Assembly: GCA_002238685.1 (NCBI GenBank)
Contig: MPMV01000001.1
Location: 1 to 64,000 of the forward strand
Direction of reading: 5' to 3'
Source: a bacterium EF100-94H03 bin56
Lineage (GTDB): Bacteria; Pseudomonadota; Alphaproteobacteria; SP197
DNA length: 64,000 bases
In this document: one piece after another, positions 1 through 64,000 of the stretch
Layout of the letters: every line of letters begins with the position of its first letter
Numbering within the stretch: position 1 is the first letter of the stretch
Notes under the pieces: generated by a model
Told to the model about the DNA's origin: nothing
Databases searched by the model: none
The model's input: only the letters and a program-made list of their open reading frames with translations
Position numbers and translations under genes: made by a program

Positions 1-798
1 CCCCCGGCTGTGGAGACCACGGGTCCTGCTGCCGCCGATGCCGTGCCGAGAGAGCCGGTGACGCCCGGACGGCGGGAAGACGATGCCGCGCCGGTCCGGC
101 CGGCCGTGGTCGAGGACGAGACGGAACGCGAAGCGCGACGCGAGCAGGCCCGCGAGGCCGCCAACAGGGCGCGACAGGAGGCCGAGGCCGCCCATCGCCA
201 GCTGGAGGGCTGGGAGGCGCACCTCGCCCGTGGAGAGCTCGGCCACGTGATCGCCCACGCCGGCGAGGTGGCCCGGGATCCCGATCTCGCCGCTCCCGTC
301 CGGCTCCGACTCGAAGAGGCGGTGCGCCTGGCCCACCGGCGCCTCGATGCGCACGGAGCGTACGGCGACTGGCAGGCGGTGTGCCGAAGCCACGCTGATG
401 CCGCCACGGCACAGCGGCGCCACGTGCTCGATCATCCCGGCCACGAGGATCTCGTGAACACGGCAGGCCGGTTGGCGAAGAACCCGGCCTTGAGCGGGAC
501 GGCCCGCCGGGCGGTCGCGGCCTGGCTCAGCCGAGCCGCGGACTTGGCCGATGCCCGCGCAGCCTTCCTCGAAAGGTACGCCTCCCTGCAACGCCTGATG
601 ACCGAGGCGCAAGCTCGCGGAGAGAATCCTCTCGATCTGCCTGAGACCCGGGACGTGGTGGCGTGGCTCCGGGAGAACCTGGAAAGCGCCGGCGTCACCG
701 AAACCGAAAGACAGGCCATGAGGGATGTCGTGGCAACCCACGAGGCCCGGCAGACCGAGCGCAGGCGCCGCGACCGCGGGTTCAGCTGGCGGATGTAG
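1..798 (+). CDS. C-terminal part of a large charged-helix protein, possibly a relaxase tail
   Basis: The frame is open from the first base, so the true start lies left of the window. About 265 residues are visible, rich in Arg, Glu and Ala, with long predicted helices (the stretch around RQEAEAAHRQLEGWEAH) and a basic C-terminus ending RDRGFSWRM. No catalytic motif is visible. Its end overlaps by 17 bases the end of a convergent cluster of three ribbon-helix-helix genes, an arrangement common next to mobilisation relaxases, whose C-terminal halves are often long helical regions. The relaxase reading is inference from context only; a structural or hypothetical protein is equally possible. Confidence 0.45.
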   Translation, partial: PPAVETTGPAAADAVPREPVTPGRREDDAAPVRPAVVEDETEREARREQAREAANRARQEAEAAHRQLEGWEAHLARGELGHVIAHAGEVARDPDLAAPVRLRLEEAVRLAHRRLDAHGAYGDWQAVCRSHADAATAQRRHVLDHPGHEDLVNTAGRLAKNPALSGTARRAVAAWLSRAADLADARAAFLERYASLQRLMTEAQARGENPLDLPETRDVVAWLRENLESAGVTETERQAMRDVVATHEARQTERRRRDRGFSWRM

Positions 799-1225
799 GA
801 CGTCGGGTGCGCTCGTAGACCTCTTCCTCGATCCTGGCGGCGCGGCTGTCCTGGAGCACCTGTTCGAGCAGGCGGACCATGGTCTTGTGACGCCCGGTGC
901 GGGTCATCGCGTCGAGCCTGATCTCGAAGAGTACGCGAAGGGTCTCGGCGAAGCCGGGTGCGTCATCGCTCCCCTCCAGGTCCCGGACGGTCTCCCCGAT
1001 GGCCTTGACGGTCTCCAGCAGGGTCCGCTGTTCCTCCGGGCCGAGGACGAGGCGTGGCGGGTTCCTCACCTTCGACGGCGGGTTGCGGTTGAGCGCCCTA
1101 TCCACGATCAGCTTCGACATTGACACGCCCTCGCGTTCGGCACAGGCGCGGATGCGCTCCCTCTCGAGACGGCTGCACGAGATCGAGTGCATGGTGACCC
1201 TCTCCTCGACGCGCCGGCCCGTCAT
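782..1225 (-). CDS. Ribbon-helix-helix accessory protein, third gene of the trio
   Basis: A 147-residue protein. Residues about 10-40 carry a ribbon-helix-helix-like core (TMHSISCSRLERERIRACA then EREGVSMSKLIVDRAL) as in MobC/TraY-type relaxosome proteins and plasmid mobilisation regulators. The rest is helical and charged. It starts inside the last codons of the upstream paralogue (ATGA overlap, 4 bases), which implies translational coupling. The first residues MTGRRVEERV may be non-native: an internal ATG (MHSISCS) is a second possible start. Likely DNA-binding at an oriT or at its own promoter; target unknown. Confidence 0.6.
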   Translation of the reverse strand: MTGRRVEERVTMHSISCSRLERERIRACAEREGVSMSKLIVDRALNRNPPSKVRNPPRLVLGPEEQRTLLETVKAIGETVRDLEGSDDAPGFAETLRVLFEIRLDAMTRTGRHKTMVRLLEQVLQDSRAARIEEEVYERTRRPTSAS

Positions 1226-1551
1226 GACGCCGGCTCCTGGCTCCCGGCATCCCGCTGCGCCTGGAAGTCCCGGGCCGCAAGGTAGAGGAACGACAGCGCC
1301 TCCATGGCCGTGACGTCGCTCCCCGGCAGCGGCGCAAGCAGGTCCTCGAGAACCAGCAGGATCCGGTTCACCCGGTTGAGGAGATCGCGCTGCTCGGCTT
1401 CCGAGAGCGCCAGGCGCATGTCGTCCTCCTCCTCCAGGACGCAGGCGACGACGAAGCGCGAGATCGTCATGTCCGCCTCCTTCGCCCGCCGGCCGACCTC
1501 TTTCCAGTCGCTCGGGCGGCAGCTGACGCTGAACTGCTGGTGGCGTCTCAT
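1222..1551 (-). CDS. Ribbon-helix-helix accessory protein, second gene of the trio
   Basis: A 109-residue protein with the same plan as its neighbours: a short beta strand (QQFSVSCRPSDWKEVGRRA), a turn with the signature KEADMTISRFVVACVL, then a charged helical tail. The phrase (M)xISRFVV is shared with the first gene of the trio and resembles the second helix of MobC-type RHH proteins. It overlaps both neighbours by four bases (ATGA), so all three are probably made from one transcript. Function inferred as a DNA-binding relaxosome or plasmid-maintenance accessory. Confidence 0.65.
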   Translation of the reverse strand: MRRHQQFSVSCRPSDWKEVGRRAKEADMTISRFVVACVLEEEDDMRLALSEAEQRDLLNRVNRILLVLEDLLAPLPGSDVTAMEALSFLYLAARDFQAQRDAGSQEPAS

Positions 1552-1907
1552 CGGTGTTCCCCCCTCCCGTCGAGCAGCGCCTCGGCCTTCAGCAAGGCCT
1601 CGGCCTCTTCCTCGATCGCCTGCCAGGCCTCACCCTCGCCCGCGCGCTCGAAGCGGTAGCGTTCAATGAGGGCGAGCACCCGGAGATGGTGCGCGAGGCG
1701 CCACTGCAGGTCGACGGGAAGACACTCCGGTTGTGGTCTCCTTGTGGTCAACGGCTGTGGGGTCGTAGTGGCGCCGAGGATCTGCTGCACGACGAAGCGG
1801 GAGATGGGCATGTCGAGAGCCTTCGCACGCTCGCCGAACCGTGCCCACTCGCTGTCGGAGACCATGATGGTGCGCGCCTTGCGCTTCGGCTCCTTCGCGT
1901 CCATCAT
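1548..1907 (-). CDS. Ribbon-helix-helix accessory protein, first gene of the trio
   Basis: A 119-residue protein. Residues about 12-45 hold the RHH core: RTIMVSDSEWARFGERAK followed by ALDMPISRFVVQQIL. The remaining 70 residues are helical and acidic (EEEAEALLKAEALLD). It is the promoter-proximal gene of a three-gene overlapping set of paralogues that differ mainly in their C-terminal tails. Upstream lies an AT-rich, gene-free stretch that should hold the promoter and may hold the operator. Mobilisation or autoregulation is inferred from the fold and the neighbouring large gene, not shown. Confidence 0.65.
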   Translation of the reverse strand: MMDAKEPKRKARTIMVSDSEWARFGERAKALDMPISRFVVQQILGATTTPQPLTTRRPQPECLPVDLQWRLAHHLRVLALIERYRFERAGEGEAWQAIEEEAEALLKAEALLDGRGEHR

Positions 1908-2282
1908 ACGCTCAGCCGGCGGTGGCCGAAACGAAGTATGAGGGCCTCGGAAGGCGTGAAGAAGTGGAAGTTCAGTTCATATACCATTGGAAACCCCCAT
2001 GTCAGTCATTGGTCCCTATTGTTGGTGTTTGACATATATTGGCGAGATACCTCAAGTATTTGGGCCATACACGAAATGGTATCTATTACTTCCCCGAATG
2101 CAACTGTGCGATTTGGGATATCAGATCTAGTATAGGCCATATGTCGCCGCCGATACTTGACATAGGCATTATTGTGGCGTAGTTACATGTGAATAGAGAG
2201 AGACACGTCGTTGGTTAGAAATGTCATACAGGTGTGAGTTAGATAATATTTCTGTCACACCGCACGGAAACGGGAAACCGCC
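1908..2282. other. AT-rich gene-free stretch between the accessory genes and the hydrolase
   Basis: About 375 bases with clearly lower G+C than anything nearby and no supportable gene on either strand. It contains an 8-base exact inverted repeat (ATACCATT at 1981-1988, AATGGTAT at 2075-2082) and two perfect TTGACAT motifs (2029-2035 and 2157-2163). It must carry the promoter of the leftward RHH trio and probably that of the rightward hydrolase. An oriT-like role is possible because of the RHH genes, but no nic-site consensus was recognised. Confidence 0.5.
2157..2185 (+). promoter_or_regulatory. Candidate sigma-70 promoter for the downstream hydrolase gene
   Basis: A perfect TTGACA at 2157-2162 is followed after 17 bases by TAGTTA at 2180-2185, an imperfect -10. 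It points at the gene starting at 2283 and leaves a leader of about 90 bases. The -35 and spacing are good, the -10 is weak, so this is a candidate only. Confidence 0.35.
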
Positions 2283-3194
2283 ATGGCCTCCAATCCTCTT
2301 CGCTGCCGCGCGCCGGAAGGAAACACCCCTCAACTCACCGACTGGGGATGCAATTCCGAGTACGGTGTCCTCACCGATATCCTGCTCGGGCCGGCCGACC
2401 ACTTCCACTGGCTCCCCACAAGCTCCATTTCCAGGGCTACTCTCAAGCGCGGGGACCGGTTCGATTCACAATTGGCCATGAAACAGCACCGCGAGATGGT
2501 CGATGCCTACGAGGACGCAGGTGTGAGGGTGCACTGGCTGGAGGCCGACGGTGACCTTCCCTACCAGGTCTTCGCCAGGGATTCCTCCTTCATGACGCCC
2601 TATGGCGCCGTGGTCACCCAGATGGCCCAGTGGTGGCGGCGCGGCGAATACGGACCGGTCATCCGCTTCTATGTCGACAACGGTGTTCCGATCTTCGACA
2701 TGGTCACGGCGGGGTCTTTCGAGGGAGGCGATTTCGACATCATCGAGCCGGGTTGCGTCCTCATCGGCTGGTGCGGCGAACGCACCCAGGAACAGTCGGC
2801 ACACCAGGTGAGGCATTGGTTCGAGAAAGAGGGCTGGGAAGTCCGCGTGACACCGATTGCCGAACACTACGTCCACATCGATCTCATGGTCTGCATGCTG
2901 GCCGAGAAACTCTGTGCCGTCTGTCTCGACACGACCGAACCGGCCACCGTCGACTGGCTGAAGGCGAAGGGGATCGAGATCGTGCCGGTGAACTACCCCG
3001 ACACCATGGCGCTGGCCTGCAACGTGATCTCCCTGGGCAATGACCGGGTCATTGCACCAGCCCACGCCAGGGACCTGGTGGCCCGTCTGAAAGCGCTGGG
3101 ATTCACCGTCTATGACCCCGACGTGGACTGCTTCACCCGCGGCGGCGGCGGTGTTCACTGCATGGCGCAGTCGCTGCGCCGCGAACCGGTTTGA
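2283..3194 (+). CDS. Amidinotransferase / dimethylarginine dimethylaminohydrolase-family hydrolase
   Basis: A 303-residue protein of the guanidino-group-modifying superfamily (arginine deiminase, DDAH, amidinotransferase). Motifs are in the expected order: VFARDSSFMTPYG near residue 100, FEGGDFDII near 155, YVHIDLMVCML near 205 (catalytic His) and a C-terminal GGGGVHCMAQSLRR holding the nucleophilic Cys. Length matches single-domain DDAH/amidinotransferase-like enzymes. The likely reaction is hydrolysis or transfer at a substituted arginine or other guanidino compound; the exact substrate is not readable. The ATG has only a weak upstream GGAAAC-type ribosome site. An SDR gene follows 13 bases after its stop, probably in one transcript. 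Confidence 0.8.
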   Translation: MASNPLRCRAPEGNTPQLTDWGCNSEYGVLTDILLGPADHFHWLPTSSISRATLKRGDRFDSQLAMKQHREMVDAYEDAGVRVHWLEADGDLPYQVFARDSSFMTPYGAVVTQMAQWWRRGEYGPVIRFYVDNGVPIFDMVTAGSFEGGDFDIIEPGCVLIGWCGERTQEQSAHQVRHWFEKEGWEVRVTPIAEHYVHIDLMVCMLAEKLCAVCLDTTEPATVDWLKAKGIEIVPVNYPDTMALACNVISLGNDRVIAPAHARDLVARLKALGFTVYDPDVDCFTRGGGGVHCMAQSLRREPV

Positions 3195-3207
3195 GCGGAG
3201 ACCATCG

Positions 3208-3978
3208 ATGTCGCAAGCGGTCATGATCGTTACCGGCGGCAGCCGGGGAATCGGTGCGGAGATCGCCCGCCTGGCCGGCAAGCGGGGCTATGATGTCGCG
3301 GTCAACTACGCCTCCTCCCAGGCCCGCGCCGAAGAGGTGGCAGCCTCGATCCGGGCCGAAGGCCGGCGTGCCGCAGCCATCCGTGCCGACGTTTCCCGGC
3401 CCGATGACATCGAATCTCTCTTCGGGGAGACCGACCGCCTGCTCGGTACGCCGGCGGTGCTGGTCAACAACGCCGGAATCTCCGTCGAGACGCCGGTGGC
3501 CGATCACGATATCGACACGGTGCGGCGGATCATCGACACCAACCTTCTCGGGCCGGCGCTGACCAGTCGCCAGGCAATCCGCCGCATGTCGACGCAAAGG
3601 GGCGGCAGCGGTGGCGTCATTGTCAACGTGTCATCGATTTCCGGCGTCTATGGCGGACTCCCGGGTGATGTCGTCTATGCGGCGACCAAGGGTGGACTCG
3701 ATTCCTTCACCCTGGGCCTCGCCAAGGAAGTGGCGGGGGAGGGCATTCGCGTATGCTGTGTGCGCCCCGGCCTCATCAGGACCGAGATCTGGGATGATGG
3801 CATGGGGCAGGACGAGGTGACCGAACTCGGCAGACGTGCCGTTCCGATCGGCCGCATCGGTGAGGTCGGTGACATAGCCACGGCGGTCCTGTGGATGTGT
3901 TCCGAGGAGGCGGCCTACGTCACGGGCGCCATTCTCAATGTCAGCGGCGGTCGCGAGACGTTCGTGCGTGGCGGCTGA
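3208..3978 (+). CDS. Short-chain dehydrogenase/reductase
   Basis: A 256-residue classical SDR. The nucleotide-binding motif VTGGSRGIG is at residues 8-16, NNAG near 87, an active-site Ser in NVSSISG and the YxxxK pair in YAATKGG near 157. The pattern NYASS after beta-2 suggests NADP(H). The start at ATG 3208 is chosen because it follows a GAGCGGAG ribosome site and gives a normal SDR N-terminus; an upstream in-frame extension overlaps the previous gene. Close to the FabG-like 3-oxoacyl or sugar/polyol dehydrogenases; substrate unknown. It is co-directional with the guanidino hydrolase. Confidence 0.85.
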   Translation: MSQAVMIVTGGSRGIGAEIARLAGKRGYDVAVNYASSQARAEEVAASIRAEGRRAAAIRADVSRPDDIESLFGETDRLLGTPAVLVNNAGISVETPVADHDIDTVRRIIDTNLLGPALTSRQAIRRMSTQRGGSGGVIVNVSSISGVYGGLPGDVVYAATKGGLDSFTLGLAKEVAGEGIRVCCVRPGLIRTEIWDDGMGQDEVTELGRRAVPIGRIGEVGDIATAVLWMCSEEAAYVTGAILNVSGGRETFVRGG

Positions 3979-3992
3979 TCGGGGTTTGCGGC

Positions 3993-4805
3993 CTATCTCC
4001 CTTTGAATCGGGGCTTGCGCTTTTCCGCAAAGGCGCGCGGTCCTTCCCTTGCATCGTCGCTGGCGAGCATGCGCGCGTAGATCGGCAGGCCGCCACCGCG
4101 AAGCGTGTGGAAGCAGTCGGGGATTGACATGTGCATGGTGTGGCGCACCGCCTCCTTGGTGGCCTGGAGCGCCAGCGGTCCGCCCTCGGCGAGGTGATCC
4201 GCTGTTTCGCGGGCCCTGGCCATCAGTTCTCCGGGTTCCACGATCTCGTTGACGAGACCCCATTTGAGGGCTTCTTCGGCGCCCATGCGGCGACCGCTGA
4301 GCAGGATATCCATGGCGACCGAATGGGGCAGGCGGCGGGGCAGGATCTGAATGGCCCCGGCATCGGCGATGAAGCCCATGTGCACGTCGGGGATGAAGAA
4401 GGTGGCGTGGGGTACCGCGTACTGGATGTCGCTGGCCAGGGCGATTTCCCAGCCGCCGCCCACGGCATATCCATTGATGGCGGCGATGACTGGCTTGTAG
4501 AGGTTCCACATCTCCGTGATGCCGGCAAATCCTCCATCGACCTCATCATTCTCGCCCGGCGCGGCCTCGCCGGTGTCGGCGGCATCGAAGTCGCGGGCCG
4601 CCTCCTTGAGATCCCATCCAGGAGAAAAGAACCTGTCGCCGGCACCGGTGACGATACCCACCAGGAGATCGGGATCGTCGCGCAACGTCACGAAGGCCCG
4701 GGAGAGGCCCGCAGTCACATCGCGGCCGATGGCATTGGCGGGCGGATTGTCGATGGTGATTTCGAGGACCTTGCCCCGGCGTTCGCAATGGACCACGTCA
4801 CTCAT
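3993..4805 (-). CDS. Enoyl-CoA hydratase/isomerase family protein
   Basis: A 270-residue crotonase-fold protein. Visible elements: the oxyanion-hole segment INGYAVGGGWEIALASD (residues about 105-121), the helix with PDVHMGFIADAGAIQILPR where a hydratase catalytic Glu would sit (here Asp-Ala), and the usual C-terminal RGGG..IYARML region ending in KRKPRFKGR. The paired glutamates of a true hydratase are not obvious, so isomerase, hydrolase or another acyl-CoA reaction is possible. The gene lies three bases downstream of the ADP-forming acyl-CoA synthetase gene on the same strand, so both probably serve activation and modification of one organic acid. Confidence 0.85.
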   Translation of the reverse strand: MSDVVHCERRGKVLEITIDNPPANAIGRDVTAGLSRAFVTLRDDPDLLVGIVTGAGDRFFSPGWDLKEAARDFDAADTGEAAPGENDEVDGGFAGITEMWNLYKPVIAAINGYAVGGGWEIALASDIQYAVPHATFFIPDVHMGFIADAGAIQILPRRLPHSVAMDILLSGRRMGAEEALKWGLVNEIVEPGELMARARETADHLAEGGPLALQATKEAVRHTMHMSIPDCFHTLRGGGLPIYARMLASDDAREGPRAFAEKRKPRFKGR

Positions 4806-4808
4806 GGT

Positions 4809-6923
4809 TCAAGTCTCCGTTCCGGTCACTATCATCATGCAGTCGGCAACCACCACACCACCACCCCGTGGCATGACGAGAAGCGGGTTGATGTCGAGTT
4901 CGACGAGGCCCACGCGGTGTGTTGCAGCAAGGGTGGCCACGGCCATGACTGCATCAATGAGGGCCTCGATATCACCAGGCGGCGCTCCCCTGTAGCCGTC
5001 GAGAAGGCGTGAGACCTTCAGGGATCCGATGGCCCGCTCCACCTCCTCGCGTTCAAGAGGGAGAAGCAGGACGACGGAATCCTCGACAAGTTCGACGAAG
5101 GTGCCACCGGCGCCGACAACCAGCACCTGCCCGAAGGTGTCATCGTGCGTCACGCCGATGATCATTTCGGCTATGTGGCCGGTGACCATCGCTTCAACCA
5201 GAAGCCTCTCGACTCCGGTGTTCCGGGCGATGGCCCCGGCGGCCCGGGCGGCCTCGTCGTGGTCGGTGAGGTCGAGGGCGACGCCGCCAGCCTCGGTCTT
5301 GTGGGTGATCGTGGGGGAGAGGGCCTTCACGGCCACCGGATAGCCGATGCGTTCGGCTGCCGGTGCGGCGGTTGCAGGGCGGGCGCACTCACCCGACGGG
5401 ATCGTCAGACCGGCAGCGGCGAGAACCTGCTTGCCTTCGTGTTCGTCAAGGGTCCGCGTTTCGCCGGCAAGGGGGACCGGCGCGGCAAGGGCGCGGTCGC
5501 CGGGTGCTGCGCGCGACAGGAACGCGCGCCGCCTGGTTCCGTAGAGGCAGGTCCGGGCCAGGGAGAGTGTGCCCGCCCTGATGCCCTGGGTCATGGCAAT
5601 GCCGGCCTCGTGAAACTGCTTGCGCAGTCTGATGGAGGTATTGTCGGGAAGTGACGAGGTGATGACGCCGGGAATGCCGTGCCGGAGCACCGATGTGTGG
5701 AATGCCCGCATGGCTGCCGCGGCCCCATCATCCTGCGAGCGGGTGTCAGGCAACTGTTCCGTATCGGCGATCGCGTCGACCACGAGCAGTCCGGCGTCGA
5801 CCCCCTGGCGAAGCAGCACGGGAAAGATGGCTTCCAGGACATCCTGCCGGCCCCAGTTGGAGGTGTTGTAGTCGAGGGGATTGGCAATCGTCGTGAAGGC
5901 CTGCATGTGACCGGCGATGTCGTCGTGCTGGCGTTGATCGAGTTCGGGCAACTCGATGCCAAGAGGTTCCACGATATCGGCAACACACCCCGAATCGCCT
6001 CCTGAACATGTCATCACGGCAAGCCGCAGACCTTCGGGTACACCCGTCACCGACACCACCTTTGCGGTTTCCAGCAGGTCTTCCGGGGTCTCCACCCGGA
6101 TGATGTTGAGCCGGTCGAAGAGCGCCTGGTAGAACCTGTCGTCACCGGCAAGGGACGCGGTGTGACTCATGGCCATGGAAGCGCCTTTCCTGGAGACGCC
6201 GGACTTGAGCACGATGATGGGCTTGCCCGCCTCGAGGGCGCGCAGTGCGGCCCGGCTGAAGGCCGCTGGGTCGGGCAGTGTTTCCATGAAAAGAGCGAAC
6301 GAGGTGACGGCAGGGTCGTCGACGAGAGCCTCGATGTAGTCGGCAAAGTCGAGAACGGCCTGGTTGCCACAGGAAATGACGTGGGAGAGCGGGGTGCCGC
6401 GCCGACCGTTGGCGACATTGATGCAGATGTTGCCGCTCTGTCCGATGAACGCGCACCCCCTCGCGGTTCTCTCCCCCAGGGTCGGCGTTGCCATCACCAG
6501 GGCGCCGCTGACGAAGTTGTTGAAGCCGTAGCAGTTGGGTCCGATGACAGCGAGATTGCCTGCCCGTTGCCTGAGTTCCTGTTCCAGGGCGAGGCCTTCT
6601 CCGCCGATTTCCGCATAGCCAGCCGCATAGCACACGGCGCCTCCGGCTCCCATGTCATCGAGCTCGGCCACCAGGTCATTGGTCATCTTCCGGTTGACCG
6701 CCAGGAAGACGACATCGGGTGGCGTTTCGAGTTCACCGATGCATCCCAGGCATGGTTCGCCGGCGATGGTCTGCCGTCGCGGATTGACGACGTGGACATC
6801 CCCGGCAAACCCCAGGTTCCGGGTCGCGGCAATGGCCGGCTCGAGGAAGGAACCACCGACGTAGCAGATGCTGCCCGGAGAGAGGGCGCGCCGAAGGTTG
6901 GCGTGACGGGGTGCGCTGGGCAT
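4809..6923 (-). CDS. Acyl-CoA synthetase (NDP-forming), fused subunits
   Basis: A protein of about 704 residues in the single-chain ADP-forming acyl-CoA synthetase family. In order: an N-terminal CoA-binding Rossmann domain (CYVGGS, HVVNPRR), succinyl-CoA-ligase-like domains (AVIGPNCYGFNNF, FIGQSGNICIN, GDSGC), and a C-terminal ATP-grasp domain (YPVAVKALSPTITHKTEAGGV, then FVELVEDSVVLLLPL). The start at ATG 6923 (MPSAPRHANLRRAL) is preferred: an in-frame extension to 7073 would translate a proline/arginine-rich repeat. It converts an acid, ADP/ATP and CoA to an acyl-CoA. The crotonase-fold gene follows it directly. The substrate acid is unknown. Confidence 0.85.
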   Translation of the reverse strand: MPSAPRHANLRRALSPGSICYVGGSFLEPAIAATRNLGFAGDVHVVNPRRQTIAGEPCLGCIGELETPPDVVFLAVNRKMTNDLVAELDDMGAGGAVCYAAGYAEIGGEGLALEQELRQRAGNLAVIGPNCYGFNNFVSGALVMATPTLGERTARGCAFIGQSGNICINVANGRRGTPLSHVISCGNQAVLDFADYIEALVDDPAVTSFALFMETLPDPAAFSRAALRALEAGKPIIVLKSGVSRKGASMAMSHTASLAGDDRFYQALFDRLNIIRVETPEDLLETAKVVSVTGVPEGLRLAVMTCSGGDSGCVADIVEPLGIELPELDQRQHDDIAGHMQAFTTIANPLDYNTSNWGRQDVLEAIFPVLLRQGVDAGLLVVDAIADTEQLPDTRSQDDGAAAAMRAFHTSVLRHGIPGVITSSLPDNTSIRLRKQFHEAGIAMTQGIRAGTLSLARTCLYGTRRRAFLSRAAPGDRALAAPVPLAGETRTLDEHEGKQVLAAAGLTIPSGECARPATAAPAAERIGYPVAVKALSPTITHKTEAGGVALDLTDHDEAARAAGAIARNTGVERLLVEAMVTGHIAEMIIGVTHDDTFGQVLVVGAGGTFVELVEDSVVLLLPLEREEVERAIGSLKVSRLLDGYRGAPPGDIEALIDAVMAVATLAATHRVGLVELDINPLLVMPRGGGVVVADCMMIVTGTET

Positions 6924-7026
6924 GTCAGGCGGAGCCCGCCGGGGCCGCAGCGGGGGGGGCCGGGGGCGGGGGGGGGCGCGGTGAGGGTCTGCGGTGTGCT
7001 GGTCAGGCGCGGCCCGCCGGGACCGT
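6924..7026. repeat. Imperfect direct repeat flanking a long G tract
   Basis: Two copies of a 24-base unit beginning GTCAGGCG and containing GCCCGCCGGG lie at about 6924-6947 and 7002-7025, offset 78 bases. Between them is a G-run-rich stretch (6951-6978) with runs of five to nine G. The block is in the gap between the MFS gene and the acyl-CoA synthetase gene, just upstream of the synthetase start. The G runs could fold as a G-quadruplex or be a replication-slippage product. Confidence 0.6.
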
Positions 7027-7109
7027 ATCGGGTGGCATCGGGGACGGGTGCCGGCCAGGAACAAGGGCACCACGCGAGAAGAGGCAATGCCCGCGGTCAG
7101 GGTGGCGGT

Positions 7110-8366
7110 CTACCATTTGGACATGCGTCCCAGGTCGCGGTCCATGTGGTCGCGCAGGGCCGATTCGGTCAGCACCTGGGAGGTTCTCAGGACCGTCACG
7201 AAGTCGCGCTGTTCGTCCATCGGCACAGGTCCGCGCCGTGTCATGCGGAAGAGAGCGAATCCGCCGAGCAGCGCCATGGTTATCGCCGGGAACCAGAAGT
7301 AGCCCGCCGGCCCGGCAAGCTGCATCATCGCGCCGGCGGCAGTCGGCCCGAGGATGCCGCCGATCCCGGCGGCGAGCAGCAGCCCGCTGGAGGCAGCCAC
7401 CATCTGTTCCGGTAGGAGATGATCGTTTGTGTGGGCGATCGAGAGAGAATAGAGCGGGGTCACGAAGCACCCGACAATCGCCACGGCGATGATCTGGACC
7501 AGGGGATCGGGACCGGCGAAGAGAGCCGCAAGAAAGGCGGCGCCGCCGCCCGTGAAGGCCACGATCGTCAGGATCTTCCGGCGATCGAAACGGTCGCTCA
7601 GCCGGCCGACCGGCCAGATCAGGATCATGCCACCGACGATGGTGGCCGCCGTGAAGAAAGAGACATGTGCGATGTTCATGCCGAGGCCCGTGCCGTAGAG
7701 CGACGCCAGCCACACAAGCGCCCCCGAGGTGGCGCCATTGGTGAAGCACCCGGCAACCCCGAGTGGCGATGACCTCACGAGTTCGACGATACCGAGTCTG
7801 GCCGGATTCTCGAAGTGTGGTGCGGGATAGGTGGTAAGCGACACCGGCACAACGGCCATGGAGACGAGGATGGAGGCGGTGATGAAAAGGACAGGACCGG
7901 CGGGATCCGCAACATTGAGGAGCAGGGGCCCCATGGCCATCGAGCCTGACATGGCGATCATGTAGACACCGAGCAACTGACCACGTGTCTCGTTTGTCGA
8001 CCGGTCGTTGAGCCAGCTCTCTGCAATGATGAAGAGACCGATGTTGCAGAAGCCGGTGAGGATGCGCAGCACGGCCCAGACAGCCGCATCGACGAGGACC
8101 GCGTGGCCCAGGGCCGAAATCGAGGCCAGCGAGGCGAGCGCCGTGAACACGCGGATGTGGCCGACGCGCTCGACAAGACGGGGCACTGCGAGGGCGCCGA
8201 AGACGAACCCGAAGTAGTAGCTCGACATGATGATGCCGGTCACGAGATCCGGAAAGCCGGCCAGCGGCGCGCGCAGGCCGAGGAGTGATCCCTGGAGGGC
8301 GCTGCCGGACATCAGCAGGGAGATGCTGACGATGACCGCCCAGACACCGAAGATCGCTGCAATCAC
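7110..8366 (-). CDS. MFS transporter
   Basis: A 418-residue integral membrane protein with about 12 hydrophobic segments and the MFS loop-2/3 motif (VPRLVERVGHIRVF near residue 65) and its second-half counterpart (GRLSDRFDRRKIL near 255). AESWLND after the fourth segment is typical of the YcaD-like drug/small-molecule branch. The C-terminus is a soluble tail of about 45 residues. It lies downstream of ureC on the same strand, 114 bases from it. It could carry a substrate of the urease or of the acyl-CoA synthetase; neither is proven. Confidence 0.85.
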   Translation of the reverse strand: MIAAIFGVWAVIVSISLLMSGSALQGSLLGLRAPLAGFPDLVTGIIMSSYYFGFVFGALAVPRLVERVGHIRVFTALASLASISALGHAVLVDAAVWAVLRILTGFCNIGLFIIAESWLNDRSTNETRGQLLGVYMIAMSGSMAMGPLLLNVADPAGPVLFITASILVSMAVVPVSLTTYPAPHFENPARLGIVELVRSSPLGVAGCFTNGATSGALVWLASLYGTGLGMNIAHVSFFTAATIVGGMILIWPVGRLSDRFDRRKILTIVAFTGGGAAFLAALFAGPDPLVQIIAVAIVGCFVTPLYSLSIAHTNDHLLPEQMVAASSGLLLAAGIGGILGPTAAGAMMQLAGPAGYFWFPAITMALLGGFALFRMTRRGPVPMDEQRDFVTVLRTSQVLTESALRDHMDRDLGRMSKW

Positions 8367-8479
8367 GGCTACAATCCCCGAGCAGATGAAGCTGTCGCCT
8401 ATGCCCTATCGGGGCGCGCGAATCCAGCCCGAAAATGCCGGTTTCCGCCGGCACCCGGGCCGGGTTGGCGCCGGATCCG

Positions 8480-10189
8480 CTACATGAGGAAATAGCGCCT
8501 GGAGAGGGCAACGTGGTGGATGGGAGGAACGTCGAGGAGAACATCGTCGGCATGGACTTCGAAGGTTCCCGGATCGACCCTGATCTGCGGCAGGGCATCA
8601 TTGCGGACCATGTCCTTCTTGGAAAGATGCCGTGTGCCCGTTGCCGGCAGCAGTGTCCGGCCGAGACCGAGCCTCGCATCAAGGCCGCTGTCGATGGCGA
8701 GGGGGTGGACGAAGAGGAAGGACACCCGGTCGGGAGCGCCGCCGCACGCGGGCCAGGCCTCGCGATACATGAGGGGCTCACTCATCGACAGCGATGCGGC
8801 GGCCGTGCCGAACGGACTCCACACCTCGGCGCCGGCCTTGAAGACCTGCTGTGCCTTGACCCCGAAGAACTCCGGACGCCACAGGACGATATCGGCGATC
8901 TTGCCGACCTCGATGCTGCCGACGTCGCGCGCGATGCCGAAGGTGATGGCGGGGTTGATGGTTACCTTGGCGAGGTAACGCAGGATCCGGGCATTGTCCG
9001 CATTGTCGAAGGGTTCATCGTCAAGCGGTCCCCGGCGATCCTTCATCGCCGAGGCGAGGCGCCACATGCCGGCGGTGACATCCATCACCCGCCCCATACC
9101 TTCGGCGTCGGAGCCCGCCATGGAGATGGCGCCGAGATCGTGCAGCACGTCCTCGGCGGCCATGGACTGGGGGCGCAGCCGGCTCTCGGCGAAGGCGACA
9201 TCCTCCGGCACGTCCCCTCTCAGGGTGTGGCACAGCATCATCATGTCCATGTGCTCGCCCAGGGCATTGAGGGTGAAGGGATTGGTGGGCGTGGTGGAGG
9301 ACGGCAGGCAATGGCGTTCACCGTTGCAGCGGATGATGTCGGGCGCGTGTCCGCCACCGGCACCCTCCGTGTGGTACATGTGAATGGTGCGGCCCGCAAT
9401 GGCCTCCATCGTCGTCTCGTAGAACCCCGATTCGTTCATTGAGTCGGTGTGCAGCTGGACCTGGAAGTCCAGGCGGTCGGCAACGTCGAGACAGGTGTCG
9501 ATGAGAGCCGGCATGGCTCCGAGGTCCTCGTGGATCTTCACGCCGATGACACCGGAGGCCAGCTGTTCCTCGATGGCCGCGGGTCGGCTGGCGCCGCCGC
9601 GGCTGAAGAGACCGAAGTTCATCGGAAAGCGCCGGGTGGCCTGCAGCATGATGGCATTCGCCCAGCCGCCTCCACTGTCGACGGCCCAGCATCCGGCAAA
9701 TCCGCCGCCGATCATCGTGGTAAGACCGGCCGAGAGGGCGTGCCATACCTCGGCCGGCTGCAGGTAGTGGGCGTGGACGTCGATCCCTCCCGGCGTGGCG
9801 ATCAGTCCCTGTCCGTTGATGTGCTTGGTTCCCGGACCAATCACCATGTCCGGCGAGACACCGGCCATGAAGGCGGGATTGCCGGCCTTGCCGATGGCAT
9901 GGATGCGGCCGTCGCGCACGCCGATATCCGCCTTGTAGATGCCGCCGACGGGGCACATGACCACGATATTGCAGAAGACGGTCTCGAGAGCTCCCTCGTC
10001 GAGTCTGAGGCCGCCGTGGATGCCGGCGTCGCCGCGCAGGGTCTTGCCGAGGCCCGTGAGCGCTTCCTCGCCATGGGTGGCGTGGTCGTGCTCGATGCGG
10101 GCGAGAAGACTGGTGTCGCCCAGACGGATACGGTCTCCCGTGGTTGGTCCGAAGAGGGCCGCGTAACGCTCCCGGGTCATCGTCGCCAT
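8480..10189 (-). CDS. ureC: Urease subunit alpha, divergent form
   Basis: A 569-residue protein of normal UreC length. Nickel ligands and catalytic residues are present: DVHAH (two His), VIGVKIHED (carbamylated Lys and substrate His), QLHTD, YHTEGAGGGHAPD, MLCHTL (flap Cys-His) and AGSDAEGMGR (Asp). The loop after TTMIGGG, normally GTGPA followed by an ATT/TPG segment, is replaced by FAGCWAVDSGGGWANAI, and the flap reads CHT rather than CHH. It hydrolyses urea to ammonia and carbamate if nickel is inserted. It lies two bases downstream of the fused ureAB gene. No ureD, E, F or G is in the window. Confidence 0.9.
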   Translation of the reverse strand: MATMTRERYAALFGPTTGDRIRLGDTSLLARIEHDHATHGEEALTGLGKTLRGDAGIHGGLRLDEGALETVFCNIVVMCPVGGIYKADIGVRDGRIHAIGKAGNPAFMAGVSPDMVIGPGTKHINGQGLIATPGGIDVHAHYLQPAEVWHALSAGLTTMIGGGFAGCWAVDSGGGWANAIMLQATRRFPMNFGLFSRGGASRPAAIEEQLASGVIGVKIHEDLGAMPALIDTCLDVADRLDFQVQLHTDSMNESGFYETTMEAIAGRTIHMYHTEGAGGGHAPDIIRCNGERHCLPSSTTPTNPFTLNALGEHMDMMMLCHTLRGDVPEDVAFAESRLRPQSMAAEDVLHDLGAISMAGSDAEGMGRVMDVTAGMWRLASAMKDRRGPLDDEPFDNADNARILRYLAKVTINPAITFGIARDVGSIEVGKIADIVLWRPEFFGVKAQQVFKAGAEVWSPFGTAAASLSMSEPLMYREAWPACGGAPDRVSFLFVHPLAIDSGLDARLGLGRTLLPATGTRHLSKKDMVRNDALPQIRVDPGTFEVHADDVLLDVPPIHHVALSRRYFLM

Positions 10190-10191
10190 GG

Positions 10192-10887
10192 TCAGGCTCC
10201 CTTGAATCCGCGCTCGCGGGCCCGGGCGAGGGCCCGCTCCCTGACGGCCGGATCGTTGATGTTGCCTTCGGTGAGGCGATTGAAACCCTGGATGTCTCCA
10301 CTTCCGGCGATGGCGGTCAGCATCACCGTGCGATGTTCACCCGGGTCAAACCGGGCGCTCGCCCCGGCGGGCAGATCGAGACGCTTGCCGAAGGAGGCGT
10401 CGCGATCGAACTCGAGGTCGCGGTTGGCCTCGAAGAAGTGATAGTGGCTGGCCACGTGGACCGGCCGGTCGCCCGTGTTGAAGACGGTGAGTTCGGTCTT
10501 CGCGCTACCGTCGTTGAGGGTGATGTCGCCGTCGCCGACAAGCACCTCGCCGGGCCGGCAGGCGGGACCCGCGGCCTCGTTTCCCGGGCGCACCGGCTGC
10601 CAGACGGTCACTGTTTTCAGGCCGTCGTCGAACTGGGCATCGACGTTGACGAGATCGATCATCTCCGCCACGCCGGGGAGCACGTCATCGGTCGTCAGCA
10701 GTGCCGCGGCGGCACTGCGGACCTCGGCAAGGCTGTGACCGTCGCGTGCCGCCTCCATGATCTCGTCGGCAATCAGCGCCACCGCCTCGGGCTGATTCAG
10801 TCTGAGACCACGGGCCCTTCGCTTGCGTGCGAGTTCCGCTGCAGTGAAGAGGGTCAACCGGTCGATTTCCGCGGGCGTGAGCATCAT
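10192..10887 (-). CDS. ureAB: Urease gamma-beta fusion subunit
   Basis: About 231 residues combining UreA (residues 1-100: LTPAEIDRLTLF, RGLRLNQPEAVALI, MIDLVNVDAQF) and UreB (residues 115-231: GEVLVGDGDITLN, ELTVFNTGDRPVHVASHYHF, RLDLPAGASARFDPGE, IQGFNRLTEG). Such fusions are known, for example Helicobacter UreA. The ATG at 10887 is chosen because GGAGAAAC sits just upstream and the protein then begins exactly like UreA; a longer frame to 11184 runs through the DUF192 remnant and is not native. It assembles with UreC, whose gene follows at once. Confidence 0.9.
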   Translation of the reverse strand: MMLTPAEIDRLTLFTAAELARKRRARGLRLNQPEAVALIADEIMEAARDGHSLAEVRSAAAALLTTDDVLPGVAEMIDLVNVDAQFDDGLKTVTVWQPVRPGNEAAGPACRPGEVLVGDGDITLNDGSAKTELTVFNTGDRPVHVASHYHFFEANRDLEFDRDASFGKRLDLPAGASARFDPGEHRTVMLTAIAGSGDIQGFNRLTEGNINDPAVRERALARARERGFKGA

Positions 10888-10942
10888 GGGTCGGGTTTCT
10901 CCGGTGTTGGGGTGTTGGCAGGCAGCGCCATCGGCCCTCCGG

Positions 10943-11452
10943 CTCAGGGATCGAAAGCGCGGTGAATCACGCGGTCGCCAGGTTCGAGGCCCAGCCGCCT
11001 GGACGTGCCGGCGAGCACCTCGAGGACGCCGGCCGCCGGTGCGCCGGAATGGATGGGCGGCTCCTTGAGCGGCCCGGGCTCGGGGGCGCGGGTGCGGCGG
11101 AATGGATGGTCGTCTCATCGAGCGGCCGGGCATCGGCGGCGATCGAGACGATGATCCCGTGGCGATCGAGAAAGATGATGTCAAGGGGAAGAAAGGTGTT
11201 CTTCATCCAGAAGCCGCGCGGTGCTTCCCTGACGTAGAGAAAGAGCATGCCCTCGTCATCGGCCATGGTTTCGCGAAACATGAGGCCACGGGACCGCTGC
11301 GCCGGCGTGACGGCGAGGTCCACCTGGAATGTCCACGACCGGTTGTCCGTGGTGACGACGTCCAGGGTGTCCCTGGAAAACGTGATTGCGTCCTCTGCGG
11401 CCGCCGGAAAGGCGATCACCACCACCAGCACACGGAGCAGCCGGGAACACAA
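10943..11452 (-). pseudogene. DUF192 exported protein disrupted by a 53-base tandem duplication
   Basis: The N-terminal two thirds is a good DUF192 protein: a hydrophobic signal (LLRVLVVVIAFPAAAED), then QRSRGLMFRETMADDEGMLF, APRGFWMKNTFLPLDIIFLD and ARPLDETTIHS. After that the frame is wrong: the expected C-terminus (GAPAAGVLEVLAGTSRRLG, then LEPGDRVI) is encoded in another frame, ending with a stop at 10943. The original frame instead stops at 10967. The cause is a 53-base imperfect tandem duplication. The start is uncertain: a TTG at 11452 has a GGGGACAAGG site and gives a compact signal peptide, while ATG 11524 would overlap the divergent antiporter gene. DUF192 proteins are small periplasmic proteins of unclear role. 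Confidence 0.7.
11031..11136. repeat. 53-base imperfect tandem duplication inside the DUF192 gene
   Basis: The unit at about 11031-11083 is repeated at 11084-11136. Over the best 32 bases (11046-11077 against 11099-11130) 27 are identical, both starting GGAATGGATGG and ending in GAGCGGCC. Because 53 is not a multiple of three, the second unit throws the gene out of frame. The divergence between units suggests the event is not recent. Confidence 0.75.
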
Positions 11453-11513
11453 GCCTTGTCCCCGGTTCGCTCTTGGGCATACTCGGGCGGGCCATGAAAA
11501 TGGAGAGGGTGCT

Positions 11514-11990
11514 GTGGGTCGCATGATCAGCCTCGCGGTCGTGCTCCTGGGGGTATGGTTCATCCTCAGTGGCTCCACCGACCCGTTTCTTCTCGCATCG
11601 GGTGTGGTCAGTGTGCTGCTTGTCGTGATCATCGCCCATCGCATGGGAATGATCGACGAGGAAGGGTTTCCGATCCAGCTTCTTGGCGGACTGATCCTCT
11701 ACCTGCCCTGGCTTGTCTGTCAGATTGCACTCGCCAACCTTGCCGTGGCACGCACCATTCTCGCCCCGGTGATGAAAATCGACGCCGGCTCGGCCTGGGT
11801 GCCGGCGAGCCAGAAGACGCCGGTGGGTCTCGTTGTGTTTGCCAATTCGATCACCCTGACCCCGGGTACCGTTTCCCTGTCGGTCCTCGAGGATCGCATC
11901 CAGGTGCACGCTCTTTCGAGGAAGGGACTCGAGGATCTGCAGCGGGGCGAAATGGACCGCCGGGTATGCGCCGTCGAGGGCCGACGCTGA
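11514..11990 (+). CDS. mnhE: Mrp/Mnh-type antiporter subunit E
   Basis: A 158-residue MnhE/MrpE family protein. It has three N-terminal hydrophobic segments (MISLAVVLLGVWFIL; PFLLASGVVSVLLVVIIA; LLGGLILYLPWLVCQIALA) and a soluble domain with the family hallmark VFANSITLTPGTVSL. The GTG at 11514 is chosen because GGAGAGG lies six bases before it; ATG 11523 is the alternative. It is the first gene of a long, tightly overlapped rightward operon. MrpE is an accessory membrane subunit of the complex. Confidence 0.88.
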   Translation: MGRMISLAVVLLGVWFILSGSTDPFLLASGVVSVLLVVIIAHRMGMIDEEGFPIQLLGGLILYLPWLVCQIALANLAVARTILAPVMKIDAGSAWVPASQKTPVGLVVFANSITLTPGTVSLSVLEDRIQVHALSRKGLEDLQRGEMDRRVCAVEGRR

Positions 11991-12253
11991 TGTTCATGGC
12001 GGTAACGGCCCTGCTGGTGCTGGCCATGGCCACGACCCTGGTGCGCGTCGTGCGTGGCCCCACGCCTTACGACCGCATTCTCGCGGTCAATGTTCATGGC
12101 ACCATGACGGTCCTGCTGATCGCCGTGACGGGCTACCTGACGGACCGGCCGGATTTTCTCGACCTTTCCATTGCCTATGCCCTGCTCAACTTTGTCGGCA
12201 CCCTCGCGGCGTTGAAGTACTTCAGGTTCGGCCACCTTGGAGACGAACCTTGA
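11990..12253 (+). CDS. mnhF: Mrp/Mnh-type antiporter subunit F
   Basis: An 87-residue three-helix membrane protein with the MnhF signature VRGPTPYDRILAVN (residues about 22-35) and the conserved DFLDLSIAYALLNFVG in the third helix. The start overlaps the previous stop by one base (TGATG). In known Mrp complexes MrpF packs beside MrpG and carries polar residues implicated in ion movement. Confidence 0.9.
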   Translation: MFMAVTALLVLAMATTLVRVVRGPTPYDRILAVNVHGTMTVLLIAVTGYLTDRPDFLDLSIAYALLNFVGTLAALKYFRFGHLGDEP

Positions 12254-12582
12254 GCACCCTGATCGACGTTGTGAGCTGGGTCGCCCTTGTCGCCGGCGGT
12301 CTGCTGATGGTGACGAGCGCGCTCGGCATGGTGCGCCTTCCGGACATCTTCACGAGGCTTCACGCCGGCAGTCTGGCCGACACCGGTGGAGTGGCCCTGA
12401 TTCTGCTCGGGCTCGTCCTGCAGACCGAACCGGGGCTGAACACGCTGAAACTTCTTCTGATCGGCGTCGTGCTGTTCCTGACGACACCGGCCGTCAGCCA
12501 CGCCGTGGGGCACGCGGCGCTCCTCGGGGGCCTCTCTCCCGACTCGAGTGACATCGACGATAGCCAGAGCGCGGCTTCGTGA
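12250..12582 (+). CDS. mnhG: Mrp/Mnh-type antiporter subunit G
   Basis: A 110-residue three-helix protein of the MnhG/PhaG family. The signature GMVRLPDIFTRLHA is at residues about 26-39 and the helix after it contains DTGGVALILLGL. The start is a TTG at 12250 overlapping the mnhF stop by four bases; no ATG gives the family N-terminus. The tail after residue 95 is hydrophilic and acidic. Confidence 0.9.
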   Translation: MSTLIDVVSWVALVAGGLLMVTSALGMVRLPDIFTRLHAGSLADTGGVALILLGLVLQTEPGLNTLKLLLIGVVLFLTTPAVSHAVGHAALLGGLSPDSSDIDDSQSAAS

Positions 12583-13124
12583 CGGACGAATACTCCATAT
12601 TCGCGCTTGTCGTGCTGCTGATCGTCCTGGCGCTCGTCGTGGTCAGGCTGACCAGCCTGCTCGCGGTCGCCATTCTGGCGGGCGCCATGAGTTTCATTCT
12701 GGCGACGGTCTATACGCTTCTTGACGCCGTTGACGTGGCCTTCACGGAAGCTGTCGTGGGCGCCGGCATCTCCCTTACCCTCATGCTGGCGGCGATCTCG
12801 CTGACGACACGTCACGAGGCGCCGTGGCGCGGACGGCCGGCAGAACGGGTCGTGGCGCTCCTGGTGAGCCTCGCATCCGGTGCGGGCCTTCTCTATGCCA
12901 CCCTCGACATGCCGCTCCTCGGGGATCCGGCAGCCCCGGCCAACCTTCATGTCGCTGCTCGCTACATCGCGGAAAGTCCGGCAAGCACCGGGGTTCCCAA
13001 CATGGTGACGGCGATCCTCGCCAGTTACCGGGGCTACGATACGCTGGGGGAAGTCGCGGTGATCTTTACCGCCGGCGTCTGCGTCATCGCCCTGCTTCGG
13101 CACTGGCGCGAGGGCAAGGCATGA
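12579..13124 (+). CDS. DUF4040/MbhE-type subunit, the detached C-terminal part of MrpA
   Basis: A 181-residue membrane protein. The N-terminal five helices form the DUF4040 (MbhD-like) region (LTSLLAVAILAGAMSFILAT, VDVAFTEAVVGAGIS with its conserved TEA), and the last 60 residues match the MbhE-like segment (GVPNMVTAILASYRGYDTLGE, then VAVIFTAG). In classical Mrp systems these modules are fused to the end of the large NuoL-like MrpA. Here they are a separate gene. It starts at a GTG overlapping the mnhG stop. Confidence 0.85.
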   Translation: MTDEYSIFALVVLLIVLALVVVRLTSLLAVAILAGAMSFILATVYTLLDAVDVAFTEAVVGAGISLTLMLAAISLTTRHEAPWRGRPAERVVALLVSLASGAGLLYATLDMPLLGDPAAPANLHVAARYIAESPASTGVPNMVTAILASYRGYDTLGEVAVIFTAGVCVIALLRHWREGKA

Positions 13125-13546
13125 GCGAGTTCATTCTTGTCCGCGTGGTCGTCAAGATCATGGTGCCGTTCATCCTCCTGTTTGCACTCTACGTGCAGAT
13201 GCACGGCGACTACGGCCCGGGGGGCGGTTTCCAGGCTGGTGTCGTCTTCGCAACGGGCATCATCGTCTACACCATCGTCTTCGGCATCAGGAGGGCCGTA
13301 GAGGCGGTGCCCATGACAGCCGTGATGGCCATGGTGTGTTGCGGGCTGATCCTCTATGCCGGCACCGGATTTGCGACGATGGCGCTGGGTGGCGAGTACC
13401 TCAACTACAGTGTTCTCGACAGTGCCGATCCGGTGCATGGCCAGCATACCGGCATCATCATTATCGAGCTTGGCGTCGGAATCACGGTCGCCGGCGTGTT
13501 GACGGCCGTCTTTCTCGTCTTTGCCGAACGCAGGGCCCGGCGATGA
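13121..13546 (+). CDS. mnhB: Mrp/Mnh-type antiporter subunit B
   Basis: A 141-residue four-helix protein of the MnhB family. Hallmarks: VRVVVKIMVPFILLFALYVQ, HGDYGPGGGFQAGVVFATG (the GPGGGF loop is diagnostic) and the terminal helix HTGIIIIELGVGITVAGV. ATG 13121 overlaps the preceding stop (ATGA). Confidence 0.9.
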   Translation: MSEFILVRVVVKIMVPFILLFALYVQMHGDYGPGGGFQAGVVFATGIIVYTIVFGIRRAVEAVPMTAVMAMVCCGLILYAGTGFATMALGGEYLNYSVLDSADPVHGQHTGIIIIELGVGITVAGVLTAVFLVFAERRARR

Positions 13547-13905
13547 ACGTGATCGATTTCGTCATGGGACATGCCCTGCAATGGGGTTCCGTCGCATTGC
13601 TGATGATCGGACTCTACATCGTCATGACCCGCGGCAACCTCATCAAGAAGGTAGCCGGTCTCAATGTCTTCCAGGGCGCTGTTTTCCTGTTCTACATCTC
13701 CATTGCCCATGTCCGGGACGGCACGGCGCCGATCGTCCATGAGGACGCGGTGCTCTACGCCAACCCGCTGCCCCATGTCCTCATCCTGACAGCCATCGTG
13801 GTTGCAGTGGCCACCACGTCACTGGCGCTCGCCCTGATCGTGCGCATCCGCGAATCCTACGGTTCCATCGAAGAAGACGAGATGGCCAAGGTGGACATGG
13901 GCTGA
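13543..13905 (+). CDS. mnhC: Mrp/Mnh-type antiporter subunit C (NuoK-like)
   Basis: A 120-residue three-helix NuoK-like protein: GSVALLMIGLYIVMTRGNLIKK, VAGLNVFQGAVFLFYIS, and LPHVLILTAIVVAVATTSLAL with the conserved LTAIVV run. ATG 13543 overlaps the mnhB stop by four bases. MrpC is homologous to complex I subunit NuoK and contributes to the proton path. Confidence 0.9.
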   Translation: MNVIDFVMGHALQWGSVALLMIGLYIVMTRGNLIKKVAGLNVFQGAVFLFYISIAHVRDGTAPIVHEDAVLYANPLPHVLILTAIVVAVATTSLALALIVRIRESYGSIEEDEMAKVDMG

Positions 13906-13909
13906 CCAC

Positions 13910-15385
13910 ATGGGTCTGCTCCAGCAGCTTCCCGCACTCCAGGTCGCGGTGCCGCTCATCGGTGCGCCGCTGTGTGCGCTTGTGGGCAGGCCCCGCCTGG
14001 CATGGATGTTTGCCGTGGCGGTGGCATGGATCACTTTCGCCATCTCCATCGCGCTTCTCGAGCATGTTCTCGACGCCGGCCCGATCCACTACACCATGGG
14101 CGGCTGGCCCGAGATTCTCGGCATCGCCTATGTGATCGATCCTCTCAATGCCCTGGTCCTGGTTCTGGTGTCCGGCATGGCCGCCATCATCATGCCGGCA
14201 ACACGGATCGGCATCGATGTCGAGGTGGTGCACAGGGCACGCCATCTGTTCCACACGGTGGCGCTGCTCGCCCTTGCCGGAATGCTCGGCATCGCCATTA
14301 CCGGCGATATCTTCAATCTCTACGTCTTCCTCGAGATCTCGTCCCTGGCGAGCTATGCGCTGGTGGCCATGGGCATTGACCGGCGGGCGACGCGGGCGGC
14401 GTTCCACTATCTCGTCCAGGGGACCATCGGCGCCACCTTCATTCTCGTCGGCATCGGGCTTGCCTACATGATGACCGGCACCCTCAACATGGCGGACATG
14501 GCTGCCCGCCTTCCGGGCGTCAGCCACACGGCGCCGATCCAGGCCGCGCTTGCTTTCATTCTCATCGGCACGGCCATCAAGGCGGCCATCTTCCCGGCCC
14601 ACTCCTGGATGCCCAACGCCTATACCTATGCGCCGTCACTGGTGTCCGCCTTCTTTGGTGCCACGGCGACCAAGATCGGCGCCTACATGCTGCTGCGCTT
14701 CGTCTACAGCGTCTTCGGCGCGGACTACGCCTTCGATGAGATGAAGATCGGATGGGTGCTCATACCCCTGGGGCTGGCAGGGGCTGTCGCCGGTTCCGTC
14801 GTCGCGGTATGGCAGCACGATCTCAGGCGCATGCTCGCCTACTCCAGTGTCGCCCAGGTGGGCTATATCGCCGCCGCCATCGGCTTTGCCAATCGTGACG
14901 GCCTCATTGCCGCCATTGTCCATGTCTTCAATCACGGACTCATGAAGGGCGCGCTCTTCCTGGTCATGGCCTGTGTCATCCACAGACTGGGCAAGGCGGA
15001 CATGGAGAGTTTCCGGGGCCTGGGACGGCGCATGCCACTGACCATGGGGTGCTTTGTCGTGGCCGGGCTGTCGATGATCGGCGTTCCGGCAACCGTGGGT
15101 TTCGTGTCCAAGTGGTATCTTGTGAGCAGCGCCCTCGATGCCGGGCTGTGGCCCCTGGCGCTCGTCATTGTGGCCACCTCCCTGATTGCGATCATCTACA
15201 TCTGGCGTGTCGTCGATGTCGCCTATTTCACGAAGCCGCCGCCGGGTGCGAGAGACGAGGCGCCCGCCATGCTGTTGATGCCGGCCGTGGTCCTGTGCGC
15301 GCTCTGTATCGTTCTTGGTGTTTCCACCGACCTCACGGTCGGCGTGGCGAACACGGCGGCGCGACTCCTCGGAGGAGCGCCGTGA
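13910..15385 (+). CDS. mnhD: Antiporter subunit D, first of three NuoL/M/N-like subunits
   Basis: A 491-residue protein with about 14 membrane helices. Antiporter-type charged residues are in place: FLEISSLASYALVAMG in helix 5 (Glu), AIKAAIFPAHSWMPNAYTYA (Lys, with the His-Ser-Trp turn), SAFFGATATKIGAYMLLRF and DLRRMLAYSSVAQVGYI. It is the closest of the three to ordinary MnhD. It lies four bases after mnhC and overlaps the next subunit. Confidence 0.9.
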   Translation: MGLLQQLPALQVAVPLIGAPLCALVGRPRLAWMFAVAVAWITFAISIALLEHVLDAGPIHYTMGGWPEILGIAYVIDPLNALVLVLVSGMAAIIMPATRIGIDVEVVHRARHLFHTVALLALAGMLGIAITGDIFNLYVFLEISSLASYALVAMGIDRRATRAAFHYLVQGTIGATFILVGIGLAYMMTGTLNMADMAARLPGVSHTAPIQAALAFILIGTAIKAAIFPAHSWMPNAYTYAPSLVSAFFGATATKIGAYMLLRFVYSVFGADYAFDEMKIGWVLIPLGLAGAVAGSVVAVWQHDLRRMLAYSSVAQVGYIAAAIGFANRDGLIAAIVHVFNHGLMKGALFLVMACVIHRLGKADMESFRGLGRRMPLTMGCFVVAGLSMIGVPATVGFVSKWYLVSSALDAGLWPLALVIVATSLIAIIYIWRVVDVAYFTKPPPGARDEAPAMLLMPAVVLCALCIVLGVSTDLTVGVANTAARLLGGAP

Positions 15386-16845
15386 CAGGACTGGTGCTGC
15401 CGTTCGCCCTTGTCGTGGCGTTCGTCACCGCCGGGGCCGTCCTGGCGACTCACCGCTGGCCCAACGTCAGGGAAGGGCTGAGTCTTGCCGGCGGCACGAT
15501 CCTCTTCATCATTCTGGCCGTCATCGCCGGGAACAGCGGCACGATTCCCGAACTGGTCGTCGCGGAGCCTGTCGCCGGCCTCGCGCTCAAGTTCGCCGTC
15601 GAGCCGCTGGGCATCGCCTTCGCCCTTATGGCGAGCGGCCTGTGGGTCGTCACGACGGTCTATTCGATCGGCTACATGCGCGGTCACCACGAGACACACC
15701 AGACCCGGTTCTTCGCCTTCTTTGCCGTCGCCATCGCATCGGCAATCGGTGTTGCCCTTGCCGGCAATCTCTTCACCCTCTTCGTGTTCTACGAGGCATT
15801 GACGCTGTCGACTTTTCCCCTGGTCAGCCATGCCGGAACGGCACTGGCGAGACGGGCAGGGCGAACCTATCTCGGCATCCTCATGGGAACATCCATCGGC
15901 ATGTTCCTGGTGGCGATCATCGTGACCTGGCAGGTCGCGGGAACGCTCGACTTCGTTCCGGGTGGAATTCTCGAAGGCAAGGTGACGGACATGACCGCCG
16001 GGCTCCTGCTGGCACTCTATGTCTTCGGCGTCGGCAAGGCGGCCCTGATGCCCTTTCACCGCTGGCTGCCGGCGGCCATGGCGGCCCCGACCCCGGCGAG
16101 CGCGTTGTTGCACGCCGTCGCGGTCGTCAAGGCGGGGGTCTTCACCATTCTCAAGATCTCCTGGTTCATCTTCGGATTCGACATGCTGCAGGGTCTCCAC
16201 GTTCTGGACATCCTGCAGTGGGCTGCCGCCTTCACCATTATTGCCGCCTCGCTTGTTGCCATGACCAAGGACAATCTCAAGGCAAGGCTTGCCTATTCGA
16301 CAGTGAGCCAGCTCGCCTACATTGTCCTTGCAGCACTGCTGGCCGGCCAGGCCGGTTTTGTGGCCGGCGGCCTTCACATGGTCACCCACGCCTTCGCCAA
16401 GATCACCCTCTTCTTCTGTGCCGGCGCCATTCTCGTGGTGACCCTGAAGACCCGGGTCTCGGAGTGCGACGGTCTGGGACGCTCGATGCCGGTCACCATG
16501 ACGGCGTTCACCATCGCCAGCCTCAGCATCATCGGCCTGCCGCCGCTGGGCGGGTTGTGGAGCAAATGGCTGTTGTTCGAAAGCGCGTTGGCCGCTGGTC
16601 AGGTGCTGTTCCTCGCCGTTCTTTCCATCAGCACCCTGCTCAACATCGGTTACCTGCTGTCAATTCCCATGCGCGCCTTCCTGCGTCCGGCACCGCACGG
16701 AGAACCCACAACCTGGCACGAGGCGCCCGTCACCTGCCTGGCGGCCATGGTCATCACGTCGCTGGGCTGCCTGGTCCTCTTCTTCTTCCCCGACACCATC
16801 ACCATGTGGCTGGACAGGGTCTTCATCATCGCGGAGGTTCGCTGA
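15382..16845 (+). CDS. Second NuoL/M/N-like antiporter subunit
   Basis: A 487-residue polytopic protein starting at GTG 15382 inside the mnhD stop. It carries FVFYEALTLSTFPLVSHA (helix 5 Glu), GVGKAALMPFHRWLPAAMAA followed by PTPASALLHAVAVVKAGVF (the MrpA/NuoL-type Lys motif), DNLKARLAYSTVSQLAYI and a late helix GGLWSKWLLFESAL. It lacks the C-terminal extension of a classical MrpA, which is encoded separately at 12579-13124, so it most likely supplies the MrpA-like transport channel. Confidence 0.88.
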   Translation: MTGLVLPFALVVAFVTAGAVLATHRWPNVREGLSLAGGTILFIILAVIAGNSGTIPELVVAEPVAGLALKFAVEPLGIAFALMASGLWVVTTVYSIGYMRGHHETHQTRFFAFFAVAIASAIGVALAGNLFTLFVFYEALTLSTFPLVSHAGTALARRAGRTYLGILMGTSIGMFLVAIIVTWQVAGTLDFVPGGILEGKVTDMTAGLLLALYVFGVGKAALMPFHRWLPAAMAAPTPASALLHAVAVVKAGVFTILKISWFIFGFDMLQGLHVLDILQWAAAFTIIAASLVAMTKDNLKARLAYSTVSQLAYIVLAALLAGQAGFVAGGLHMVTHAFAKITLFFCAGAILVVTLKTRVSECDGLGRSMPVTMTAFTIASLSIIGLPPLGGLWSKWLLFESALAAGQVLFLAVLSISTLLNIGYLLSIPMRAFLRPAPHGEPTTWHEAPVTCLAAMVITSLGCLVLFFFPDTITMWLDRVFIIAEVR

Positions 16846-16846
16846 T

Positions 16847-17095
16847 ATGAGCGACGATAAGCGCCGCTTTCTGGACCACCCGAGGAACGTCCGCTGGATC
16901 ATCCGGGCGCTCTATGGTGCGTGTTTTCTTCTCCTGGCCGCCGATTTCGTGGTTCACCGGCACATCGAGCATCCCTTCGAGACGCTGTTCGGTTTCCATG
17001 CCCTCTACGGTCTTGTCGCCTGCGTCATCCTGGTGCTGGCGGCGCGTGAACTGCGCAAGCTCGTGATGCGCCGGGAAGACCACTACGATGACTAG
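16847..17095 (+). CDS. Small two-helix membrane protein within the antiporter operon
   Basis: An 82-residue protein with two hydrophobic segments (RALYGACFLLLAADFVV; LFGFHALYGLVACVILVLAA) separated by a loop with HRHIEHPFE and ended by a charged tail RKLVMRREDHYDD. It does not belong to MrpA-G. It is placed between the second and third large subunits, one base after one and overlapping the other by eight bases, so it is almost certainly co-translated with them. It may be a structural linker for the extra subunit; no family was recognised. Confidence 0.75.
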   Translation: MSDDKRRFLDHPRNVRWIIRALYGACFLLLAADFVVHRHIEHPFETLFGFHALYGLVACVILVLAARELRKLVMRREDHYDD

Positions 17096-18785
17096 CGTGA
17101 CGCCGTTTCTGGTGTTCTTCGCCGGCGCGGCCGTTGTCGCGCTGTCACCGGCTCGATTGCGTTCCGTCCTGCTCATCGCCACTCCCGTTGTCGGCGCCGT
17201 CAACCTGTGGTTTCTCGATCCCGCCACCACGCTTGGCGTCTCGTTCCTGGGCGTCGATCTTGTCATCCACAGCGGCGACCGGCTTTCCGTTCTCTTTGCC
17301 TGGCTCTTCCATCTTGCCGCCCTGATCGCGGTGATCTACAGCTTGCACATGTCGGACCGCCTCCAGCAGGTGGCGGCGCTGGCCTATGCCGGCTGTGCCC
17401 TTGGGGCTGTCTATTCCGGCGATCTCGTCACCCTCTTCCTGTTCTGGGAAGGGCTGGCCCTGACATCGGCCGCACTGATCCTGGCACGGCGCGCGCCGGG
17501 CTCGCCCAGGGCAACCCTGCGTTACCTTGTGGTCCAGGTGACATCGGGCCTGCTGCTGCTGGCCGGTATCGCGATGCTGCGCGCCGGTGGAGAGGACATC
17601 GGTCTGGCAGCCATGGAACTCGATGGAACGGCGGCGTGGCTCATCTTCCTGGCGCTCGGCATCAAGTGCGGATTTCCGCTGCTTCACGGATGGATCATCG
17701 ACGCCTATCCGGAAGCGACCGAAACCGGCACCGTCCTGATGAGCGCATTCACCACCAAGGTTGCGATCTATGCCCTTGCCCGCCTCTTTCCGGGAACCGG
17801 GGAACTGATCTGGATCGGCGCGGCCATGACCATGTTCCCGATCTTCTATGCGGTCATCGAGAATGATCTCAGGCGGGTGTTGGCCTACAGCATGATCAAC
17901 CAGCTTGGTTTCATGGTGGTGGGAATCGGCATAGGCACCGAGCTCGCCCTCAACGGCGCCGTCAGCCACGCCTTCAATGACGTTCTCTTCAAGGGCCTGC
18001 TGTTCATGACCATGGGAGCCGTGCTGTATCGCACCGGCCGCATGGGGGGCTCGGAGCTCGGCGGACTCTACCGCACCATGCCGGCGACCACGGGACTGTG
18101 CATAGTGGGCGCGGCCTCCATCTCGGCCTTTCCGCTGTTCTCGGGCTTCGTGTCGAAATCGATGATCATGGTCGCGGTCATCGAGGAGGGCCATGGATGG
18201 GTGTGGCTGGTCCTGCTCTTTGCCTCCGCCGGAGTGTTCCACCACGCCGGCATCAAGATTCCCTTCTTTGCCTTCTTTGCCCACGATTCCGGGCTGCGCC
18301 CGAAGGAAGCGCCGCGGGCGATGCTGGTGGCGATGGCGGTCGCTGCCTCGGGCTGCCTCGTGATCGGAATGTGGCCGGATCTCCTCTACCGCATGCTGCC
18401 CTTTGATGTGTCTTATGACCCCTACACCTGGACCCACGTCCTGACACAGTGCCAGCTACTCTTCTTCTCGGCTCTTGCGTTCACGCTGCTCAAGCTCTAC
18501 CGGCTCTACCCACCGGAGCTTCCGGGGGTCAATATCGATGCCGACTGGTGCTATCGTTGGTTGCTGCCGAGGCTGGCGCGTCACGCTGCACGGCTGGCCG
18601 GCGATGCTGCCGTGCCCTTGCGCGCGGTGGCGCTGGCGCTGATTGCCGGTACGACGAGTGTCGGCCGGCGCTGGGGCGGGCCGTCGGGCATCCTGGCGCG
18701 TGATCCGGTGACCGGTACCGCGTCACTGGTGGTGCTGTTGGTGTTTGCCCTCGTGCTCGTGCTGCATCTCGTGCGCGGCCTCTGA
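17088..18785 (+). CDS. Third NuoL/M/N-like antiporter subunit
   Basis: A 565-residue polytopic protein, the most divergent of the three. Helix 5 reads LFLFWEGLALTSAALI (Glu), the Lys helix GIKCGFPLLHGWIIDAYPEA followed by TGTVLMSAFTTKVAIYA, then DLRRVLAYSMINQLGFMVVG and NDVLFKGLLFM. A C-terminal soluble linker (LYPPELPGVNIDADWCYRW) and a final helix LVVLLVFALVLVLHL extend it beyond a normal MrpD and recall the lateral-helix tails of NuoL-type subunits. It is the last antiporter gene; coxG follows after 12 bases. Confidence 0.87.
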   Translation: MTSVTPFLVFFAGAAVVALSPARLRSVLLIATPVVGAVNLWFLDPATTLGVSFLGVDLVIHSGDRLSVLFAWLFHLAALIAVIYSLHMSDRLQQVAALAYAGCALGAVYSGDLVTLFLFWEGLALTSAALILARRAPGSPRATLRYLVVQVTSGLLLLAGIAMLRAGGEDIGLAAMELDGTAAWLIFLALGIKCGFPLLHGWIIDAYPEATETGTVLMSAFTTKVAIYALARLFPGTGELIWIGAAMTMFPIFYAVIENDLRRVLAYSMINQLGFMVVGIGIGTELALNGAVSHAFNDVLFKGLLFMTMGAVLYRTGRMGGSELGGLYRTMPATTGLCIVGAASISAFPLFSGFVSKSMIMVAVIEEGHGWVWLVLLFASAGVFHHAGIKIPFFAFFAHDSGLRPKEAPRAMLVAMAVAASGCLVIGMWPDLLYRMLPFDVSYDPYTWTHVLTQCQLLFFSALAFTLLKLYRLYPPELPGVNIDADWCYRWLLPRLARHAARLAGDAAVPLRAVALALIAGTTSVGRRWGGPSGILARDPVTGTASLVVLLVFALVLVLHLVRGL

Positions 18786-18797
18786 AGGATCTCGATC

Positions 18798-19379
18798 ATG
18801 AACTTGTCCGGTGAACATCGAATCAACGCACCACGCGAAGTGGTGTGGCGGGCTCTCAACGACCCCGTCATCCTGCACCAGGCGATACCGGGCTGCGAGG
18901 CGGTGGAACAGGAATCGCCGACCTCCTTCACCGCCAGGGTGAAGGCGAAGATCGGTCCCGTTTCAGCGGTTTTTTCCGGCAGGGTCGAACTGAAGGATCT
19001 CGACCCTCCTGCCGGATGCGTGATCAGCGCAGAGGGCACCGGCGGTGTGGCAGGCTTTGCCAGTGGCGATGCGCGGATCACCCTTCGCGAGGACGGGCAG
19101 GCGACGCTTCTCGGGTATGACGCCGAGGGAAAGGTCGGAGGCAAGCTCGCCCAGGTGGGAGCGCGTCTCGTGGAGGCCAGTGCAAACAAGATCACCAACG
19201 CGTTCTTCAGCCGCCTGGACGGGCTTGTCGCCCTGCCGGAAACACCCCCGCCTCAGTCCACCGACGAGTCACCGACGATCGGTCACAGGAGGCAGGAAGT
19301 TCCCCTTGAGCGGGTGCTCATCGGCCTGGTGGCCGCCCTGGTGATCGCCCTTGGTGTCGTTGCGGCCTTCTTGCAATGA
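18798..19379 (+). CDS. coxG: CoxG-like SRPBCC-fold membrane-anchored protein
   Basis: A 193-residue protein. Residues 1-145 match the carbon monoxide dehydrogenase subunit G family ([73 protein letters not shown]). A linker and a single C-terminal membrane helix ([20 protein letters not shown]) follow. CoxG-type proteins are thought to recruit molybdenum hydroxylases to the membrane. It is upstream of coxS and coxM in the same direction, 14 bases apart. Confidence 0.85.
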
Positions 19380-19392
19380 GGGAGCGTCACGG

Positions 19393-19872
<480 letters not shown>

Positions 19873-19878
19873 AGACCC

Positions 19879-20688
19879 GTGTACGCCTTCCGCTACCACC
19901 GCGCCGGATCGATCGATGAAGCCGTGCGCCTCCATGGGAGTTGCGAGGATCCAGGTTATCTCGCTGGCGGTCACACCCTCCTGCCGACGCTGAAAATGCG
20001 CCTCGCCCAGCCCAGCGATCTCATCGACCTTGGCGACATCGATGCGCTCAAACACACCGCAACCACCTCCGGCGCACTCACCATCGGGGCTGGCGTACGC
20101 CATAACGACGTGGCGCGCATGTCGCACTCCATTCCGGCGCTCGCCGGTCTCGCTGGCGGAATCGGTGATTTTCAGGTGCGCAACAGGGGTACGCTCGGAG
20201 GTTCGATCGCCAATGCGGATCCGGCCGCGGACTATCCGGCGGCGTGCGTGGGCCTTGGCGCAACGGTCGTCACCGACCGTCGGCAGATTGCCGCCGACGA
20301 CTTCTTTGTCGATCTCTTCGAGACGGCACTCGAGGAGGGTGAGCTCGTTACCTCGGTTATCTTTCCTGCGCCGCGCCGCGCCGCCTACATGAAGTTTCCG
20401 AACCCGGCGTCACGCTATGCCATTGTCGGTGTCTTCGTTGCCTGGACCGACTCGGGCATGCGTGTTGCCGTCACAGGGGCCGGCGCCAGCGTCTTCCGGG
20501 TGGCCGACATGGAAGCGGCACTTGCCCGCGACTTTTCCCCGGATGCACTCGCCGATATCCGGATTCCCGAAGACGGCCTCAACAACGACATCCACGCCAC
20601 GCCCGATTACCGCGCCCACCTCGTCACGGTGATGGCCAGAAGAGCCGTGGTCCGTGCCAACGCATCGTCCGACGGTGTGAGGCTTTAG
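19879..20688 (+). CDS. coxM: FAD-binding medium subunit of a molybdenum hydroxylase
   Basis: A 269-residue CoxM-type subunit starting at GTG 19879, six bases after coxS. FAD contacts are visible: LAGGHTLLPTLKMRL near residue 33 and RNRGTLGGSIANADPAADYPA near 100 (Thr-Leu-Gly-Gly-Ser instead of the more common TIGGS). The C-terminal domain ends with VMARRAVVRA. The catalytic molybdopterin subunit CoxL, normally adjacent, is not downstream, upstream or elsewhere in the window. Confidence 0.9.
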   Translation: MYAFRYHRAGSIDEAVRLHGSCEDPGYLAGGHTLLPTLKMRLAQPSDLIDLGDIDALKHTATTSGALTIGAGVRHNDVARMSHSIPALAGLAGGIGDFQVRNRGTLGGSIANADPAADYPAACVGLGATVVTDRRQIAADDFFVDLFETALEEGELVTSVIFPAPRRAAYMKFPNPASRYAIVGVFVAWTDSGMRVAVTGAGASVFRVADMEAALARDFSPDALADIRIPEDGLNNDIHATPDYRAHLVTVMARRAVVRANASSDGVRL

Positions 20689-21247
20689 AGGCGCTGCAAC
20701 GTGCAAACATAGGCTGACGATGGTCGGGCATCGGGTGCTTCGTGGTTCGATGAGTTCAATGACGTCGCGGCGGCCAGCAATATTGGGACCGTTCCCATAC
20801 GGCCGGCTCCCCAACAGCCTCTCCACAAGGCCGTCACCCCGCATCATCCGCAACACAGCGAACAAGGGCTCGCTCCCGCTGGCCATCACCAGATCATCCC
20901 GCCAAGAACAGCCGGCGGACTTACAAGAACAAGGACCGGTCCCACAAAGTGCCACCGCCAACCAGGACATTGAACTCCACTGAAGGCTTGCCCTGCATGT
21001 CATTCAACACGAGGGGGCACTTCGTCCCGAGGCGCAAGGTCCGCGTGGTTCTTGTCTGACGATCGGCTTTCTCTTGCCAACAGCCTTGCGGCCAGACTGA
21101 AACCGGCAGATGAGGGTACCGTCGCCGAACAACGTTGCGGACGACGAAGGGGATTGGTGATCTTGAAGGTGTCGCAAGTTGTTTGCGGTCTTGCGATCGG
21201 TTCTTCTACGCCCTTTCTGTCCGGGAACGGGAGAACGGTACCGTGCG
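20689..21247. other. Gene-free stretch where coxL would be expected
   Basis: About 560 bases follow coxM before the convergent IclR gene. Only short open frames exist on either strand and none resembles CoxL or any protein I recognise. Codon bias is lost compared with the neighbours, so it may be decayed DNA, but I could not identify a parent gene. No clear terminator with a T run is visible. Confidence 0.5.
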
Positions 21248-22075
21248 CTACGGGAAAAGTGCCCGCTGAAGGTCTCTGGCGCCCTCGTGGAGCACGTCGA
21301 CCCTCGCGACCGCGGCCGCGATGGACAGTCGCTGCACAGGACCGTGAATGGCGATGGCCGATATCCAGACGCCGTCAGGGCTGAAGACCGGCACAGCGAC
21401 GGCGTTCATGCCTTCGATGAACTCTTCACGGTCGAGAGAATAATTGTTCCGGCGAGTCTCCCTGACGTCGGCAAGCAGCGATGATGGTTCGACATGGGTG
21501 TTCGCCGTGAGGCGGGTGAGTGCGAGGGCGTTGACGAAGGCCCTGCACTCCGGTTCGGGCAGGCTGGCCATGAACATCTTGCCGCTGGCGGTGCAGTGGA
21601 AGGGTACGTTGGTGCCGACCGGCAACTGGATGCGGAGCGGCCAGTCAGTCTCGACGCGGTCGAGATACCGCATGCCCTGCTCTTCGGCCACGACGAAGTT
21701 GACCGTCTCGCGGACCTCCGCGGCGATCTCCCGGAGCACCTGGTGACGCGCGATGTGGGCACTCGATGCGTGGAGAATGCCGGAACTGAGCGAACGCAAG
21801 CGCTGTCCCGGTCTGAGCCTCCCGCTACTGCGGTCACGTATCAGGTAGCCTTCGGCTTCCAGCGTTCTACACAACCTGTGGACGGTCGCCTTCGGCAGGT
21901 CGATCTCGCGGTTGATATCGGCCGGTGTCAGCGCTTCGTCGCTCCGTCCAATGATCTCGATGATCCTCAGGATTCGGAGATTGGTCGGAATGCGTTGCCC
22001 ATTTGCATCGGCGTTTGTCAAGGACCGGCCTCCCTGCGAACGCGGATTGTGCTGTCGGATCAGGACATTGTGCAA
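21248..22075 (-). CDS. IclR-family transcriptional regulator
   Basis: A 275-residue regulator. The N-terminal winged helix-turn-helix is at residues about 28-90 (LRILRIIEIIGRSDEALTPA, DLPKATVHRLCRTLEAEGYL), followed by the IclR effector domain (VNFVVAEEQGMRYLDRVE, PFHCTASGKMFMASLP, GMNAVAVPVFSPDG). It is transcribed divergently from the GMC oxidoreductase gene 40 bases away and very likely controls it and the TRAP genes beyond. The exact start is uncertain: ATG 22075 gives about 25 extra residues before the HTH. Confidence 0.88.
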   Translation of the reverse strand: MHNVLIRQHNPRSQGGRSLTNADANGQRIPTNLRILRIIEIIGRSDEALTPADINREIDLPKATVHRLCRTLEAEGYLIRDRSSGRLRPGQRLRSLSSGILHASSAHIARHQVLREIAAEVRETVNFVVAEEQGMRYLDRVETDWPLRIQLPVGTNVPFHCTASGKMFMASLPEPECRAFVNALALTRLTANTHVEPSSLLADVRETRRNNYSLDREEFIEGMNAVAVPVFSPDGVWISAIAIHGPVQRLSIAAAVARVDVLHEGARDLQRALFP

Positions 22076-22115
22076 GAAGCCTTGAAAATGATACTATAGG
22101 TCTCAATAGTCAAGC
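22076..22115. promoter_or_regulatory. Divergent promoter/operator between the IclR gene and the GMC gene
   Basis: Only 40 bases separate the two starts. They are AT-rich relative to the genes and contain an inverted repeat ACTAT (22093-22097), eight-base spacer, ATAGT (22106-22110), inside a longer partly symmetric segment with TTGA and TCAA ends (22082-22113). TACTAT could also serve as a -10 for the rightward gene. This is the natural place for the IclR operator. Confidence 0.4.
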
Positions 22116-23729
22116 ATGGAGACCATGGAATTCGACTTCGTCATCGTCGGAGCCGGTTCCGCCGGTTGCGTCCTTGCCAATCGCCTTACAGCGGATGGCC
22201 AATACCGCGTTGCTCTCCTCGAGGCAGGCGGACGCGACAGCAATCCTTGGATCCACATCCCGGTGGGCTATTTCCGGACCATGGACAACCCCCGGACCGA
22301 CTGGCGGTATCGCACGGCTCCCGATCACGGTCTCAACGGCCGATCAATTCCCTGGCCACGCGGAAAGGTGCTTGGAGGATCGAGTTCGATCAATGGTCTT
22401 CTCTACGTCCGCGGCCAGGCCGAGGACTACGACCATTGGCGCCAGCTTGGAAACGAAGGCTGGTCCTGGAATGATGTTCTGCCGTACTTCCGACGCGCCG
22501 AAAGCTGGCAGGGCCCACGGCACGGGACCGACGACGTTCGCGGCAGACAGGGGCCACTCGTTGTCTCTCCGTCGGGAGTAAGGCGCGAGATCGTCGATCT
22601 GTGGATCGAGGCCGCGGTCACGGCCGGCTACTGCCGCAACCTCGACTACAACGAAGGTGATCAGGAAGGCGTCGGCTACGTCCAGCAGACGGCCGCGAGG
22701 GGACGCCGGTGCAGCACCGCTGTCGCTTATCTGCGCCCCGCCAGGAAGCGACGGAATCTCGAGATTTTCGTCAAGGCGCTTGTGGAGCGCCTGGTGTTTG
22801 TCGATGGCCGTGTGTCAGGTCTGACGGTGGTATCGAGAGACAGAAGGTTCGATATCACGGCGCGCCGAGAAGTTGTCCTGTGCGCGGGTGCGATTGGCTC
22901 ACCCCAGATCCTGATGCTCTCGGGTGTCGGCGAGGGCGAAGAACTCCAGCGCTTCGGGATTGAAGTCAGACGCGAGCTTGCCGGTGTTGGCAGGAACCTC
23001 CAGGATCACCTGCAGGCACGCCCCGTGTTTCGCACCGATCTGTCGACCGTCAACGTCGAGGCTGACAACATCTTCAGGCAGGCCAGGGTCGCCTTGCGCT
23101 ATCTGCTGACGCGGGACGGTCCGATGTCCATGGCCGCCAGCCTTGGAACCGGCTTTCTCAAGACAGATTCCGGGCTTGCCACACCCGATATCCAGTTTCA
23201 TGTCCAGCCGTTCAGCGCTGACAGCCTGACCAAGGGAACGCACCGGTTCTCTGCCTTCACATCATCGGTGACCCAATTGCGCCCCGAGAGCCGCGGAGAG
23301 ATTCGCCTCCGCACGTCAAGCATACACGATCATCCGGACATTTGCCCGAACTACCTCGCGACCGACAACGACTGCCGTACCATCGTCGAGGGCATCCGGA
23401 TTGCCAGGCGGATCAGCCGCTGCGAGCCGCTGAAGTCCCGGGTTACCGGGGAACATGCCCCGGGCGAGGATGTTCCGCTCGATGACGATGAGGCCACACT
23501 CGAATGGGCACGCAACACGGCGACGACGATCTATCATCCGTCCGGCACCTGCAAGATGGGTCGCGACCCCATGGCGGTGGTCGACCCGCGCCTGCGCGTG
23601 CACGGTGTCGGCGGGCTTCGTGTGGCCGACGCATCGATCATGCCGACCCTGGTTTCAGGCAACACGAATGCACCCGCCATCATGATCGGCGAGAAAGCCT
23701 CCGCCATGATCCTCGAGGATGCACGATGA
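22116..23729 (+). CDS. GMC-family FAD-dependent oxidoreductase (choline-dehydrogenase-like)
   Basis: A 537-residue glucose-methanol-choline oxidoreductase. The N-terminal FAD motif is DFVIVGAGSAGCVLANRL (residues 5-22), followed by WPRGKVLGGSSSINGLLYVRG, the second GMC signature GAIGSPQILMLSGVG near residue 252, and C-terminal active-site elements IYHPSGTCKMG (His) and SGNTNAPAIMIGEKA (Asn). It oxidises an alcohol; substrate unknown. There is no strong ribosome site before ATG 22116; ATG 22125 (MEFDFVIV) is an alternative. It is followed by a TRAP transporter that may import its substrate. Confidence 0.9.
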   Translation: METMEFDFVIVGAGSAGCVLANRLTADGQYRVALLEAGGRDSNPWIHIPVGYFRTMDNPRTDWRYRTAPDHGLNGRSIPWPRGKVLGGSSSINGLLYVRGQAEDYDHWRQLGNEGWSWNDVLPYFRRAESWQGPRHGTDDVRGRQGPLVVSPSGVRREIVDLWIEAAVTAGYCRNLDYNEGDQEGVGYVQQTAARGRRCSTAVAYLRPARKRRNLEIFVKALVERLVFVDGRVSGLTVVSRDRRFDITARREVVLCAGAIGSPQILMLSGVGEGEELQRFGIEVRRELAGVGRNLQDHLQARPVFRTDLSTVNVEADNIFRQARVALRYLLTRDGPMSMAASLGTGFLKTDSGLATPDIQFHVQPFSADSLTKGTHRFSAFTSSVTQLRPESRGEIRLRTSSIHDHPDICPNYLATDNDCRTIVEGIRIARRISRCEPLKSRVTGEHAPGEDVPLDDDEATLEWARNTATTIYHPSGTCKMGRDPMAVVDPRLRVHGVGGLRVADASIMPTLVSGNTNAPAIMIGEKASAMILEDAR

Positions 23730-23913
23730 TGAACGGTCATGGCATCCCCGCACCGCTTGCCGTCGGCTCATCCCGATGCGGGCGGGACCGAGCGACAGCT
23801 CTGACAGAACACCGGCCGAAGACGTTTCCGGGCGGTCGTGTGCACCGGCTTCCTTGCCTTCGCAGCCGGCGCAAGACGCATGAAGAAGGCACCAACTATC
23901 GGGGAGCAGTTGA

Positions 23914-25023
23914 ATGTTCGACATGAAAGGAAAGACAGGAGCAGCGGCTGCGGCCGTTTCGCTTGCCGCAGTCCTGTGCACGGCCCCCGCGGCCGCACAA
24001 ACTACGATCCGCGTGCAGTCCGTTATTCCGGCCACGGCCGACGAGGTCGTCATGCTGAAGGACTTTGGCGCGGACGTGGCCGCCCTGACCAACGGAGAAG
24101 TGATCATCGAGGTTCTCCCGGCAGGTGCCGTCGTGGGCGTCAAGGAGACACTGGACGCCGTGGATGCGGGTCTGATCGAGGGCGGTTTCGCGTGGACCCA
24201 CTACTGGTCGGGCAAGCATCCGGCAGCCATGCTGTTCGGCTCACCGGTGGCCGGGGCCGGGGTCGGAATCGATAACATCGCCTTCCTGAGCTGGTTCCAG
24301 TTCGGTGGCGGCAAGGAACTCTATGACCGTCTCTGGGACGAGATGGGTGTCAACGTCAAGGGCTTCATGCTGCAGCCGGTGGGACCCGAAGCCCTTGGCT
24401 GGTTCAAGGAGCCGATCAATTCAATGGAGGATTTCCGCAAGTACCGTTTCCGTACGCCCCCGGGAATTCCCGGACAGACCTACAAGGACATCGGTGTGGC
24501 CTCCGTGGCCATGGGGGGCGGCGACATCCTTCCGGCACTCGAGGCCGGTACCATCGATGCCGCGGAATGGTGCTGCCCGAAACCTGATTCCGTGTTCGGA
24601 TTCCAGAAGGTGCTCAAGCACTACTACCTGCAGGGTCTTCACCAGGTCGTTGTCAATGCGGATCTCTACATCAATGGCGATGTCTACGATTCGTTGACAG
24701 ACCATCAGAAGAAGGCACTGGAAGTAGCGGCAAACGCGTCTCTTTCAAAGGCAATGTCGTATCGAATCTACGAAAACGGCAGGGCGTTGAAGGATCTGGT
24801 CGACAACCATGGCGTGATCCTTCACGACACCCCTGCCGACTATTTCCCTGCGTACATGAACGCTGCCAGGGCAAGTCTGGAAAAGAACGCCGAGGAAAAC
24901 GCATTCTTTGCCGAGGTGTGGCAGAGTCAAAAGGACTTTGCCGAGATTGCTGTTCCATTCTGGGCCGGGGCCCAAGCGTCGAATGCAAGCCTTGGCAAGG
25001 CGTTTGCAGACAGTCTGAAATAG
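23914..25023 (+). CDS. dctP: TRAP transporter substrate-binding protein
   Basis: A 369-residue periplasmic binding protein with a clear Sec signal (AAAAAVSLAAVLCTAPAAA, cleavage after AAA near residue 29). The mature part matches the DctP/TakP type: GPEALGWFKEPINSMEDFRK, FRTPPGIPGQTYKDIGV, GGGDILPALEAGTIDAAEW and VFGFQKVLKHYYLQG. The DctP Arg that clamps the substrate carboxylate is the one in YRFRTPPG. TakP relatives bind 2-oxo acids as dimers, but the ligand here is open. It is the first gene of a TRAP set controlled perhaps by the upstream IclR protein. Confidence 0.9.
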   Translation: MFDMKGKTGAAAAAVSLAAVLCTAPAAAQTTIRVQSVIPATADEVVMLKDFGADVAALTNGEVIIEVLPAGAVVGVKETLDAVDAGLIEGGFAWTHYWSGKHPAAMLFGSPVAGAGVGIDNIAFLSWFQFGGGKELYDRLWDEMGVNVKGFMLQPVGPEALGWFKEPINSMEDFRKYRFRTPPGIPGQTYKDIGVASVAMGGGDILPALEAGTIDAAEWCCPKPDSVFGFQKVLKHYYLQGLHQVVVNADLYINGDVYDSLTDHQKKALEVAANASLSKAMSYRIYENGRALKDLVDNHGVILHDTPADYFPAYMNAARASLEKNAEENAFFAEVWQSQKDFAEIAVPFWAGAQASNASLGKAFADSLK

Positions 25024-25037
25024 AACCTGTCTGAAGG

Positions 25038-25070
25038 ACATCCGGTCGCGGTGATACCGTGGCCGGATGT
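25038..25070 (+). terminator. Intercistronic stem-loop after dctP
   Basis: A stem of 14 base pairs with two mismatches (ACATCCGG pairing CCGGATGT, continuing inward to CGCGG/CCGTG) closes a loop of about five bases, 15 bases after the dctP stop. No T run follows, so it is more likely a transcript-stabilising or partial-attenuation element that keeps the binding protein more abundant than the membrane part. Confidence 0.55.
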
Positions 25071-25135
25071 CGCGCCCATCCGTATGCCACGACCGGCAGC
25101 GGGCGCAGGCCACGCGGCCAGGAAGGAGCAGCGCG

Positions 25136-26737
25136 ATGGTTGACAAGATTGACTCCGGCGGTCTGGACATTACGGATGAATTGATCGCCGAGCGGCGTTC
25201 CGGCAAACCCGGACAGACGCCGGAGGACATGACGCCGTGGATGCGCACGGTCGCGGGCCGTATCGATGTCATCAATCTCTGGGTTGGCCGCATTACCTGC
25301 CTGCTGCTCCTTCCCGTCATCTTTGCCATGGTCTACGAGGTCGTCGCGCGCAAGTTGTTCATTGCGCCGACCCTGTGGGCCTACGAAGTGAGCCGGATGT
25401 TCGCCGGCACACTGTTCATGCTGGGAGCAGGGTATGCCCTGATGCGCGGCGTTCACATTCGCGCTGACTTTCTCTATCGCCACTGGCCTGTGAGAACCCA
25501 GGCGACTGTCGACGCGCTGCTCTATCTCATATTCTATTTTCCGGCCATGCTGTTTTTCTTCTGGGTGTCCGCGGACTACACGGCTGGCGCATGGATCAGT
25601 GGCGAGCGGTCCATGGACACGACGATGATGGCTCCACTGGCACCGGCGCGGACGGCAATGCCGCTGGGTGCCTTCTTCCTGATCCTTCAGGGGATCTCCG
25701 AGCTTCTCAAGTCTTTCCACAACATGGGCCCGGCACGACAGCGCCGTTTCCTGATGGCCATGCCGGTCTATGTTGTCCTGCTGGCTGTGATCTTCCTCGG
25801 GACCTTCGCACCACAGACCGCGCCGGTCGGGGAATTCTGGTCGACCGTGATTTCCGGCACAGGACTTTCCGGAATCGCTCCCGAGTGGATCGGGGTGATC
25901 ATGATCGGTGTCATGCTGTTCGCGATCTTCGTCGGGTTTCCGATCTCGTTTACCCTCGTCTTTCTCGGCTTCACCTTCGGTGCCTGGGGTTTCGGCGGCA
26001 AGCTGGTCTTCTACCTGCAGACGTTCCAGTTCAACAACGTCATGCTCGAGCAGACCCTGGCTGCGGTACCGCTCTTCGTGTTCATGGGCATCCTGATGGA
26101 ACAGGCGGGTCTCATGGAGAGGCTGTTCGCCGCCGTCCAGCTCATGTTGTCGCGTACACGCGGTGCCCTCTATCTGGCGGTCATGTTCGTATCGACAATC
26201 TTTGCCGCAGCGACAGGCATCGTCGGAGCCTCGGTCACCATTCTCGGCATCATGGCTGCCAAGACCATGAACAGGTCCGGCTATAACGTGCGGCTTGCAG
26301 CAGGGACGATCACGGCCGGCGGTACACTGGGCATTCTCATTCCGCCGTCGATCATGCTTGTGGTGATGGGACCCGTGCTCGAAGTTCCTGTCACTGACCT
26401 GTTTGCGGCGGCGATTGTCCCCGGCATCCTTCTTGCCAGTCTCTACGCTGCCTATGCGTTGTTCCGCTGCTGGCTGGACCCGGCACTGGGGCCCATACTT
26501 CCACCGGAAGCGCAGCCCAGGACATCGCCATATTACTGGCTCGAAGCGGTCACGGTGCTGTCGCTATACGCCGGACCAAACCAGCAGGATTCTATTTCTC
26601 GGATCTCTGGTACGAGTTTTTCATGGGACTCGTACCGCCCTCGGCTCTGGTGGCATTTGCGCTCGGCTCGATTCTCTTCGGCTGGGCGACACCCGCCGAG
26701 GGTGCCGGATGCGGGGCGTTTGGCGCCCTTGTTCTGA
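25136..26737 (+). pseudogene. TRAP transporter fused DctQ-DctM membrane protein, 5' part (frameshifted)
   Basis: Starting at ATG 25136 with GGAAGGAG upstream. Residues 1-190 form the small DctQ subunit (four helices, RMFAGTLFMLGAGYALMRG, VHIRADF), a linker helix follows, and from about residue 235 the large DctM subunit begins (FPISFTLVFLGFTFG, PLFVFMGILMEQAGLMERLF, FAAATGIVGASVTILG, GGTLGILIPPSIMLVVMG). Near 26550-26585 the frame shifts: this frame goes on into non-homologous residues and stops at 26737, while the rest of DctM continues in the frame ending at 27267. One base has probably been lost. The permease may be dead, or this is a sequence error. Confidence 0.85.
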
Positions 26738-27267
26738 CCGCCGCCTACGGAAAGATGTCGTTGAAGTCGCTGTTCGATGCGCTGATCAAGACACTCGAAA
26801 TCACGGTTCTCATCATGTTCCTGGTCGCGGCATCCAACTTCTTTGGCGCCGTCTTCTCCAGGCTGGGGACCCCGACCATGCTCACCGAGCTGCTGCTCGC
26901 ATGGGACCTTTCCGAGACGCTGATACTCATCATCATCATGGCGCTGATCTTTCTTCTGGGATGGCCGCTCGAGTGGGTGCCTATCGTTCTCATCATCATT
27001 CCGATCCTGATCCCGGCACTGGACAAGATCGGCATCAGCCTGACCTGGTTCGGCATCCTGGTTGCCGTCAACCTGCAGACTGCCTGGCTCAGTCCACCAG
27101 TGGCCCTTTCTGCCTATTTCCTCAAGGGCGTGGTGCCCGAGTGGGATCTCAAGGACATCTATATCGGCATGATGCAATTCATGATCATTCAGTTGATCGG
27201 CCTTACCTTGATCTTCATCTTTCCGCAGATTGCATTGTGGCTGCCGACCTACATCTACGGAGAATAG
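26623..27267 (+). pseudogene. TRAP transporter DctM, 3' part in a shifted frame
   Basis: This frame gives the missing end of DctM: FFMGLVPPSALVAFALGSIL, FGWATPAEGAGCGAFGALVL, two pairs of helices, then WLSPPVALSAYFLKGVVPEW and a last helix IGLTLIFIFPQIALWLP. The homologous reading extends upstream of the ATG to about 26585 (GFYFSDLWYEFF), so it is not an independent gene, and no ribosome site precedes 26623. Together with the preceding frame it makes a complete DctQM fusion of about 710 residues. Confidence 0.85.
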
Positions 27268-27523
27268 GGGCGACACAGAAGTTGCGTCCGTGGCGATGAG
27301 TGGCATGGATGAAGTGCGTTCCCGCTGAAGTCGAACAATGACATCCTCCGGACTCAAGGTTCACCGGCCATCGCCCCGGAGAGACGGTTTCAGACGGCTT
27401 CTCCCGGGATTGCTGAGCGACTCGCCCTCAAGGCGACTCACGGGGATAGCGACAAGACCATGGTGGTAACGGTCTTGTGTCCGTGATCTCCGGTGGAGAT
27501 GTGGTTCGGCACTGCCGGAGGGG
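27268..27523. other. Gene-free stretch after the TRAP genes with one hairpin
   Basis: No supportable gene. A hairpin at about 27375-27410 (CCCCGGAGA pairing with TCTCCCGGG, one bulge) could end the TRAP transcript, although no T run follows. A second leaderless segment leads into the duplicated phosphoribosyltransferase end at 27524. Confidence 0.4.
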
Positions 27524-27640
27524 TCAGATCCTGCCGGCAAAGACGGTGATGCCGCGTTTCTTGATGGAGGGTCTCGTCGCGGCTCAGACCGTGGAGTTCA
27601 TGGGGAAAGACCGACCAGATCTCGAGCTTGTGGACATATC
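27524..27640 (-). pseudogene. Duplicated 3' end of the phosphoribosyltransferase gene
   Basis: Bases 27521-27636 match 28593-28707, the last 35 or so codons of the phosphoribosyltransferase gene, at roughly 80 percent identity with a one-base indel near 27557. The stop codon position is conserved and the final residues still read like KKRGITVFAGRI before the frame breaks. The rest of the gene is absent, so this is a fragment. It lies in the same orientation as the full gene and on the other side of the lipoprotein gene. Confidence 0.75.
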
Positions 27641-27706
27641 GTCTATTGGTACCGAATGTTGAACGCTGGCCAACGTCGAAACTGGACCAGCCGGTTGGAG
27701 CTGATC

Positions 27707-28516
27707 ATGAGCAGGAATCTGGTTGTCATTGTGATCATCAGCGTGCTGGCGCTGGTGGGTTGCCGGTCCATGGGAGTCATCGAGTCGGACGCTGGCCAAC
27801 ATGACACGAAGATCCGGTTCTCCATGAGGCTGCCGTCCGGCGAGGGGCCTTTTCCCGCGGTGATCCTGATGCACGGCTGCAGTGGTCTTGGCGGCGCCGT
27901 GGGACGGGGCATGGCACGACATGCCGACCATCTTGTCGACGCGGGCTTCATCGCGTTGATCCTGGACAGCTTCACGTCGCGCAGGATCGATTCGACCTGC
28001 ACGTCATCGAGCAAGGCAGTCGAATCAACGCTGTTTCGCCAGTACGACGCGGTTCATGCCCTGCGATATCTGCAGGGCCTGCCCAACGTGGATCCACAGA
28101 ACGTGTTTCTGATGGGCCAGAGCGAGGGTGGAAGCGTCGCCGCCAAGCTTGCCGCCCACCCCCTGTCCTCGATCGTCAAGGGAGACGGGCTGATCGACGC
28201 GTCGGGAGAGCCCTGGTTCACGGCGATCGTCGCCTACTATCCCTGGTGTCCGCATGTTCCGAAATGGCTCGATACTCCTCTGCTCGTTCTCTCCGGCGAA
28301 AAAGACGACTGGACACCGTCACAGGGCTGCTTCTGGCACAAGGCGGTGGTGAAGGGTGCACCCTACGAGGTCGAGATCTACGAGGACGCTCATCACAGTT
28401 TCGATTTGCCGATGCCAGTGCAGCGCTACGTCGGCTACACAGTTGGGGGGCATCCGGCGGCGGCAGCCGATTCGCGGAAAAAGATGATCGCGTGGTTTCG
28501 CGAGCACATGCGATAG
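27707..28516 (+). CDS. Lipoprotein of the dienelactone-hydrolase (alpha/beta hydrolase) family
   Basis: A 269-residue protein starting at ATG 27707 (GGAG upstream). It has a lipoprotein signal (VVIVIISVLALVGC, lipobox LVGC at residues 17-20). The catalytic domain has the oxyanion region VILMHGCSGLGG, a nucleophile elbow GQSEGG near residue 145 (Ser), an acid-bearing strand LVLSGEKDDWTP and the catalytic His in EDAHHSF. It should be an outer-membrane or periplasm-anchored esterase/hydrolase; substrate unknown. The gene is bracketed by direct repeats of the phosphoribosyltransferase 3' end. Confidence 0.85.
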   Translation: MSRNLVVIVIISVLALVGCRSMGVIESDAGQHDTKIRFSMRLPSGEGPFPAVILMHGCSGLGGAVGRGMARHADHLVDAGFIALILDSFTSRRIDSTCTSSSKAVESTLFRQYDAVHALRYLQGLPNVDPQNVFLMGQSEGGSVAAKLAAHPLSSIVKGDGLIDASGEPWFTAIVAYYPWCPHVPKWLDTPLLVLSGEKDDWTPSQGCFWHKAVVKGAPYEVEIYEDAHHSFDLPMPVQRYVGYTVGGHPAAAADSRKKMIAWFREHMR

Positions 28517-28532
28517 GCCATCTTTGCACATC

Positions 28533-28556
28533 CGGTCCGGGTGACTGTGCGGACCG
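28533..28556. terminator. Hairpin between the convergent lipoprotein and phosphoribosyltransferase genes
   Basis: A perfect 7-base stem (CGGTCCG at 28533-28539, CGGACCG at 28550-28556) with a 10-base loop lies between the two convergent stops. There is no T run on either side, so termination activity is uncertain. Confidence 0.4.
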
Positions 28557-28595
28557 ACACACCCCGGGCGATGGAAGAACGCCTTTCGGTGCGGG

Positions 28596-29198
28596 TCAGA
28601 TCCTGTCGGCGAAGGCGGTGATGCCGCGCTTGTGATGGAGGATCTCTTCGCGGCTCAGACCGTGGAGCTCGTGAGGGAAGACCAGCCAGCTTTCGGTCTT
28701 GTGGATGTAGAAGTCCGGCTCGCGTCCGGTGCGGTTGCTGTCTGGCTTGTAGTAGATCGTGGCGATGCGCGTGTCGTCAGGCGTATTGCGGCGGGCCTTG
28801 CGGCGAAGATGGGAGATGACCGCATCGATGCTGAGGCCGGTGTCGAAGACGTCGTCGACGATGAGCAGACCCTGATCGGCGTTCACATTGTCGATGATGT
28901 ACTGCATGCCGTGCACGCGGACCTTCTCGTGTTTCTGCGCAATGGACCGGTAGAAGGACGTGCGGATGGCGATGTGGTCGGTCTCGACACCGAAGAAGTC
29001 GAGCAATTCCTGCACGGCGATGCCAACCGGCGATCCTCCGCGCCATACGCCGACAATGAACGTCGGACGGAAGCCGCTGTCGAGGATCTGCATGCCCAGG
29101 TGGAAGGAATCCTCAAGCAGGGATTCGGCAGTGATGTAGTGCTTGTCCACTGCCGCCGGTTCGGCAGGTGATCGGACAGCCGGTGCTGCGTGTGCCAT
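28596..29198 (-). CDS. Type I phosphoribosyltransferase (hypoxanthine/xanthine-type)
   Basis: A 200-residue protein. The PRPP-binding signature GLLIVDDVFDTGLSIDAV lies at residues about 110-127. The PPi loop region is VGVWRGGSPVG near residue 54. The C-terminal hood contains SWLVFPHEL. These features fit purine salvage phosphoribosyltransferases of the Gpt/Hpt type, though the exact base is not readable. The start ATG 29198 (MAHAAP) has GAGG about ten bases before it. A copy of its last 35 codons lies about 1.07 kb to the left. Confidence 0.85.
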   Translation of the reverse strand: MAHAAPAVRSPAEPAAVDKHYITAESLLEDSFHLGMQILDSGFRPTFIVGVWRGGSPVGIAVQELLDFFGVETDHIAIRTSFYRSIAQKHEKVRVHGMQYIIDNVNADQGLLIVDDVFDTGLSIDAVISHLRRKARRNTPDDTRIATIYYKPDSNRTGREPDFYIHKTESWLVFPHELHGLSREEILHHKRGITAFADRI

Positions 29199-29330
29199 GG
29201 TCCACGACCTCAACCCTGGAACGTCGGCGTGAGTGCCGAACTCTTGCGCCTTCGGCGGCGACTATGGTCATGCGCGCGATGCCGTTCAAGGCGATCCATC
29301 CACATGCTCGCCTGGCGGGAGGTCCGGGTA

Positions 29331-29708
29331 TCAGACCACCCGGTCGCCGGCATGGGACGAGGTGACCGCAAACCGGTAGCCGCCGGGTCCGTCGATGTGG
29401 AAGGTATCGTGAATGCGCCCGCGTTCTATGTCCGTGGCGGCGACACCGGCGACCGTGAAGTCATCGTGCGCCGCATCGATGTCGTCGACCATCAGATCGA
29501 AGGGCGCCCCGGTGCCGGGTTCCACCGCCTGGCGGGCCTGGCTCACCACCAGATGTGTGCCGCCGCGCAACTCGAGAACTCCGAAGTTATCGCCGCGGAA
29601 GATGTCGCGCATGCCGTGGCGCACGAAGAAGGCATAAGCATCATCGACGTCATCCACCTCGATACTCACATGCCCCACCGCCAGTTTCGGTCTTCCATCG
29701 TCGTCCAT
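29331..29708 (-). CDS. VOC (glyoxalase/bleomycin-resistance-type) small protein
   Basis: A 125-residue single VOC domain: VGHVSIEVDDVDDAYAFF (first beta-alpha unit with a metal-type His), FGVLELRGGTHLVV, then FDLMVDDIDAAHDDF and FHIDGPGGYRFAVTSS. The second metal residues (His near 54, and the C-terminal Glu replaced by Arg-Phe) are incomplete, so it may bind rather than catalyse. It is upstream of the MFS gene's 3' end side and on the same strand as that gene and the phosphoribosyltransferase. Confidence 0.75.
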   Translation of the reverse strand: MDDDGRPKLAVGHVSIEVDDVDDAYAFFVRHGMRDIFRGDNFGVLELRGGTHLVVSQARQAVEPGTGAPFDLMVDDIDAAHDDFTVAGVAATDIERGRIHDTFHIDGPGGYRFAVTSSHAGDRVV

Positions 29709-29782
29709 TGCAGTCTCCTTCCCGGGGCCGTCCGTCGTTGGAGATTATACGACACATCGAAGACCGCAGGCCAATCGGCGGC

Positions 29783-31021
29783 CTATTCGGCCGGTTGCAT
29801 GACCCGGTTCTGCCGGAACGTGGTTTCCCGGCCGGGCATCGGCCGGGCAGGAATCATGCAGGAAAGGGCGAGCGAGATGACTGCCATGCCGGCACCGACG
29901 AGAAACACGGTCATGCGCCCGTCTGCATCGGCAACCCAGATGAGGCCCAGCATCCACGGCATGGTCACCGCTGCGATATGGTTGATCGTGAAGGAGACGC
30001 CGGCGGTCGAGGCAATGTCACCGGTTTCGGCAATCTTGCGGAAGTAACTCTTGATGGCGATGGCAAGGGCGAAGAAGAGATGATCGAGGATATAGAGCGC
30101 GGCGGCCATCCAGGCGATCTCGACAAACGCATAGGCGACAAAGATGCCGATGAGTCCGACGTACTCAAGGATCAGCGCCGGCCTCTCGCCCCACTGCATG
30201 ATCAGGCGTCCGACCCGCGGAGCCAGCCAGATGGCGATGACGTGATTGGCCGCAAACAGGGCGACGACGGCCTCCGGGCGGTAGCCGAACTCGGCGACCA
30301 TGAGAAACGCGGCAAAGCCGACGAAGATCTGGCGGCGTCCCCCGGACATGAACTCCAGCGCGTAGTAGAGCCAGTAGCGCCTGCGCAGGACGATCGTCAT
30401 GGTCTGGAAGCTGGACTCCCCGAAACGCGGGAAGAACATCCAGCAGAACAGACCGAGCCCCAGAGTGGCCGTCCCGGAAATCAGGTAGACGATCCAGTAG
30501 GGTGAATCCAGGAACTCGAACGCGACATAGACGAAAGCGTAGGCGACCAGGGATCCGGCTGCAGCCACGGCGGCCATGCGCCCCAGCACAAGCGGCAGTT
30601 CCTCCTTCGACGTCCACTGCATGGAGAGCGACTGCTCCATGGTCGCAAGGTAGTGAAACCCGGTCGACATCAGCACGGTCGTGAAATAGAGCCCCCAGAC
30701 CGTGGGCAGCAGACCGGTGAGGGCGACTCCCAGGCCCAGGACGCTGAGCGCAAGAATGGCGAAGGTCTGCTGGCGCCAGACGAGCAGCGTGTAGACGACC
30801 GTGAAGGCAAGGAAGCCGGGTACTTCACGCACGGATTCGAGAATGCCGCGTTCCAGCCCGGTGAAACTCACCACATCGACGGCAAAGTTGTTGATCAGCG
30901 CCGACCATGGCTCGAAGGCTATGGGGATCGATGCGGCAAAGATCAGCAACAGGATCTGGGGACTGCGCCAGCCGTCCTTCAGCACTCCCTGCCAGTCACG
31001 AAGAAGATGGTGGCGGCGCAA
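29783..31021 (-). CDS. MFS transporter
   Basis: A polytopic protein of about 412 residues with 11-12 hydrophobic segments (LLLIFAASIPIAFEPWSALI; FLAFTVVYTLLVW; YILDHLFFALAIAIKSYF; MTVFLVGAGMAVISLALSCM). The MFS loop motif is weak (APRVGRLIMQWGERPALILE in the second half). The start is uncertain. An in-frame ATG at 31078 overlaps the upstream SDR gene by 53 bases; a TTG at 31021, four bases after the SDR stop, is chosen. It is probably co-transcribed with that SDR; substrate unknown. Confidence 0.78.
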   Translation of the reverse strand: MRRHHLLRDWQGVLKDGWRSPQILLLIFAASIPIAFEPWSALINNFAVDVVSFTGLERGILESVREVPGFLAFTVVYTLLVWRQQTFAILALSVLGLGVALTGLLPTVWGLYFTTVLMSTGFHYLATMEQSLSMQWTSKEELPLVLGRMAAVAAAGSLVAYAFVYVAFEFLDSPYWIVYLISGTATLGLGLFCWMFFPRFGESSFQTMTIVLRRRYWLYYALEFMSGGRRQIFVGFAAFLMVAEFGYRPEAVVALFAANHVIAIWLAPRVGRLIMQWGERPALILEYVGLIGIFVAYAFVEIAWMAAALYILDHLFFALAIAIKSYFRKIAETGDIASTAGVSFTINHIAAVTMPWMLGLIWVADADGRMTVFLVGAGMAVISLALSCMIPARPMPGRETTFRQNRVMQPAE

Positions 31022-31025
31022 CGGT

Positions 31026-31829
31026 TCAGCCGGCGAAGCTGTAGGAATCCATGTCGAACCGAGGCTGACCCGTGACACCCGTCAGGCCGCCGTCGCAGAC
31101 GAGCATGGTGGAGTTGACGAAGCTGGCATCGTCACTGGCAAGAAAGCAGATCGCGGCGGCGCATTCCTCGGGCGTGCCAATGCGGCCGAGAGGGGTCGAT
31201 CGGGCATAGGCTGCAGCCTGTTCGGGTGCTGTCTCGAGGCTACCCAGCATGCGCGGGGTGCCGATGGGGCCGGGACAGATCGCGTTGGCACGGATGTTGT
31301 AACGCCCGACTTCCCAGGCGAGGCACTGGGTGAGATTCCAGATTGCGGCCTTCGCGGCATTGTAGGCGCCCCACCCGGGGTCGCCGGCAAGGCCGGAGAT
31401 TGACGACATGTTGACGATGGCTCCGCCGCCCACCCCCTTCATCCGGCGTACAGCCAGGCGGCAGCAGATGACAGTCGACAGCACGTTGAGACGCCACAGG
31501 CGTTCCCAGTCGTCGCTGGCCAGGTCCTCGATGGTCCCGAACATGGAGTTTCCGGCGATATGGATCGAGGCATCGAGCCTGCCGTCAGGCATGTCATCGA
31601 GTGTCGCGAAGGCAGCCTCGATCCCGGATTCCTCCATGACATCCGCCACGACCGCCGTCACGTTCCGGCCCTCATCCTTCAACGGACCGACCGCATCCGC
31701 GAGATCGCCGGCCTCGTGGTCTACGGCGACGACGGTGGCGCCTTCGCCCGCCAGCCGCTCCATCGTTGCCCTGCCGATGCCGTTGGCGGCGCCTGTCACG
31801 AGGGCCACCCTGTCTTCGAACCGGTTCAT
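31026..31829 (-). CDS. Short-chain dehydrogenase/reductase
   Basis: A 267-residue SDR. VALVTGAANGIG is at residues 7-18, an atypical IHIAGNS replaces the NNAG motif, the Ser is in NMSSISG and the Tyr-Lys pair in YNAAKAA. The Asp in AVDHEA after beta-2 suggests NAD(H). The C-terminus is extended (QPRFDMDSYSFAG). The start ATG 31829 (MNRFEDRVALV) gives a normal N-terminus; ATG 31856 would add nine residues. The MFS gene follows closely. Confidence 0.85.
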   Translation of the reverse strand: MNRFEDRVALVTGAANGIGRATMERLAGEGATVVAVDHEAGDLADAVGPLKDEGRNVTAVVADVMEESGIEAAFATLDDMPDGRLDASIHIAGNSMFGTIEDLASDDWERLWRLNVLSTVICCRLAVRRMKGVGGGAIVNMSSISGLAGDPGWGAYNAAKAAIWNLTQCLAWEVGRYNIRANAICPGPIGTPRMLGSLETAPEQAAAYARSTPLGRIGTPEECAAAICFLASDDASFVNSTMLVCDGGLTGVTGQPRFDMDSYSFAG

Positions 31830-31930
31830 GGTCACGACATAGCGCCTCCGGCTCACCGACGCCAGACAATCCGCAAAGCAGGACGCGGATGGGCTATCCT
31901 CGCCTGATTGGCAGATTCCGGAGAACGAGG

Positions 31931-33775
31931 GTGCCCGTTTCGTCTCTTCTGGCGTCGGTGATCGATGCGGTCTCCGAAGCCGCAGACATGCTGGTCAGCG
32001 AATCGCGTCGCCCGGAAGGGCCACGTGGCGCCGGTGACAAGGCCGACATCGACGTGGAGATCGAGAACCATCTCGCCATGCGACTCATGGCCCTCCTGCC
32101 GGCCCGTTTTGTGGGTGAGGAAACGCCGGTTCGTCCCGGTGACGGATCATCCTGTTGCTGGCTGGTGGATCCACACGACGGCACGTGGGCCTGGCTTCAG
32201 GGATATCGCGGCTCATCGGTGTCGGTCGCCCTCATCGACGACGGGGTGCCGGTACTTGGCGTCGTCTGCGCGCCCATGAGTCCCGATCGCGGCCGGGATC
32301 TCATCGCCTGGGCCGAAGGCCACGCCAATCTCATCCGCAATGGTGCCGAAGTCACGGTCGATCTTGCCGCGGACGAACTCGACCGCAAGGCACGTGTCTT
32401 CGTCGACCACACCGCATCGGCCACCCCGGTGGCATGGGGCCGCGCCGTGGCGCCGGCACGGTTCATCTCCCTGCCGGGAATCGCCTACAGGCTGGCCCGG
32501 GTGGCGGTCGGGGACGGCGTCGCCACCCTCTCCCTGGGTGGGCCACGGGGCATCGACTACGCTGCCGGCCATGCCCTGCTACGGGGCGCCGGCGGTGTGC
32601 TTCTCGATGAAACGGGCAAGGAGGTCACCTATGCCCCCGATGGCGCCAGCCGAGTCCGGCGGTGTTTCGCCGGGGCGCCCGCTGCCGCACGTGAGTTGGC
32701 CGCCCGGTCTTGGCCACCACGGCGGGGCGAGGAGCCGTCACGGCTGCGGTCCAGGCCCAACTGGCCCGCTAGGGTGAGCGACGCCGTGCTCGACCGGTCC
32801 AGGGGCTGTCTCTTCGGCCAGGTGGTCGGCGACAACCTGGGTGCGCTCGTGGAATTCATGACTGCGAGGGCGATACAGCAACGCCATCCCGGGGGCGTTC
32901 GCGATCTCGAGGATGGCGGGTGCTGGAACATCCTCTCAGGCCAGGCGACGGATGACAGCGAACTCGCCCTCGCACTTGCCAGGACCCTCGTCGGCACCGG
33001 GCGCCATGACGAGGAGGCGATCGCGGCCGCCTACGGCGCATGGCTGCGGTCCAGGCCCTTCGATTGCGGCAACACCATCGCCCAGGCGCTCGGCCCCGCC
33101 TCTCGCGCTGCCGACGGATCGAAGGCCGCGGCCGCCCGGTTCTCGGCCAGCAGGGAGAGTCAGGCAAACGGATCTCTCATGCGGATCGCGCCCATCGGCA
33201 TCTGGGCCCGGGACCCGGATCTCGCGGACCAGACGGCCCGTGGGGACTCGACGCTGACCCATCCACGCCCGATTTGCGCCGACGCCTGTGGCACATTCGC
33301 CGCTGCCATCGCGGAGGGACTGCGATCCGGGGACCGCGGCGCCATGATCGAAGTGGCCCGGGCCCATTGCGTCACAGAGGAGATCAGGAACTGTCTCGCC
33401 AATGCTGACGCCGGCACATGGCCGGAAAACTTCGACAGCCATTCCATGGGCTGGGTTCTCATCGCCTTCCAGAATGCCTTCTGCCACCTCGCCCGAGGCG
33501 ACATGATCGAGACGACCCTGGTGACGACAGTAGCCAGGGGAGGGGATACCGACACCAACGCTGCCATCGCCGGCGCCCTGACGGGAGCGGCTGATGGACT
33601 GGGGTCCTTTCCCCGGCGCTGGGTCCTGCCGGTGATGGCCTGCCGCCCCCACCAGGCCCTCGGTGCAAAGAAACCGCGTCCGATGATCTACTGGCCCGAT
33701 GACCTGGCCGACCTCGCGGAGTCCCTTGTCACCGCCCGCCCGAAGGGTCGCGATCCCGGTGACACCTCATCCTGA
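31931..33775 (+). CDS. Fusion of an inositol-monophosphatase-like domain and an ADP-ribosylglycohydrolase
   Basis: About 614 residues in two enzyme domains. Residues 1-260 are inositol-monophosphatase-like with all three metal motifs: VGEETP (62-66), DPHDGT (80-85, usually DPIDGT) and IDYAAGHALLRGAGG (208-222). Residues 285-614 form an ADP-ribosylglycohydrolase with RGCLFGQVVGDNLGALVE, QATDDSELALAL (TDD motif, 340-343), NGSLMRIAPIGI and GGDTDTNAAIAGALTGA. Both active sites look intact. The GTG at 31931 has GGAGAACGAGG before it; ATG 31889 is the alternative. It may remove ADP-ribose from a target and dephosphorylate a linked product; substrates are unknown. The HigA gene overlaps its end convergently. 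Confidence 0.85.
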   Translation: MPVSSLLASVIDAVSEAADMLVSESRRPEGPRGAGDKADIDVEIENHLAMRLMALLPARFVGEETPVRPGDGSSCCWLVDPHDGTWAWLQGYRGSSVSVALIDDGVPVLGVVCAPMSPDRGRDLIAWAEGHANLIRNGAEVTVDLAADELDRKARVFVDHTASATPVAWGRAVAPARFISLPGIAYRLARVAVGDGVATLSLGGPRGIDYAAGHALLRGAGGVLLDETGKEVTYAPDGASRVRRCFAGAPAAARELAARSWPPRRGEEPSRLRSRPNWPARVSDAVLDRSRGCLFGQVVGDNLGALVEFMTARAIQQRHPGGVRDLEDGGCWNILSGQATDDSELALALARTLVGTGRHDEEAIAAAYGAWLRSRPFDCGNTIAQALGPASRAADGSKAAAARFSASRESQANGSLMRIAPIGIWARDPDLADQTARGDSTLTHPRPICADACGTFAAAIAEGLRSGDRGAMIEVARAHCVTEEIRNCLANADAGTWPENFDSHSMGWVLIAFQNAFCHLARGDMIETTLVTTVARGGDTDTNAAIAGALTGAADGLGSFPRRWVLPVMACRPHQALGAKKPRPMIYWPDDLADLAESLVTARPKGRDPGDTSS

Positions 33776-34075
33776 AGCCCGCGGCCGGTCGCTGTCGTTC
33801 AATACAGGCAGACGGGCGATCGCCGCGCCGTTCTTCTGCCCCGCACGCCGCAATTCGTAGAGTTTCTGAAGGTTGAGCCAGAACTCGCCCGACGTCCCGA
33901 AGAAGCGCCCCAGGCGCAGCGCCGTGTCTCCGGTGACGGCGCGGCGGCCGTTGAGAATCTCGGTGATGCGGTTCACCGGAACCTCGATTCTCCGGGCCAG
34001 TTCGGCCGCACTCATGGCGAGCGCGTCGAGATCCTCCCTCAGTGTCTCGCCGGGATGGATGGGATCGCGCATCAT
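33767..34075 (-). CDS. higA: HigA-family antitoxin
   Basis: A 102-residue protein with an XRE-type helix-turn-helix (residues about 12-65). HPGETLREDL near the N-terminus and AELARRIEVPVNRITEILNG are the family hallmarks, followed by DTALRLGRFFGTSGEFWLNLQ. It starts at ATG 34075 (tandem MM). The toxin gene lies directly upstream on the same strand, in the usual HigBA order, but is broken. Its end overlaps the end of the fusion enzyme gene by nine bases. Confidence 0.9.
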   Translation of the reverse strand: MMRDPIHPGETLREDLDALAMSAAELARRIEVPVNRITEILNGRRAVTGDTALRLGRFFGTSGEFWLNLQKLYELRRAGQKNGAAIARLPVLNDSDRPRASG

Positions 34076-34086
34076 GACGTGCCTCC

Positions 34087-34359
34087 TTACCGATGGTAGT
34101 CGATGATTTCCACGTTGTCCGGGCCAGGGCTTCCCTCCGGCCACTCGAAACAGATCCGCCACTGATCGTTGATCCGGATACTCCACTGTCCCGTCCGGCG
34201 GCCCTTTAAGGGATTCCAGCCGGTTTCCGGGACGCGACAGGTCGTGAAGGCCGGTCGCCGCGTCAAGCTGGTTCAGCTTGCGCGCGAAACCAGAGAACCC
34301 CGCGCCCGATCGCCGCGGTAGAAGGTCTCCGTATTCTTGTCCGCGAAGCCAACGATCAA
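34087..34359 (-). pseudogene. higB: HigB-type toxin gene with two compensating frameshifts
   Basis: Reading leftward: the N-terminus (IVGFADKNTETFYRGDRARG) is in one frame; the middle (FARKLNQLDAATGLHDLSRP, then GNRLESLKG) is in another; the end (RTGQWSIRINDQWRICFEWP, then VEIIDYHR and TAA) is back in the first frame. A TGA at 34273-34275 interrupts the first frame. The breaks fall at a G run near 34302 and at CCCTTTAAGGG (34202-34212), consistent with one lost and one gained base. Full length would be about 90 residues, as for HigB/RelE toxins. The start would be a TTG at 34359. Confidence 0.75.
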
Positions 34360-34947
34360 CGCGCTTCCGATCGGACTGCTACGACGGCTTCGAGCGTGGA
34401 CACCGTCTCCGCGTTACGTCAAGGATGAAGCCCGCCGTCCTCCGAACAGGACCAGCACGCGCTCCGGTCGCCTTGCAGGGGTGCCACCGACTACCACCCC
34501 GGTCTCCGGCAGTCGTAGCGCCGCGAGGCATGTGTGCTGGCGGATTGCGGCGGACGCCATCACGATCTGCCGCCCGAGATCGACGGAAGCCTGGCCGGAA
34601 ACGTCGTCACGTCCGACGACATCATGACTGGAGCGCGAGGATGTCTCTATCGGCAACGCAGAGAGGATCCCCTGCCGGAACCTGGTCATGGTGACGGTCC
34701 AGGATTCCGTCGAAGATCTCCTGGCCGGCGAGGCGTCCAGCCGCGTGTCGAGGAACGGTGACTGCTTGAGGACCCGGACCGTTCGCGGCCACCGCATTGC
34801 GCGCGAACTCGACCGGCCCGTCGGCGACGACATCGCGTGGGAACTCGAAATCATCGAGCTCGCGCCGGAAGTCCGAAATCCGGCCGAAGACTATGCATGA
34901 CCCGTGACTTGCGGCAGGATGACGAACAGGAAACGGAGGATCTGCTC
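34360..34947. other. Degenerate stretch before the solute-binding protein gene
   Basis: No intact gene. Several open frames on both strands are short and mutually overlapping with no consistent codon bias. Part of it (about 34500-34640) resembles the end of a PhyH gene and is listed separately. A rightward frame ending at 34900 (last residues ELEIIELAPEVRNPAEDYA) looks protein-like but is unidentified and may be another fragment. Confidence 0.45.
34500..34640 (-). pseudogene. Remnant of the C-terminus of a PhyH-type dioxygenase
   Basis: Bases 34515-34530 (CGTAGCGCCGCGAGGC) and 34532-34545 (TGTGTGCTGGCGGA) are identical to two blocks at the 3' end of the intact PhyH gene at 40677-40725, where they are separated by 17 further bases. 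In protein terms the remnant reads AAIRQHT and then shifts frame where PhyH has AVRQHTRLLAPHASRRY. Upstream residues (VVGRDDVSGQ) weakly match PhyH VRGRHEGN. No full gene remains. Confidence 0.55.
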
Positions 34948-36054
34948 ATGACGAATTTCCATGATGTTTTCCGGAACCCGCAGCTCGACCGGCGGCAACT
35001 CGCTTCCCTCGCCGCGGCTGCAGGAGTTGCCATGTTCACGACGCCCATGGCCCTGCGCCCGGCACGGGCCGCCGGCGGTGACCTCGATGTCTTCGAGTGG
35101 GCCGGTTACGATCTTCCGGAGTTCCACCAGGCCTACATGGACCAGCATGGCGCCTCTCCCGAATTCGCCATGTTCGGTGAACTCGAGGAGGCGTTGCAGA
35201 AACTGCGCGGCGGTTTTGTCACCGATGTCACCCATCCCTGCACCAGCAGTATCGGCCGCTGGGCTGACGCCGGCGTCATTCAGGCCGTCGACACGGATCG
35301 GCTCACCCACTGGGGCGATATCTTCCCCAGCATGCGCGAGATCAGGGCGCTCCACTACGAGGACACCATCATCGGCGTGCCGGCAGACTGGGGCAACTCG
35401 TCCATCCTCTACCGGTCCGACCTTGTCGAGCCCATGGAGAACTCCTACAACCTCTTTCTCGACGAGCGCTACGCGGGAAAGATGGCGTTCTTCGATTCCG
35501 CCGACGCCTTCGCCCAGGTCTGCGGGCTGATCCTCGGAGTCCATCCCTTCACGATGGATGAAAAGGAAATTGCCGAGGCTGCCGACATCATGCGGCGCAT
35601 CCACGCCAACCTGCGATTCTACTGGACCGACCCGACGCAGATCGAGCAGGCGCTCGCCGCCGGCGAGATCGTGTTGTCCTATTCCTGGAACGGCTCGGCC
35701 AAGAACCTGAAGTCACAAGGGCTGGAAGTCGCCTTCATGGATCCCAGGGAAGGGATCCTCACGTGGGTGTGCGCCCTGGCGCTGGGCACGGGCAATCCCG
35801 GAAACCTTGACCTCGCCTATGATTTCATCAATGCCTGGACCTCGCCCGAGGCCGGCAAGAACCTGATCGAGATGTACGGCTACGGACATTCCAACACCAT
35901 GGCGTTCCCGCTGGTCGCCGCGGAAGTCCTGGATTCACTGGGAATTGCCGACCCCGACGCCATGATGGCCAAGGGCACCTTCATCGAGGAGATGGCCCCC
36001 GACACCCGTGAAGCGGTGATCAGGGCCTTCGACGACGTGAAGTCCGGTATCTGA
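34948..36054 (+). CDS. PotD-like extracellular solute-binding protein
   Basis: A 368-residue periplasmic protein. The N-terminus has a twin-Arg-like segment (LDRRQLASLAAAAGVAMF) ending near ALRPARA, so export by Tat or Sec is likely. The mature part fits the spermidine/putrescine-binding family: DLDVFEWAGYDLPEF, DVTHPCTSSIGRWADAG, GVPADWGNSSILYRSD and EIVLSYSWNGSAKNL. ATG 34948 is chosen because GGAGGA sits seven bases upstream. No permease or ATPase genes accompany it, so it is an orphan component here. Confidence 0.87.
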   Translation: MTNFHDVFRNPQLDRRQLASLAAAAGVAMFTTPMALRPARAAGGDLDVFEWAGYDLPEFHQAYMDQHGASPEFAMFGELEEALQKLRGGFVTDVTHPCTSSIGRWADAGVIQAVDTDRLTHWGDIFPSMREIRALHYEDTIIGVPADWGNSSILYRSDLVEPMENSYNLFLDERYAGKMAFFDSADAFAQVCGLILGVHPFTMDEKEIAEAADIMRRIHANLRFYWTDPTQIEQALAAGEIVLSYSWNGSAKNLKSQGLEVAFMDPREGILTWVCALALGTGNPGNLDLAYDFINAWTSPEAGKNLIEMYGYGHSNTMAFPLVAAEVLDSLGIADPDAMMAKGTFIEEMAPDTREAVIRAFDDVKSGI

Positions 36055-36107
36055 GGATTGCGGGCAAGGACCCTGCTTGCGCCGCGAGCAGGGTCCTTGC
36101 GCCTTCG

Positions 36108-36806
36108 ATGACCGCCGCTTTCGACATCCGCTCCTTCCCCGAGCCGATCGGTGCCGCCCTGGTGGAACGCCTCGCGCAGGCGGAGACCGCCACGATCGGC
36201 CATGCCCGGCTCCACGGGTTTCTCGATTCGGGCATCCGCCCGGTGATTGCCGACCGCCGCATCGCCGGGACCGCCGTCACCGTGCGCATCCCCGGGGCGG
36301 ACTCGACATTGTTGCACCACGCCCTGGGTCATGTGCGGACCGGCGACATCCTCATGATCGACCGTTGCGGGGACGACCTCCACGCGTGCTGGGGAGGCTC
36401 GCTCACGGTCGCCGCCAGGGCGCGGAATCTCGCCGGCGCGGTGATCGACGGCCGCGCCACGGACTTCGGCGACATCAGGCGCATCGGTCTTCCGGTGTGG
36501 TGCCGGGGGCCGTCGCCGATCACGACGCGCCTGCTCGCGGCGGGAGGCGGACTCAACGTCCCGATCACAGTAGGGGGTGTCGTCGTCAACCCCGGTGACG
36601 CGGTGATTGCCGACGACAACGGTGTCGTCGTGCTCGCCCCCGGCGAGGCGGAGCTCTGGGCGAGCTACGCGCTTGACGAGCAGACCGAGGAGATTCCATT
36701 CAACGAGGCGCTGGAGCGCGGGGAACGGCTCGGCATCCTTTCCGGAGCGACGGCCATGATTGAGGAGGCCACCGGCCTCGATCTCAGTGGGGACAAGAGA
36801 ACATGA
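36108..36806 (+). CDS. RraA-like / HMG-aldolase-family protein
   Basis: A 232-residue member of the RraA/dimethylmenaquinone-methyltransferase-like superfamily. The core has GTAVTVRIPGADSTLLHHAL, TGDILMIDRCGDD, AWGG-like CWGGSLTVAARARNLAG, and GAVIDGRATDFGDIR where the Arg and Asp of class II pyruvate aldolases sit; GGVVVNPGDAVIADDNGVVV is the conserved end. Some relatives cleave 4-hydroxy-4-methyl-2-oxoglutarate or decarboxylate oxaloacetate, others inhibit RNase E. Its stop overlaps the aldolase gene that follows, so a catabolic role is preferred. Confidence 0.85.
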   Translation: MTAAFDIRSFPEPIGAALVERLAQAETATIGHARLHGFLDSGIRPVIADRRIAGTAVTVRIPGADSTLLHHALGHVRTGDILMIDRCGDDLHACWGGSLTVAARARNLAGAVIDGRATDFGDIRRIGLPVWCRGPSPITTRLLAAGGGLNVPITVGGVVVNPGDAVIADDNGVVVLAPGEAELWASYALDEQTEEIPFNEALERGERLGILSGATAMIEEATGLDLSGDKRT

Positions 36807-37546
36807 CCGGCGATCTCGCGATCTGGCTCTCCACTCCCCATACGGCCATGATCGAAATTGCCCGCGACCTGGGGTTCCGGCGCGTCGTGCTCGACATCGA
36901 GCACGGTGTCTTCGACCTCGAACGCCTGGACAGGCTGGTGCCCTTCGCGCGCGCCCTCGGCATGGAGGTCCACGCCAAGATTCTCGGCCCTGAGGCCATC
37001 CCCATCCAGCAGGCGCTCGATCTTGGATGCGACAGTGTCATCATTCCTCACATAGGGGATCGTGATCACGCGTCCCGCACATGTGCTGCCGCCAAGTACC
37101 CGCCGCTGGGCATACGCAGCTTCGCGGGCGGCCGGACCGTCGCCTACGATGCACCCGCGGACGGCTGGTTCGAGGCGGAGAACCGGCGGCAACTGTGCTT
37201 TCCCATGATCGAGAGTGCGGCGGCCCTTGCGGACATCGATGCGATCCTTGCGCTCGACACGGTGGACGGGGTGTTCGTCGGACCGTCCGATCTCGCACTG
37301 TCGTGCGGACGGGACCGCTACCGCTTCGCCGCCGAAGACCGCCGGGACCTGGAGACCATCGCCGGCGCGGCGGCGGTCGCCGGCAAGCCCTGGATCATGC
37401 CGGGCTGGACAGCCGAGGAACGCAGTCTTGCCCGGACACTGGGAACCGCCTGGATGGTCGTCGCCGACGAGACGGGGTCGATCCATTCGGGTCTGGTCGC
37501 TGCACTCGAGGCGGTTGCCGCCGAGACCGGAGAGTCCGGACGATGA
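36803..37546 (+). CDS. HpcH/HpaI-family aldolase
   Basis: A 247-residue class II pyruvate aldolase homologue. Signature elements are in order: VLDIEHGVFDLERL, KILGPEAIPIQQALDLG, KYPPLGIRSFAGGR, LCFPMIESAAAL (metal Glu) and DGVFVGPSDLALS (metal Asp). It should cleave a 4-hydroxy-2-oxo acid to pyruvate or a related 2-oxo acid plus an aldehyde. It overlaps by four bases both the RraA-like gene before it and the ThDP enzyme after it. Confidence 0.9.
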   Translation: MTGDLAIWLSTPHTAMIEIARDLGFRRVVLDIEHGVFDLERLDRLVPFARALGMEVHAKILGPEAIPIQQALDLGCDSVIIPHIGDRDHASRTCAAAKYPPLGIRSFAGGRTVAYDAPADGWFEAENRRQLCFPMIESAAALADIDAILALDTVDGVFVGPSDLALSCGRDRYRFAAEDRRDLETIAGAAAVAGKPWIMPGWTAEERSLARTLGTAWMVVADETGSIHSGLVAALEAVAAETGESGR

Positions 37547-39165
37547 CGACGCCAAGCACGGGAGAAGCCCTGATACATCTTCTCAGGGCCTACGGCGTCG
37601 ACACGGTCTTCGGCATGCCCGGTGTCCACACTCTCGACTTCTATCGAGCGCTTCCGGAAGCCGGAATCCGCCACATCGGCGTACGCCACGAGCAAGGGGC
37701 GGGTTTCATGGCGGATGGCTATGCTCGCATCTCCGGCCGGCCCGGGGTCTGCCTGCTGATCAGCGGTCCGGGCATCACCAACGCCGCGACGCCGATTGGC
37801 CAGGCCTTCTCCGATTCGCAGCCCATGCTGGTTCTCTCTTCCGTCGCCAGCCTCGCCGATCTCGGCATGGGCAGGGGACGGCTTCACGAGATTCCCGACC
37901 AGCGGGCCGTGACCGCGCCGATCACACACTTCAGCGAGTTGGCAACGACACCCGCGCAGGCAACGGAACTCGTCCATCGCGCCTTTGCCCACTTCGCCTC
38001 CCACAGGCCCCGTCCCTGTCATATCTCGGTTCCGCTGGATGTGCTGCCTCAACCCTTTGAGGGCACGATCGAGGCAGCGCGCCTGCCGGGCCTGCCGGCG
38101 CCGGACAGCGACGCACTCGATGCGGCCGCGTCGCTCGCGTCCTCATGCGGTCCCGCAGTGATCATTGCAGGAGGAGGCTCGGTGGACGCGGCCGACGAGG
38201 TGCGCGCGCTCGCCGAGCGCCTGGGCGCGGCTGTCCTTCCGACGATTGCCGGCAAGGGTGTCATGCCCGCGGACCACCCCCTGTCGCTCGAGATGACAGC
38301 GGACCAGCCGGGCACGCAATCCTTCATCTGTGAAGCCGGACTGGTCATTGCCGTCGGCACGGAGTTTGCGGAACCCGACTTCTGGATCCCCGAACCCCTC
38401 CCGGTGACCGGCAAGCTCATCCGCATCGACATCGATGCGGGGACGCTGGCCCGGGACTGGCGCGCCGATGTCGCCATCCTTGGCGATGCCGCCCGGTCCC
38501 TCGACGGTATCCTGCGGCGTCTCGAGGGACGCAACACCGGGCCCGGATACGGTGGCGATGCCCTCGATGCGGCGCGCGAGGCTGGACGCGCCGATTTCGG
38601 ATCCCTCGAGCGGCTGCACGAACCGGTCATCCGGGCCATCCGGAATGCGCTACCGCCCGACGGATACTGTTTCACGGACATGACGCAGATCGCCTATTCG
38701 GGCTATGCGCTCTTTCCGGCGAACAGACCGCGCCAGTGGTTCTTTCCCGCAGGTTACGGCACTCTGGGCTTCGCCCTGCCCGCGGCGATCGGAGCCGCGT
38801 TCGCCGCACCCGAACGGTCCGGCGCCGTGCTCATCGGCGATGGCGGGCTGCAGTTTACCGTGGCCGAACTCGCGACGGCCGTCGAACACGAACTCCCTCT
38901 CGCCATCGTGCTCTGGGACAACCACAGCCTCAAGCAGATCGCCCGATTCATGCGGGAACAGCAGATCGAGGAAATCGGCGTGCACCCCAGGAACCCCGAT
39001 TTCGCCATGCTGGCACAAGCCTATGGCATGGCCTTCTCGGAACCCTCCGGCCTGGAGGAACTCAGCGCATGCATGCGGCAGGCATGGAAGACGAAAGGCC
39101 CGACTCTCGTGCGCATCGACGAGTTCGCGGACTGGGTCCAGGAAGCAGCGCGCGAGTCACGCTGA
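37543..39165 (+). CDS. Thiamine-diphosphate decarboxylase, AruI / acetolactate-synthase-like
   Basis: A 540-residue ThDP enzyme starting at ATG 37543 (GTCCGGACGATG overlap with the aldolase stop). The N-terminal domain has VDTVFGMPGVHTLDFYRAL and VRHEQGAGFMADGYARISG with the catalytic Glu; the middle domain has GPAVIIAGGGSVDAADEV; the C-terminal ThDP-binding motif is GDGGLQFTVAELATAVEH, then LWDNHSLKQI. The N-terminal wording and GKGRGRLHE-type loop (here MGRGRLHEIPDQRAV) strongly recall 5-guanidino-2-oxopentanoate decarboxylase (AruI), so a 2-oxo acid from an arginine-like amino acid is a plausible substrate. Acetolactate synthase activity is less likely. Confidence 0.88.
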   Translation: MTTPSTGEALIHLLRAYGVDTVFGMPGVHTLDFYRALPEAGIRHIGVRHEQGAGFMADGYARISGRPGVCLLISGPGITNAATPIGQAFSDSQPMLVLSSVASLADLGMGRGRLHEIPDQRAVTAPITHFSELATTPAQATELVHRAFAHFASHRPRPCHISVPLDVLPQPFEGTIEAARLPGLPAPDSDALDAAASLASSCGPAVIIAGGGSVDAADEVRALAERLGAAVLPTIAGKGVMPADHPLSLEMTADQPGTQSFICEAGLVIAVGTEFAEPDFWIPEPLPVTGKLIRIDIDAGTLARDWRADVAILGDAARSLDGILRRLEGRNTGPGYGGDALDAAREAGRADFGSLERLHEPVIRAIRNALPPDGYCFTDMTQIAYSGYALFPANRPRQWFFPAGYGTLGFALPAAIGAAFAAPERSGAVLIGDGGLQFTVAELATAVEHELPLAIVLWDNHSLKQIARFMREQQIEEIGVHPRNPDFAMLAQAYGMAFSEPSGLEELSACMRQAWKTKGPTLVRIDEFADWVQEAARESR

Positions 39166-39708
39166 CATCGAGATCCGTATGCGATCGTGCCGTATCGAGA
39201 CCTGCGTGACGGCGACCGTGCAGTTCCATGAGGTGCGGACCATCCCGTGATCCATCCGGCAACCGCTCTCATCGAACCGCGAGCGCCGGGCCGTGGAGAA
39301 CGAGACGTCCAGTTCGACGAGGATGCCTGTCTGGCACGCACCGCCCTCCATCCTCGGCAAGGCACCGAAACCTCGCTGAACTTCGTGGTCAATCGGTCAC
39401 AAGCCTTCAACGCCGCACAGGTGAGGCAGGCATTGACGGCTCGGGGCGCCAGCGTCTGCAAACGATCTTGCGAGTGTGGGCGTTGACGGCGACCTCCATG
39501 ACCGCGGTCTCATTGTCGTCATTGGCGGTAAGGGCCACGCTGCTCTTTTTTCTCCAGGAGCGCGGGCCGCGGGTACGGCCGTGGCCACATACACCGCGTT
39601 GGTAGCCCAGATTTTTCCCGGTTCCCTCCTTCTTCTGCTTTTCACTTCCGGCGTCAAATGATTGAATCAAGGCACTGGTATGAACCCGGTGTTGGGAGAC
39701 CCACCATC
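39166..39708. other. Gene-free stretch between the ThDP enzyme and the dioxygenase
   Basis: About 540 bases with only short competing frames on both strands and no recognisable domain. The leftward frames at 39157-39360 and 39407-39670 are protein-like in composition but match nothing I know; they may be debris. No convincing terminator or repeat was seen. Confidence 0.45.
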
Positions 39709-40548
39709 ATGTCTGACTTCGCTGTACATCCCTACTCCACGGCCATCGGCGCTGAAGTGGCGGGAGTCGACCTGTCCCGTGAGCTCGACGACGTGACGTG
39801 GACCGCACTACGCAACGCCTACCTTGAGCATCTCGTCCTCTTCTTTCGTGACCAGACCCTCACGCCCGAGCAACAGGTCGCATTCTCGCGTCGATTCGGC
39901 CGCCTCGAGGAATACCCCTTCGTGCACGGCATCGACGGTTTTCCCGAACTCATCGACATCGTCAAGGAGCCCGACGAGGTCATCAATTTCGGCCATCTCT
40001 GGCACACGGACATGACCTTTCGCGAACAACCGCCGGCTGGCGCGGTTCTTTATGCCCTCGAGGTTCCCCCGGTTGGCGGCGACACGTTGTTTGCCAACAT
40101 GTACCTTGCCTGGGAGATGCTGTCGGAAGGCATGAAGACCGTGCTGCGTCAACTCCGTGCCATCCACGATTCGGGTACGCCGCAACGCCACACCGCCACC
40201 TTCAAGGGCATGAAGGTGCAGCACAGGCAGGGATCGGAGCGACAGGTCACGCCCCACCCATTTGTCCGGGTGCACCCCGAGACCGGCCGGGAATCACTCC
40301 TCATCAGTCCCAGCTACTGCCATCGCATCGAAGGCATGACCGATGAGGAAGGCAGGATGATCCTGGACCACCTCGAGCGCCATGCAACGCAGGACATCCT
40401 CACCTGCCGCTTCCGCTGGCGACCCGGTACGGTCGTCATCTGGGACAACCGCTGCACCATGCACATTGCCCTCGAGGATGACCTTGCCGCCATGCGCGGC
40501 GACACGGGCTTTCGCCGCGTCATGCGGCGCGCCACCATCGGTGTCTGA
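39709..40548 (+). CDS. TauD/TfdA-family Fe(II)/2-oxoglutarate dioxygenase
   Basis: A 279-residue protein. The iron facial triad is visible as LWHTDMTF (His and Asp, near residue 103) and RCTMHIAL (distal His, near 258), with the 2-oxoglutarate Arg in FRRVMRRATI. Other family features: GAEVAGVDLSREL at the N-terminus and PPVGGDTLFANMYLAWEML. ATG 39709 is chosen because GGGAGAC precedes it and the protein then begins FAVHPYSTAIGAE. It probably hydroxylates or desulphonates a small acid; substrate unknown. Confidence 0.9.
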   Translation: MSDFAVHPYSTAIGAEVAGVDLSRELDDVTWTALRNAYLEHLVLFFRDQTLTPEQQVAFSRRFGRLEEYPFVHGIDGFPELIDIVKEPDEVINFGHLWHTDMTFREQPPAGAVLYALEVPPVGGDTLFANMYLAWEMLSEGMKTVLRQLRAIHDSGTPQRHTATFKGMKVQHRQGSERQVTPHPFVRVHPETGRESLLISPSYCHRIEGMTDEEGRMILDHLERHATQDILTCRFRWRPGTVVIWDNRCTMHIALEDDLAAMRGDTGFRRVMRRATIGV

Positions 40549-40552
40549 CATC

Positions 40553-40619
40553 GCATGCGGCATTGCAAATCCCGACGTGCGAGAATCCTGAATGTTGCGC
40601 CGTGTGCCCGATGACCTGG
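40553..40619 (-). pseudogene. Remnant of the N-terminus of a PhyH-type dioxygenase
   Basis: Reading leftward this segment encodes SSGTRRNIQDSRTSGFAMP, clearly related to the start of the intact PhyH protein (ASGTRHDIADYRASGFAAP). Base identity over about 63 positions is roughly 70 percent. The start codon has become AGG. It stops five bases before the TauD stop codon region, so the rest of that gene copy is missing. It lies just downstream of the intact PhyH gene, as expected for a tandem duplicate. Confidence 0.65.
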
Positions 40620-40665
40620 CCAATCACGCGGTGGATCTTGGCGTCGCCCGTCCGGGAGGGCGCAA

Positions 40666-41463
40666 TCAGAACGTGACGTAGCGCCGCGAGGCGTGGGGCG
40701 CGAGCAGGCGTGTGTGCTGGCGGACTGCGTCGCGTGATAGATCGCTCGAAGGCGGCTTCTCCAGAACGAGATTGCCCTCGTGGCGCCCCCTCACCGACAT
40801 TGCCGAGACCGGTGGTCCACCGGTCCACCTGATGCGTCCCGGGAGATAGCGGACGCAGATTCCCGTCCGAGGATTGTCCGTCGTGTTCGGGCCGGATCCA
40901 TGAACAAGCAGGGCGTGATGGAGCGACATGCTGCCCGGTTCGAGTTCGTTGTCGTAAACCGGCCACGCCGCGGTATCGATTCTCGCGGTCTGACCATGGG
41001 ACAGCATGTTGTCCTCGCCCTGGCGTTCGTCGTGGGCCACGCGGCCGAGCCGGTGGGTCCCTGGCAGGAAGCGCATGCAGCCGTTGACCGAGGTCGCCGG
41101 CGTGAGAGCAATCCAGGCCGTGACGATGTCGAGCGGATCGAGGTTCCAGTAGCCGGCATCCTGGTGAAAGGAAATGTGGCGCCGGTCCCGCGCGGGCTTG
41201 GTCCAGATGTCGGCGCTCATCACCATGATGTCCGGACCCGTCAGCCGCTCCACCGTATCGAGGATGGAAGGAAGGCGGACCAGGCGGTCCATCCACGTGA
41301 AGAGCAAGTAGGACTTGTAGTACCAGGGATGCGGCAGGTCGACGTCGACCGCGTCGAGCCTGGCGAGGATGTGGGCGGCGTCATCAGCCGGCATGGCCAT
41401 GAGTGGCGCCGCAAATCCCGAGGCGCGATAATCCGCGATATCGTGGCGTGTTCCCGATGCCAT
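40666..41463 (-). CDS. PhyH (phytanoyl-CoA-dioxygenase-like) Fe(II)/2-oxoglutarate oxygenase
   Basis: A 265-residue protein. The iron ligands are in ISFHQDAGYWNLD (His-x-Asp near residue 115) and SLHHALLVHGSGPN (distal His near 205). The conserved NGCMRFLPGTHRLG and the 2-oxoglutarate-type Arg in NPRTGICVRYLP are present. ATG 41463 (MASGTRHDIADYR) is chosen; an earlier in-frame ATG adds 17 residues overlapping the divergent gene's leader. It is transcribed divergently from the KARI-like gene 50 bases away. A decayed second copy flanks it. Confidence 0.87.
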   Translation of the reverse strand: MASGTRHDIADYRASGFAAPLMAMPADDAAHILARLDAVDVDLPHPWYYKSYLLFTWMDRLVRLPSILDTVERLTGPDIMVMSADIWTKPARDRRHISFHQDAGYWNLDPLDIVTAWIALTPATSVNGCMRFLPGTHRLGRVAHDERQGEDNMLSHGQTARIDTAAWPVYDNELEPGSMSLHHALLVHGSGPNTTDNPRTGICVRYLPGRIRWTGGPPVSAMSVRGRHEGNLVLEKPPSSDLSRDAVRQHTRLLAPHASRRYVTF

Positions 41464-41512
41464 CACTCTTGCAGTACACTCCGCCTCCGAAAGACTACCG
41501 CCAGGAGATACC

Positions 41513-42520
41513 ATGGGCAGGTTCTATTTTGATGACGATGCCGATCCGGCCCTGCTCGACGGCAGGACGGTCGCCGTGATCGGCTACGGCAACCAGGGAC
41601 GCAGCCAGGCGCTCAACATGAAGGACCGTGGCGTCGACGTGATCGTCGGCAACATCGAGGACGAGTATGCCGAAAGCGCACGGGCTGACGGCTGGGATCT
41701 CCTGACCATCGAGGAGGCGGCCGCCCGGGCTGATATCCTGATGATGCTGACGTCCGATGACAGTCAGCCGGATGTCTACGAAAACTGGGTGAAGAAAAGC
41801 CTCAAACCCGGTGATGTCATGTGCTTTGCTCATGGTTTCAACATCCATTACGGCGAGATCGTGCCGGACCCGCAGACGGATGTCGTCATGGTGGCGCCAC
41901 GCATGCTCGGAGAGGGTGTGCGGGCGACGTTCCTCGAGGGGCGCGGCTTTCCAAGCCTCATTGCCGTGGCTCAGGATGGCAGTGGCAGGGCTCTTGACAT
42001 GTGCCTTGCGATCTCCTGGGCGATCGGCACGACAAGAATGGGAGCGCTGGAATCGAGTTTCGGTGAGGAGGTCCTCATCGATCTCTTCGAGGAACACCAG
42101 CCGGGACTCTACGCATTGCGCGCCATGTACACGGCACTCGTCGAGGCGGGCTGTTCTCCCGAGGCGGTCATGCTTGACCTCTACGCGTCCGGAGAGAGCG
42201 TCAAGTTCGCCGAGTACGGGCGCGACCTCGGCGCCTTCGAGCGCATGAAACGGACCAGCGCCACGGCGCAGTTCGGCCATCTCGTGTGGTCGAAACAGTA
42301 CTTCGACGAGGAAAAGACGCTCGAGGGCATGCGCCGGATGATCGCCAACATCAAGGACGGCAGCTTCATCCGTGCCCTGAAGGCCGAACGGCACAAGAAC
42401 CGGCCGGCGGTCGAGGCCGTCTGGCAGGAGAACAACGATCACGATCTTGTTCGTCGTGAACACGACCTCTACCAGCTGCTCGGGCGCCGGGCGAAGGGTG
42501 CGTCGACCCCCGGGACCTGA
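41513..42520 (+). CDS. Ketol-acid-reductoisomerase-like protein with altered active site
   Basis: A 335-residue class I KARI homologue. The N-terminal Rossmann domain is complete (VAVIGYGNQGRSQALNMKDRG, LTSDDSQPDVYENW, FAHGFNIHYGEI). The catalytic part differs from IlvC: the Lys of the APK motif is Arg (APRMLGEGVR), the first metal helix keeps Asp and Glu (LIDLFEEHQ), but the ECLHE-type second metal helix reads LDLYASGES. It may therefore be a different reductase or isomerase. The next genes are hyuA and hyuB, on the same strand after 51 bases, so it is unlikely to serve valine synthesis. Confidence 0.82.
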   Translation: MGRFYFDDDADPALLDGRTVAVIGYGNQGRSQALNMKDRGVDVIVGNIEDEYAESARADGWDLLTIEEAAARADILMMLTSDDSQPDVYENWVKKSLKPGDVMCFAHGFNIHYGEIVPDPQTDVVMVAPRMLGEGVRATFLEGRGFPSLIAVAQDGSGRALDMCLAISWAIGTTRMGALESSFGEEVLIDLFEEHQPGLYALRAMYTALVEAGCSPEAVMLDLYASGESVKFAEYGRDLGAFERMKRTSATAQFGHLVWSKQYFDEEKTLEGMRRMIANIKDGSFIRALKAERHKNRPAVEAVWQENNDHDLVRREHDLYQLLGRRAKGASTPGT

Positions 42521-42571
42521 CGAGGTACACAGTAATTCCGGGCCGGTCGACGAAGAAACCGGTTCTCATAC

Positions 42572-44638
42572 ATGCCGCAAGATACGGACAGGACCCACAC
42601 GATGTGTGAAGACGGCTGGCGTCTTGGCGTTGATATCGGTGGAACCTTCACCGACTTCCAGCTCATGAACACCCGGTCGGGAGAGGTGGTGGCGCTGAAG
42701 ACGCCGTCGACGCCGGACGACCCGTCGCTGGCTGTCGCGAGGGGACTCGAGGACATCACCAGGCGGCATGGCATCGACCCTGCCGCCATCCGCTACTTCG
42801 CCCACGGCACCACGCTCGCCGTCAACACGCTTCTCGAGCGCAACGGTGCGTGCACCGGGGTGCTGATGACCCGGGGCTTTACCGATACGCTCGAACTGCG
42901 CCGCCTGCGTCTTTCGAAGGCGAACGACTTCTTTGTGCCCCGGCCGGTTCCGCTGGTGCCCCGCCAGCTGGTCCGTCCGGTCGACGAGAGACTGATGGCC
43001 GACGGTGAGGTGCTCACGCCGCTGCGGCGCGAGGATGTGGAGGAGCAGGTCCGGGCCCTGCTGGACGAGGGCGTGGAGACCATTGCCGTGTGCTTTCTTC
43101 ACGCCTATCGCAATCCACGTCACGAACGACTGGCAAGACAGTGGATCACGGACAGTTTTCCCCAGGTCTACGTCACGGTCTCGACCGATGTGTGGCCCCA
43201 GCAGCGGGAGTACGAACGCGCTCTCATCAGTGTCATCAACGCCTATGTCGGCGGTCGCATGGAGGCCTACTTCACCACCCTTGAGAAACGGACACGGGAC
43301 CTCGCCATGCCGTGCCGTGTCTTTTCGACAAAGTCGAACGGTGGCGTCATGACGGCCGCCTCGGCAGCCCGCCGGCCGGTCGAGACCCTGCTCTCCGGCC
43401 CGGCCTCGGGAGTCATCGGCGCCCGTCACGTCGCCAGCACCATCGGAGACGATCAAGTCGTCACCCTCGACATGGGCGGCACCAGTGTCGACGTGTCGAT
43501 CATCCAGGGGGCCATCGGCCAGGCGACCGACAACACGATCGGGGACATCCCGGTCATCATGCCGGCCGTCGATGTGTCGGCAGTCGGTGCTGGTGGCGGT
43601 TCGATCGCCTGGACGGACAGCGAAGGCGTGCTCAAGGTGGGTCCCCGGAGCGCCGGGGCCCGGCCGGGCCCGGCGTGCTATTCCAGGGGCGGCACGCAGC
43701 CGACCGTCACCGATGCCTATCTTGTGGCCGGGATCATCGCCGAGGACAGCCTTCTCGATGGAACGATGGTTCTCGACAGTGCGCAGGCCCACGCCGCGAT
43801 CGACCGGCTGGCGGCCGTCATCGACCGCACGGGCAGCGAGACTGCCGATGCGATTCTCCAGGTGACGACAGCCAACATCTACGCGCAACTGCTGCCCCTG
43901 ACGGCGCGGCGGGGGATCGATACGACAGGATTCTCGATGCTGGCCTATGGTGCCGCCGGTCCGACGCAGGCCTTCATGCTGGCGCGGGAACTGGACATGC
44001 GCCGCATTATCGTGCCACCCGCACCCGGGACGCTGTGCGCCCTTGGATGCCTTGTCGCGGATTTTCGTGCGGACTTCGTCCAGAGTGTATGGCGTGATCT
44101 CGACGCCCTCTCGGACAAGGATCTTGGAGACGCCTATGCCCGTCTCGAATCCCAGGCGCGCGCCTGGCTGGCGGAACAGGATGCCGGGGTGGCGGACGTC
44201 CATGTCCTGCGTTCGGCGGATCTCTGCCATATCGGCCAGTCCTACGAGATCAACGTGCCATTCCCGGACGTTCCGGCCTTGTCCACCAAGGACCTGAACC
44301 GATGGTTTCTCGAGCGTTATCAGAAGGTCTACGGCTATCACGACCCGCACGCTCCTGTGCGGATGCTGGAAGCGCGCCTGCAGATTGTCGGTATCACGCC
44401 CACTCCTCCGGTCTTTTCCGTGCCCGCCGGAGGCGGCGGAGGACCCCGGGGCGTGCGGCGTGTTCACGAAGCGGGCGACGTGGTCGAGGCTCAAGTGTGG
44501 CGGCGCCAGGATCTGCGGCAGGAGGAAATCTATCCTGGTCCACTTGTGATCGAGCAGTACGACACCACCACGTGGGTGCCACCGGGCTTCGTGGCGACGG
44601 TTGACGAATACGGGAACCTCATCGGGGAACGCGGCTGA
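42572..44638 (+). CDS. hyuA: Hydantoinase/oxoprolinase family protein, A subunit
   Basis: A 688-residue HyuA/acetone-carboxylase-beta-type ATPase. RLGVDIGGTFTDF (residues about 17-29) is the N-terminal phosphate-binding motif, TTLAVNTLLERNGA follows, the hydantoinase A core has TLDMGGTSVDVSII and VGAGGGSIAW, and AYGAAGPTQAFML is the late acetate-kinase-like motif. Members hydrolyse 5-oxoproline, hydantoins or N-methylhydantoin with ATP. ATG 42572 is used; ATG 42602 is a possible alternative. It overlaps hyuB by one base. Confidence 0.9.
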   Translation: MPQDTDRTHTMCEDGWRLGVDIGGTFTDFQLMNTRSGEVVALKTPSTPDDPSLAVARGLEDITRRHGIDPAAIRYFAHGTTLAVNTLLERNGACTGVLMTRGFTDTLELRRLRLSKANDFFVPRPVPLVPRQLVRPVDERLMADGEVLTPLRREDVEEQVRALLDEGVETIAVCFLHAYRNPRHERLARQWITDSFPQVYVTVSTDVWPQQREYERALISVINAYVGGRMEAYFTTLEKRTRDLAMPCRVFSTKSNGGVMTAASAARRPVETLLSGPASGVIGARHVASTIGDDQVVTLDMGGTSVDVSIIQGAIGQATDNTIGDIPVIMPAVDVSAVGAGGGSIAWTDSEGVLKVGPRSAGARPGPACYSRGGTQPTVTDAYLVAGIIAEDSLLDGTMVLDSAQAHAAIDRLAAVIDRTGSETADAILQVTTANIYAQLLPLTARRGIDTTGFSMLAYGAAGPTQAFMLARELDMRRIIVPPAPGTLCALGCLVADFRADFVQSVWRDLDALSDKDLGDAYARLESQARAWLAEQDAGVADVHVLRSADLCHIGQSYEINVPFPDVPALSTKDLNRWFLERYQKVYGYHDPHAPVRMLEARLQIVGITPTPPVFSVPAGGGGGPRGVRRVHEAGDVVEAQVWRRQDLRQEEIYPGPLVIEQYDTTTWVPPGFVATVDEYGNLIGERG

Positions 44639-46677
44639 TGGACGATCCCGTTCGCCTCGAAATCCTTCTCAACCGCTTCCAGGCCATTGTCGACGAGATG
44701 GCAGGCGTGATCTCGCGCACGGCGCACACTGTCTTCGTCAAGGAAACACAGGACTACGGTTCGGTTCTCGTGTCGCGGTCGGGCGAGGTGTTCGCCGCGC
44801 CGCGCCGCTATGGCGTGCTGATGATGATCGGCATGCCCATGGCCGGAGCTCTCGAGCGGATCGGTGACGATGTTGGGGAGGGCGATGTCTTCATCTCCAA
44901 TGATCCGGATGCCACCCGGGGCATGGCGACCCATCTCTCCGATGTCTACCTGTGGGCGCCGGTCCATGTTGACGGCGCCTTGCTGTGCTGGGCGTGGACA
45001 TTCATCCATGTTTCGGACATCGGTGGCAGGGTTCCCGGATCGATCGCGCCATCGAGCCACGAGATCATCCAGGAAGGCCTGCGGATCCCGCCACAGAAAC
45101 TCTATCGCGGGGGTGTCCTCAACCAGCCTCTCCTTGACATGATTCTCGCCAACTGCCGGACCCCGGAGGGTAACTGGGGCGACATGAAGGCCTGCCTTGC
45201 CGGACTGGCAACGGCCGAAAGGAGGGTTCGGCAACTTGCCGGCCATTACGGCCGCGATGTGATCGACGGCACGATCGACGAGGCTCTCGACTATGCCGAG
45301 ACCCAGGCGCGCCGGGTGATCGCTCATGTTCCCGACGGCAGCTATCGCTACACTGACTACATCGAGGCCGACATGGTGGGTCTCGGCCTGGTGCGCATCC
45401 ATGTCACGCTGACGGTCGAGGGCGATGGCATGCTGCTTGATTTCACGGGGACAGCCCCCCAGGTGAGGGCAGCTCTCAACATCCCGACCTACAACCAGGA
45501 CGGGCACTGGATGCTGATCACCGGCCTGGTGAACTGGATGTGCACCCAGGCGCCGGCCATCGCCTACAACGCCGGCCTTGTGCGGCCTCTGAAGGTGACG
45601 ATCCCGAAGGGAACGATTCTCAATCCGGAGCCCGGTGCCGCCTGCGGGGCACGCTATTCCACCAGCCACAAGGTGTGCGATGTCACCGTGGGAGCCCTGG
45701 CCCAGGCGGTGCCGATGGAGTTGCCGGCGACAGATTCGGGGCAGGGTTCCATCCTCCTCGTTTCGGTCCCCGACCTGGAGACCGGCGGCACCAGGGTGTC
45801 GGTAATCCAGCCCATCGTCGGTGGTTCCGGGGGCCGACCGGTGGCGGACGGTGTCGATGGAACCATGGTGATCCTCAATTTTCTCAAGAACATCCCCACG
45901 GAGATCTTCGAGAACGAGATGCCGGAAATCCTCATCCGCCACTACGGACTGAGGGAGGATTCAGGCGGTCCGGGCCGCTACAGGGGAGGGACCGGCATCG
46001 AGATCGAAATCGAGACGTCGTCGCACTACACCTCGATCACGTCGCGGTGCATGGAGCGCTATGTCTTCGGCCCTCCCGGCAGACTGGGCGGACACATGGG
46101 CGCCACGGGATACACCAGTCTCAATCCGGGAACGCCCCTGGAACGCGACCTCGGCAAGATCGATGTCCTCGAACTGGGGCCCGGCGATGTCCTGAGGATC
46201 GGAACCCAGGGCGGGGGCGGCTTCGGTGATCCCCTCGAAAGGCCGGAGACCGACGTCGCCAGCGACGTGGTCAACGGCGTCGTGCATCGGACCAGTGCCG
46301 AACGGCACTACGGAGTCGTGCTCGATGACGACGGCATCATCGATGCTGCGGCAACAGCCGACCGGCGTCAGTCCATCCGCCGGGAACGGAATTGGCAGGA
46401 CCCTCCCCTCTACGGATTCGGCGAGGCCCGGGAAGCCTGGTCCGCACTGTGGCCGGATGATCTCGAGGACGCTATCTCGGCAGCCACCCGAACCCTGCCG
46501 GTACAGCTCAGGCAGTTCCTTCACCAGAAACTCGTCGAGGAGATCCACCGGCGCCTCGAAGGCGGAGAAATCGTGGCGCCGGCGTGCGTCCCGGATCTTC
46601 TCGCCACGCTCGATACCGGTATGCCGCGGCGGCAAGGCCACTTTCCCCTGGGGCCATGGCCGGACGAGGGCGTGTAA
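44638..46677 (+). CDS. hyuB: Hydantoinase/oxoprolinase family protein, B subunit
   Basis: A 679-residue HyuB-type subunit. Recognisable elements: GVISRTAHTVFVKETQDYGS near the N-terminus, DVFISNDPDATRGMATHLSD, LDFTGTAPQVRAALNIP, GCGGRYSTS-like CGARYSTSHKVCDV, then RYRGGTGIEIEIE and the Gly-rich TQGGGGFGDPLERP. It pairs with HyuA in a heteromeric ATP-dependent amidohydrolase. A C-terminal extension of about 120 residues beyond the Gly-rich motif is longer than usual. Confidence 0.9.
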   Translation: MDDPVRLEILLNRFQAIVDEMAGVISRTAHTVFVKETQDYGSVLVSRSGEVFAAPRRYGVLMMIGMPMAGALERIGDDVGEGDVFISNDPDATRGMATHLSDVYLWAPVHVDGALLCWAWTFIHVSDIGGRVPGSIAPSSHEIIQEGLRIPPQKLYRGGVLNQPLLDMILANCRTPEGNWGDMKACLAGLATAERRVRQLAGHYGRDVIDGTIDEALDYAETQARRVIAHVPDGSYRYTDYIEADMVGLGLVRIHVTLTVEGDGMLLDFTGTAPQVRAALNIPTYNQDGHWMLITGLVNWMCTQAPAIAYNAGLVRPLKVTIPKGTILNPEPGAACGARYSTSHKVCDVTVGALAQAVPMELPATDSGQGSILLVSVPDLETGGTRVSVIQPIVGGSGGRPVADGVDGTMVILNFLKNIPTEIFENEMPEILIRHYGLREDSGGPGRYRGGTGIEIEIETSSHYTSITSRCMERYVFGPPGRLGGHMGATGYTSLNPGTPLERDLGKIDVLELGPGDVLRIGTQGGGGFGDPLERPETDVASDVVNGVVHRTSAERHYGVVLDDDGIIDAAATADRRQSIRRERNWQDPPLYGFGEAREAWSALWPDDLEDAISAATRTLPVQLRQFLHQKLVEEIHRRLEGGEIVAPACVPDLLATLDTGMPRRQGHFPLGPWPDEGV

Positions 46678-46722
46678 GCGTCGGACCGGTCCCGTCCATC
46701 CGAATGGGCAGCTGGCGGACAG

Positions 46723-47916
46723 TCAGGAAAGGGCGCCGTGGGGGAGGTTCATGTTGGCCGCATCGCTTCCCAGGGAACCGGCGAGGAGACGCAGGGTCGA
46801 GTTGAACTCGTCGGTTTCGATGTTGCATGACCTCATGCAGCGGTCGCTGTCGGCGGCGAATTCCGTCCTTCCGTGGAGCACACGCTGATTGTTGAAGAAC
46901 AGTGCCTCGCCGGAGGCACAGGCGAGAGTGATCCGGTATGCGGGATCGAAGAGCATCTTCTGGAGGAGGCGCATGGCACGGTAGAAGGAGCGGATCTCGC
47001 CATCGGGGAGGTCTCCCGGACCGATGGCCCGGTCGAGAAGGCGGATACCGGCAATCTCTCCATCCTCGTCGAGACTGAAGGCCGGCGCCCGCATGCGAAA
47101 GTCGCGGTCCGGGTTGACGAGGCGCCGGTAGAAGGTGATGGGCCGGGTCGACAACAGGCGGAAGGCTTCTTCGTCCTTCTCCTTGAGGCGCATGCCGACA
47201 TTGAAGCCGTCAGTCAGGGTCGAGGCCCCGCCATGTGCCGATGCCTGGACAAAATGAAAGCAGGTCACGGATGGCGGATTCTGGCGGTAGGGTTCATCCG
47301 TGTGAGGATCGAGCCTGACGTTGAGGTCACCGAGAACGAGAGCGTCCCGCTTGTAGGTGAACTCGTAGATCCTGCCATAGTTCGTAGTCCGCAAGGGACC
47401 GGCCAGAGAGGCAATGGCTTCCGTGTGGTCCGGGTCACTCGGCACACCCCGCACCAGGACAAATCCGTAGTCCCTGAGCGTCTCCAGCATTGCCAGATGC
47501 GCAGCTGGATCCTCCATGCATGCGGCGTAATCTGCCTCAGGGTGGTCCTCGAGACCGCTGTCCCACAGGATCGGCCGGAATCGCCGCCGGTCCCGTTCCG
47601 CAACGCTGTTGCACCGGTTGCGCAGCCATTCGCCGGCAAAGCTGCTGGCATGACCGTCGCCCGACCACACGACATCCAGGGTTCCATGATCACCCACCCG
47701 TGTGCTGGCGATGCGGATATCCTCGGGGATGTCGACGAGCCGCAGCGAGCGTATGGCGCTGTGGTAGGTACCGCACGAGGCGCACTCGCAGGCGTATCTC
47801 AGCCAGAGTGCATCAAATCTGCTTCGGTGTCCGTCCTGCCAGTGAATGACCAGGTGGTCCCCGGCATTGTCGATATGGGCGAAACGGTAACGCAGTGTCG
47901 AGGCAACCCCAGTCAT
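46723..47916 (-). CDS. Gamma-butyrobetaine-hydroxylase-type Fe(II)/2-oxoglutarate dioxygenase
   Basis: A 397-residue protein in two domains. Residues 10-95 are the zinc-binding DUF971/GBBH-N domain (LWLRYACECASCGTYHSAIRSL within it, here with three close Cys and a His). Residues 130-397 form the TauD-like oxygenase with LDPHTDEPYRQNPP (His-x-Asp), VLHGRTEF (distal His) and CMRSCNIETDEF near the end. ATG 47916 (MTGVAS) is chosen; the longer frame upstream is non-homologous. It may hydroxylate gamma-butyrobetaine or a trimethyllysine-like compound. It converges with hyuB. Confidence 0.88.
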   Translation of the reverse strand: MTGVASTLRYRFAHIDNAGDHLVIHWQDGHRSRFDALWLRYACECASCGTYHSAIRSLRLVDIPEDIRIASTRVGDHGTLDVVWSGDGHASSFAGEWLRNRCNSVAERDRRRFRPILWDSGLEDHPEADYAACMEDPAAHLAMLETLRDYGFVLVRGVPSDPDHTEAIASLAGPLRTTNYGRIYEFTYKRDALVLGDLNVRLDPHTDEPYRQNPPSVTCFHFVQASAHGGASTLTDGFNVGMRLKEKDEEAFRLLSTRPITFYRRLVNPDRDFRMRAPAFSLDEDGEIAGIRLLDRAIGPGDLPDGEIRSFYRAMRLLQKMLFDPAYRITLACASGEALFFNNQRVLHGRTEFAADSDRCMRSCNIETDEFNSTLRLLAGSLGSDAANMNLPHGALS

Positions 47917-48081
47917 GGCGGTAAACCTTGGCGAATCGACACTACACAAAGTGTCACAACCGCGGTTCCCCGGCAAGCAGGAATTGTTCCGACAGTCGCG
48001 ATCCCACCGACCACAACGTCCCTGACAATCATGGCGGGCGGCTGGTAGACTCGGCGCTTCGTCTGATCGGGTCGAGATGCC

Positions 48082-48834
48082 ATGACACAGCCACAAGAGG
48101 TTCCTGGCGCCATGTCCGAGGAGGAGTGGCAGGTTCGTTGCGATCTTGCCGCATGCTACCAGCTGGTCGATCTCTACGGCTGGTCGGATCTGTCGAGCAC
48201 CCACATCTCCGCGCGCATTCCGGGAACCGACGACGTTCTCTTCAATCCCTATGGCGTTCTGTTCGACCAGATCACGGCGAGTTCACTGGTGAGAGTCGAT
48301 GGCGGTGGCGAAGGCGACATCAATCCCGCCGGTTTTCTCATTCACCGTGCCGTCCACGATGCCAGGCCAGATGTTCACTGCGTTCTCCACACCCACACAC
48401 GGGCCGGCAACGCCGTCGCCATGCAGGAGGCCGGACTGCTGCCGCTCAGCCAGAAGGCCCTCATCCTGATGGGCTGGATCGGCTACCACGACTTCGAGGG
48501 TGTCGTTCTCGACGCCGACGAGCAGCAGCGCCTTGTCCGCGACCTCGGCGACAACATGATCCTCGTTCTGCGCAACCACGGATTGCTCACGTGCGGTGAC
48601 AGTGTCGCATCGGCGTTCGTGTGGATGCACCGCATGGAAGCAGCCTGCAGGTACCAGGTCGACGGCATGTCGAGTGGCACGCCGCTTCGCCTTCCGGATG
48701 AGGGTGTCCAGGAGAAGACCATCGAGCAGGGCCGCCGCATTCTCTCGAACTCGGGCCATGCTCGCTCGGGCATGGAGTGGTCGTCCCTCCTCACGCAGCT
48801 CGAACGGGAAAGAGGGAACGCCTGGCGGACGTGA
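48082..48834 (+). CDS. Class II aldolase/adducin-family protein
   Basis: A 250-residue protein of the class II aldolase/adducin fold. The zinc-binding His residues are in VHCVLHTHTRAGNAVA (residues about 94-109) and ILRNHGLLTCG (near 156), and SSTHISARIPG near 36 is the substrate-binding start of the fold. Relatives cleave sugar phosphates or lactaldehyde-type products. No sugar-phosphate signature is decisive here. The stop is four bases from the convergent SDR stop. Confidence 0.87.
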   Translation: MTQPQEVPGAMSEEEWQVRCDLAACYQLVDLYGWSDLSSTHISARIPGTDDVLFNPYGVLFDQITASSLVRVDGGGEGDINPAGFLIHRAVHDARPDVHCVLHTHTRAGNAVAMQEAGLLPLSQKALILMGWIGYHDFEGVVLDADEQQRLVRDLGDNMILVLRNHGLLTCGDSVASAFVWMHRMEAACRYQVDGMSSGTPLRLPDEGVQEKTIEQGRRILSNSGHARSGMEWSSLLTQLERERGNAWRT

Positions 48835-48837
48835 ACC

Positions 48838-49599
48838 TCAGGCGGCGGTCAGGCCGCCGTCGATGACGAATTCGGCACCGGTCACGAACCGGCTTTCGGG
48901 ACCGGCAAGATAGAGAATCATGTCGGCAACTTCGCGCGCCCCACCCAGGCGGCCGAGAGGGATTTGCGCCTCGAGTTTCCTGCGGGTGCTTTCCGGATCG
49001 CGGCTGCGCTGGATGAGGGAGTCGACCATCGGTGTCTCGATGAACGCCGGATGCACCGAATTGCAGCGGATGTTGTAGCGCTTGCGGGCGCAGTGGAGGG
49101 CAACGGACTTGGTGAGCAGGCGCACGGCACCCTTGCTCGCGTTGTAGGCGGCAAGATTGTGGCCGCCGACGAGACCGGACACCGACGAGAGATTGACGAT
49201 CGATCCGCCACCGGACTCCTTCATGGCGATGACCGCGTGCTTGCACCCGAGGAATGTCCCGTCGGCGTTGACGGCCATGACCCGGCGCCAGTCCTCGAGT
49301 GTCGTCTCCTCCACATTGGAGGAGCGGCCCGTTCCGGCGCTGTTGACGAGGACGGCAATCGGTCCGATGGCGTTCCCGGCTTCAGTGATCGCCTCCATCC
49401 ATGAGTCCTCACACGTCACGTCATGGTGGATGGCGCACACGGATGGTCCAAGCGGGCCGGCAGCCGCAGCCAGCCCGGCTTCGTCGATGTCGCTCATCGC
49501 GACCCGGGCGCCTTCCTCGAGGAGGCGGTGAACGGTCAGCAAACCGATCCCGGATGCGGCCCCGGTGACCAGTGCCGACGTTCCCGTGAAGCGTCCCAT
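48838..49599 (-). CDS. Short-chain dehydrogenase/reductase
   Basis: A 253-residue SDR with SALVTGAASGIG at residues 7-18, MSDIDEAGL after beta-2 (Asp, suggesting NAD), NSAGTG near 89, Ser in NLSSVSG and YNASKGA as the Tyr-Lys pair. The end DGGLTAA is typical. The gene is divergent from the following SDR gene at 49731, with a shared upstream region of about 130 bases that must hold both promoters. Confidence 0.87.
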   Translation of the reverse strand: MGRFTGTSALVTGAASGIGLLTVHRLLEEGARVAMSDIDEAGLAAAAGPLGPSVCAIHHDVTCEDSWMEAITEAGNAIGPIAVLVNSAGTGRSSNVEETTLEDWRRVMAVNADGTFLGCKHAVIAMKESGGGSIVNLSSVSGLVGGHNLAAYNASKGAVRLLTKSVALHCARKRYNIRCNSVHPAFIETPMVDSLIQRSRDPESTRRKLEAQIPLGRLGGAREVADMILYLAGPESRFVTGAEFVIDGGLTAA

Positions 49600-49730
49600 A
49601 ATTCTTCATGCTCCATGCCGTCACAGGCACTGACGATAGGCGAGGCGATGGCGGCGCGGCAACCATCGACCGTTGCAGCCGCTGCTTCCAGGGCGCACCA
49701 TGATCCTTCCGGCAACCGGAGAATGAACCC

Positions 49731-50489
49731 ATGGGGCGCGGCATCGAAGACAGGGTGGCCCTTGTGACAGGGGGTGGGTCGGGGATTGGCGAGGCGACGG
49801 CCGAGCGTCTTGCCGGCGAGGGCGCCAGGGTCTTCATTGTCGGGCGCCGCCAGGAGCGGCTCACGGCTGTCGTTGACCGTATCAGGGCTGAGGGCGGCAC
49901 CGCCGAGGGCAGCTCAGTCGATCTTTCCACGAGAACTGGCGGTGACGAGGCAGTTGCGGCGGCGGTCGCGTGGGGAGGCAGGCTCGACATTCTCGTCAAT
50001 GCCGCCGGGACCTTTCCGGCGACTCCTGTCGACAGCCTCGACGATGGGGACTGGGAGGATGCGCTCGCCATCAATCTTGGCGCCGTCATGAGGACGTCGC
50101 GCGCTGCGGCGCGAACGATGACCGAGAGCGGTGGGTCCATCGTAAACATCGCGTCGGTCAATGCCATCATGGGGGACAAGGTCTCGGTCTGCAGCGCCTA
50201 CAGCGCCGCCAAGTCGGGGCAACTGGGTCTCACCATGCAGTTTGCCGCCGAACTCGCGCCCTCCATCCGGGTGAATGCCATCCTGCCCGGGCCGGTCGAT
50301 ACGCCCATGCTGGAGGGGTGGCTGGACGATCCGGGAGAGCGCCGCGTCTGGCTGGAACGCTTTGTTCCTCTCAACCGCCTGGGACATCCAGCGGAGATTG
50401 CCGGCGCGGTGGCCTTTCTCGTTTCTGATGACGGCGCCTACATTACCGGCGCGGTCCTCCCCGTCGACGGGGGCATGACCGTTGTCTGA
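49731..50489 (+). CDS. Short-chain dehydrogenase/reductase
   Basis: A 252-residue SDR. VALVTGGGSGIG is at residues 7-18, VGRRQERL after beta-2 favours NADP, NAAGTF near 86, Ser in NIASVNA (Asn-Ile-Ala-Ser) and YSAAKSG as the Tyr-Lys pair. It begins a rightward set with the DUF1989 gene (overlapping), the MBL-fold gene and the TPR gene, so the four are probably one operon. Confidence 0.87.
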   Translation: MGRGIEDRVALVTGGGSGIGEATAERLAGEGARVFIVGRRQERLTAVVDRIRAEGGTAEGSSVDLSTRTGGDEAVAAAVAWGGRLDILVNAAGTFPATPVDSLDDGDWEDALAINLGAVMRTSRAAARTMTESGGSIVNIASVNAIMGDKVSVCSAYSAAKSGQLGLTMQFAAELAPSIRVNAILPGPVDTPMLEGWLDDPGERRVWLERFVPLNRLGHPAEIAGAVAFLVSDDGAYITGAVLPVDGGMTVV

Positions 50490-51168
50490 CAAGAGGGCCG
50501 CCGCCGGCACGCAACTCCTCGTGCGTGATGATCTGGTGGCGCCCGGAGCGCCGTGGTCCGGCGTTGTCCGTCGTGGCGAGACGCTGCGCATCATCGATCT
50601 TGAGGGACGCCAGGGTGTCGATTTCCTGTGTTACAACGCCGCCGATCCCGCGGAGCGCTATCACGCACCGAACACCATCAAGAAGAGCGCAACGCTGCGG
50701 CTGACCCGGGGCCATGTGCTCTACTCCGATCGGGCGCGGCCGCTCTTCACCATCGTTGCCGACACCTGCGGCTTTCATGACACCATCGCCGGCTGCTGCA
50801 GCGAACCCTCCAACGCGATGCTCTATGGTGTCACCGGCGTGCCCGGGTGCCGCGAGAACTTTCTCAAGGCGCTGGCGCCACATGGTCTGGGCTGGCGGGA
50901 CATCGTTCCCAACGTGAACTTCTTCTGCCACGTTCCTGTCCGCGAGGAGTTCCTGCTGGCGGAACGCACGTTCGTCGACAGTCCGTCCGCACCGGGCGCC
51001 CGGGTCGATCTCAGGGCCGAGCGGGATGTTCTCGCCGTCATCTCCAATTGTCCGCAAGTCAACAACATGGCAGCCGGCGGCCGGCCGACACCGATACGCG
51101 TCCGGATCATCGCTTGCCGACAGGGCGATGCGTGGCATCATGACGAACCGAAAACGCTGGGGAACTGA
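50482..51168 (+). CDS. Urea-carboxylase-associated (DUF1989) family protein
   Basis: A 228-residue DUF1989 protein: GVVRRGETLRIIDLEGRQGV near the start, DFLCYNAADPAERYHAPNT, FTIVADTCGFHDTIAGCC, CRENFLKALAPHGLGWRDI and VNFFCHVPVREE. The Cys and His residues of those motifs form the putative metal site of the family. Relatives accompany urea carboxylase, and some act on carboxyguanidine. Neither partner is here. The start is a TTG at 50482, eight bases inside the SDR end; no ATG gives the family N-terminus. Confidence 0.85.
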   Translation: MSDKRAAAGTQLLVRDDLVAPGAPWSGVVRRGETLRIIDLEGRQGVDFLCYNAADPAERYHAPNTIKKSATLRLTRGHVLYSDRARPLFTIVADTCGFHDTIAGCCSEPSNAMLYGVTGVPGCRENFLKALAPHGLGWRDIVPNVNFFCHVPVREEFLLAERTFVDSPSAPGARVDLRAERDVLAVISNCPQVNNMAAGGRPTPIRVRIIACRQGDAWHHDEPKTLGN

Positions 51169-51170
51169 CC

Positions 51171-51953
51171 ATGAGCTTCCGGATTGCTGACACGTGGTTC
51201 GAGCGCCGGCGGATCGATGACGACATCACGCTGGTCTTTGAGCCCCATGTCGACCCCCTGGGGCGTTGCAACATCTGGCATGTCCGGGGGTCGCAGACGG
51301 ATCTCCTTGTTGATACTGGCATGGGCATTGCCGAACTCAAGCCGGCGATTGCCGACCTCTTTGGCCACGCTGTCATTGCCTTTGCCACGCACACGCACTT
51401 CGATCATGTCGGTGGACTCCACGAGTTCTCCCAGCGCGTGGTTTCGCGCCAAGAGGCCGCCATCATGGAGGAGGGCGACAACCGCTTCTCCCTCTTCAGG
51501 GAGGACATGGAACCGGAAGTCGTGGAAACACTGGAGAACGCCGGCTACGCACTGCCGGAGTGTCTCATCGATGCGCTTCCCCATGAAGGCTACGACGCCA
51601 GGGCCTACCGGGTCGAACCGGCACGGCCAACCCGCGTCGTTGATGAGGGAGACGAGGTCTCCATCGGCAACCGGCGTTTCGAGGTGCTGCACCTTCCCGG
51701 CCATTCCCCGGGCAGCGTCGGCTTGTGGGAAGAACAGACGGGAACGCTGTTTTCCGGCGACGCGATCTATGACGGGCCGCTTCTTGACCAGTTGCCGGAG
51801 TCCGACGTGACCACCTACTGCCGGACCATGGAGCGCCTGATGACACTGCCCGTGACGGTCGTTCATGCCGGCCATGAACCGAGCTTTGGCAGGGAACGCC
51901 TTCTTGAACTGGCCCGCGCCTATCTTGACTCGCGGATGCACCCGGAAGCGTGA
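51171..51953 (+). CDS. Metallo-beta-lactamase-fold hydrolase
   Basis: A 260-residue MBL-fold protein. Metal-binding motifs: THTHFDHVGG (residues about 74-83), LPGHSPGSVG near 175, FSGDAIYDG near 195 and HAGHEPSFG near 230. DTGMG precedes the first motif as in glyoxalase-II-like and ribonuclease-Z-like branches. No lead from sequence to a substrate. It follows DUF1989 after two bases and precedes the TPR gene. Confidence 0.88.
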   Translation: MSFRIADTWFERRRIDDDITLVFEPHVDPLGRCNIWHVRGSQTDLLVDTGMGIAELKPAIADLFGHAVIAFATHTHFDHVGGLHEFSQRVVSRQEAAIMEEGDNRFSLFREDMEPEVVETLENAGYALPECLIDALPHEGYDARAYRVEPARPTRVVDEGDEVSIGNRRFEVLHLPGHSPGSVGLWEEQTGTLFSGDAIYDGPLLDQLPESDVTTYCRTMERLMTLPVTVVHAGHEPSFGRERLLELARAYLDSRMHPEA

Positions 51954-51958
51954 AGACC

Positions 51959-53608
51959 ATGGACGATTATTTCGATCTCGGCGCATTCCACATGCCGATC
52001 ACCACAACGTCACGGCAAGCGCAGACCTGGTTCGACCGCGGTCTTGCCTGGTGTTACGGCTTCAACCACGAAGAGGCGATCCATTGCTTCCGTCAGGCGC
52101 TTGAACACGACCCCGATTGCGCCATGGCGCACTGGGGTGTCGCCTTTGCCAGTGGTCCGAACTACAACAAGTTGTGGGTGGACTTCGGTGACGCCGAACG
52201 CGAGGAATGCCTGGCCCTGGCCCGTAAGGAGAGCCGGAAGGCCCTGGAATGTGCGGCCGGTGCGGGCGATGTCGAGAAGGGACTTGCCGCTGCGCTTGTG
52301 GCGCGGTTTCCCGATGATCCGGAAGATGACTGGCCGTCCTGGGACGATGCCTATGCGGCGGCCATGCGACAGGTCCATCGCCTGCATGCGGACCATCCGG
52401 ACGTCTGCACACTCTTTGCCGATGCCCTGATGAACCGGACTCCCTGGAAGCTCTGGGATCTCGAGACCGGCGAACCGCCGGCAGGATCGGACACCCTGGA
52501 AGCCATCGACGTGCTCGAGACGGCGCTGTCGGCGATTGACGGCGCCTGGCGTCATCCGGGGATCCTCCACATGCACATCCACGTCATGGAGATGTCGCCG
52601 CATCCGGAAAGGGCTCTCAAGACGTCGGATGCACTCCACGGTCTCGTTCCCGATTCAGGTCATCTCCACCACATGCCGACCCATATCGACGTGCTGTGCG
52701 GCGACTACCAGACCGTGGTGGAGCGCAACCATCGCGCAATAATCGCCAACCGCGTATTTGTCGAGCGCCGCGGCGTCTTCAATTTCTATTCGGGCTACCG
52801 CGCCCATGATTACCATTTCAAGGCCTATGGAGCGATGTTCCTGGGTCAGTTCCGCCCGGCCATCGAGGCGGCACAAGAGATGGTCTCGACCCTGCCTACG
52901 GAGCTTCTCGCTTCGGGCGATCCGCCCCTTGCCGACTGGCTGGAGGGATATGTTCCGGTGAGGCAGCACGTGCTCATTCGTTTCGGGCGCTGGCAGGACA
53001 TTCTTGACGACCCCCTACCTGACGATCCGGACCTCTACTGTGTCACCACCGCGACCTTGCACTACGCCCGCGGGGTGGCCTGTTCGGCCACAGGCCGTGT
53101 CGATGAAGCGGAGATCGAGCAGCAGCGGTTTCTCGAGGCGCGGGACCGGGTACCGGATACCCGCAAGCTGTTTCACAACTCGTGCCTGAGCATTCTCCAG
53201 GTGGCGGGCGAGATGCTCTCCGGTGAACTCGAGTACCGCAAGGGCAATGTCGATGCTGCCTTTGCCCACCTGAGGCAATCCGTCCTGCTTGACGACACTC
53301 TCGAATACGATGAACCGTGGGCATGGATGCAGCCCACCCGTCATGCCCTTGGAGCGTTGCTGCTTGAACAGGGCCAGGTGGACGAGGCCGAGGCGATCTA
53401 TCGCGCCGATCTCGGTTTCGATGACAGCCTGCGCCGGCCCTGCCAGCATCCCGACAACGTGTGGAGTCTGCACGGCCTCCACGAGTGCCTTTCACGCCGC
53501 GGCGAAACCATTGAACTCCGCCACGTCAGGAGACGTCTCGATCGCGCCATGGCCCGTGCCGACGTCGACATCAGGGCTTCCTGCTACTGCCGCCAGTCAG
53601 ATCCCTGA
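51959..53608 (+). CDS. Tetratricopeptide-repeat protein
   Basis: A 549-residue TPR-containing protein. The N-terminal repeat (TWFDRGLAWCYGFNHEEAIH then CFRQALEHDPDCAMAHWGVA) is the signature of a widespread family of TPR proteins (TTC38-like). Further repeats occur near residues 285, 370 and 450. His-rich segments (LHMHIHVMEMSPH, HLHHMPTHIDVLCGDY) near residues 200-240 are conserved in that family and may bind metal. ATG 51959 is chosen; GTG 51950 overlaps the MBL stop and is possible. Last gene of the cluster. Confidence 0.82.
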   Translation: MDDYFDLGAFHMPITTTSRQAQTWFDRGLAWCYGFNHEEAIHCFRQALEHDPDCAMAHWGVAFASGPNYNKLWVDFGDAEREECLALARKESRKALECAAGAGDVEKGLAAALVARFPDDPEDDWPSWDDAYAAAMRQVHRLHADHPDVCTLFADALMNRTPWKLWDLETGEPPAGSDTLEAIDVLETALSAIDGAWRHPGILHMHIHVMEMSPHPERALKTSDALHGLVPDSGHLHHMPTHIDVLCGDYQTVVERNHRAIIANRVFVERRGVFNFYSGYRAHDYHFKAYGAMFLGQFRPAIEAAQEMVSTLPTELLASGDPPLADWLEGYVPVRQHVLIRFGRWQDILDDPLPDDPDLYCVTTATLHYARGVACSATGRVDEAEIEQQRFLEARDRVPDTRKLFHNSCLSILQVAGEMLSGELEYRKGNVDAAFAHLRQSVLLDDTLEYDEPWAWMQPTRHALGALLLEQGQVDEAEAIYRADLGFDDSLRRPCQHPDNVWSLHGLHECLSRRGETIELRHVRRRLDRAMARADVDIRASCYCRQSDP

Positions 53609-53653
53609 ACCATGCCGTTCCGTCTTTCCTGACGTGACCGGGCAACATCGAAG

Positions 53654-54954
53654 TCAGATACGCGCCAGACGCCTTACCGAGGGCGTGACGGCCACGTTCC
53701 GGTTTGCGACGTAATCCTCGTGGTTCTTTTCGATGGCGCGCGGATCGTAGATGTAATTGACCAGCATGCCCGCTGACTGGGCGAAGCCATTCTCGGAGAC
53801 ATCGCCCTTCCAGTTGATCCTCGCCAGCCGGGCTCCGTTTCGAAGATGGAAACGGGCGACAGGATCATGCGGGAATTTTCCTTGCTTGACCTCCAGCAGA
53901 TAGAATGCGGCAAGACGAAGCAGGAGGGGTTTCAGGTCGGATTCATCATAATTCCAAGCGGGTGTGTCGAGCGCCTCCAGAAGGTTTCTTTCGGAATTTG
54001 TGATCAGTCCGGAGTCCGGTTCAGCCAGTAAATCTGACAGCCAACGCCGAAACAACGGTATTGGCGAGAGCGTGGCAAATGTCTTCAAGTTCGGGAATTC
54101 CCGCTGAAGCTCCAGAACAACCTGTTTGATCAGAAAGTTGCCAAAGGATATGCCCCTGAGACCATACTGGCAGTTGTTGATGGAGTAGAATGTTGCGGTA
54201 TCGGCCTTGTTTGTGCGTATGGTGGGGCGTTTGTGATCGATCAGCGGTCGAATGGAACTGGAAAGACCATCAACCAGCGCAACTTCAACAAATATCAGAG
54301 GATCATCAGGCAAAGCTGCATGAAAGAATGCAAAACATCTGCAGTCTTCTGCAAGCCTTCCCCGCAGGTCATGGTGTGCACGCTCTCGTACGAGATGATC
54401 TTCTCGAGGATGGATGCAGGAGTGTTCCAGTCTATACGCCGAAGCACCAGGAATCCCCTGTTGAACCACGATGAGAGCAGATGGGCGAGGTCATCGTCGA
54501 CCGGCGTCAGTTCAGGTGTTGAAGCGACGGACTTCAGGATGTCTTCTCTCATTGCGATCAGCATTCTGGTGCCGTCGGGGGCCATGTTGATTCGGCGGAA
54601 CAGTTCCTGTCGGGGAGGCTCGACCGCAGACTGCAGTGCAGCAAGACTCTCATCGTCGCCGGCCTTCTGGTACGTGCGTGCGCAAGCCAGAATCCTGGTA
54701 CGATCAACGTGAAAACTGGAGTGCAGTTCTCCAAAGAATTCGTGCTTCTGCGACTCATCCATGGTGGAGTAGGCTTCGACAATCAGACGTGCCAACGTGA
54801 CGCCCAGCGCCTCTCCACGAGACGAGAGAAGGTCGTGACAAAGGCGGGCCATTTCCGCCGGCGACGAAGTCCGGCTGGCTGCACGTCGGCGGATGAGCGC
54901 CAGGCCGGCATCAGCTACGGTGTCGAGAAAATGGTGAAGGCTTGTCGAGGCCAT
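53654..54954 (-). pseudogene. Malonyl-CoA decarboxylase interrupted by one frameshift
   Basis: Read leftward, the first part (ATG 54954) gives the helical N-domain and the start of the catalytic domain (FFGELHSSFHVDR, SWFNRGFLVLRRIDWNTPA, then ILEKIISYESVH). After about 54370 the homologous sequence continues in another frame (DLRGRLAEDCRCFAFFHAAL, PDDPLIFVEVALVDGL, FYSINNCQYGLRGISFGNFL, TLSPIPLFRRWL), ending at 53654 with HLRNGARLARINWKGD. One base seems lost at the join. The first frame stops at 54295. Together about 435 residues, normal for the family, which converts malonyl-CoA to acetyl-CoA. Confidence 0.85.
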
Positions 54955-55428
54955 GATCAAGCGCCCTCACACCCTTTGGACCCTGGTCCGGCACATGCAG
55001 TCAGCATGCCTGCTTGTCCGACGCGGACATTGTGTCCATTAAGTGATGACAATGTTACTGCCGGGTGGTGGTGACATCAATGATCGGTTCGCGTTTCCTG
55101 GAGGCGGGTGCGACAACGCTCGATGATCCGGGTGTGGCCTGTTTGTTGATTGAGAGCACGTCCGGTACTGTCGTTGCAGGAAGCAACCGGGAGTTGTCTG
55201 GAGAGAAGGAATGGAGGCGGCCCAACCAGCCTTGTCCGTCATTGCCGGCGTAGAGGCAAGCCATCTCCATGTTTCATCCGGTCGATGTCGAGACCGGCCT
55301 GGTCGTGTCGTCCGGATCTTCCTCAAGGAGTGGCGGGAGCGCCGATTGCCAGGCACCACCCGCACCGGCATCAGAGAGACCGATGCGGGTCATGCTGCCC
55401 GACTGTTGCCGCAACCGCCGATAGTATC
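54955..55428. other. Gene-free stretch between malonyl-CoA decarboxylase and the antiporter
   Basis: About 470 bases with only short frames and no recognised domain. It should hold the promoters of the two divergent genes on either side. No strong -35/-10 pair or operator was found. Confidence 0.4.
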
Positions 55429-57066
55429 GTGGACTTCGGGCTGATCGCCATTGCGTTCGGAGATGTGGCATGGATTGCCATTGCGTTCGTGCTGGGCCTG
55501 CTCTCGCGAACCGTCGGGCTGCCGCCCCTGGTCGGTTTCCTTGTCGCGGGATTCCTGCTCAACCTGCAAGGAATAGCCGGTGGGGACATGCTGCGGAAAC
55601 TGTCGGACCTCGGTATTACCCTGTTGCTGTTCATCGTTGGCCTGAAGCTCAATCTTCGGATGTTTGCGCGACCGCAGGTATGGGCGGTTACCGGGCTGCA
55701 CATGACGATCATCGTGCCGCTGTTCGCAACCGCCATCTATGTCGTCGCCGCTCTCGGGGCGCCCTTCCTTTCCGGCCTCGATTTTGCCCGGTCCCTTCTG
55801 ATCGCCTTTGCCCTGAGCTTCTCGAGTACCGTATTCGTCGTGAAGGCGCTGGAAGACAGGGGCCAGACGGCAGCGCTTCACGGCCGGATCGCCATCGGAA
55901 TTCTCATCGTGCAGGACCTGGCTGCCGTTGTCTTTCTTGCCGTCTCGGCGGGGCAGTGGCCGACCTACTGGGCCCTGCTGGTCCTGCTCGTCTTTCCGCT
56001 TCGGCCACTGCTGACTCTCGTACTCCAGCGCGTCGGTCACGGAGAGCTCATGGTTCTCTATGGCTTCCTGCTTGCCCTGGGTGGTGCACAGTTGTTCGAG
56101 CTCGTCGGTCTCAAGGGCGACCTCGGCGCACTCGTGCTTGGCGTTCTCATTGCCAATCATGCCAAGGCCGACGAGATGGCGAAGACCATGCTCGGCTTCA
56201 AGGACTTTTTTCTGCTCGCCTTCTTTCTCTCCGTCGGCCTGTCGGGCCGGCTGACCCTGGAGACGCTCCTGATCGGCGCTGCGATCACGCCGTTCGTGCT
56301 GTTCAAGTCGGCCCTGTTCTTCGGCCTGCTGACCGCGTTCAGGCTCCAGGCCCGCACGTCGCTTCTGGCGACACTCAATCTCAGCAACTTCAGCGAATTC
56401 GGGCTCATAGTCGCGGCCATCGGGGTCGCGCATGGCTGGATCGACGCCAACTGGTTGATCGTGGTCGCGGTCGCGCTGGCCTTGTCCTGTGTCATCTCTT
56501 CCGGGCTCAACGTCGCCGGCGACCGCATCTACACGCGATACAGGGGCGTGTGGAAGCGCCTGCAACGATCCAACCTTGTTGTTGACGATCGGCCGCTCGA
56601 CATCGGCGCGGCGACAATTGCTGTCATTGGCATGGGCCGCGTTGGGTCGGCGGCATATGACACGATGCGTGAACTGCACGAAGAGTCCGTCGTCGGGGTG
56701 GACAGTGATCTGGCCACGGTCGAGCGCGAACGAACCAGAGGACGAAAGGTGTTGCTGGGCGATCCTGGTGACGCCGATTTCTGGGATCGCGTTCAGGCCA
56801 CCCACACACTTGAACTGGTCATGCTGGCCCTGCCGAACCTTGCCGCCAACCTCGCCGTGATCGACCAGCTCAAGGCCGGCTCATTTGGCGGCCGGGTCGC
56901 TGCCACGGCCAGGTTCCAGGATGAGATCGAGCCGCTCGAAGAGGCTGGCGCATCGACCGTCTTCAACGTCTACGCGGAGGCGGGTTCGGGATTCGCCGCA
57001 CATGTGGCCGGGCTCATGCCGGCAATCTCCCCGACCCGAACCGACGACTCGCGAACGTCAACCTGA
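55429..57066 (+). CDS. CPA2-family cation:proton antiporter with a TrkA-N domain
   Basis: A 545-residue protein. Residues 1-375 hold about 12 membrane helices of the Na+/H+ exchanger fold (GLPPLVGFLVAGFLL, LLLFIVGLKLNLRMF, ALSFSSTVFVVKALEDRG, GILIVQDLAAVVFL with the transport Gln-Asp, LNLSNFSEFGLIVAAIG). Residues 395-520 form a TrkA-N/RCK nucleotide-binding domain (AVIGMGRVGSAAYDTMREL, VGVDSD). This fits YbaL/KefB-like potassium or proton exchangers. The GTG start at 55429 (MDFGLIAIAF) gives the family N-terminus, although the upstream ribosome site is weak; a longer frame is non-homologous. Confidence 0.87.
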   Translation: MDFGLIAIAFGDVAWIAIAFVLGLLSRTVGLPPLVGFLVAGFLLNLQGIAGGDMLRKLSDLGITLLLFIVGLKLNLRMFARPQVWAVTGLHMTIIVPLFATAIYVVAALGAPFLSGLDFARSLLIAFALSFSSTVFVVKALEDRGQTAALHGRIAIGILIVQDLAAVVFLAVSAGQWPTYWALLVLLVFPLRPLLTLVLQRVGHGELMVLYGFLLALGGAQLFELVGLKGDLGALVLGVLIANHAKADEMAKTMLGFKDFFLLAFFLSVGLSGRLTLETLLIGAAITPFVLFKSALFFGLLTAFRLQARTSLLATLNLSNFSEFGLIVAAIGVAHGWIDANWLIVVAVALALSCVISSGLNVAGDRIYTRYRGVWKRLQRSNLVVDDRPLDIGAATIAVIGMGRVGSAAYDTMRELHEESVVGVDSDLATVERERTRGRKVLLGDPGDADFWDRVQATHTLELVMLALPNLAANLAVIDQLKAGSFGGRVAATARFQDEIEPLEEAGASTVFNVYAEAGSGFAAHVAGLMPAISPTRTDDSRTST

Positions 57067-57112
57067 GTCGACACTGCGGGCGCTGAGGCGAAAGCCATAC
57101 AGATCTGCCGCA

Positions 57113-57729
57113 TTACGCCCGTACTTCGCGGATGACAACCGGACCGCCGGCGAACGAGGTACTGCCAACCGTCACAGGGAAGTCGTCGGAATTTGTGAAT
57201 GTGATGTTGCGCCCGGTGTGCGTGGACGCTTGATTCAACGGCAAGGAGAGATATCGACTGTACCAAATGCGCTCTCCATTTGAGATTGCCAGCCCCTGTT
57301 GATGCACTTCCGGCAAGACCTGGGTGTATCGGATGCCTTACACGTCGCTAATCTGTTCAATTCGTGTATGGAGGCAGCATCATATTCGGCGCACGCCCGG
57401 TAAGAGGAGAACGTGTTTGAGTAACAGGGACTGGGATGAACAGTAGGTATCGGCCGAAACTTGCGTGACTCGACAACCTCTCTTTGGAAAAAATGGCCGT
57501 TTGTATCAAGAGTCCATGGCTCGAGAAACATCTTGTTTCTGCGATCAGGACCGTCGTATTGGGCTTGTAGATGTCCTCTTTGCTGGGGGAGCAACTTAGC
57601 GGTCGTTTCTACCAGCACACCTTTGTCAAACCACAGGCCTGCAATCATTGATCGCGAGGTTGCGGCGTTTGGGCCTGGGGCGCAGAGAAAATGAGGCCTC
57701 ACGCCGCGCCTGTCAGTCCGGCGCCTCAT
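57113..57729 (-). CDS. Unidentified low-GC reading frame(s), possibly a broken gene
   Basis: Two overlapping leftward frames look protein-like: one from about 57645 to 57235 (WFDKGVLVETTAKLL, NKMFLEPWTLDTNGHFF, HPSPCYSNTFSSYRACAEYD) and one from about 57316 to 57113 (ERIWYSRYLSLPLNQAS, NITFTNSDDFPVTVGS). They could be halves of one gene with a frameshift near 57300. Codon use lacks the usual third-position G/C preference, pointing to a foreign origin. I do not recognise the family. Confidence 0.3.
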
Positions 57730-57929
57730 CTAGTCCGAACTCGAGGAACGGAGTCCCTTGTCAATGCCTGCCACCGCTTGCTCGTCAAGGCCCGGCTCGT
57801 GGAGAGGGAAACCGAGGTTGAGCATGATCCAGAAGGAGTGCTACCGTTCGTGCACACCCGGGATGCACCCGAATGGCCTGGAACTCCTTGCCGCTGAATC
57901 AGGAGTATTGGCTTAACTTCCGGTGACGC

Positions 57930-58650
57930 ATGCAGAAACAGACGATCTACAAGGACCTTGCCCGCTACTATGATGATTTACTCGTGGAAGGACTACGAGA
58001 AGGAAGCTGTGGCGATCAGGCGGCTGATTGCAAGATATCAAGAGTCAGAAGACAAAGAGCTTCTTGAGGTTGCCTGTGGGACGGGCAAGCATGCTCAATA
58101 TCTGAAAAGTGATTTCGATGTCCTGGCAACCGATGTCAACGCCGAAATGCTCGAAGTGGCACGAAGGAACATCGGCGGTGTTGTCTTCAAGCAAGCCGAC
58201 ATGGTGAGCCTGAACTTGGGCAAGGATTTTGACGTGATCATTTGCCTTTTCAGTGCCATCGGTTATGTCAGGACATACTCCAATCTGAAAAAGACACTTG
58301 CAAACTTTGCGAGCCACCTGAAAGAGGGTGGCGTTGTCATCGTTGAGCCATGGTTCACCAGATCGGCATACGAAACCGGTTGGCCGCACCTTTCGACTTG
58401 TGGAGATGAGAATATCAAGATCGCTCGCGCGTGTGTCTCGAGGGCACGCAGGAGTGTTTCTATCATGGACATGCACTATCTCATTGCAGAAAAAGACAAG
58501 GATGTGAAGCACATTGTCGACCGCCATGAGCTCGGCATGTTTGAGCCCGGAAAATTTCTTCAGTTCATGGCTGCCGCAGGGCTCAAGGCGAAATTCCTGA
58601 AGAACGGTCTGATGAAAGGTCGTGGAATCTATGTTGGCGTAAAGGTGTAG
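57930..58650 (+). pseudogene. Class I SAM-dependent methyltransferase with an N-terminal frameshift
   Basis: From ATG 57930 the frame reads QKQTIYKDLARYYD and then breaks; the homologous continuation IYSWKDYEKEAVAIRRLI is in another frame, joined by a one-base shift near 57975. The rest is a complete methyltransferase: LLEVACGTGKHAQYL (SAM motif I), DVLATDVNAEML, FDVIICLFSAIGYV and EGGVVIVEPW. It resembles small-molecule N-methyltransferases of the dTDP-aminosugar type. Translation could still start at ATG 57970 or 57973, so a shortened product is possible. Base composition is lower in G+C than the surroundings. Confidence 0.75.
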
Positions 58651-58660
58651 CTCTTGTCGC

Positions 58661-58768
58661 TTTGCCGTTACCACGGCGCGGGGTACGAATCCTGATACAG
58701 AAGCCCTTGAGTGCCTTGTCGCGGATGTCACAGGTTTTCCTGCGTGGTGCGAGGCGATTGACCGCCAT
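58661..58768 (-). pseudogene. Stub of a tyrosine-integrase N-terminal (arm-type) domain
   Basis: Read leftward from ATG 58768, after a good ribosome site (AAAGGGAGAG), the frame gives APRRKTCDIRDKALKGFCIR, the typical start of the arm-type DNA-binding domain of phage/island integrases. Similarity ends after about 36 residues and no catalytic domain follows. It is therefore a truncated relic that marks a former mobile element beside the low-GC block. Confidence 0.6.
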
Positions 58769-58920
58769 GACTTTCTCTCCCTTTCCTGCTGAATCCGGGA
58801 CAGGGGAACATCTTGTTCCCATGTTTGAAGCATGAGATTGTGAGAGAGAAAGCAGCGATATTGTGGCTAGTTACATTTCTGTTCGGCACTGAAGGTGAGT
58901 GGCGGGTGTGGTGAGGCACG

Positions 58921-60054
58921 ATGGTTGAACGAACCGGCTGCGTGGTGATTGGCGCCGGACTGATGGGCCTGGCGGTCGCCCATGAACTTGGCCGGAGAGG
59001 GACGCCCTGCCGTGTGATCGAGCGGGGAAGGATCGCCTGCGGGACGACATCGACGACGTTCGCCTGGCTCAATGCCACCTCCAAGCTGGAAGAGGACTAC
59101 CATCGTCTCAACGTCGCCGGCATTGAGGGCCATCGTGGCTGGGTCACCCGCTGGGGGAGCGACGTGACCGGTCACCGGTGGCCGGGCTGCCTGATGTGGG
59201 CGCGCGCGGACACTGCCACCAGCCTGGATGATCTCGACCGGACCTTCGATCGTCTCTCGGACCTCGACTATCCCTGCCGCCGGGTCTGCGGGCGTGAACT
59301 GGCCGACCTGGAGCCGCGCATTGCCTTCGGTCACGGAGCCGAAGGACTGCTGATGCCCCTGGATGGCTGGCTCGATGCGTCACGTCTTGCCCGTCACCTC
59401 GCGGAAGGCATCGTGCGCCAGGGAGGCGACATCCACGAGGAGGTGCCGGTGACCGGCTTCCTGGGCAACGCTCCCGTTCTGGACGGGGTCGTGACCGCAA
59501 ATGGCCCGGTCCATGCCGACAGGATCGTCATTGCCGCCGGAACCGGAACGGGAGACCTCGCGGCGATGGCACTCGCGAGCCGATCGGCATTCCGGCCGGT
59601 GGGGAGTGATCCTGGCCTTCTGGCTGACATCGCCGAAGCAGATGCGTGGCTCAACCACGTCGTCTGTTTTCCCGAAGGTGAGGATGAACTGCACATGCGC
59701 CCCAATGAGGGCGGGAGGCTGCTGATGGGCGCGGATGGCGCGGACAGGATGCTGCCCGACGAGGTGCGGGCGAGGCGTCATCTTGCCGACAGGGTACAAC
59801 ACTATCTCGTCGGCCTCGATGCGGCTGACGTGATGACTCGTATGACTTCGAGGGTCGGACATCGACCGATGCCTGCAGACGGCCGCTCGATCGTCGGTCA
59901 CCTTCCCGGTTGTGACAATCTCTTCGTCGCTGTTACCCACAGCGGCATCACGCTGGCGCCGGCCGTTGGCGCCCTCGTCGCCGACGAGATCACCGGCAGC
60001 CCGGTGTCACCCCTGTTGCAGGAGTTCCGGCCCGACCGGTTTGCCTGGACATGA
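58921..60054 (+). CDS. FAD-dependent oxidoreductase (DadA/glycine-oxidase type)
   Basis: A 377-residue DAO-family protein. GCVVIGAGLMGLAVAHELGR (residues 6-25) is the FAD-binding motif, RIACGTTSTTFAWLN follows, RIVIAAGTGTGDLAAM is the second FAD contact, and the C-terminal region has GHRPMPADGRSIVGHLPG and VTHSGITLAPAVG as in D-amino-acid dehydrogenases and sarcosine-oxidase relatives. Likely oxidises a secondary amine or amino acid. It converges with an ABC importer that may supply its substrate. Confidence 0.88.
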   Translation: MVERTGCVVIGAGLMGLAVAHELGRRGTPCRVIERGRIACGTTSTTFAWLNATSKLEEDYHRLNVAGIEGHRGWVTRWGSDVTGHRWPGCLMWARADTATSLDDLDRTFDRLSDLDYPCRRVCGRELADLEPRIAFGHGAEGLLMPLDGWLDASRLARHLAEGIVRQGGDIHEEVPVTGFLGNAPVLDGVVTANGPVHADRIVIAAGTGTGDLAAMALASRSAFRPVGSDPGLLADIAEADAWLNHVVCFPEGEDELHMRPNEGGRLLMGADGADRMLPDEVRARRHLADRVQHYLVGLDAADVMTRMTSRVGHRPMPADGRSIVGHLPGCDNLFVAVTHSGITLAPAVGALVADEITGSPVSPLLQEFRPDRFAWT

Positions 60055-60057
60055 CAA

Positions 60058-60088
60058 GGGCCCTCCAGGCCGGAAGCCTGGAGGGCCC
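60058..60088. terminator. Strong bidirectional terminator hairpin
   Basis: A perfect 13-base stem (GGGCCCTCCAGGC, 60058-60070, against GCCTGGAGGGCCC, 60076-60088) closes a 5-base loop CGGAA. It lies between two convergent genes, three bases after one stop and 12 before the other, so it probably ends both transcripts. No long T run is present. Confidence 0.85.
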
Positions 60089-60100
60089 CTGGTCTTCGTG

Positions 60101-61642
60101 TCAGATCTTGTATCCGAGCGATCTCGCGCCGTCGATGAAGTTCCTGTACTGGACCTTCTGCTTGTCGAGGCCGAGTTTCTGGGCAATCTGCACCCATTCC
60201 TCGGCCGCCTCGTCGAGTGCCTGCTGCGAGGTCAGCTCACCGGAAATGGCCTTGGAGATGTTGCGTCCGAGGGCATCGGCGTACTCCGGCGCTCCTTCCC
60301 AGAAGAACTGCGGGTAGCCCACCTCGACATTGGCAAGGCCGGCATCGAGATGATTGCGGGCTCTCCCGAATGTCTGGAAGATTCCGTCGTTCGTCGGATA
60401 GATGTCGTTCGTCCCGCGCTGCGGATTGGGCTCGATGTACATCTGGGCCGCCGCATCGGTGTAGTGCGATGCGCCGAACGGATCGGACCCGCAGTAGGGA
60501 TCGGCAACGATCCTGTCGGAGTAGTCAGGATGCGACATGCGGTAGATGAAGTAGAAGGCCGCATCCTTGATGTCCTGGGGCAGGTTCGCCGGAATTGATG
60601 CCGTCCGGCACCACAGGCTGATCGCCCGGTGAACCACTTCGCCATCGTCATGGACCCAGCCCGGCACGACAGCCGCGCCCTGATCTTCAGCGCGTTCCAT
60701 GCCCTGCTGCTGGACGGTGAACTCGGCCAGATCGATCCACCACACCGACATCACGTCCGAACCCGACTGCCAGCGCTGGATGGTCGTTCCGATATCCATT
60801 GCTTCGGCGCCGGGAGGTCCGAACTTGATGATCTCCCGGTACATGTCGAGAGATTCGGCCGCCTTGCCCTGGTTGATGACCGGGTTCATGTTCTCATCGA
60901 AGTAGTTGACGCCGGCCGATGCGGCAATGTCCATCCAGAAGCCCCATCCGAAGTTTGGCGGATTGACCACCATCGATGTGCCGTAGATGCCTTGTGAACC
61001 CAGTTCCTCGGTCATGAACTGCGTGACATTGAGGAAGTCCGGCCATGTCTTGGGGACGTCGAGGTTGGTCTGGAAGCGCTTGGAGTACTTCGACTGCAGT
61101 TCTGCGTTCTCGAAGAAGCTCTTGCGATAGTGCAGGATGTGAATGTCGCCATCGAGCATCACGCCGTAGGTCTTGCCGGCCCACTTTGTATAGAACTCGC
61201 GGTAGGCGGGCATGACCCAGTCGAGATAGGCATCGCTGCCCTCGTACTGGGCGAAGTAGTCGTCCAGGGGTTCAAGCTGCCCGGTTTCGGCGAAGGCGCC
61301 AAAGAAGAGCGAAGGATACTGCACCCAGTCGAACCTTGGATTGCGTGACAGGAGCTGCGGCAGGATCTTGGCCACGGCGTCGCCACCATCGTAGTTCTCG
61401 CGCCCCTTGATGCCGACGCCGGCTTCATTCATCAGGTGCTCTGACAGCCACAGCGGCGCATGAAGCCAGTTCGAGTCCTGGAAGTAGGTCAGCTCGACAT
61501 CATTGAAGAGTTTTTTTCCGGGAGGAACGGACTGTGCGCCCCACGACAGCCTGCCGGGAAGCTGGAGACCGGCCGCGGCGCCAGCGCCGGCGGCTACGGA
61601 TTTCATGAACTTGCGTCGGGTCCATGCACTGAAAACACCCAT
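60101..61642 (-). CDS. ABC transporter extracellular solute-binding protein (sugar/polyol type)
   Basis: A 513-residue binding protein with a twin-arginine signal (WTRRKFMKSVAAGAGAAAGL). The mature part resembles family-1 solute-binding proteins: AKILPQLLSRNPRFDWVQYP, GVMLDGDIHILHYRKSFFEN, TWPDFLNVTQFMTEE, GIYGTSMVVNPPNFGWGFWM and SDVMSVWWIDLAEF. ATG 61642 has AAGGA eight bases upstream. It is the last gene of a leftward operon after two ATPases and a permease, and its own strong ribosome site fits higher expression. Confidence 0.88.
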   Translation of the reverse strand: MGVFSAWTRRKFMKSVAAGAGAAAGLQLPGRLSWGAQSVPPGKKLFNDVELTYFQDSNWLHAPLWLSEHLMNEAGVGIKGRENYDGGDAVAKILPQLLSRNPRFDWVQYPSLFFGAFAETGQLEPLDDYFAQYEGSDAYLDWVMPAYREFYTKWAGKTYGVMLDGDIHILHYRKSFFENAELQSKYSKRFQTNLDVPKTWPDFLNVTQFMTEELGSQGIYGTSMVVNPPNFGWGFWMDIAASAGVNYFDENMNPVINQGKAAESLDMYREIIKFGPPGAEAMDIGTTIQRWQSGSDVMSVWWIDLAEFTVQQQGMERAEDQGAAVVPGWVHDDGEVVHRAISLWCRTASIPANLPQDIKDAAFYFIYRMSHPDYSDRIVADPYCGSDPFGASHYTDAAAQMYIEPNPQRGTNDIYPTNDGIFQTFGRARNHLDAGLANVEVGYPQFFWEGAPEYADALGRNISKAISGELTSQQALDEAAEEWVQIAQKLGLDKQKVQYRNFIDGARSLGYKI

Positions 61643-61715
61643 GGGATTGTTCCTTTCTCCTGGTCAAAGTCGGGACAGGAGACTTCCTGCCCCGGATGAT
61701 GGGCACGTGCAACCG

Positions 61716-62816
61716 TCAGGTCACAAGCGCTCCGGTTTCAGTATCGAAGATCATCACGTCCCGCGGATCGAGGCTGAAGCATGCGTGTTCACCCGGCGTC
61801 ATCCGGGTCTCCGGGGGCGCCAGTGCCTGCAGTGTCACATCCCCTGTCACGATGGAGAGGATGGATCTCTCTCCGAGGTATTCGTTGATCACAATCTTGC
61901 CGCCAATCGTCGCTCCGTCATCGCAAAGATGAAGGTTCTGTGGCCGGATGCCCACCATGAATTTGCGCCCGCCATGGGCATCGAGACCCGGTACGCGCTC
62001 TGCGGCTACGTCAAAGACGAGATCCGCACCGGTCGCATGGAGCCGGGTGGACCCCGCGTGATCGCATCGTTCCACCGGGATGAAGGTCGTCGGCGGTTCA
62101 CCGATGAAGTCGGCGACGAACATGTTGGCCGGACGGTTGTAGAGCGCGTTGCGGTCGCCAACCTGCTGAAGTTCGGCATTCGACATCACGGCAACCCTGT
62201 CCGCCAGCGCCAGTGCCTCCACCTGATCGTGGGTGACATAGATCATGGTGCGCCGAAGTTCCTGGTGAAGCCGCTTGAGGTCAAACAACATCTGAAACTT
62301 GAGGTGGGCATCGAGATGGCTCATCACCTCGTCGAGAATGAACACCGCCGGTTCGCGGATCAGTGCCCGGCCCAGGCTGACACGCTGCTGCTGGCCGCCA
62401 GAGAGCACTGGCGGCTTGGCCGACAGGATTTCGGTGATGCGCAGGAGTTCCGCCAGTTCCCGGGCACGGCGGCGCCTGTCTGCAGGAGGAACGCCGCGCA
62501 CCTCGAGAGGAAAGGCGAGATTCTCCTCGACGGTGAAATTTGGATAGAGGGCGTAGGTCTCGAAGGCCATGGCCACGTTGCGTTCCCTGGGTTCGAGATC
62601 GTTGACGCGCACCTCGTCGAAGTGGATGTCGCCGGAGGTGATCGGTTCAAGGCCGACGATCATGCGCAGTGTCGACGTCTTGCCGCATCCGGATGGCCCC
62701 AGCAATGCCATGAATTCACCATTGGGCACCGCGAGGTCGAGGTCGCGCACCGCGTGAACGCCCATCCGTCCGGTTCCGTAGATCTTGTTGACCTTGCTCA
62801 GTGTCACGTTCGACAT
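61716..62816 (-). CDS. ABC transporter ATP-binding protein (MalK/UgpC-like)
   Basis: A 366-residue CUT1-type ATPase. Walker A is GPSGCGKTST (residues 40-49), the signature LSGGQQQRVSLGRAL, Walker B VFILDEVMSHLD (Glu followed by Val-Met where others have Pro-Leu) and switch His in YVTHDQVEA. The C-terminal OB-type regulatory domain has FMVGIRPQNLHL. It overlaps nothing but lies one base from the next ATPase. The two paralogues probably form a heterodimer. Confidence 0.92.
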   Translation of the reverse strand: MSNVTLSKVNKIYGTGRMGVHAVRDLDLAVPNGEFMALLGPSGCGKTSTLRMIVGLEPITSGDIHFDEVRVNDLEPRERNVAMAFETYALYPNFTVEENLAFPLEVRGVPPADRRRRARELAELLRITEILSAKPPVLSGGQQQRVSLGRALIREPAVFILDEVMSHLDAHLKFQMLFDLKRLHQELRRTMIYVTHDQVEALALADRVAVMSNAELQQVGDRNALYNRPANMFVADFIGEPPTTFIPVERCDHAGSTRLHATGADLVFDVAAERVPGLDAHGGRKFMVGIRPQNLHLCDDGATIGGKIVINEYLGERSILSIVTGDVTLQALAPPETRMTPGEHACFSLDPRDVMIFDTETGALVT

Positions 62817-62817
62817 G

Positions 62818-63912
62818 TCACAACAGCAGGTTGCGCCCGTCGACTGGGCTGAAGAAGTAGAGGGCTGCGGGGTTCAATGCCAGCGTGACCACCTCACCGT
62901 GGTCGAACGAGCGTTCGGGCCGCGTGAGCGCAGTCAGTCTGACGCCACCGGCATCCACGATCATGACGCCTGTGGAGCCCAGCGCCTCGAAGATGTCGAT
63001 ACGGCCCTCCAGTTCCATGCCCTGGGGGAGTTCATCTGCTGGACGCAGGTGCTGGGGCCTCAGACCGATGGTCACCTGGCGCTGCTGCATCTTCGTCAGG
63101 GCCGCACGGTGGGCCGGCGACACCGGCAGGCGAAGTGATCCGGCGTGGACCTCGAGACGGTCGTCCACGTCGACGAGTTCGGCCCCGATGGCATTGATGG
63201 TCGGCTGACCGAGATGTTCGGCGACAAACAGTGTTGCCGGCTGCTCGAAGAGGTTCCGCGGATTGCCAACCTGGACCAGGTGGCCGCCGTTGCCCATGAC
63301 GGCGATCCTGTCACCCAGCGATAGCGCTTCGGCATAGTCGTGGGTGACGTAGACAGTCGCCACCCGGCGCAGATCTTCCAGGGTATGGAACTGGCTGCGC
63401 AATTCGTGACGGATGCGTGCGTCGAGGTGGCTGATTGGCTCATCAAGCAGGAAGACCTGGGGATCGGCGACCAGAGTGCGTCCAAGGGCGGTGCGCTGTT
63501 TCTGGCCTCCGGAAATTTCTCCGGGCTTGCGCTCAAGCAGCATGTCGATGCGCAACAGGCGCGTCACCTCCCCGACACGCCGCCTGATTTCGTCCTCCGG
63601 AAGACCCCGCGCCTTCAGCGGTGAGGCGATGTTTCGTGCCACGGTCATGTGGGGGTAGAGGGCGTAGCTCTCGAAGGTCATCGCCACATCGCGCCGGTAG
63701 GGAGGAACCCGCGTGACATCGCGGTCACCGACGAGGATGCGCCCGCCATCCGGTGTTTCGAGGCCGGCCACGAGTCGCAGCAACGTGGTCTTGCCAATTC
63801 CGGAGGGACCGACAATGACCAGGAACTCGCCCTCCTCGACGGTGAGCGAGAGATCGTCGATGACCGGAAAGTCCCAGCCCTTGCACAGTCCTTCGATCGC
63901 CAGTCGCGCCAT
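62818..63912 (-). CDS. ABC transporter ATP-binding protein (MalK/UgpC-like)
   Basis: A 364-residue CUT1-type ATPase. Walker A GPSGIGKTTLLR (residues 33-44), signature ISGGQKQRTALGRTL, Walker B VFLLDEPISHLD, His in YVTHDYAEA, and the C-terminal TIGLRPQHLRPADE domain. The start ATG 63912 overlaps the permease stop by one base (TGATG). Its partner ATPase follows one base after its stop. Confidence 0.92.
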   Translation of the reverse strand: MARLAIEGLCKGWDFPVIDDLSLTVEEGEFLVIVGPSGIGKTTLLRLVAGLETPDGGRILVGDRDVTRVPPYRRDVAMTFESYALYPHMTVARNIASPLKARGLPEDEIRRRVGEVTRLLRIDMLLERKPGEISGGQKQRTALGRTLVADPQVFLLDEPISHLDARIRHELRSQFHTLEDLRRVATVYVTHDYAEALSLGDRIAVMGNGGHLVQVGNPRNLFEQPATLFVAEHLGQPTINAIGAELVDVDDRLEVHAGSLRLPVSPAHRAALTKMQQRQVTIGLRPQHLRPADELPQGMELEGRIDIFEALGSTGVMIVDAGGVRLTALTRPERSFDHGEVVTLALNPAALYFFSPVDGRNLLL

Positions 63913-64000
63913 CAGCCCTTGACCACTCCCAGAGACAGTCCGCGCACCATGTAGCGGCGCAGCAGGATGAACAGGGTCACGGGGGGAATCATGGCGATCA
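63912..64000 (-). CDS. C-terminal end of a carbohydrate ABC transporter permease (partial)
   Basis: Only the last 29 codons are in the window, read leftward: IAMIPPVTLFILLRRYMVRG, then LSLGVVKG and TGA at 63914-63912. The pattern RRYMVRGLSLGVVKG is the standard end of MalG/CUT1-type inner-membrane permeases. The remaining gene lies beyond the right edge, presumably with a second permease. Confidence 0.85.
   Translation of the reverse strand, partial: IAMIPPVTLFILLRRYMVRGLSLGVVKG

Follow-up and report, generated by a model that had tools for sequence, protein, structure and literature searches.

Does a gene island that lies between the two ends of a PhyH gene mean that one insertion split that gene? 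The question is raised by a locus on contig C48 of genome G000 (4.5 Mb, 98% complete), from which we analysed a stretch of 64,000 nucleotides, here called the window. A preliminary description had proposed that a tandem duplicate of the intact PhyH gene, PhyH1, was interrupted by insertion of a block spanning 34.6-40.55 kb and then eroded. Comparison with related genomes supports this proposal in part: its general outline holds, but its details do not. Very probably, the 3' tail of an ADP-ribosylglycohydrolase fusion gene (ADPRGH) was duplicated in tandem together with PhyH, and the extra copy, PhyH2, was split stepwise by a TauD cassette and then by a metabolic block, with additional changes in G000.

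All genomes compared at the PhyH locus are drafts. The nearest relatives there are metagenome-assembled genomes of about 90% DNA identity, whose contig and genome labels were paired on the basis of identical coordinates and spacing: L042 belongs to G006, L041 to G004, and L043 to G005. In the latter two the locus is broken between contigs, G004 being represented by L087 plus L041 and G005 by L088 plus L043. In the tree G006 branches off first, then G000, with G004 and G005 as sisters (concatenated support 0.99 and 1.0); some single-gene trees resolve G006 only without strong support.

The two ends of PhyH2

The argument starts from the features at the borders of the island and in its flanks:

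31766-33775, plus strand: inositol monophosphatase-like / ADP-ribosylglycohydrolase fusion gene, ADPRGH (PF03747, 1.3e-53; PF00459, 1.6e-22)
34514-34552, possibly to about 34599, minus strand: PhyH2 C-terminal remnant (BLASTN, profile, comparison with other PhyH loci)
40544-40616, minus strand: PhyH2 N-terminal remnant (profile match E = 1e-7, gene positions 5-80)
40604-40682, plus strand: duplicate of the ADPRGH 3' tail, marking where the tandem duplication joins the N-remnant (DNA matches to L042 and L087)
40666-41463, minus strand: intact PhyH1 gene (PF05721, 8.5e-24, 85.5 bits against a cutoff of 22)
41513-42520, plus strand: ketol-acid reductoisomerase (KARI)-like gene, the conserved right flank (PF07991, 1.5e-57; synteny)

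PhyH1 orthologues in G004, G005, and G006 are 88% identical. With a DNA profile built from four orthologous intact PhyH genes the N-terminal remnant scored 24.4 bits against a best background of 4.3 bits in 118 kb of unrelated DNA from the same genus, and BLASTN aligned it with 38/49 identical positions (E = 5e-7), demonstrating that the remnant placed earlier at 40553-40619 is real and lies at 40544-40616. The N-end is present in all four species (G000, G004, G005, and G006), with profile counterparts in L043 (E = 1.2e-4), in L042, and, weakly, in L041 (E = 0.34). In the window and in L043 it reads SGTRR-IQ-x-x-R where PhyH1 reads SGTRHDIADYR, the differences being shared by the two.

The C-terminal remnant was recovered by BLASTN in two collinear pieces, 34526-34552 (24/27 identical, E = 3e-4) and 34514-34532 (18/19, E = 0.02), between which 17 nt of the intact gene are deleted. 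It is short and, by profile alone, weak (E = 0.6). Its counterpart in L042 (12880-12953, gene positions 711-798) scored 20.8 bits against a background of 4.3 (E = 1.2e-6) and carries a 14-nt deletion overlapping the 17-nt deletion of the window. The C-remnant described earlier at 34500-34640 is thus real but was drawn too long, 34514-34552 being its only safe part; 34553-34640 was rejected as PhyH sequence, as from about 34600 it is the end of a plus-strand OYE-like flavin oxidoreductase gene. A deletion with CCGCG at both borders (near 34520 and 34738 of the window) has left only some 10 nt of the C-end, past the shared stop codon, in G004 (L087), and G005 (L088) has none of it.

Against PhyH1 the remnants score 27 and 22-24, against 22 other PhyH loci of G000 14-17, and shuffles reach 17-19 at most. 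This shows that both belong to the subfamily of PhyH1, and the origin from different subfamilies that had been named as grounds for dropping the idea was not found. The same strand, the C-then-N order, and the five intervening genes (SBP, RraA-like, HpaI-like, TPP enzyme, and TauD, listed below) were likewise confirmed. PhyH genes are numerous, with 35 matches in genome G000, and one adjoins a TauD cluster in L091 and L089, which would suit a reading of the remnants as independent fragments of different PhyH genes, the PhyH flanking that cluster (G001, G003) supplying the C-end. We consider such an origin very unlikely: PhyH1 is the best match for both ends among the tested loci of its genome, the L042 C-end has SDLPREAFRQ where PhyH1 has SDLSRDAVRQ, it still directly follows the ADPRGH stop codon, like PhyH1, and a duplicated ADPRGH tail adjoins the N-end.

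This second tail, missed in the preliminary description, corresponds to the last ~75 bp of ADPRGH and is sited between the N-remnant and PhyH1. It matches the ADPRGH end of L042 over 77 nt (76.6%, E = 2e-9) and that of L087 over 92 nt (81.5%). The N-end is joined to it in the window, L041, and L043, and the join has diverged in L042; a PhyH start joined to an ADPRGH tail is what duplication of a unit of ADPRGH tail plus PhyH predicts. At the junction lies a CATCGGG-like sequence common to both borders, present in two copies nine bases apart in L041 and L043 and in one copy in G000. The ADPRGH gene of L087 and of L042 ends like the second copy, ..AAC[G/A]TGACGTAG, with its stop codon within the antisense of the PhyH C-terminus, from which we infer an ancestral order in which ADPRGH and PhyH converged with a short overlap. 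The duplicated unit, with the ADPRGH 3' end as its left border, would have spanned about 0.87 kb and reached as far as the start of PhyH. One or both PhyH2 ends lie at matching positions in three congeneric genomes besides G000, and together with the common subfamily and the duplicated tail this supports reading the remnants as opposite ends of a single tandem copy of PhyH. That the similarities are due to chance, for which the profile value of the window C-remnant could be quoted, is extremely improbable given the N-end, the L042 C-end, and the tail (E = 1e-7, 1.2e-6, and 2e-9) and given that place, order, and strand are all right.

The remnants do not add up to a whole gene, as about 610 of the 801 bp of PhyH2, its middle, are missing, and with three quarters of the gene lost PhyH2 presumably has no function now. 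None of the 16 genomes of the family contains an intact second PhyH copy, which lowers the certainty that PhyH2 was once a full gene, although it probably was. An un-duplicated ADPRGH-PhyH pair was found neither in the family nor in the order, the search of the order covering the same 16 genomes. A candidate middle remnant at 39127-39230 (gene positions 175-276, E = 0.03-0.16, 6.4 against 4.3 bits of background) was rejected; it overlaps the end of the TPP enzyme coding sequence. The same weak match recurs behind the TPP gene in L043 and L087, and hence in three genomes.

Within the family the ADPRGH fusion occurs only in G000, G004, G005, and G006 (4/16 genomes). In the congener L044 the order is SDR-GcvT-PhyH without ADPRGH, a GcvT-like gene occupying its place, and the spacing in L046-L049 is identical. 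The ADPRGH match of G005 (L088, G005:C343:7714-9585) crosses one TGA at its extreme end because the left-edge deletion shortens the reading frame there.

One insertion or several

Between the two ends the window contains a metabolic block, a decayed gene at its left edge, and the first gene of a cassette:

34600-34900, plus strand: eroded remainder (C-terminal part) of an NADH:flavin oxidoreductase (OYE-like) gene, at the block's left edge (PF00724)
34948-36054, plus strand: PotD/PotF-like extracellular solute-binding protein (SBP) gene, block (PF13416, 2.1e-22; NCBIfam PotF/PotD below cutoff)
36108-36806, plus strand: RraA-like aldolase family gene, block (PF03737, 8.1e-35)
36803-37546, plus strand: HpcH/HpaI-type aldolase gene, block (PF03328, 3.7e-19)
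37543-39165, plus strand: TPP enzyme of the 5-guanidino-2-oxopentanoate decarboxylase type, block (NCBIfam NF005712, 613.6 bits, cutoff 500)
39709-40548, plus strand: TauD-family dioxygenase gene, first of the cassette (PF02668, 9.7e-67)

The OYE-like remnant matches an intact homologue in G000 (L107, 1120-2985) at 73% DNA identity over 85 nt. Between C-end and TauD the block is found only in G000, G004, and G005. G004 (L087/L041) and G005 (L088/L043) show the order block, TauD, ureohydrolase ends, methyltransferase, N-end, tail, and PhyH1; L041 and L043 stop short of the left side, and in the left-side contigs L087 and L088 little or nothing of the C-remnant survives. In G006 (L042) the order is ADPRGH, C-end, TauD, ureohydrolase remnant, methyltransferase, N-end with a diverged tail, and PhyH1: there are no SBP, RraA, HpaI, or TPP genes at the locus, the counterpart of 33.75-39.68 kb of the window is absent, yet TauD, a decayed ureohydrolase, and a methyltransferase already separate the two ends of PhyH2. 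Thus, the insert came together in no fewer than two steps, which speaks against a single insertion of the 34.6-40.55 kb block. A contiguous second PhyH gene, expected earlier for relatives without the block, does not exist in L042. The lack of any second PhyH gene in such relatives had also been put forward as speaking against the duplication, and taken literally L042 lacks one; its remnants, however, show that the duplication still stands.

The whole 34.6-40.55 kb could instead have entered PhyH2 as one unit, as first proposed, if G006 later lost the part from SBP to decarboxylase. Both scenarios need few changes of the block on the tree, and parsimony alone permits a loss, as G006 branches first. 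We nevertheless regard this version as unlikely: in other congeners TauD clusters separately with ureohydrolase and methyltransferase, in G006 itself a second version of the block forms its own unit without TauD on another contig (L094, 7307-11632, 76% DNA identity), and a loss in G006 would require a clean excision of the block, the C-end and the TauD leader being about 50 bp apart. A gain of the block after the G006 split is simpler, since the block also occurs as an independent unit, and probably describes the direction of this step. L094 also contains a transposase-like ORF at 780-1679, some 6 kb past one end of the block.

In G001, G003, and G007 TauD, an arginase-family ureohydrolase, and a methyltransferase lie together, intact and at a locus unrelated to PhyH1, and the genes, their order, and their orientation are identical to those at PhyH2. 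Unlike there, the cluster here lies inside PhyH2, its ureohydrolase has decayed in three species, and both ureohydrolase and methyltransferase have been lost in G000. Remains of the ureohydrolase are found between TauD and methyltransferase, both ends in L041 and L043 (residues 17-32 and 299-325) and the front only in L042. Most likely, the cassette arrived whole inside PhyH2 and later lost its middle gene. The same final order would result if a circle carrying ADPRGH tail plus PhyH, with the cassette already in PhyH, had integrated by a single crossover, the join of N-end and ADPRGH tail being the circle junction, without tandem duplication in place. This route requires an extra molecule, and no integrase or replication gene was seen beside the cassette among the L042 ORFs, making it quite improbable. 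In G004 a reverse-transcriptase domain, likely of a group II intron, lies immediately upstream of TauD (L041, 3619-4206), and the G004 contig differs from the other genomes at this site.

Target-site duplications, which had been suggested as a check, were not detected beyond chance: at five pairs of edges, which are eroded, we found repeats of only 5-7 nt, a length reached by 27-96% of shuffles. No other insertion signature was found at any edge.

Taken together, the arrangement common to four species lets the order of events be read. A ~0.87-kb unit, the last ~75 bp of ADPRGH and the whole convergent PhyH, would have been tandemly duplicated in the ancestor of the four congeneric species, making the ADPRGH-adjacent copy, PhyH2, redundant and a potential landing place for insertions. 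TauD, ureohydrolase, and methyltransferase would have been the first insert between the PhyH2 ends, the middle ~610 bp being lost. After G006 had split off, the block, from the decayed OYE-like gene through SBP, RraA, and HpaI to the guanidino-oxopentanoate decarboxylase, would have entered between C-end and TauD.

Changes confined to G000

Several features of the window were seen in G000 only, or belong to an insert found there only:

33756-34513, minus strand: G000-only insert between ADPRGH tail and C-remnant (absent here in L042, L087, and L088)
33767-34186, minus strand: HigA-type antitoxin gene (NCBIfam TIGR02607 HigA, 92 bits, cutoff 47.7)
34090-34345, minus strand: probable broken HigB-like frame (stop in frame; HigB identity by reading only)
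39205-39611, no strand assigned: G000-specific stretch of ~400 bp (not present in L043 or L087; no recognisable gene)

In G000 a HigA-type module would have entered at the border of ADPRGH and C-end. A stop or frameshift interrupts the HigB-like frame, and the HigA-type/HigB-like pair (33767-34345) could represent a defective toxin-antitoxin module or an artefact of assembly. A further change would be the appearance of ~400 bp before TauD; this stretch at 39.2-39.6 kb was considered as a repeated element and rejected, being single copy in the genome. Finally, ureohydrolase and methyltransferase, which are missing from the PhyH2 locus of G000, would have been deleted. The N-remnant adjoins TauD in the window because this deletion extends from behind TauD to the N-remnant.

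Known systems and gene content

Tandem gene duplications in which one of the copies decays are well described. The PhyH2 locus resembles such cases in the extra copy beside an intact one, the junction of unit borders, and the progressive decay, and differs from them in that PhyH2 keeps its two ends only, with foreign genes in between. Gene turnover at chromosomal integration hotspots between conserved genes is also well described (PMC5635113), and successive gene sets in the interval from SDR to PhyH/KARI (GcvT, ADPRGH, TauD cassette, decarboxylase block, and HigA module) are similar to it, whereas here one locus in few genomes is concerned. The PhyH2 locus is a combination of tandem duplication with decay and hotspot-like gene turnover, not a single insertion that split one gene. 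Four related genomes hold a readable record of how a redundant tandem copy became an insertion site in which gene sets were stacked and then lost, correcting the natural assumption that an island between two gene ends must have split the gene. The rearrangement is of an ordinary kind and implies no new mechanism or function. A literature search on PhyH in sponge symbionts returned nothing on this locus.

Judged from gene annotation, the decarboxylase-type TPP enzyme and the lost ureohydrolase suggest a link of the locus to guanidino compounds. The genes that enter such a reading are the ureohydrolase, the TauD-type hydroxylase, the 5-guanidino-2-oxopentanoate decarboxylase, the two aldolase families, and the polyamine-type binding protein. 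That the PhyH2 scar successively gathered guanidino-compound genes, forming a novel pathway for the breakdown of a hydroxylated guanidino acid beside the PhyH oxygenase, is a speculative and rather doubtful extension. Another methyltransferase-ureohydrolase pair lies on the same contig (G000:C48:210453-211877), its ureohydrolase being 77% identical, and possibly stands in for the pair that is missing at PhyH2.

Follow-up and report, generated by a model that had tools for sequence, protein, structure and literature searches.

The locus studied here raises the question of what a protein built like a ketol-acid reductoisomerase (KARI) does at the head of a hydantoinase operon. The gene lies at positions 41513..42520 (+ strand) of the window, that is, the whole stretch of 64,000 nucleotides of contig MPMV01000001.1 that was analysed. 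The original prediction saw in its product a KARI-like protein without the usual catalytic residues, which may have been repurposed for a product of hydantoin or oxoproline chemistry. Our main reading, to which we give a probability of roughly 55%, is that the protein, called KARIL below, belongs to an ancient sister clade of KARI that acts outside branched-chain synthesis and was recruited here into a hyuAB operon.

The gene is the first of its operon and encodes a KARI-fold paralogue of 335 amino acids, in which Pfam recognized both KARI_N (194 bits) and KARI_C (59 bits). The AlphaFold2 model was confident (mean pLDDT 93.9) and could be superimposed on known KARI structures over approximately 320 residues with Z-scores of up to 38, indicating a complete KARI fold, with the Rossmann and the knot domain at full length, and thus more than the Rossmann half. 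The window's family contains 15 further genomes, 13 of which carry an orthologue with 68-98% identity, so a chance ORF is not a plausible explanation. The protein passed the NCBIfam model TIGR00465 for ilvC (240.6 against a cut-off of 226.15). Such a score would suit a second ordinary KARI making dihydroxyisovalerate, for instance with NADH under other redox conditions, next to which the hyuAB genes would be incidental. However, the cut-offs of two further ilvC equivalog models were missed (263 against 336 and 212 against 406).

To examine the catalytic residues, 32 KARILs, including that of the window, were compared with 34 canonical KARIs (66 proteins altogether). The canonical catalytic lysine, present in 34/34 KARIs, is arginine in 32/32 KARILs (codon 130, 41900..41902, + strand), as had been predicted from the AP-Lys to AP-Arg change, and the Gly-Pro that follows it is replaced in KARILs by Met-(Ile/Leu/Val). 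On the other hand, Asp190, Glu194, and Ser249 are common to all 66 proteins. His107 is found in every canonical KARI and in 10 of the 32 KARILs, among them that of the window, and the other 22 carry serine. The metal helix reads LDLYASGES in the window protein, as was noted previously; its segment D-L-Y-A-S-G-E (codons 222-228, 42176..42196, + strand) carries two inserted residues, and the E-x-x-x-E of the KARI helix corresponds to [E/D]-x-[Y/S]-x-S-x-E in KARILs. With all seven MAFFT settings and in a profile-profile alignment, Asp222 was placed on canonical Glu226 and Glu228 on canonical Glu230, and Glu228 is present in all 32 KARILs. An ungapped reading, in which Glu230 would have become serine, was abandoned in view of the residue comparison and both kinds of alignment. 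According to PMC8615647, the metal ions of MtKARI are held by Asp191, Glu195, and Glu231, with Glu227 at a distance. Given this ligand set and the alignments, the direct metal ligands appear to be kept in KARIL, and the acids for two Mg2+ ions would be Asp190, Glu194, Asp222, and Glu228, the latter two separated by the two-residue insertion. The view that the usual catalytic residues are missing was therefore half right: the helix is remodelled, but Lys130 is, as far as aligned sequences can tell, the only catalytic residue that is strictly replaced, and no loss of the metal site is seen.

A further difference was found in the cofactor loop, N-I-E-D in the window protein (codons 47-50, 41651..41662, + strand). 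Asp50 is present in 32/32 KARILs and 0/34 KARIs, which mostly have Leu at position 47 and Ser or Gly at position 50; at position 47, 24 KARILs have Asn and 8 have Ser. According to PMC9359912, the phosphate of NADP is kept out of BurG, a KARI homologue that binds NAD+, by Asn48 and Asp51. By this parallel and the single residue Asp50, KARIL is likely to prefer NAD(H). The structure titles of Sso-KARI, a member of the same clade, name both NADH and NADPH.

In a maximum-likelihood tree of the 66 proteins, one branch with support of 100/100 separated the 32 KARILs from the 34 canonical KARIs, which places the window protein outside the canonical clade. It carries the complete signature of the KARIL clade (GNQG, Asp50, APRM, and [ED]x[YS]xSxE). 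Among the matches listed, KARILs occur in Alphaproteobacteria, on plasmids of Sulfitobacter and haloarchaea, and in Chloroflexi, Acidobacteria, Armatimonadia, Bacillota, Treponema, and Thermoprotei; the contig census gives at-least values, and one of its two search patterns also matches canonical KARIs. The gene is rare in the window's class (3/289 genomes, all three in the window's family), and in a draw from the phylum it was present in 1/349 genomes, namely the window's own. In the class of locus L043, 18/147 genomes had a KARIL at E<=1e-100, 11 more matching genomes being canonical by motif, and in the class of L044 it was found in 2/196, with 2 further matches canonical. We conclude that KARIL is an ancient sister clade of canonical KARI, spread across bacteria and archaea, and that it may comprise several functions. 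The literature searched contained no paper naming this clade, which does not by itself prove its absence in print.

The clade is easily taken for ilvC, as most KARILs scanned pass TIGR00465 like the window protein, and the plasmid copies (L033, L035-L038) are annotated as ilvC with GO terms for valine and isoleucine. Valine synthesis may thus be over-called, and many genomes probably bear a wrong ilvC label on this gene. One Sulfitobacter plasmid carries an N-terminally shortened KARIL flanked by IS elements (L034, 14001-14855).

Does KARIL serve the branched-chain pathway? The original prediction had named the lack of another ilvC in the genome as a point against itself, but a canonical KARI was located on contig C13 of the same genome, in an operon ilvB-ilvH-ilvC with the large and small subunits of acetolactate synthase, which supports the notion of a repurposed paralogue. 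A canonical KARI accompanied KARIL in 16 of 22 other genomes and was absent from 6, as checked by motif. ILVD_EDD was absent from exactly these six and present in the other 16 and in the window's genome; the controls of this search were positive in 14/14, and the absence of the pathway was judged from KARI and dihydroxyacid dehydratase. As both are missing from the same six genomes, KARIL is retained in the absence of the branched-chain pathway. The KARIL contigs of G561 and G563, of 1.50 and 1.54 Mb, make up nearly the whole listed genome, so missing sequence is unlikely to be the cause in these two of the six, while the other four are more fragmented. The six genomes are related, five having come from the search of the class Thermoprotei, and hence they do not represent six independent events.

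Another role would be that of a ketopantoate reductase substituting for PanE, a side job that IlvC performs in C. glutamicum. A table in PMC4353338 names ilvC together with panE, and PanB was found in all six genomes that have KARIL as their only KARI. However, a gene of the PanE/ApbA type adjoins panB in each of these six, and the window protein has no ApbA domain match. PanB was absent from 6 of the 17 other KARIL genomes searched, which would leave these without a source of ketopantoate, and the context in the window contains no pantothenate gene. The PanB search and the neighbours of panB thus weakened this reading, and we regard it as very doubtful.

KARIL leads the hydantoinase operon on the same strand, as predicted: it is followed by a hyuA-like gene (42572..44638, + strand; Pfam domains Hydant_A_N and Hydantoinase_A) and a hyuB-like gene (44638..46677, + strand; Hydantoinase_B), the start of which overlaps the hyuA stop. 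A PhyH-type Fe/2-oxoglutarate dioxygenase gene (40666..41514, - strand) was confirmed as divergent by its ORF and Pfam. Its most upstream ATG overlaps the KARIL start in the sequence CCATGG (41511-41516), and its true start probably lies near 41463, since relatives align only from approximately 41430-41442. Within the family of 16 closely related genomes, whose synteny counts are not independent, KARIL is present in 14, the window's own included, and missing from G005 and G007. In 14/14 of these genomes hyuA lies 3' of KARIL, 13/13 on one contig and the remaining one (G009) joined via two contigs, as contig C162 carries both the C-terminal part of KARIL and hyuA. The hyuB gene is next in order in 13/13 examined, including the window, and PhyH is divergent in 13/14, G014 having no PhyH.

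An SDR gene lies approximately 9 kb away in the window (31026..31856, - strand), and its orthologue stands beside PhyH and KARIL in relatives: genes 60-93% identical to it were found nearby in six of them, and in a seventh (L125) an SDR was seen that shares 81% identity with the one in L120. A GcvT-like gene was also considered as an operon partner and dropped, as at E<=1e-100 it was found in 8/16 family genomes, including one that has no KARIL, but not in the window's own; this patchy distribution points to an accessory gene rather than a core partner. Elsewhere in the window, one ORF (31766-33775, + strand) combines inositol monophosphatase family and ADP-ribosylglycohydrolase domains. A TPP enzyme of the 5-guanidino-2-oxopentanoate decarboxylase subfamily (37546-39165, + strand; 613 against an NCBIfam cut-off of 500) is preceded by RraA-like and HpcH/HpaI aldolase genes. 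Downstream of hyuAB and outside the conserved unit lies a gene for a DUF1989 protein (50482-51168, + strand), followed by an MBL-like gene recognized by eye.

The two family genomes without KARIL could suggest that the gene is out of use or decaying and survives by linkage. In G005, HyuA has no match better than 34%, and in G007 (L192, 8169-10887) hyuA and hyuB are separate fragments and the KARIL-PhyH-GcvT-SDR block is missing, whereas the flanking GBBH-like and aldolase-like genes remain. KARIL was thus lost along with the operon and not alone, and the aligned relatives, at 68-98% identity, keep all family-wide residues, which makes decay extremely unlikely. The joint decay in G007 supports one functional unit, although it is support and not proof, since bases are masked at this locus and apparent frameshifts could stem from faulty assembly.

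The family-wide association does not extend to the clade. The original prediction had proposed to see whether close homologues always sit with hyuAB; this held for hyuA in 14/14 genomes of the window's family, but no adjacent hyuAB was present in the other KARIL loci read, as judged by Pfam for some loci, by the record annotation for plasmids, and by eye for the rest. A general link between KARIL and hyuAB was accordingly rejected. The sole hyuAB seen outside the family was in Sulfitobacter (L033), approximately 11 kb from a KARIL that is accompanied by GntR, a TRAP transporter, glycerate kinase, and aldehyde dehydrogenase. In Halomarina and Haladaptatus the neighbours include the mandelate racemase family (enolase superfamily) and an SDR or glucose dehydrogenase, with RraA in one, and two other Haladaptatus plasmids showed no telling neighbours of KARIL. 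GntR-type regulators and GntP-like permeases were found in Treponema and Faecalicatena (by Pfam for one of each), and the acidobacterial gene has a rhamnosidase upstream and an SDR downstream. The small Thermoprotei KARIL genes stand with translation genes, as seen by eye, and in one case with an ABC transporter, and no clear cluster was apparent in the loci of Chloroflexi and Armatimonadia. These contexts suggest that catabolism of acids or sugar acids is a common setting in bacteria and haloarchaea, though not a universal one.

A reading closer to the hydantoinase genes is the redox conversion of a cyclic imine or amino acid arising from lactam opening by HyuAB. The nearest NCBIfam model of HyuA is caprolactamase alpha (471 bits) and that of HyuB caprolactamase beta (258 bits). 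In PMC4353338, Streptomyces KARIs are described as promiscuous reductases that also accept pyrroline-5-carboxylate, and by this precedent an imine route would be possible for KARIL. However, both scores are far below the cut-offs of 1000, so that lactam opening is unproven and the HyuAB reaction could be either hydrolysis or carboxylation; no conserved imine-forming gene was seen in the operon, and other KARILs do not adjoin hyuAB. We consider this reading quite unlikely. As to hydantoin or oxoproline chemistry as the source of the substrate, nothing in our analysis shows either.

What chiefly speaks against a non-KARI function of the clade is the nearest solved protein by sequence, the 'putative KARI 2' of Saccharolobus solfataricus (Sso-KARI), with 17 entries (6jcv and 16 others). 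It belongs to the same clade as the window protein, with 38-39% identity, the APRM and YASGE motifs, and a fold matching over approximately 320 residues with Z-scores of 31.7-36.9 (PDB 6jcv, 6jd2, 6jcz, and others). It differs in having Ser at the position of His107 and Glu instead of Asp as the first metal acid, and its gene adjoins thiC, not hyuAB. The entry titles name Mg2+, NADPH or NADH, and the ligand CPD. Sso-KARI reportedly shows KARI activity, and in view of this and the CPD complexes KARIL may still turn over acetolactate. The occurrence of the same residue changes in proven KARIs, which the original prediction had held to speak against it, is in this way only partly borne out.

The printed sequence of Sso-KARI is identical, letter for letter, to the KARIL at locus L172 of genome G588, which is therefore probably Saccharolobus solfataricus. 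In L172 (8145-10487) the gene starts approximately 45 bases after that for ThiC, and a second KARIL of this genome is arranged alike (L173, 6763-9102). ThiC and KARIL are neighbours in L174-L176 as well (Sulfolobales; by Pfam for L172-L174 and by eye for L175 and L176). In L235, an acetolactate-synthase-type TPP enzyme is encoded close to the canonical KARI of G588, and the small ORF between the two had no Pfam match. The 17 Sso-KARI entries hence represent the KARIL clade and not the ilv-operon branch of G588, which bears on how these structures are read. For the window protein, the Mg2+- and CPD-bound Sso-KARI and the kept metal acids speak for an ordinary second KARI. Against it stand the clade-wide replacement of Lys130, the canonical ilvC in an operon of its own, the 6/22 KARIL genomes with neither canonical KARI nor ilvD, and the operon with hyuA in 14/14, and we find this explanation unlikely.

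We therefore return to a KARI sister clade recruited into the hyuAB operon. Both KARI domains, Rossmann and knot, would be kept in KARIL, together with the metal acids and the architecture for hydride transfer. With the aligned metal acids and the NAD site, its substrate would most likely be a Mg2+-chelated 2-hydroxy or 2-oxo acid, oxidized or reduced by hydride transfer at C2 with or without a 1,2-shift. In the window's family, where KARIL is the first gene with an ATP-dependent hyuAB beside an SDR and usually the PhyH dioxygenase, it would probably prepare or remove an acid handled by HyuAB, in a route that takes up and degrades a small molecule. From the transporters and hyuAB we would guess that the direction is catabolic rather than synthetic. 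A more specific version, which we offer tentatively, is that of an NAD+-dependent oxidoisomerase that runs the KARI reaction in reverse, breaking down a branched 2,3-dihydroxy acid and passing the keto product to the ATP-driven HyuAB. If true, the pathway would be new, and the clade, with the much-studied Sso-KARI, would be a general non-valine family concealed by the ilvC label. Both the existence of the clade and, in the window's family, its link to hyuAB are well supported, and the window KARIL is a real, conserved gene that is probably mislabelled. A clade that survives without ilvD offers a clean starting point for finding the true substrate.

Among known systems, canonical class I KARI (IlvC, EC 1.1.1.86) shares with the window KARIL the whole fold, the Mg2+ acids as aligned, Ser249, and His107, but differs in Arg for Lys130, Met for Gly/Ala/Ser131, the two-residue insertion, and the Asp50 loop; KARIL also forms a separate clade and does not stand with ilvBN or ilvD. 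The HyuAB partners share a superfamily with enzymes of the caprolactamase and acetophenone carboxylase type, though they lie below every equivalog cut-off. A reverse-KARI-type step in the breakdown of a sugar acid would be comparable to the reaction of the D-apionate oxidoisomerase ApnO, which belongs to a protein family other than KARI. BurG, the KARI homologue that builds a cyclopropanol, has another gene context and another substrate than KARIL, but at 34-35% identity it likewise uses the KARI fold outside branched-chain synthesis, and its NAD+-binding Asn48 and Asp51, compared by the positions given in PMC9359912, are close to Asn47 and Asp50 of KARIL.
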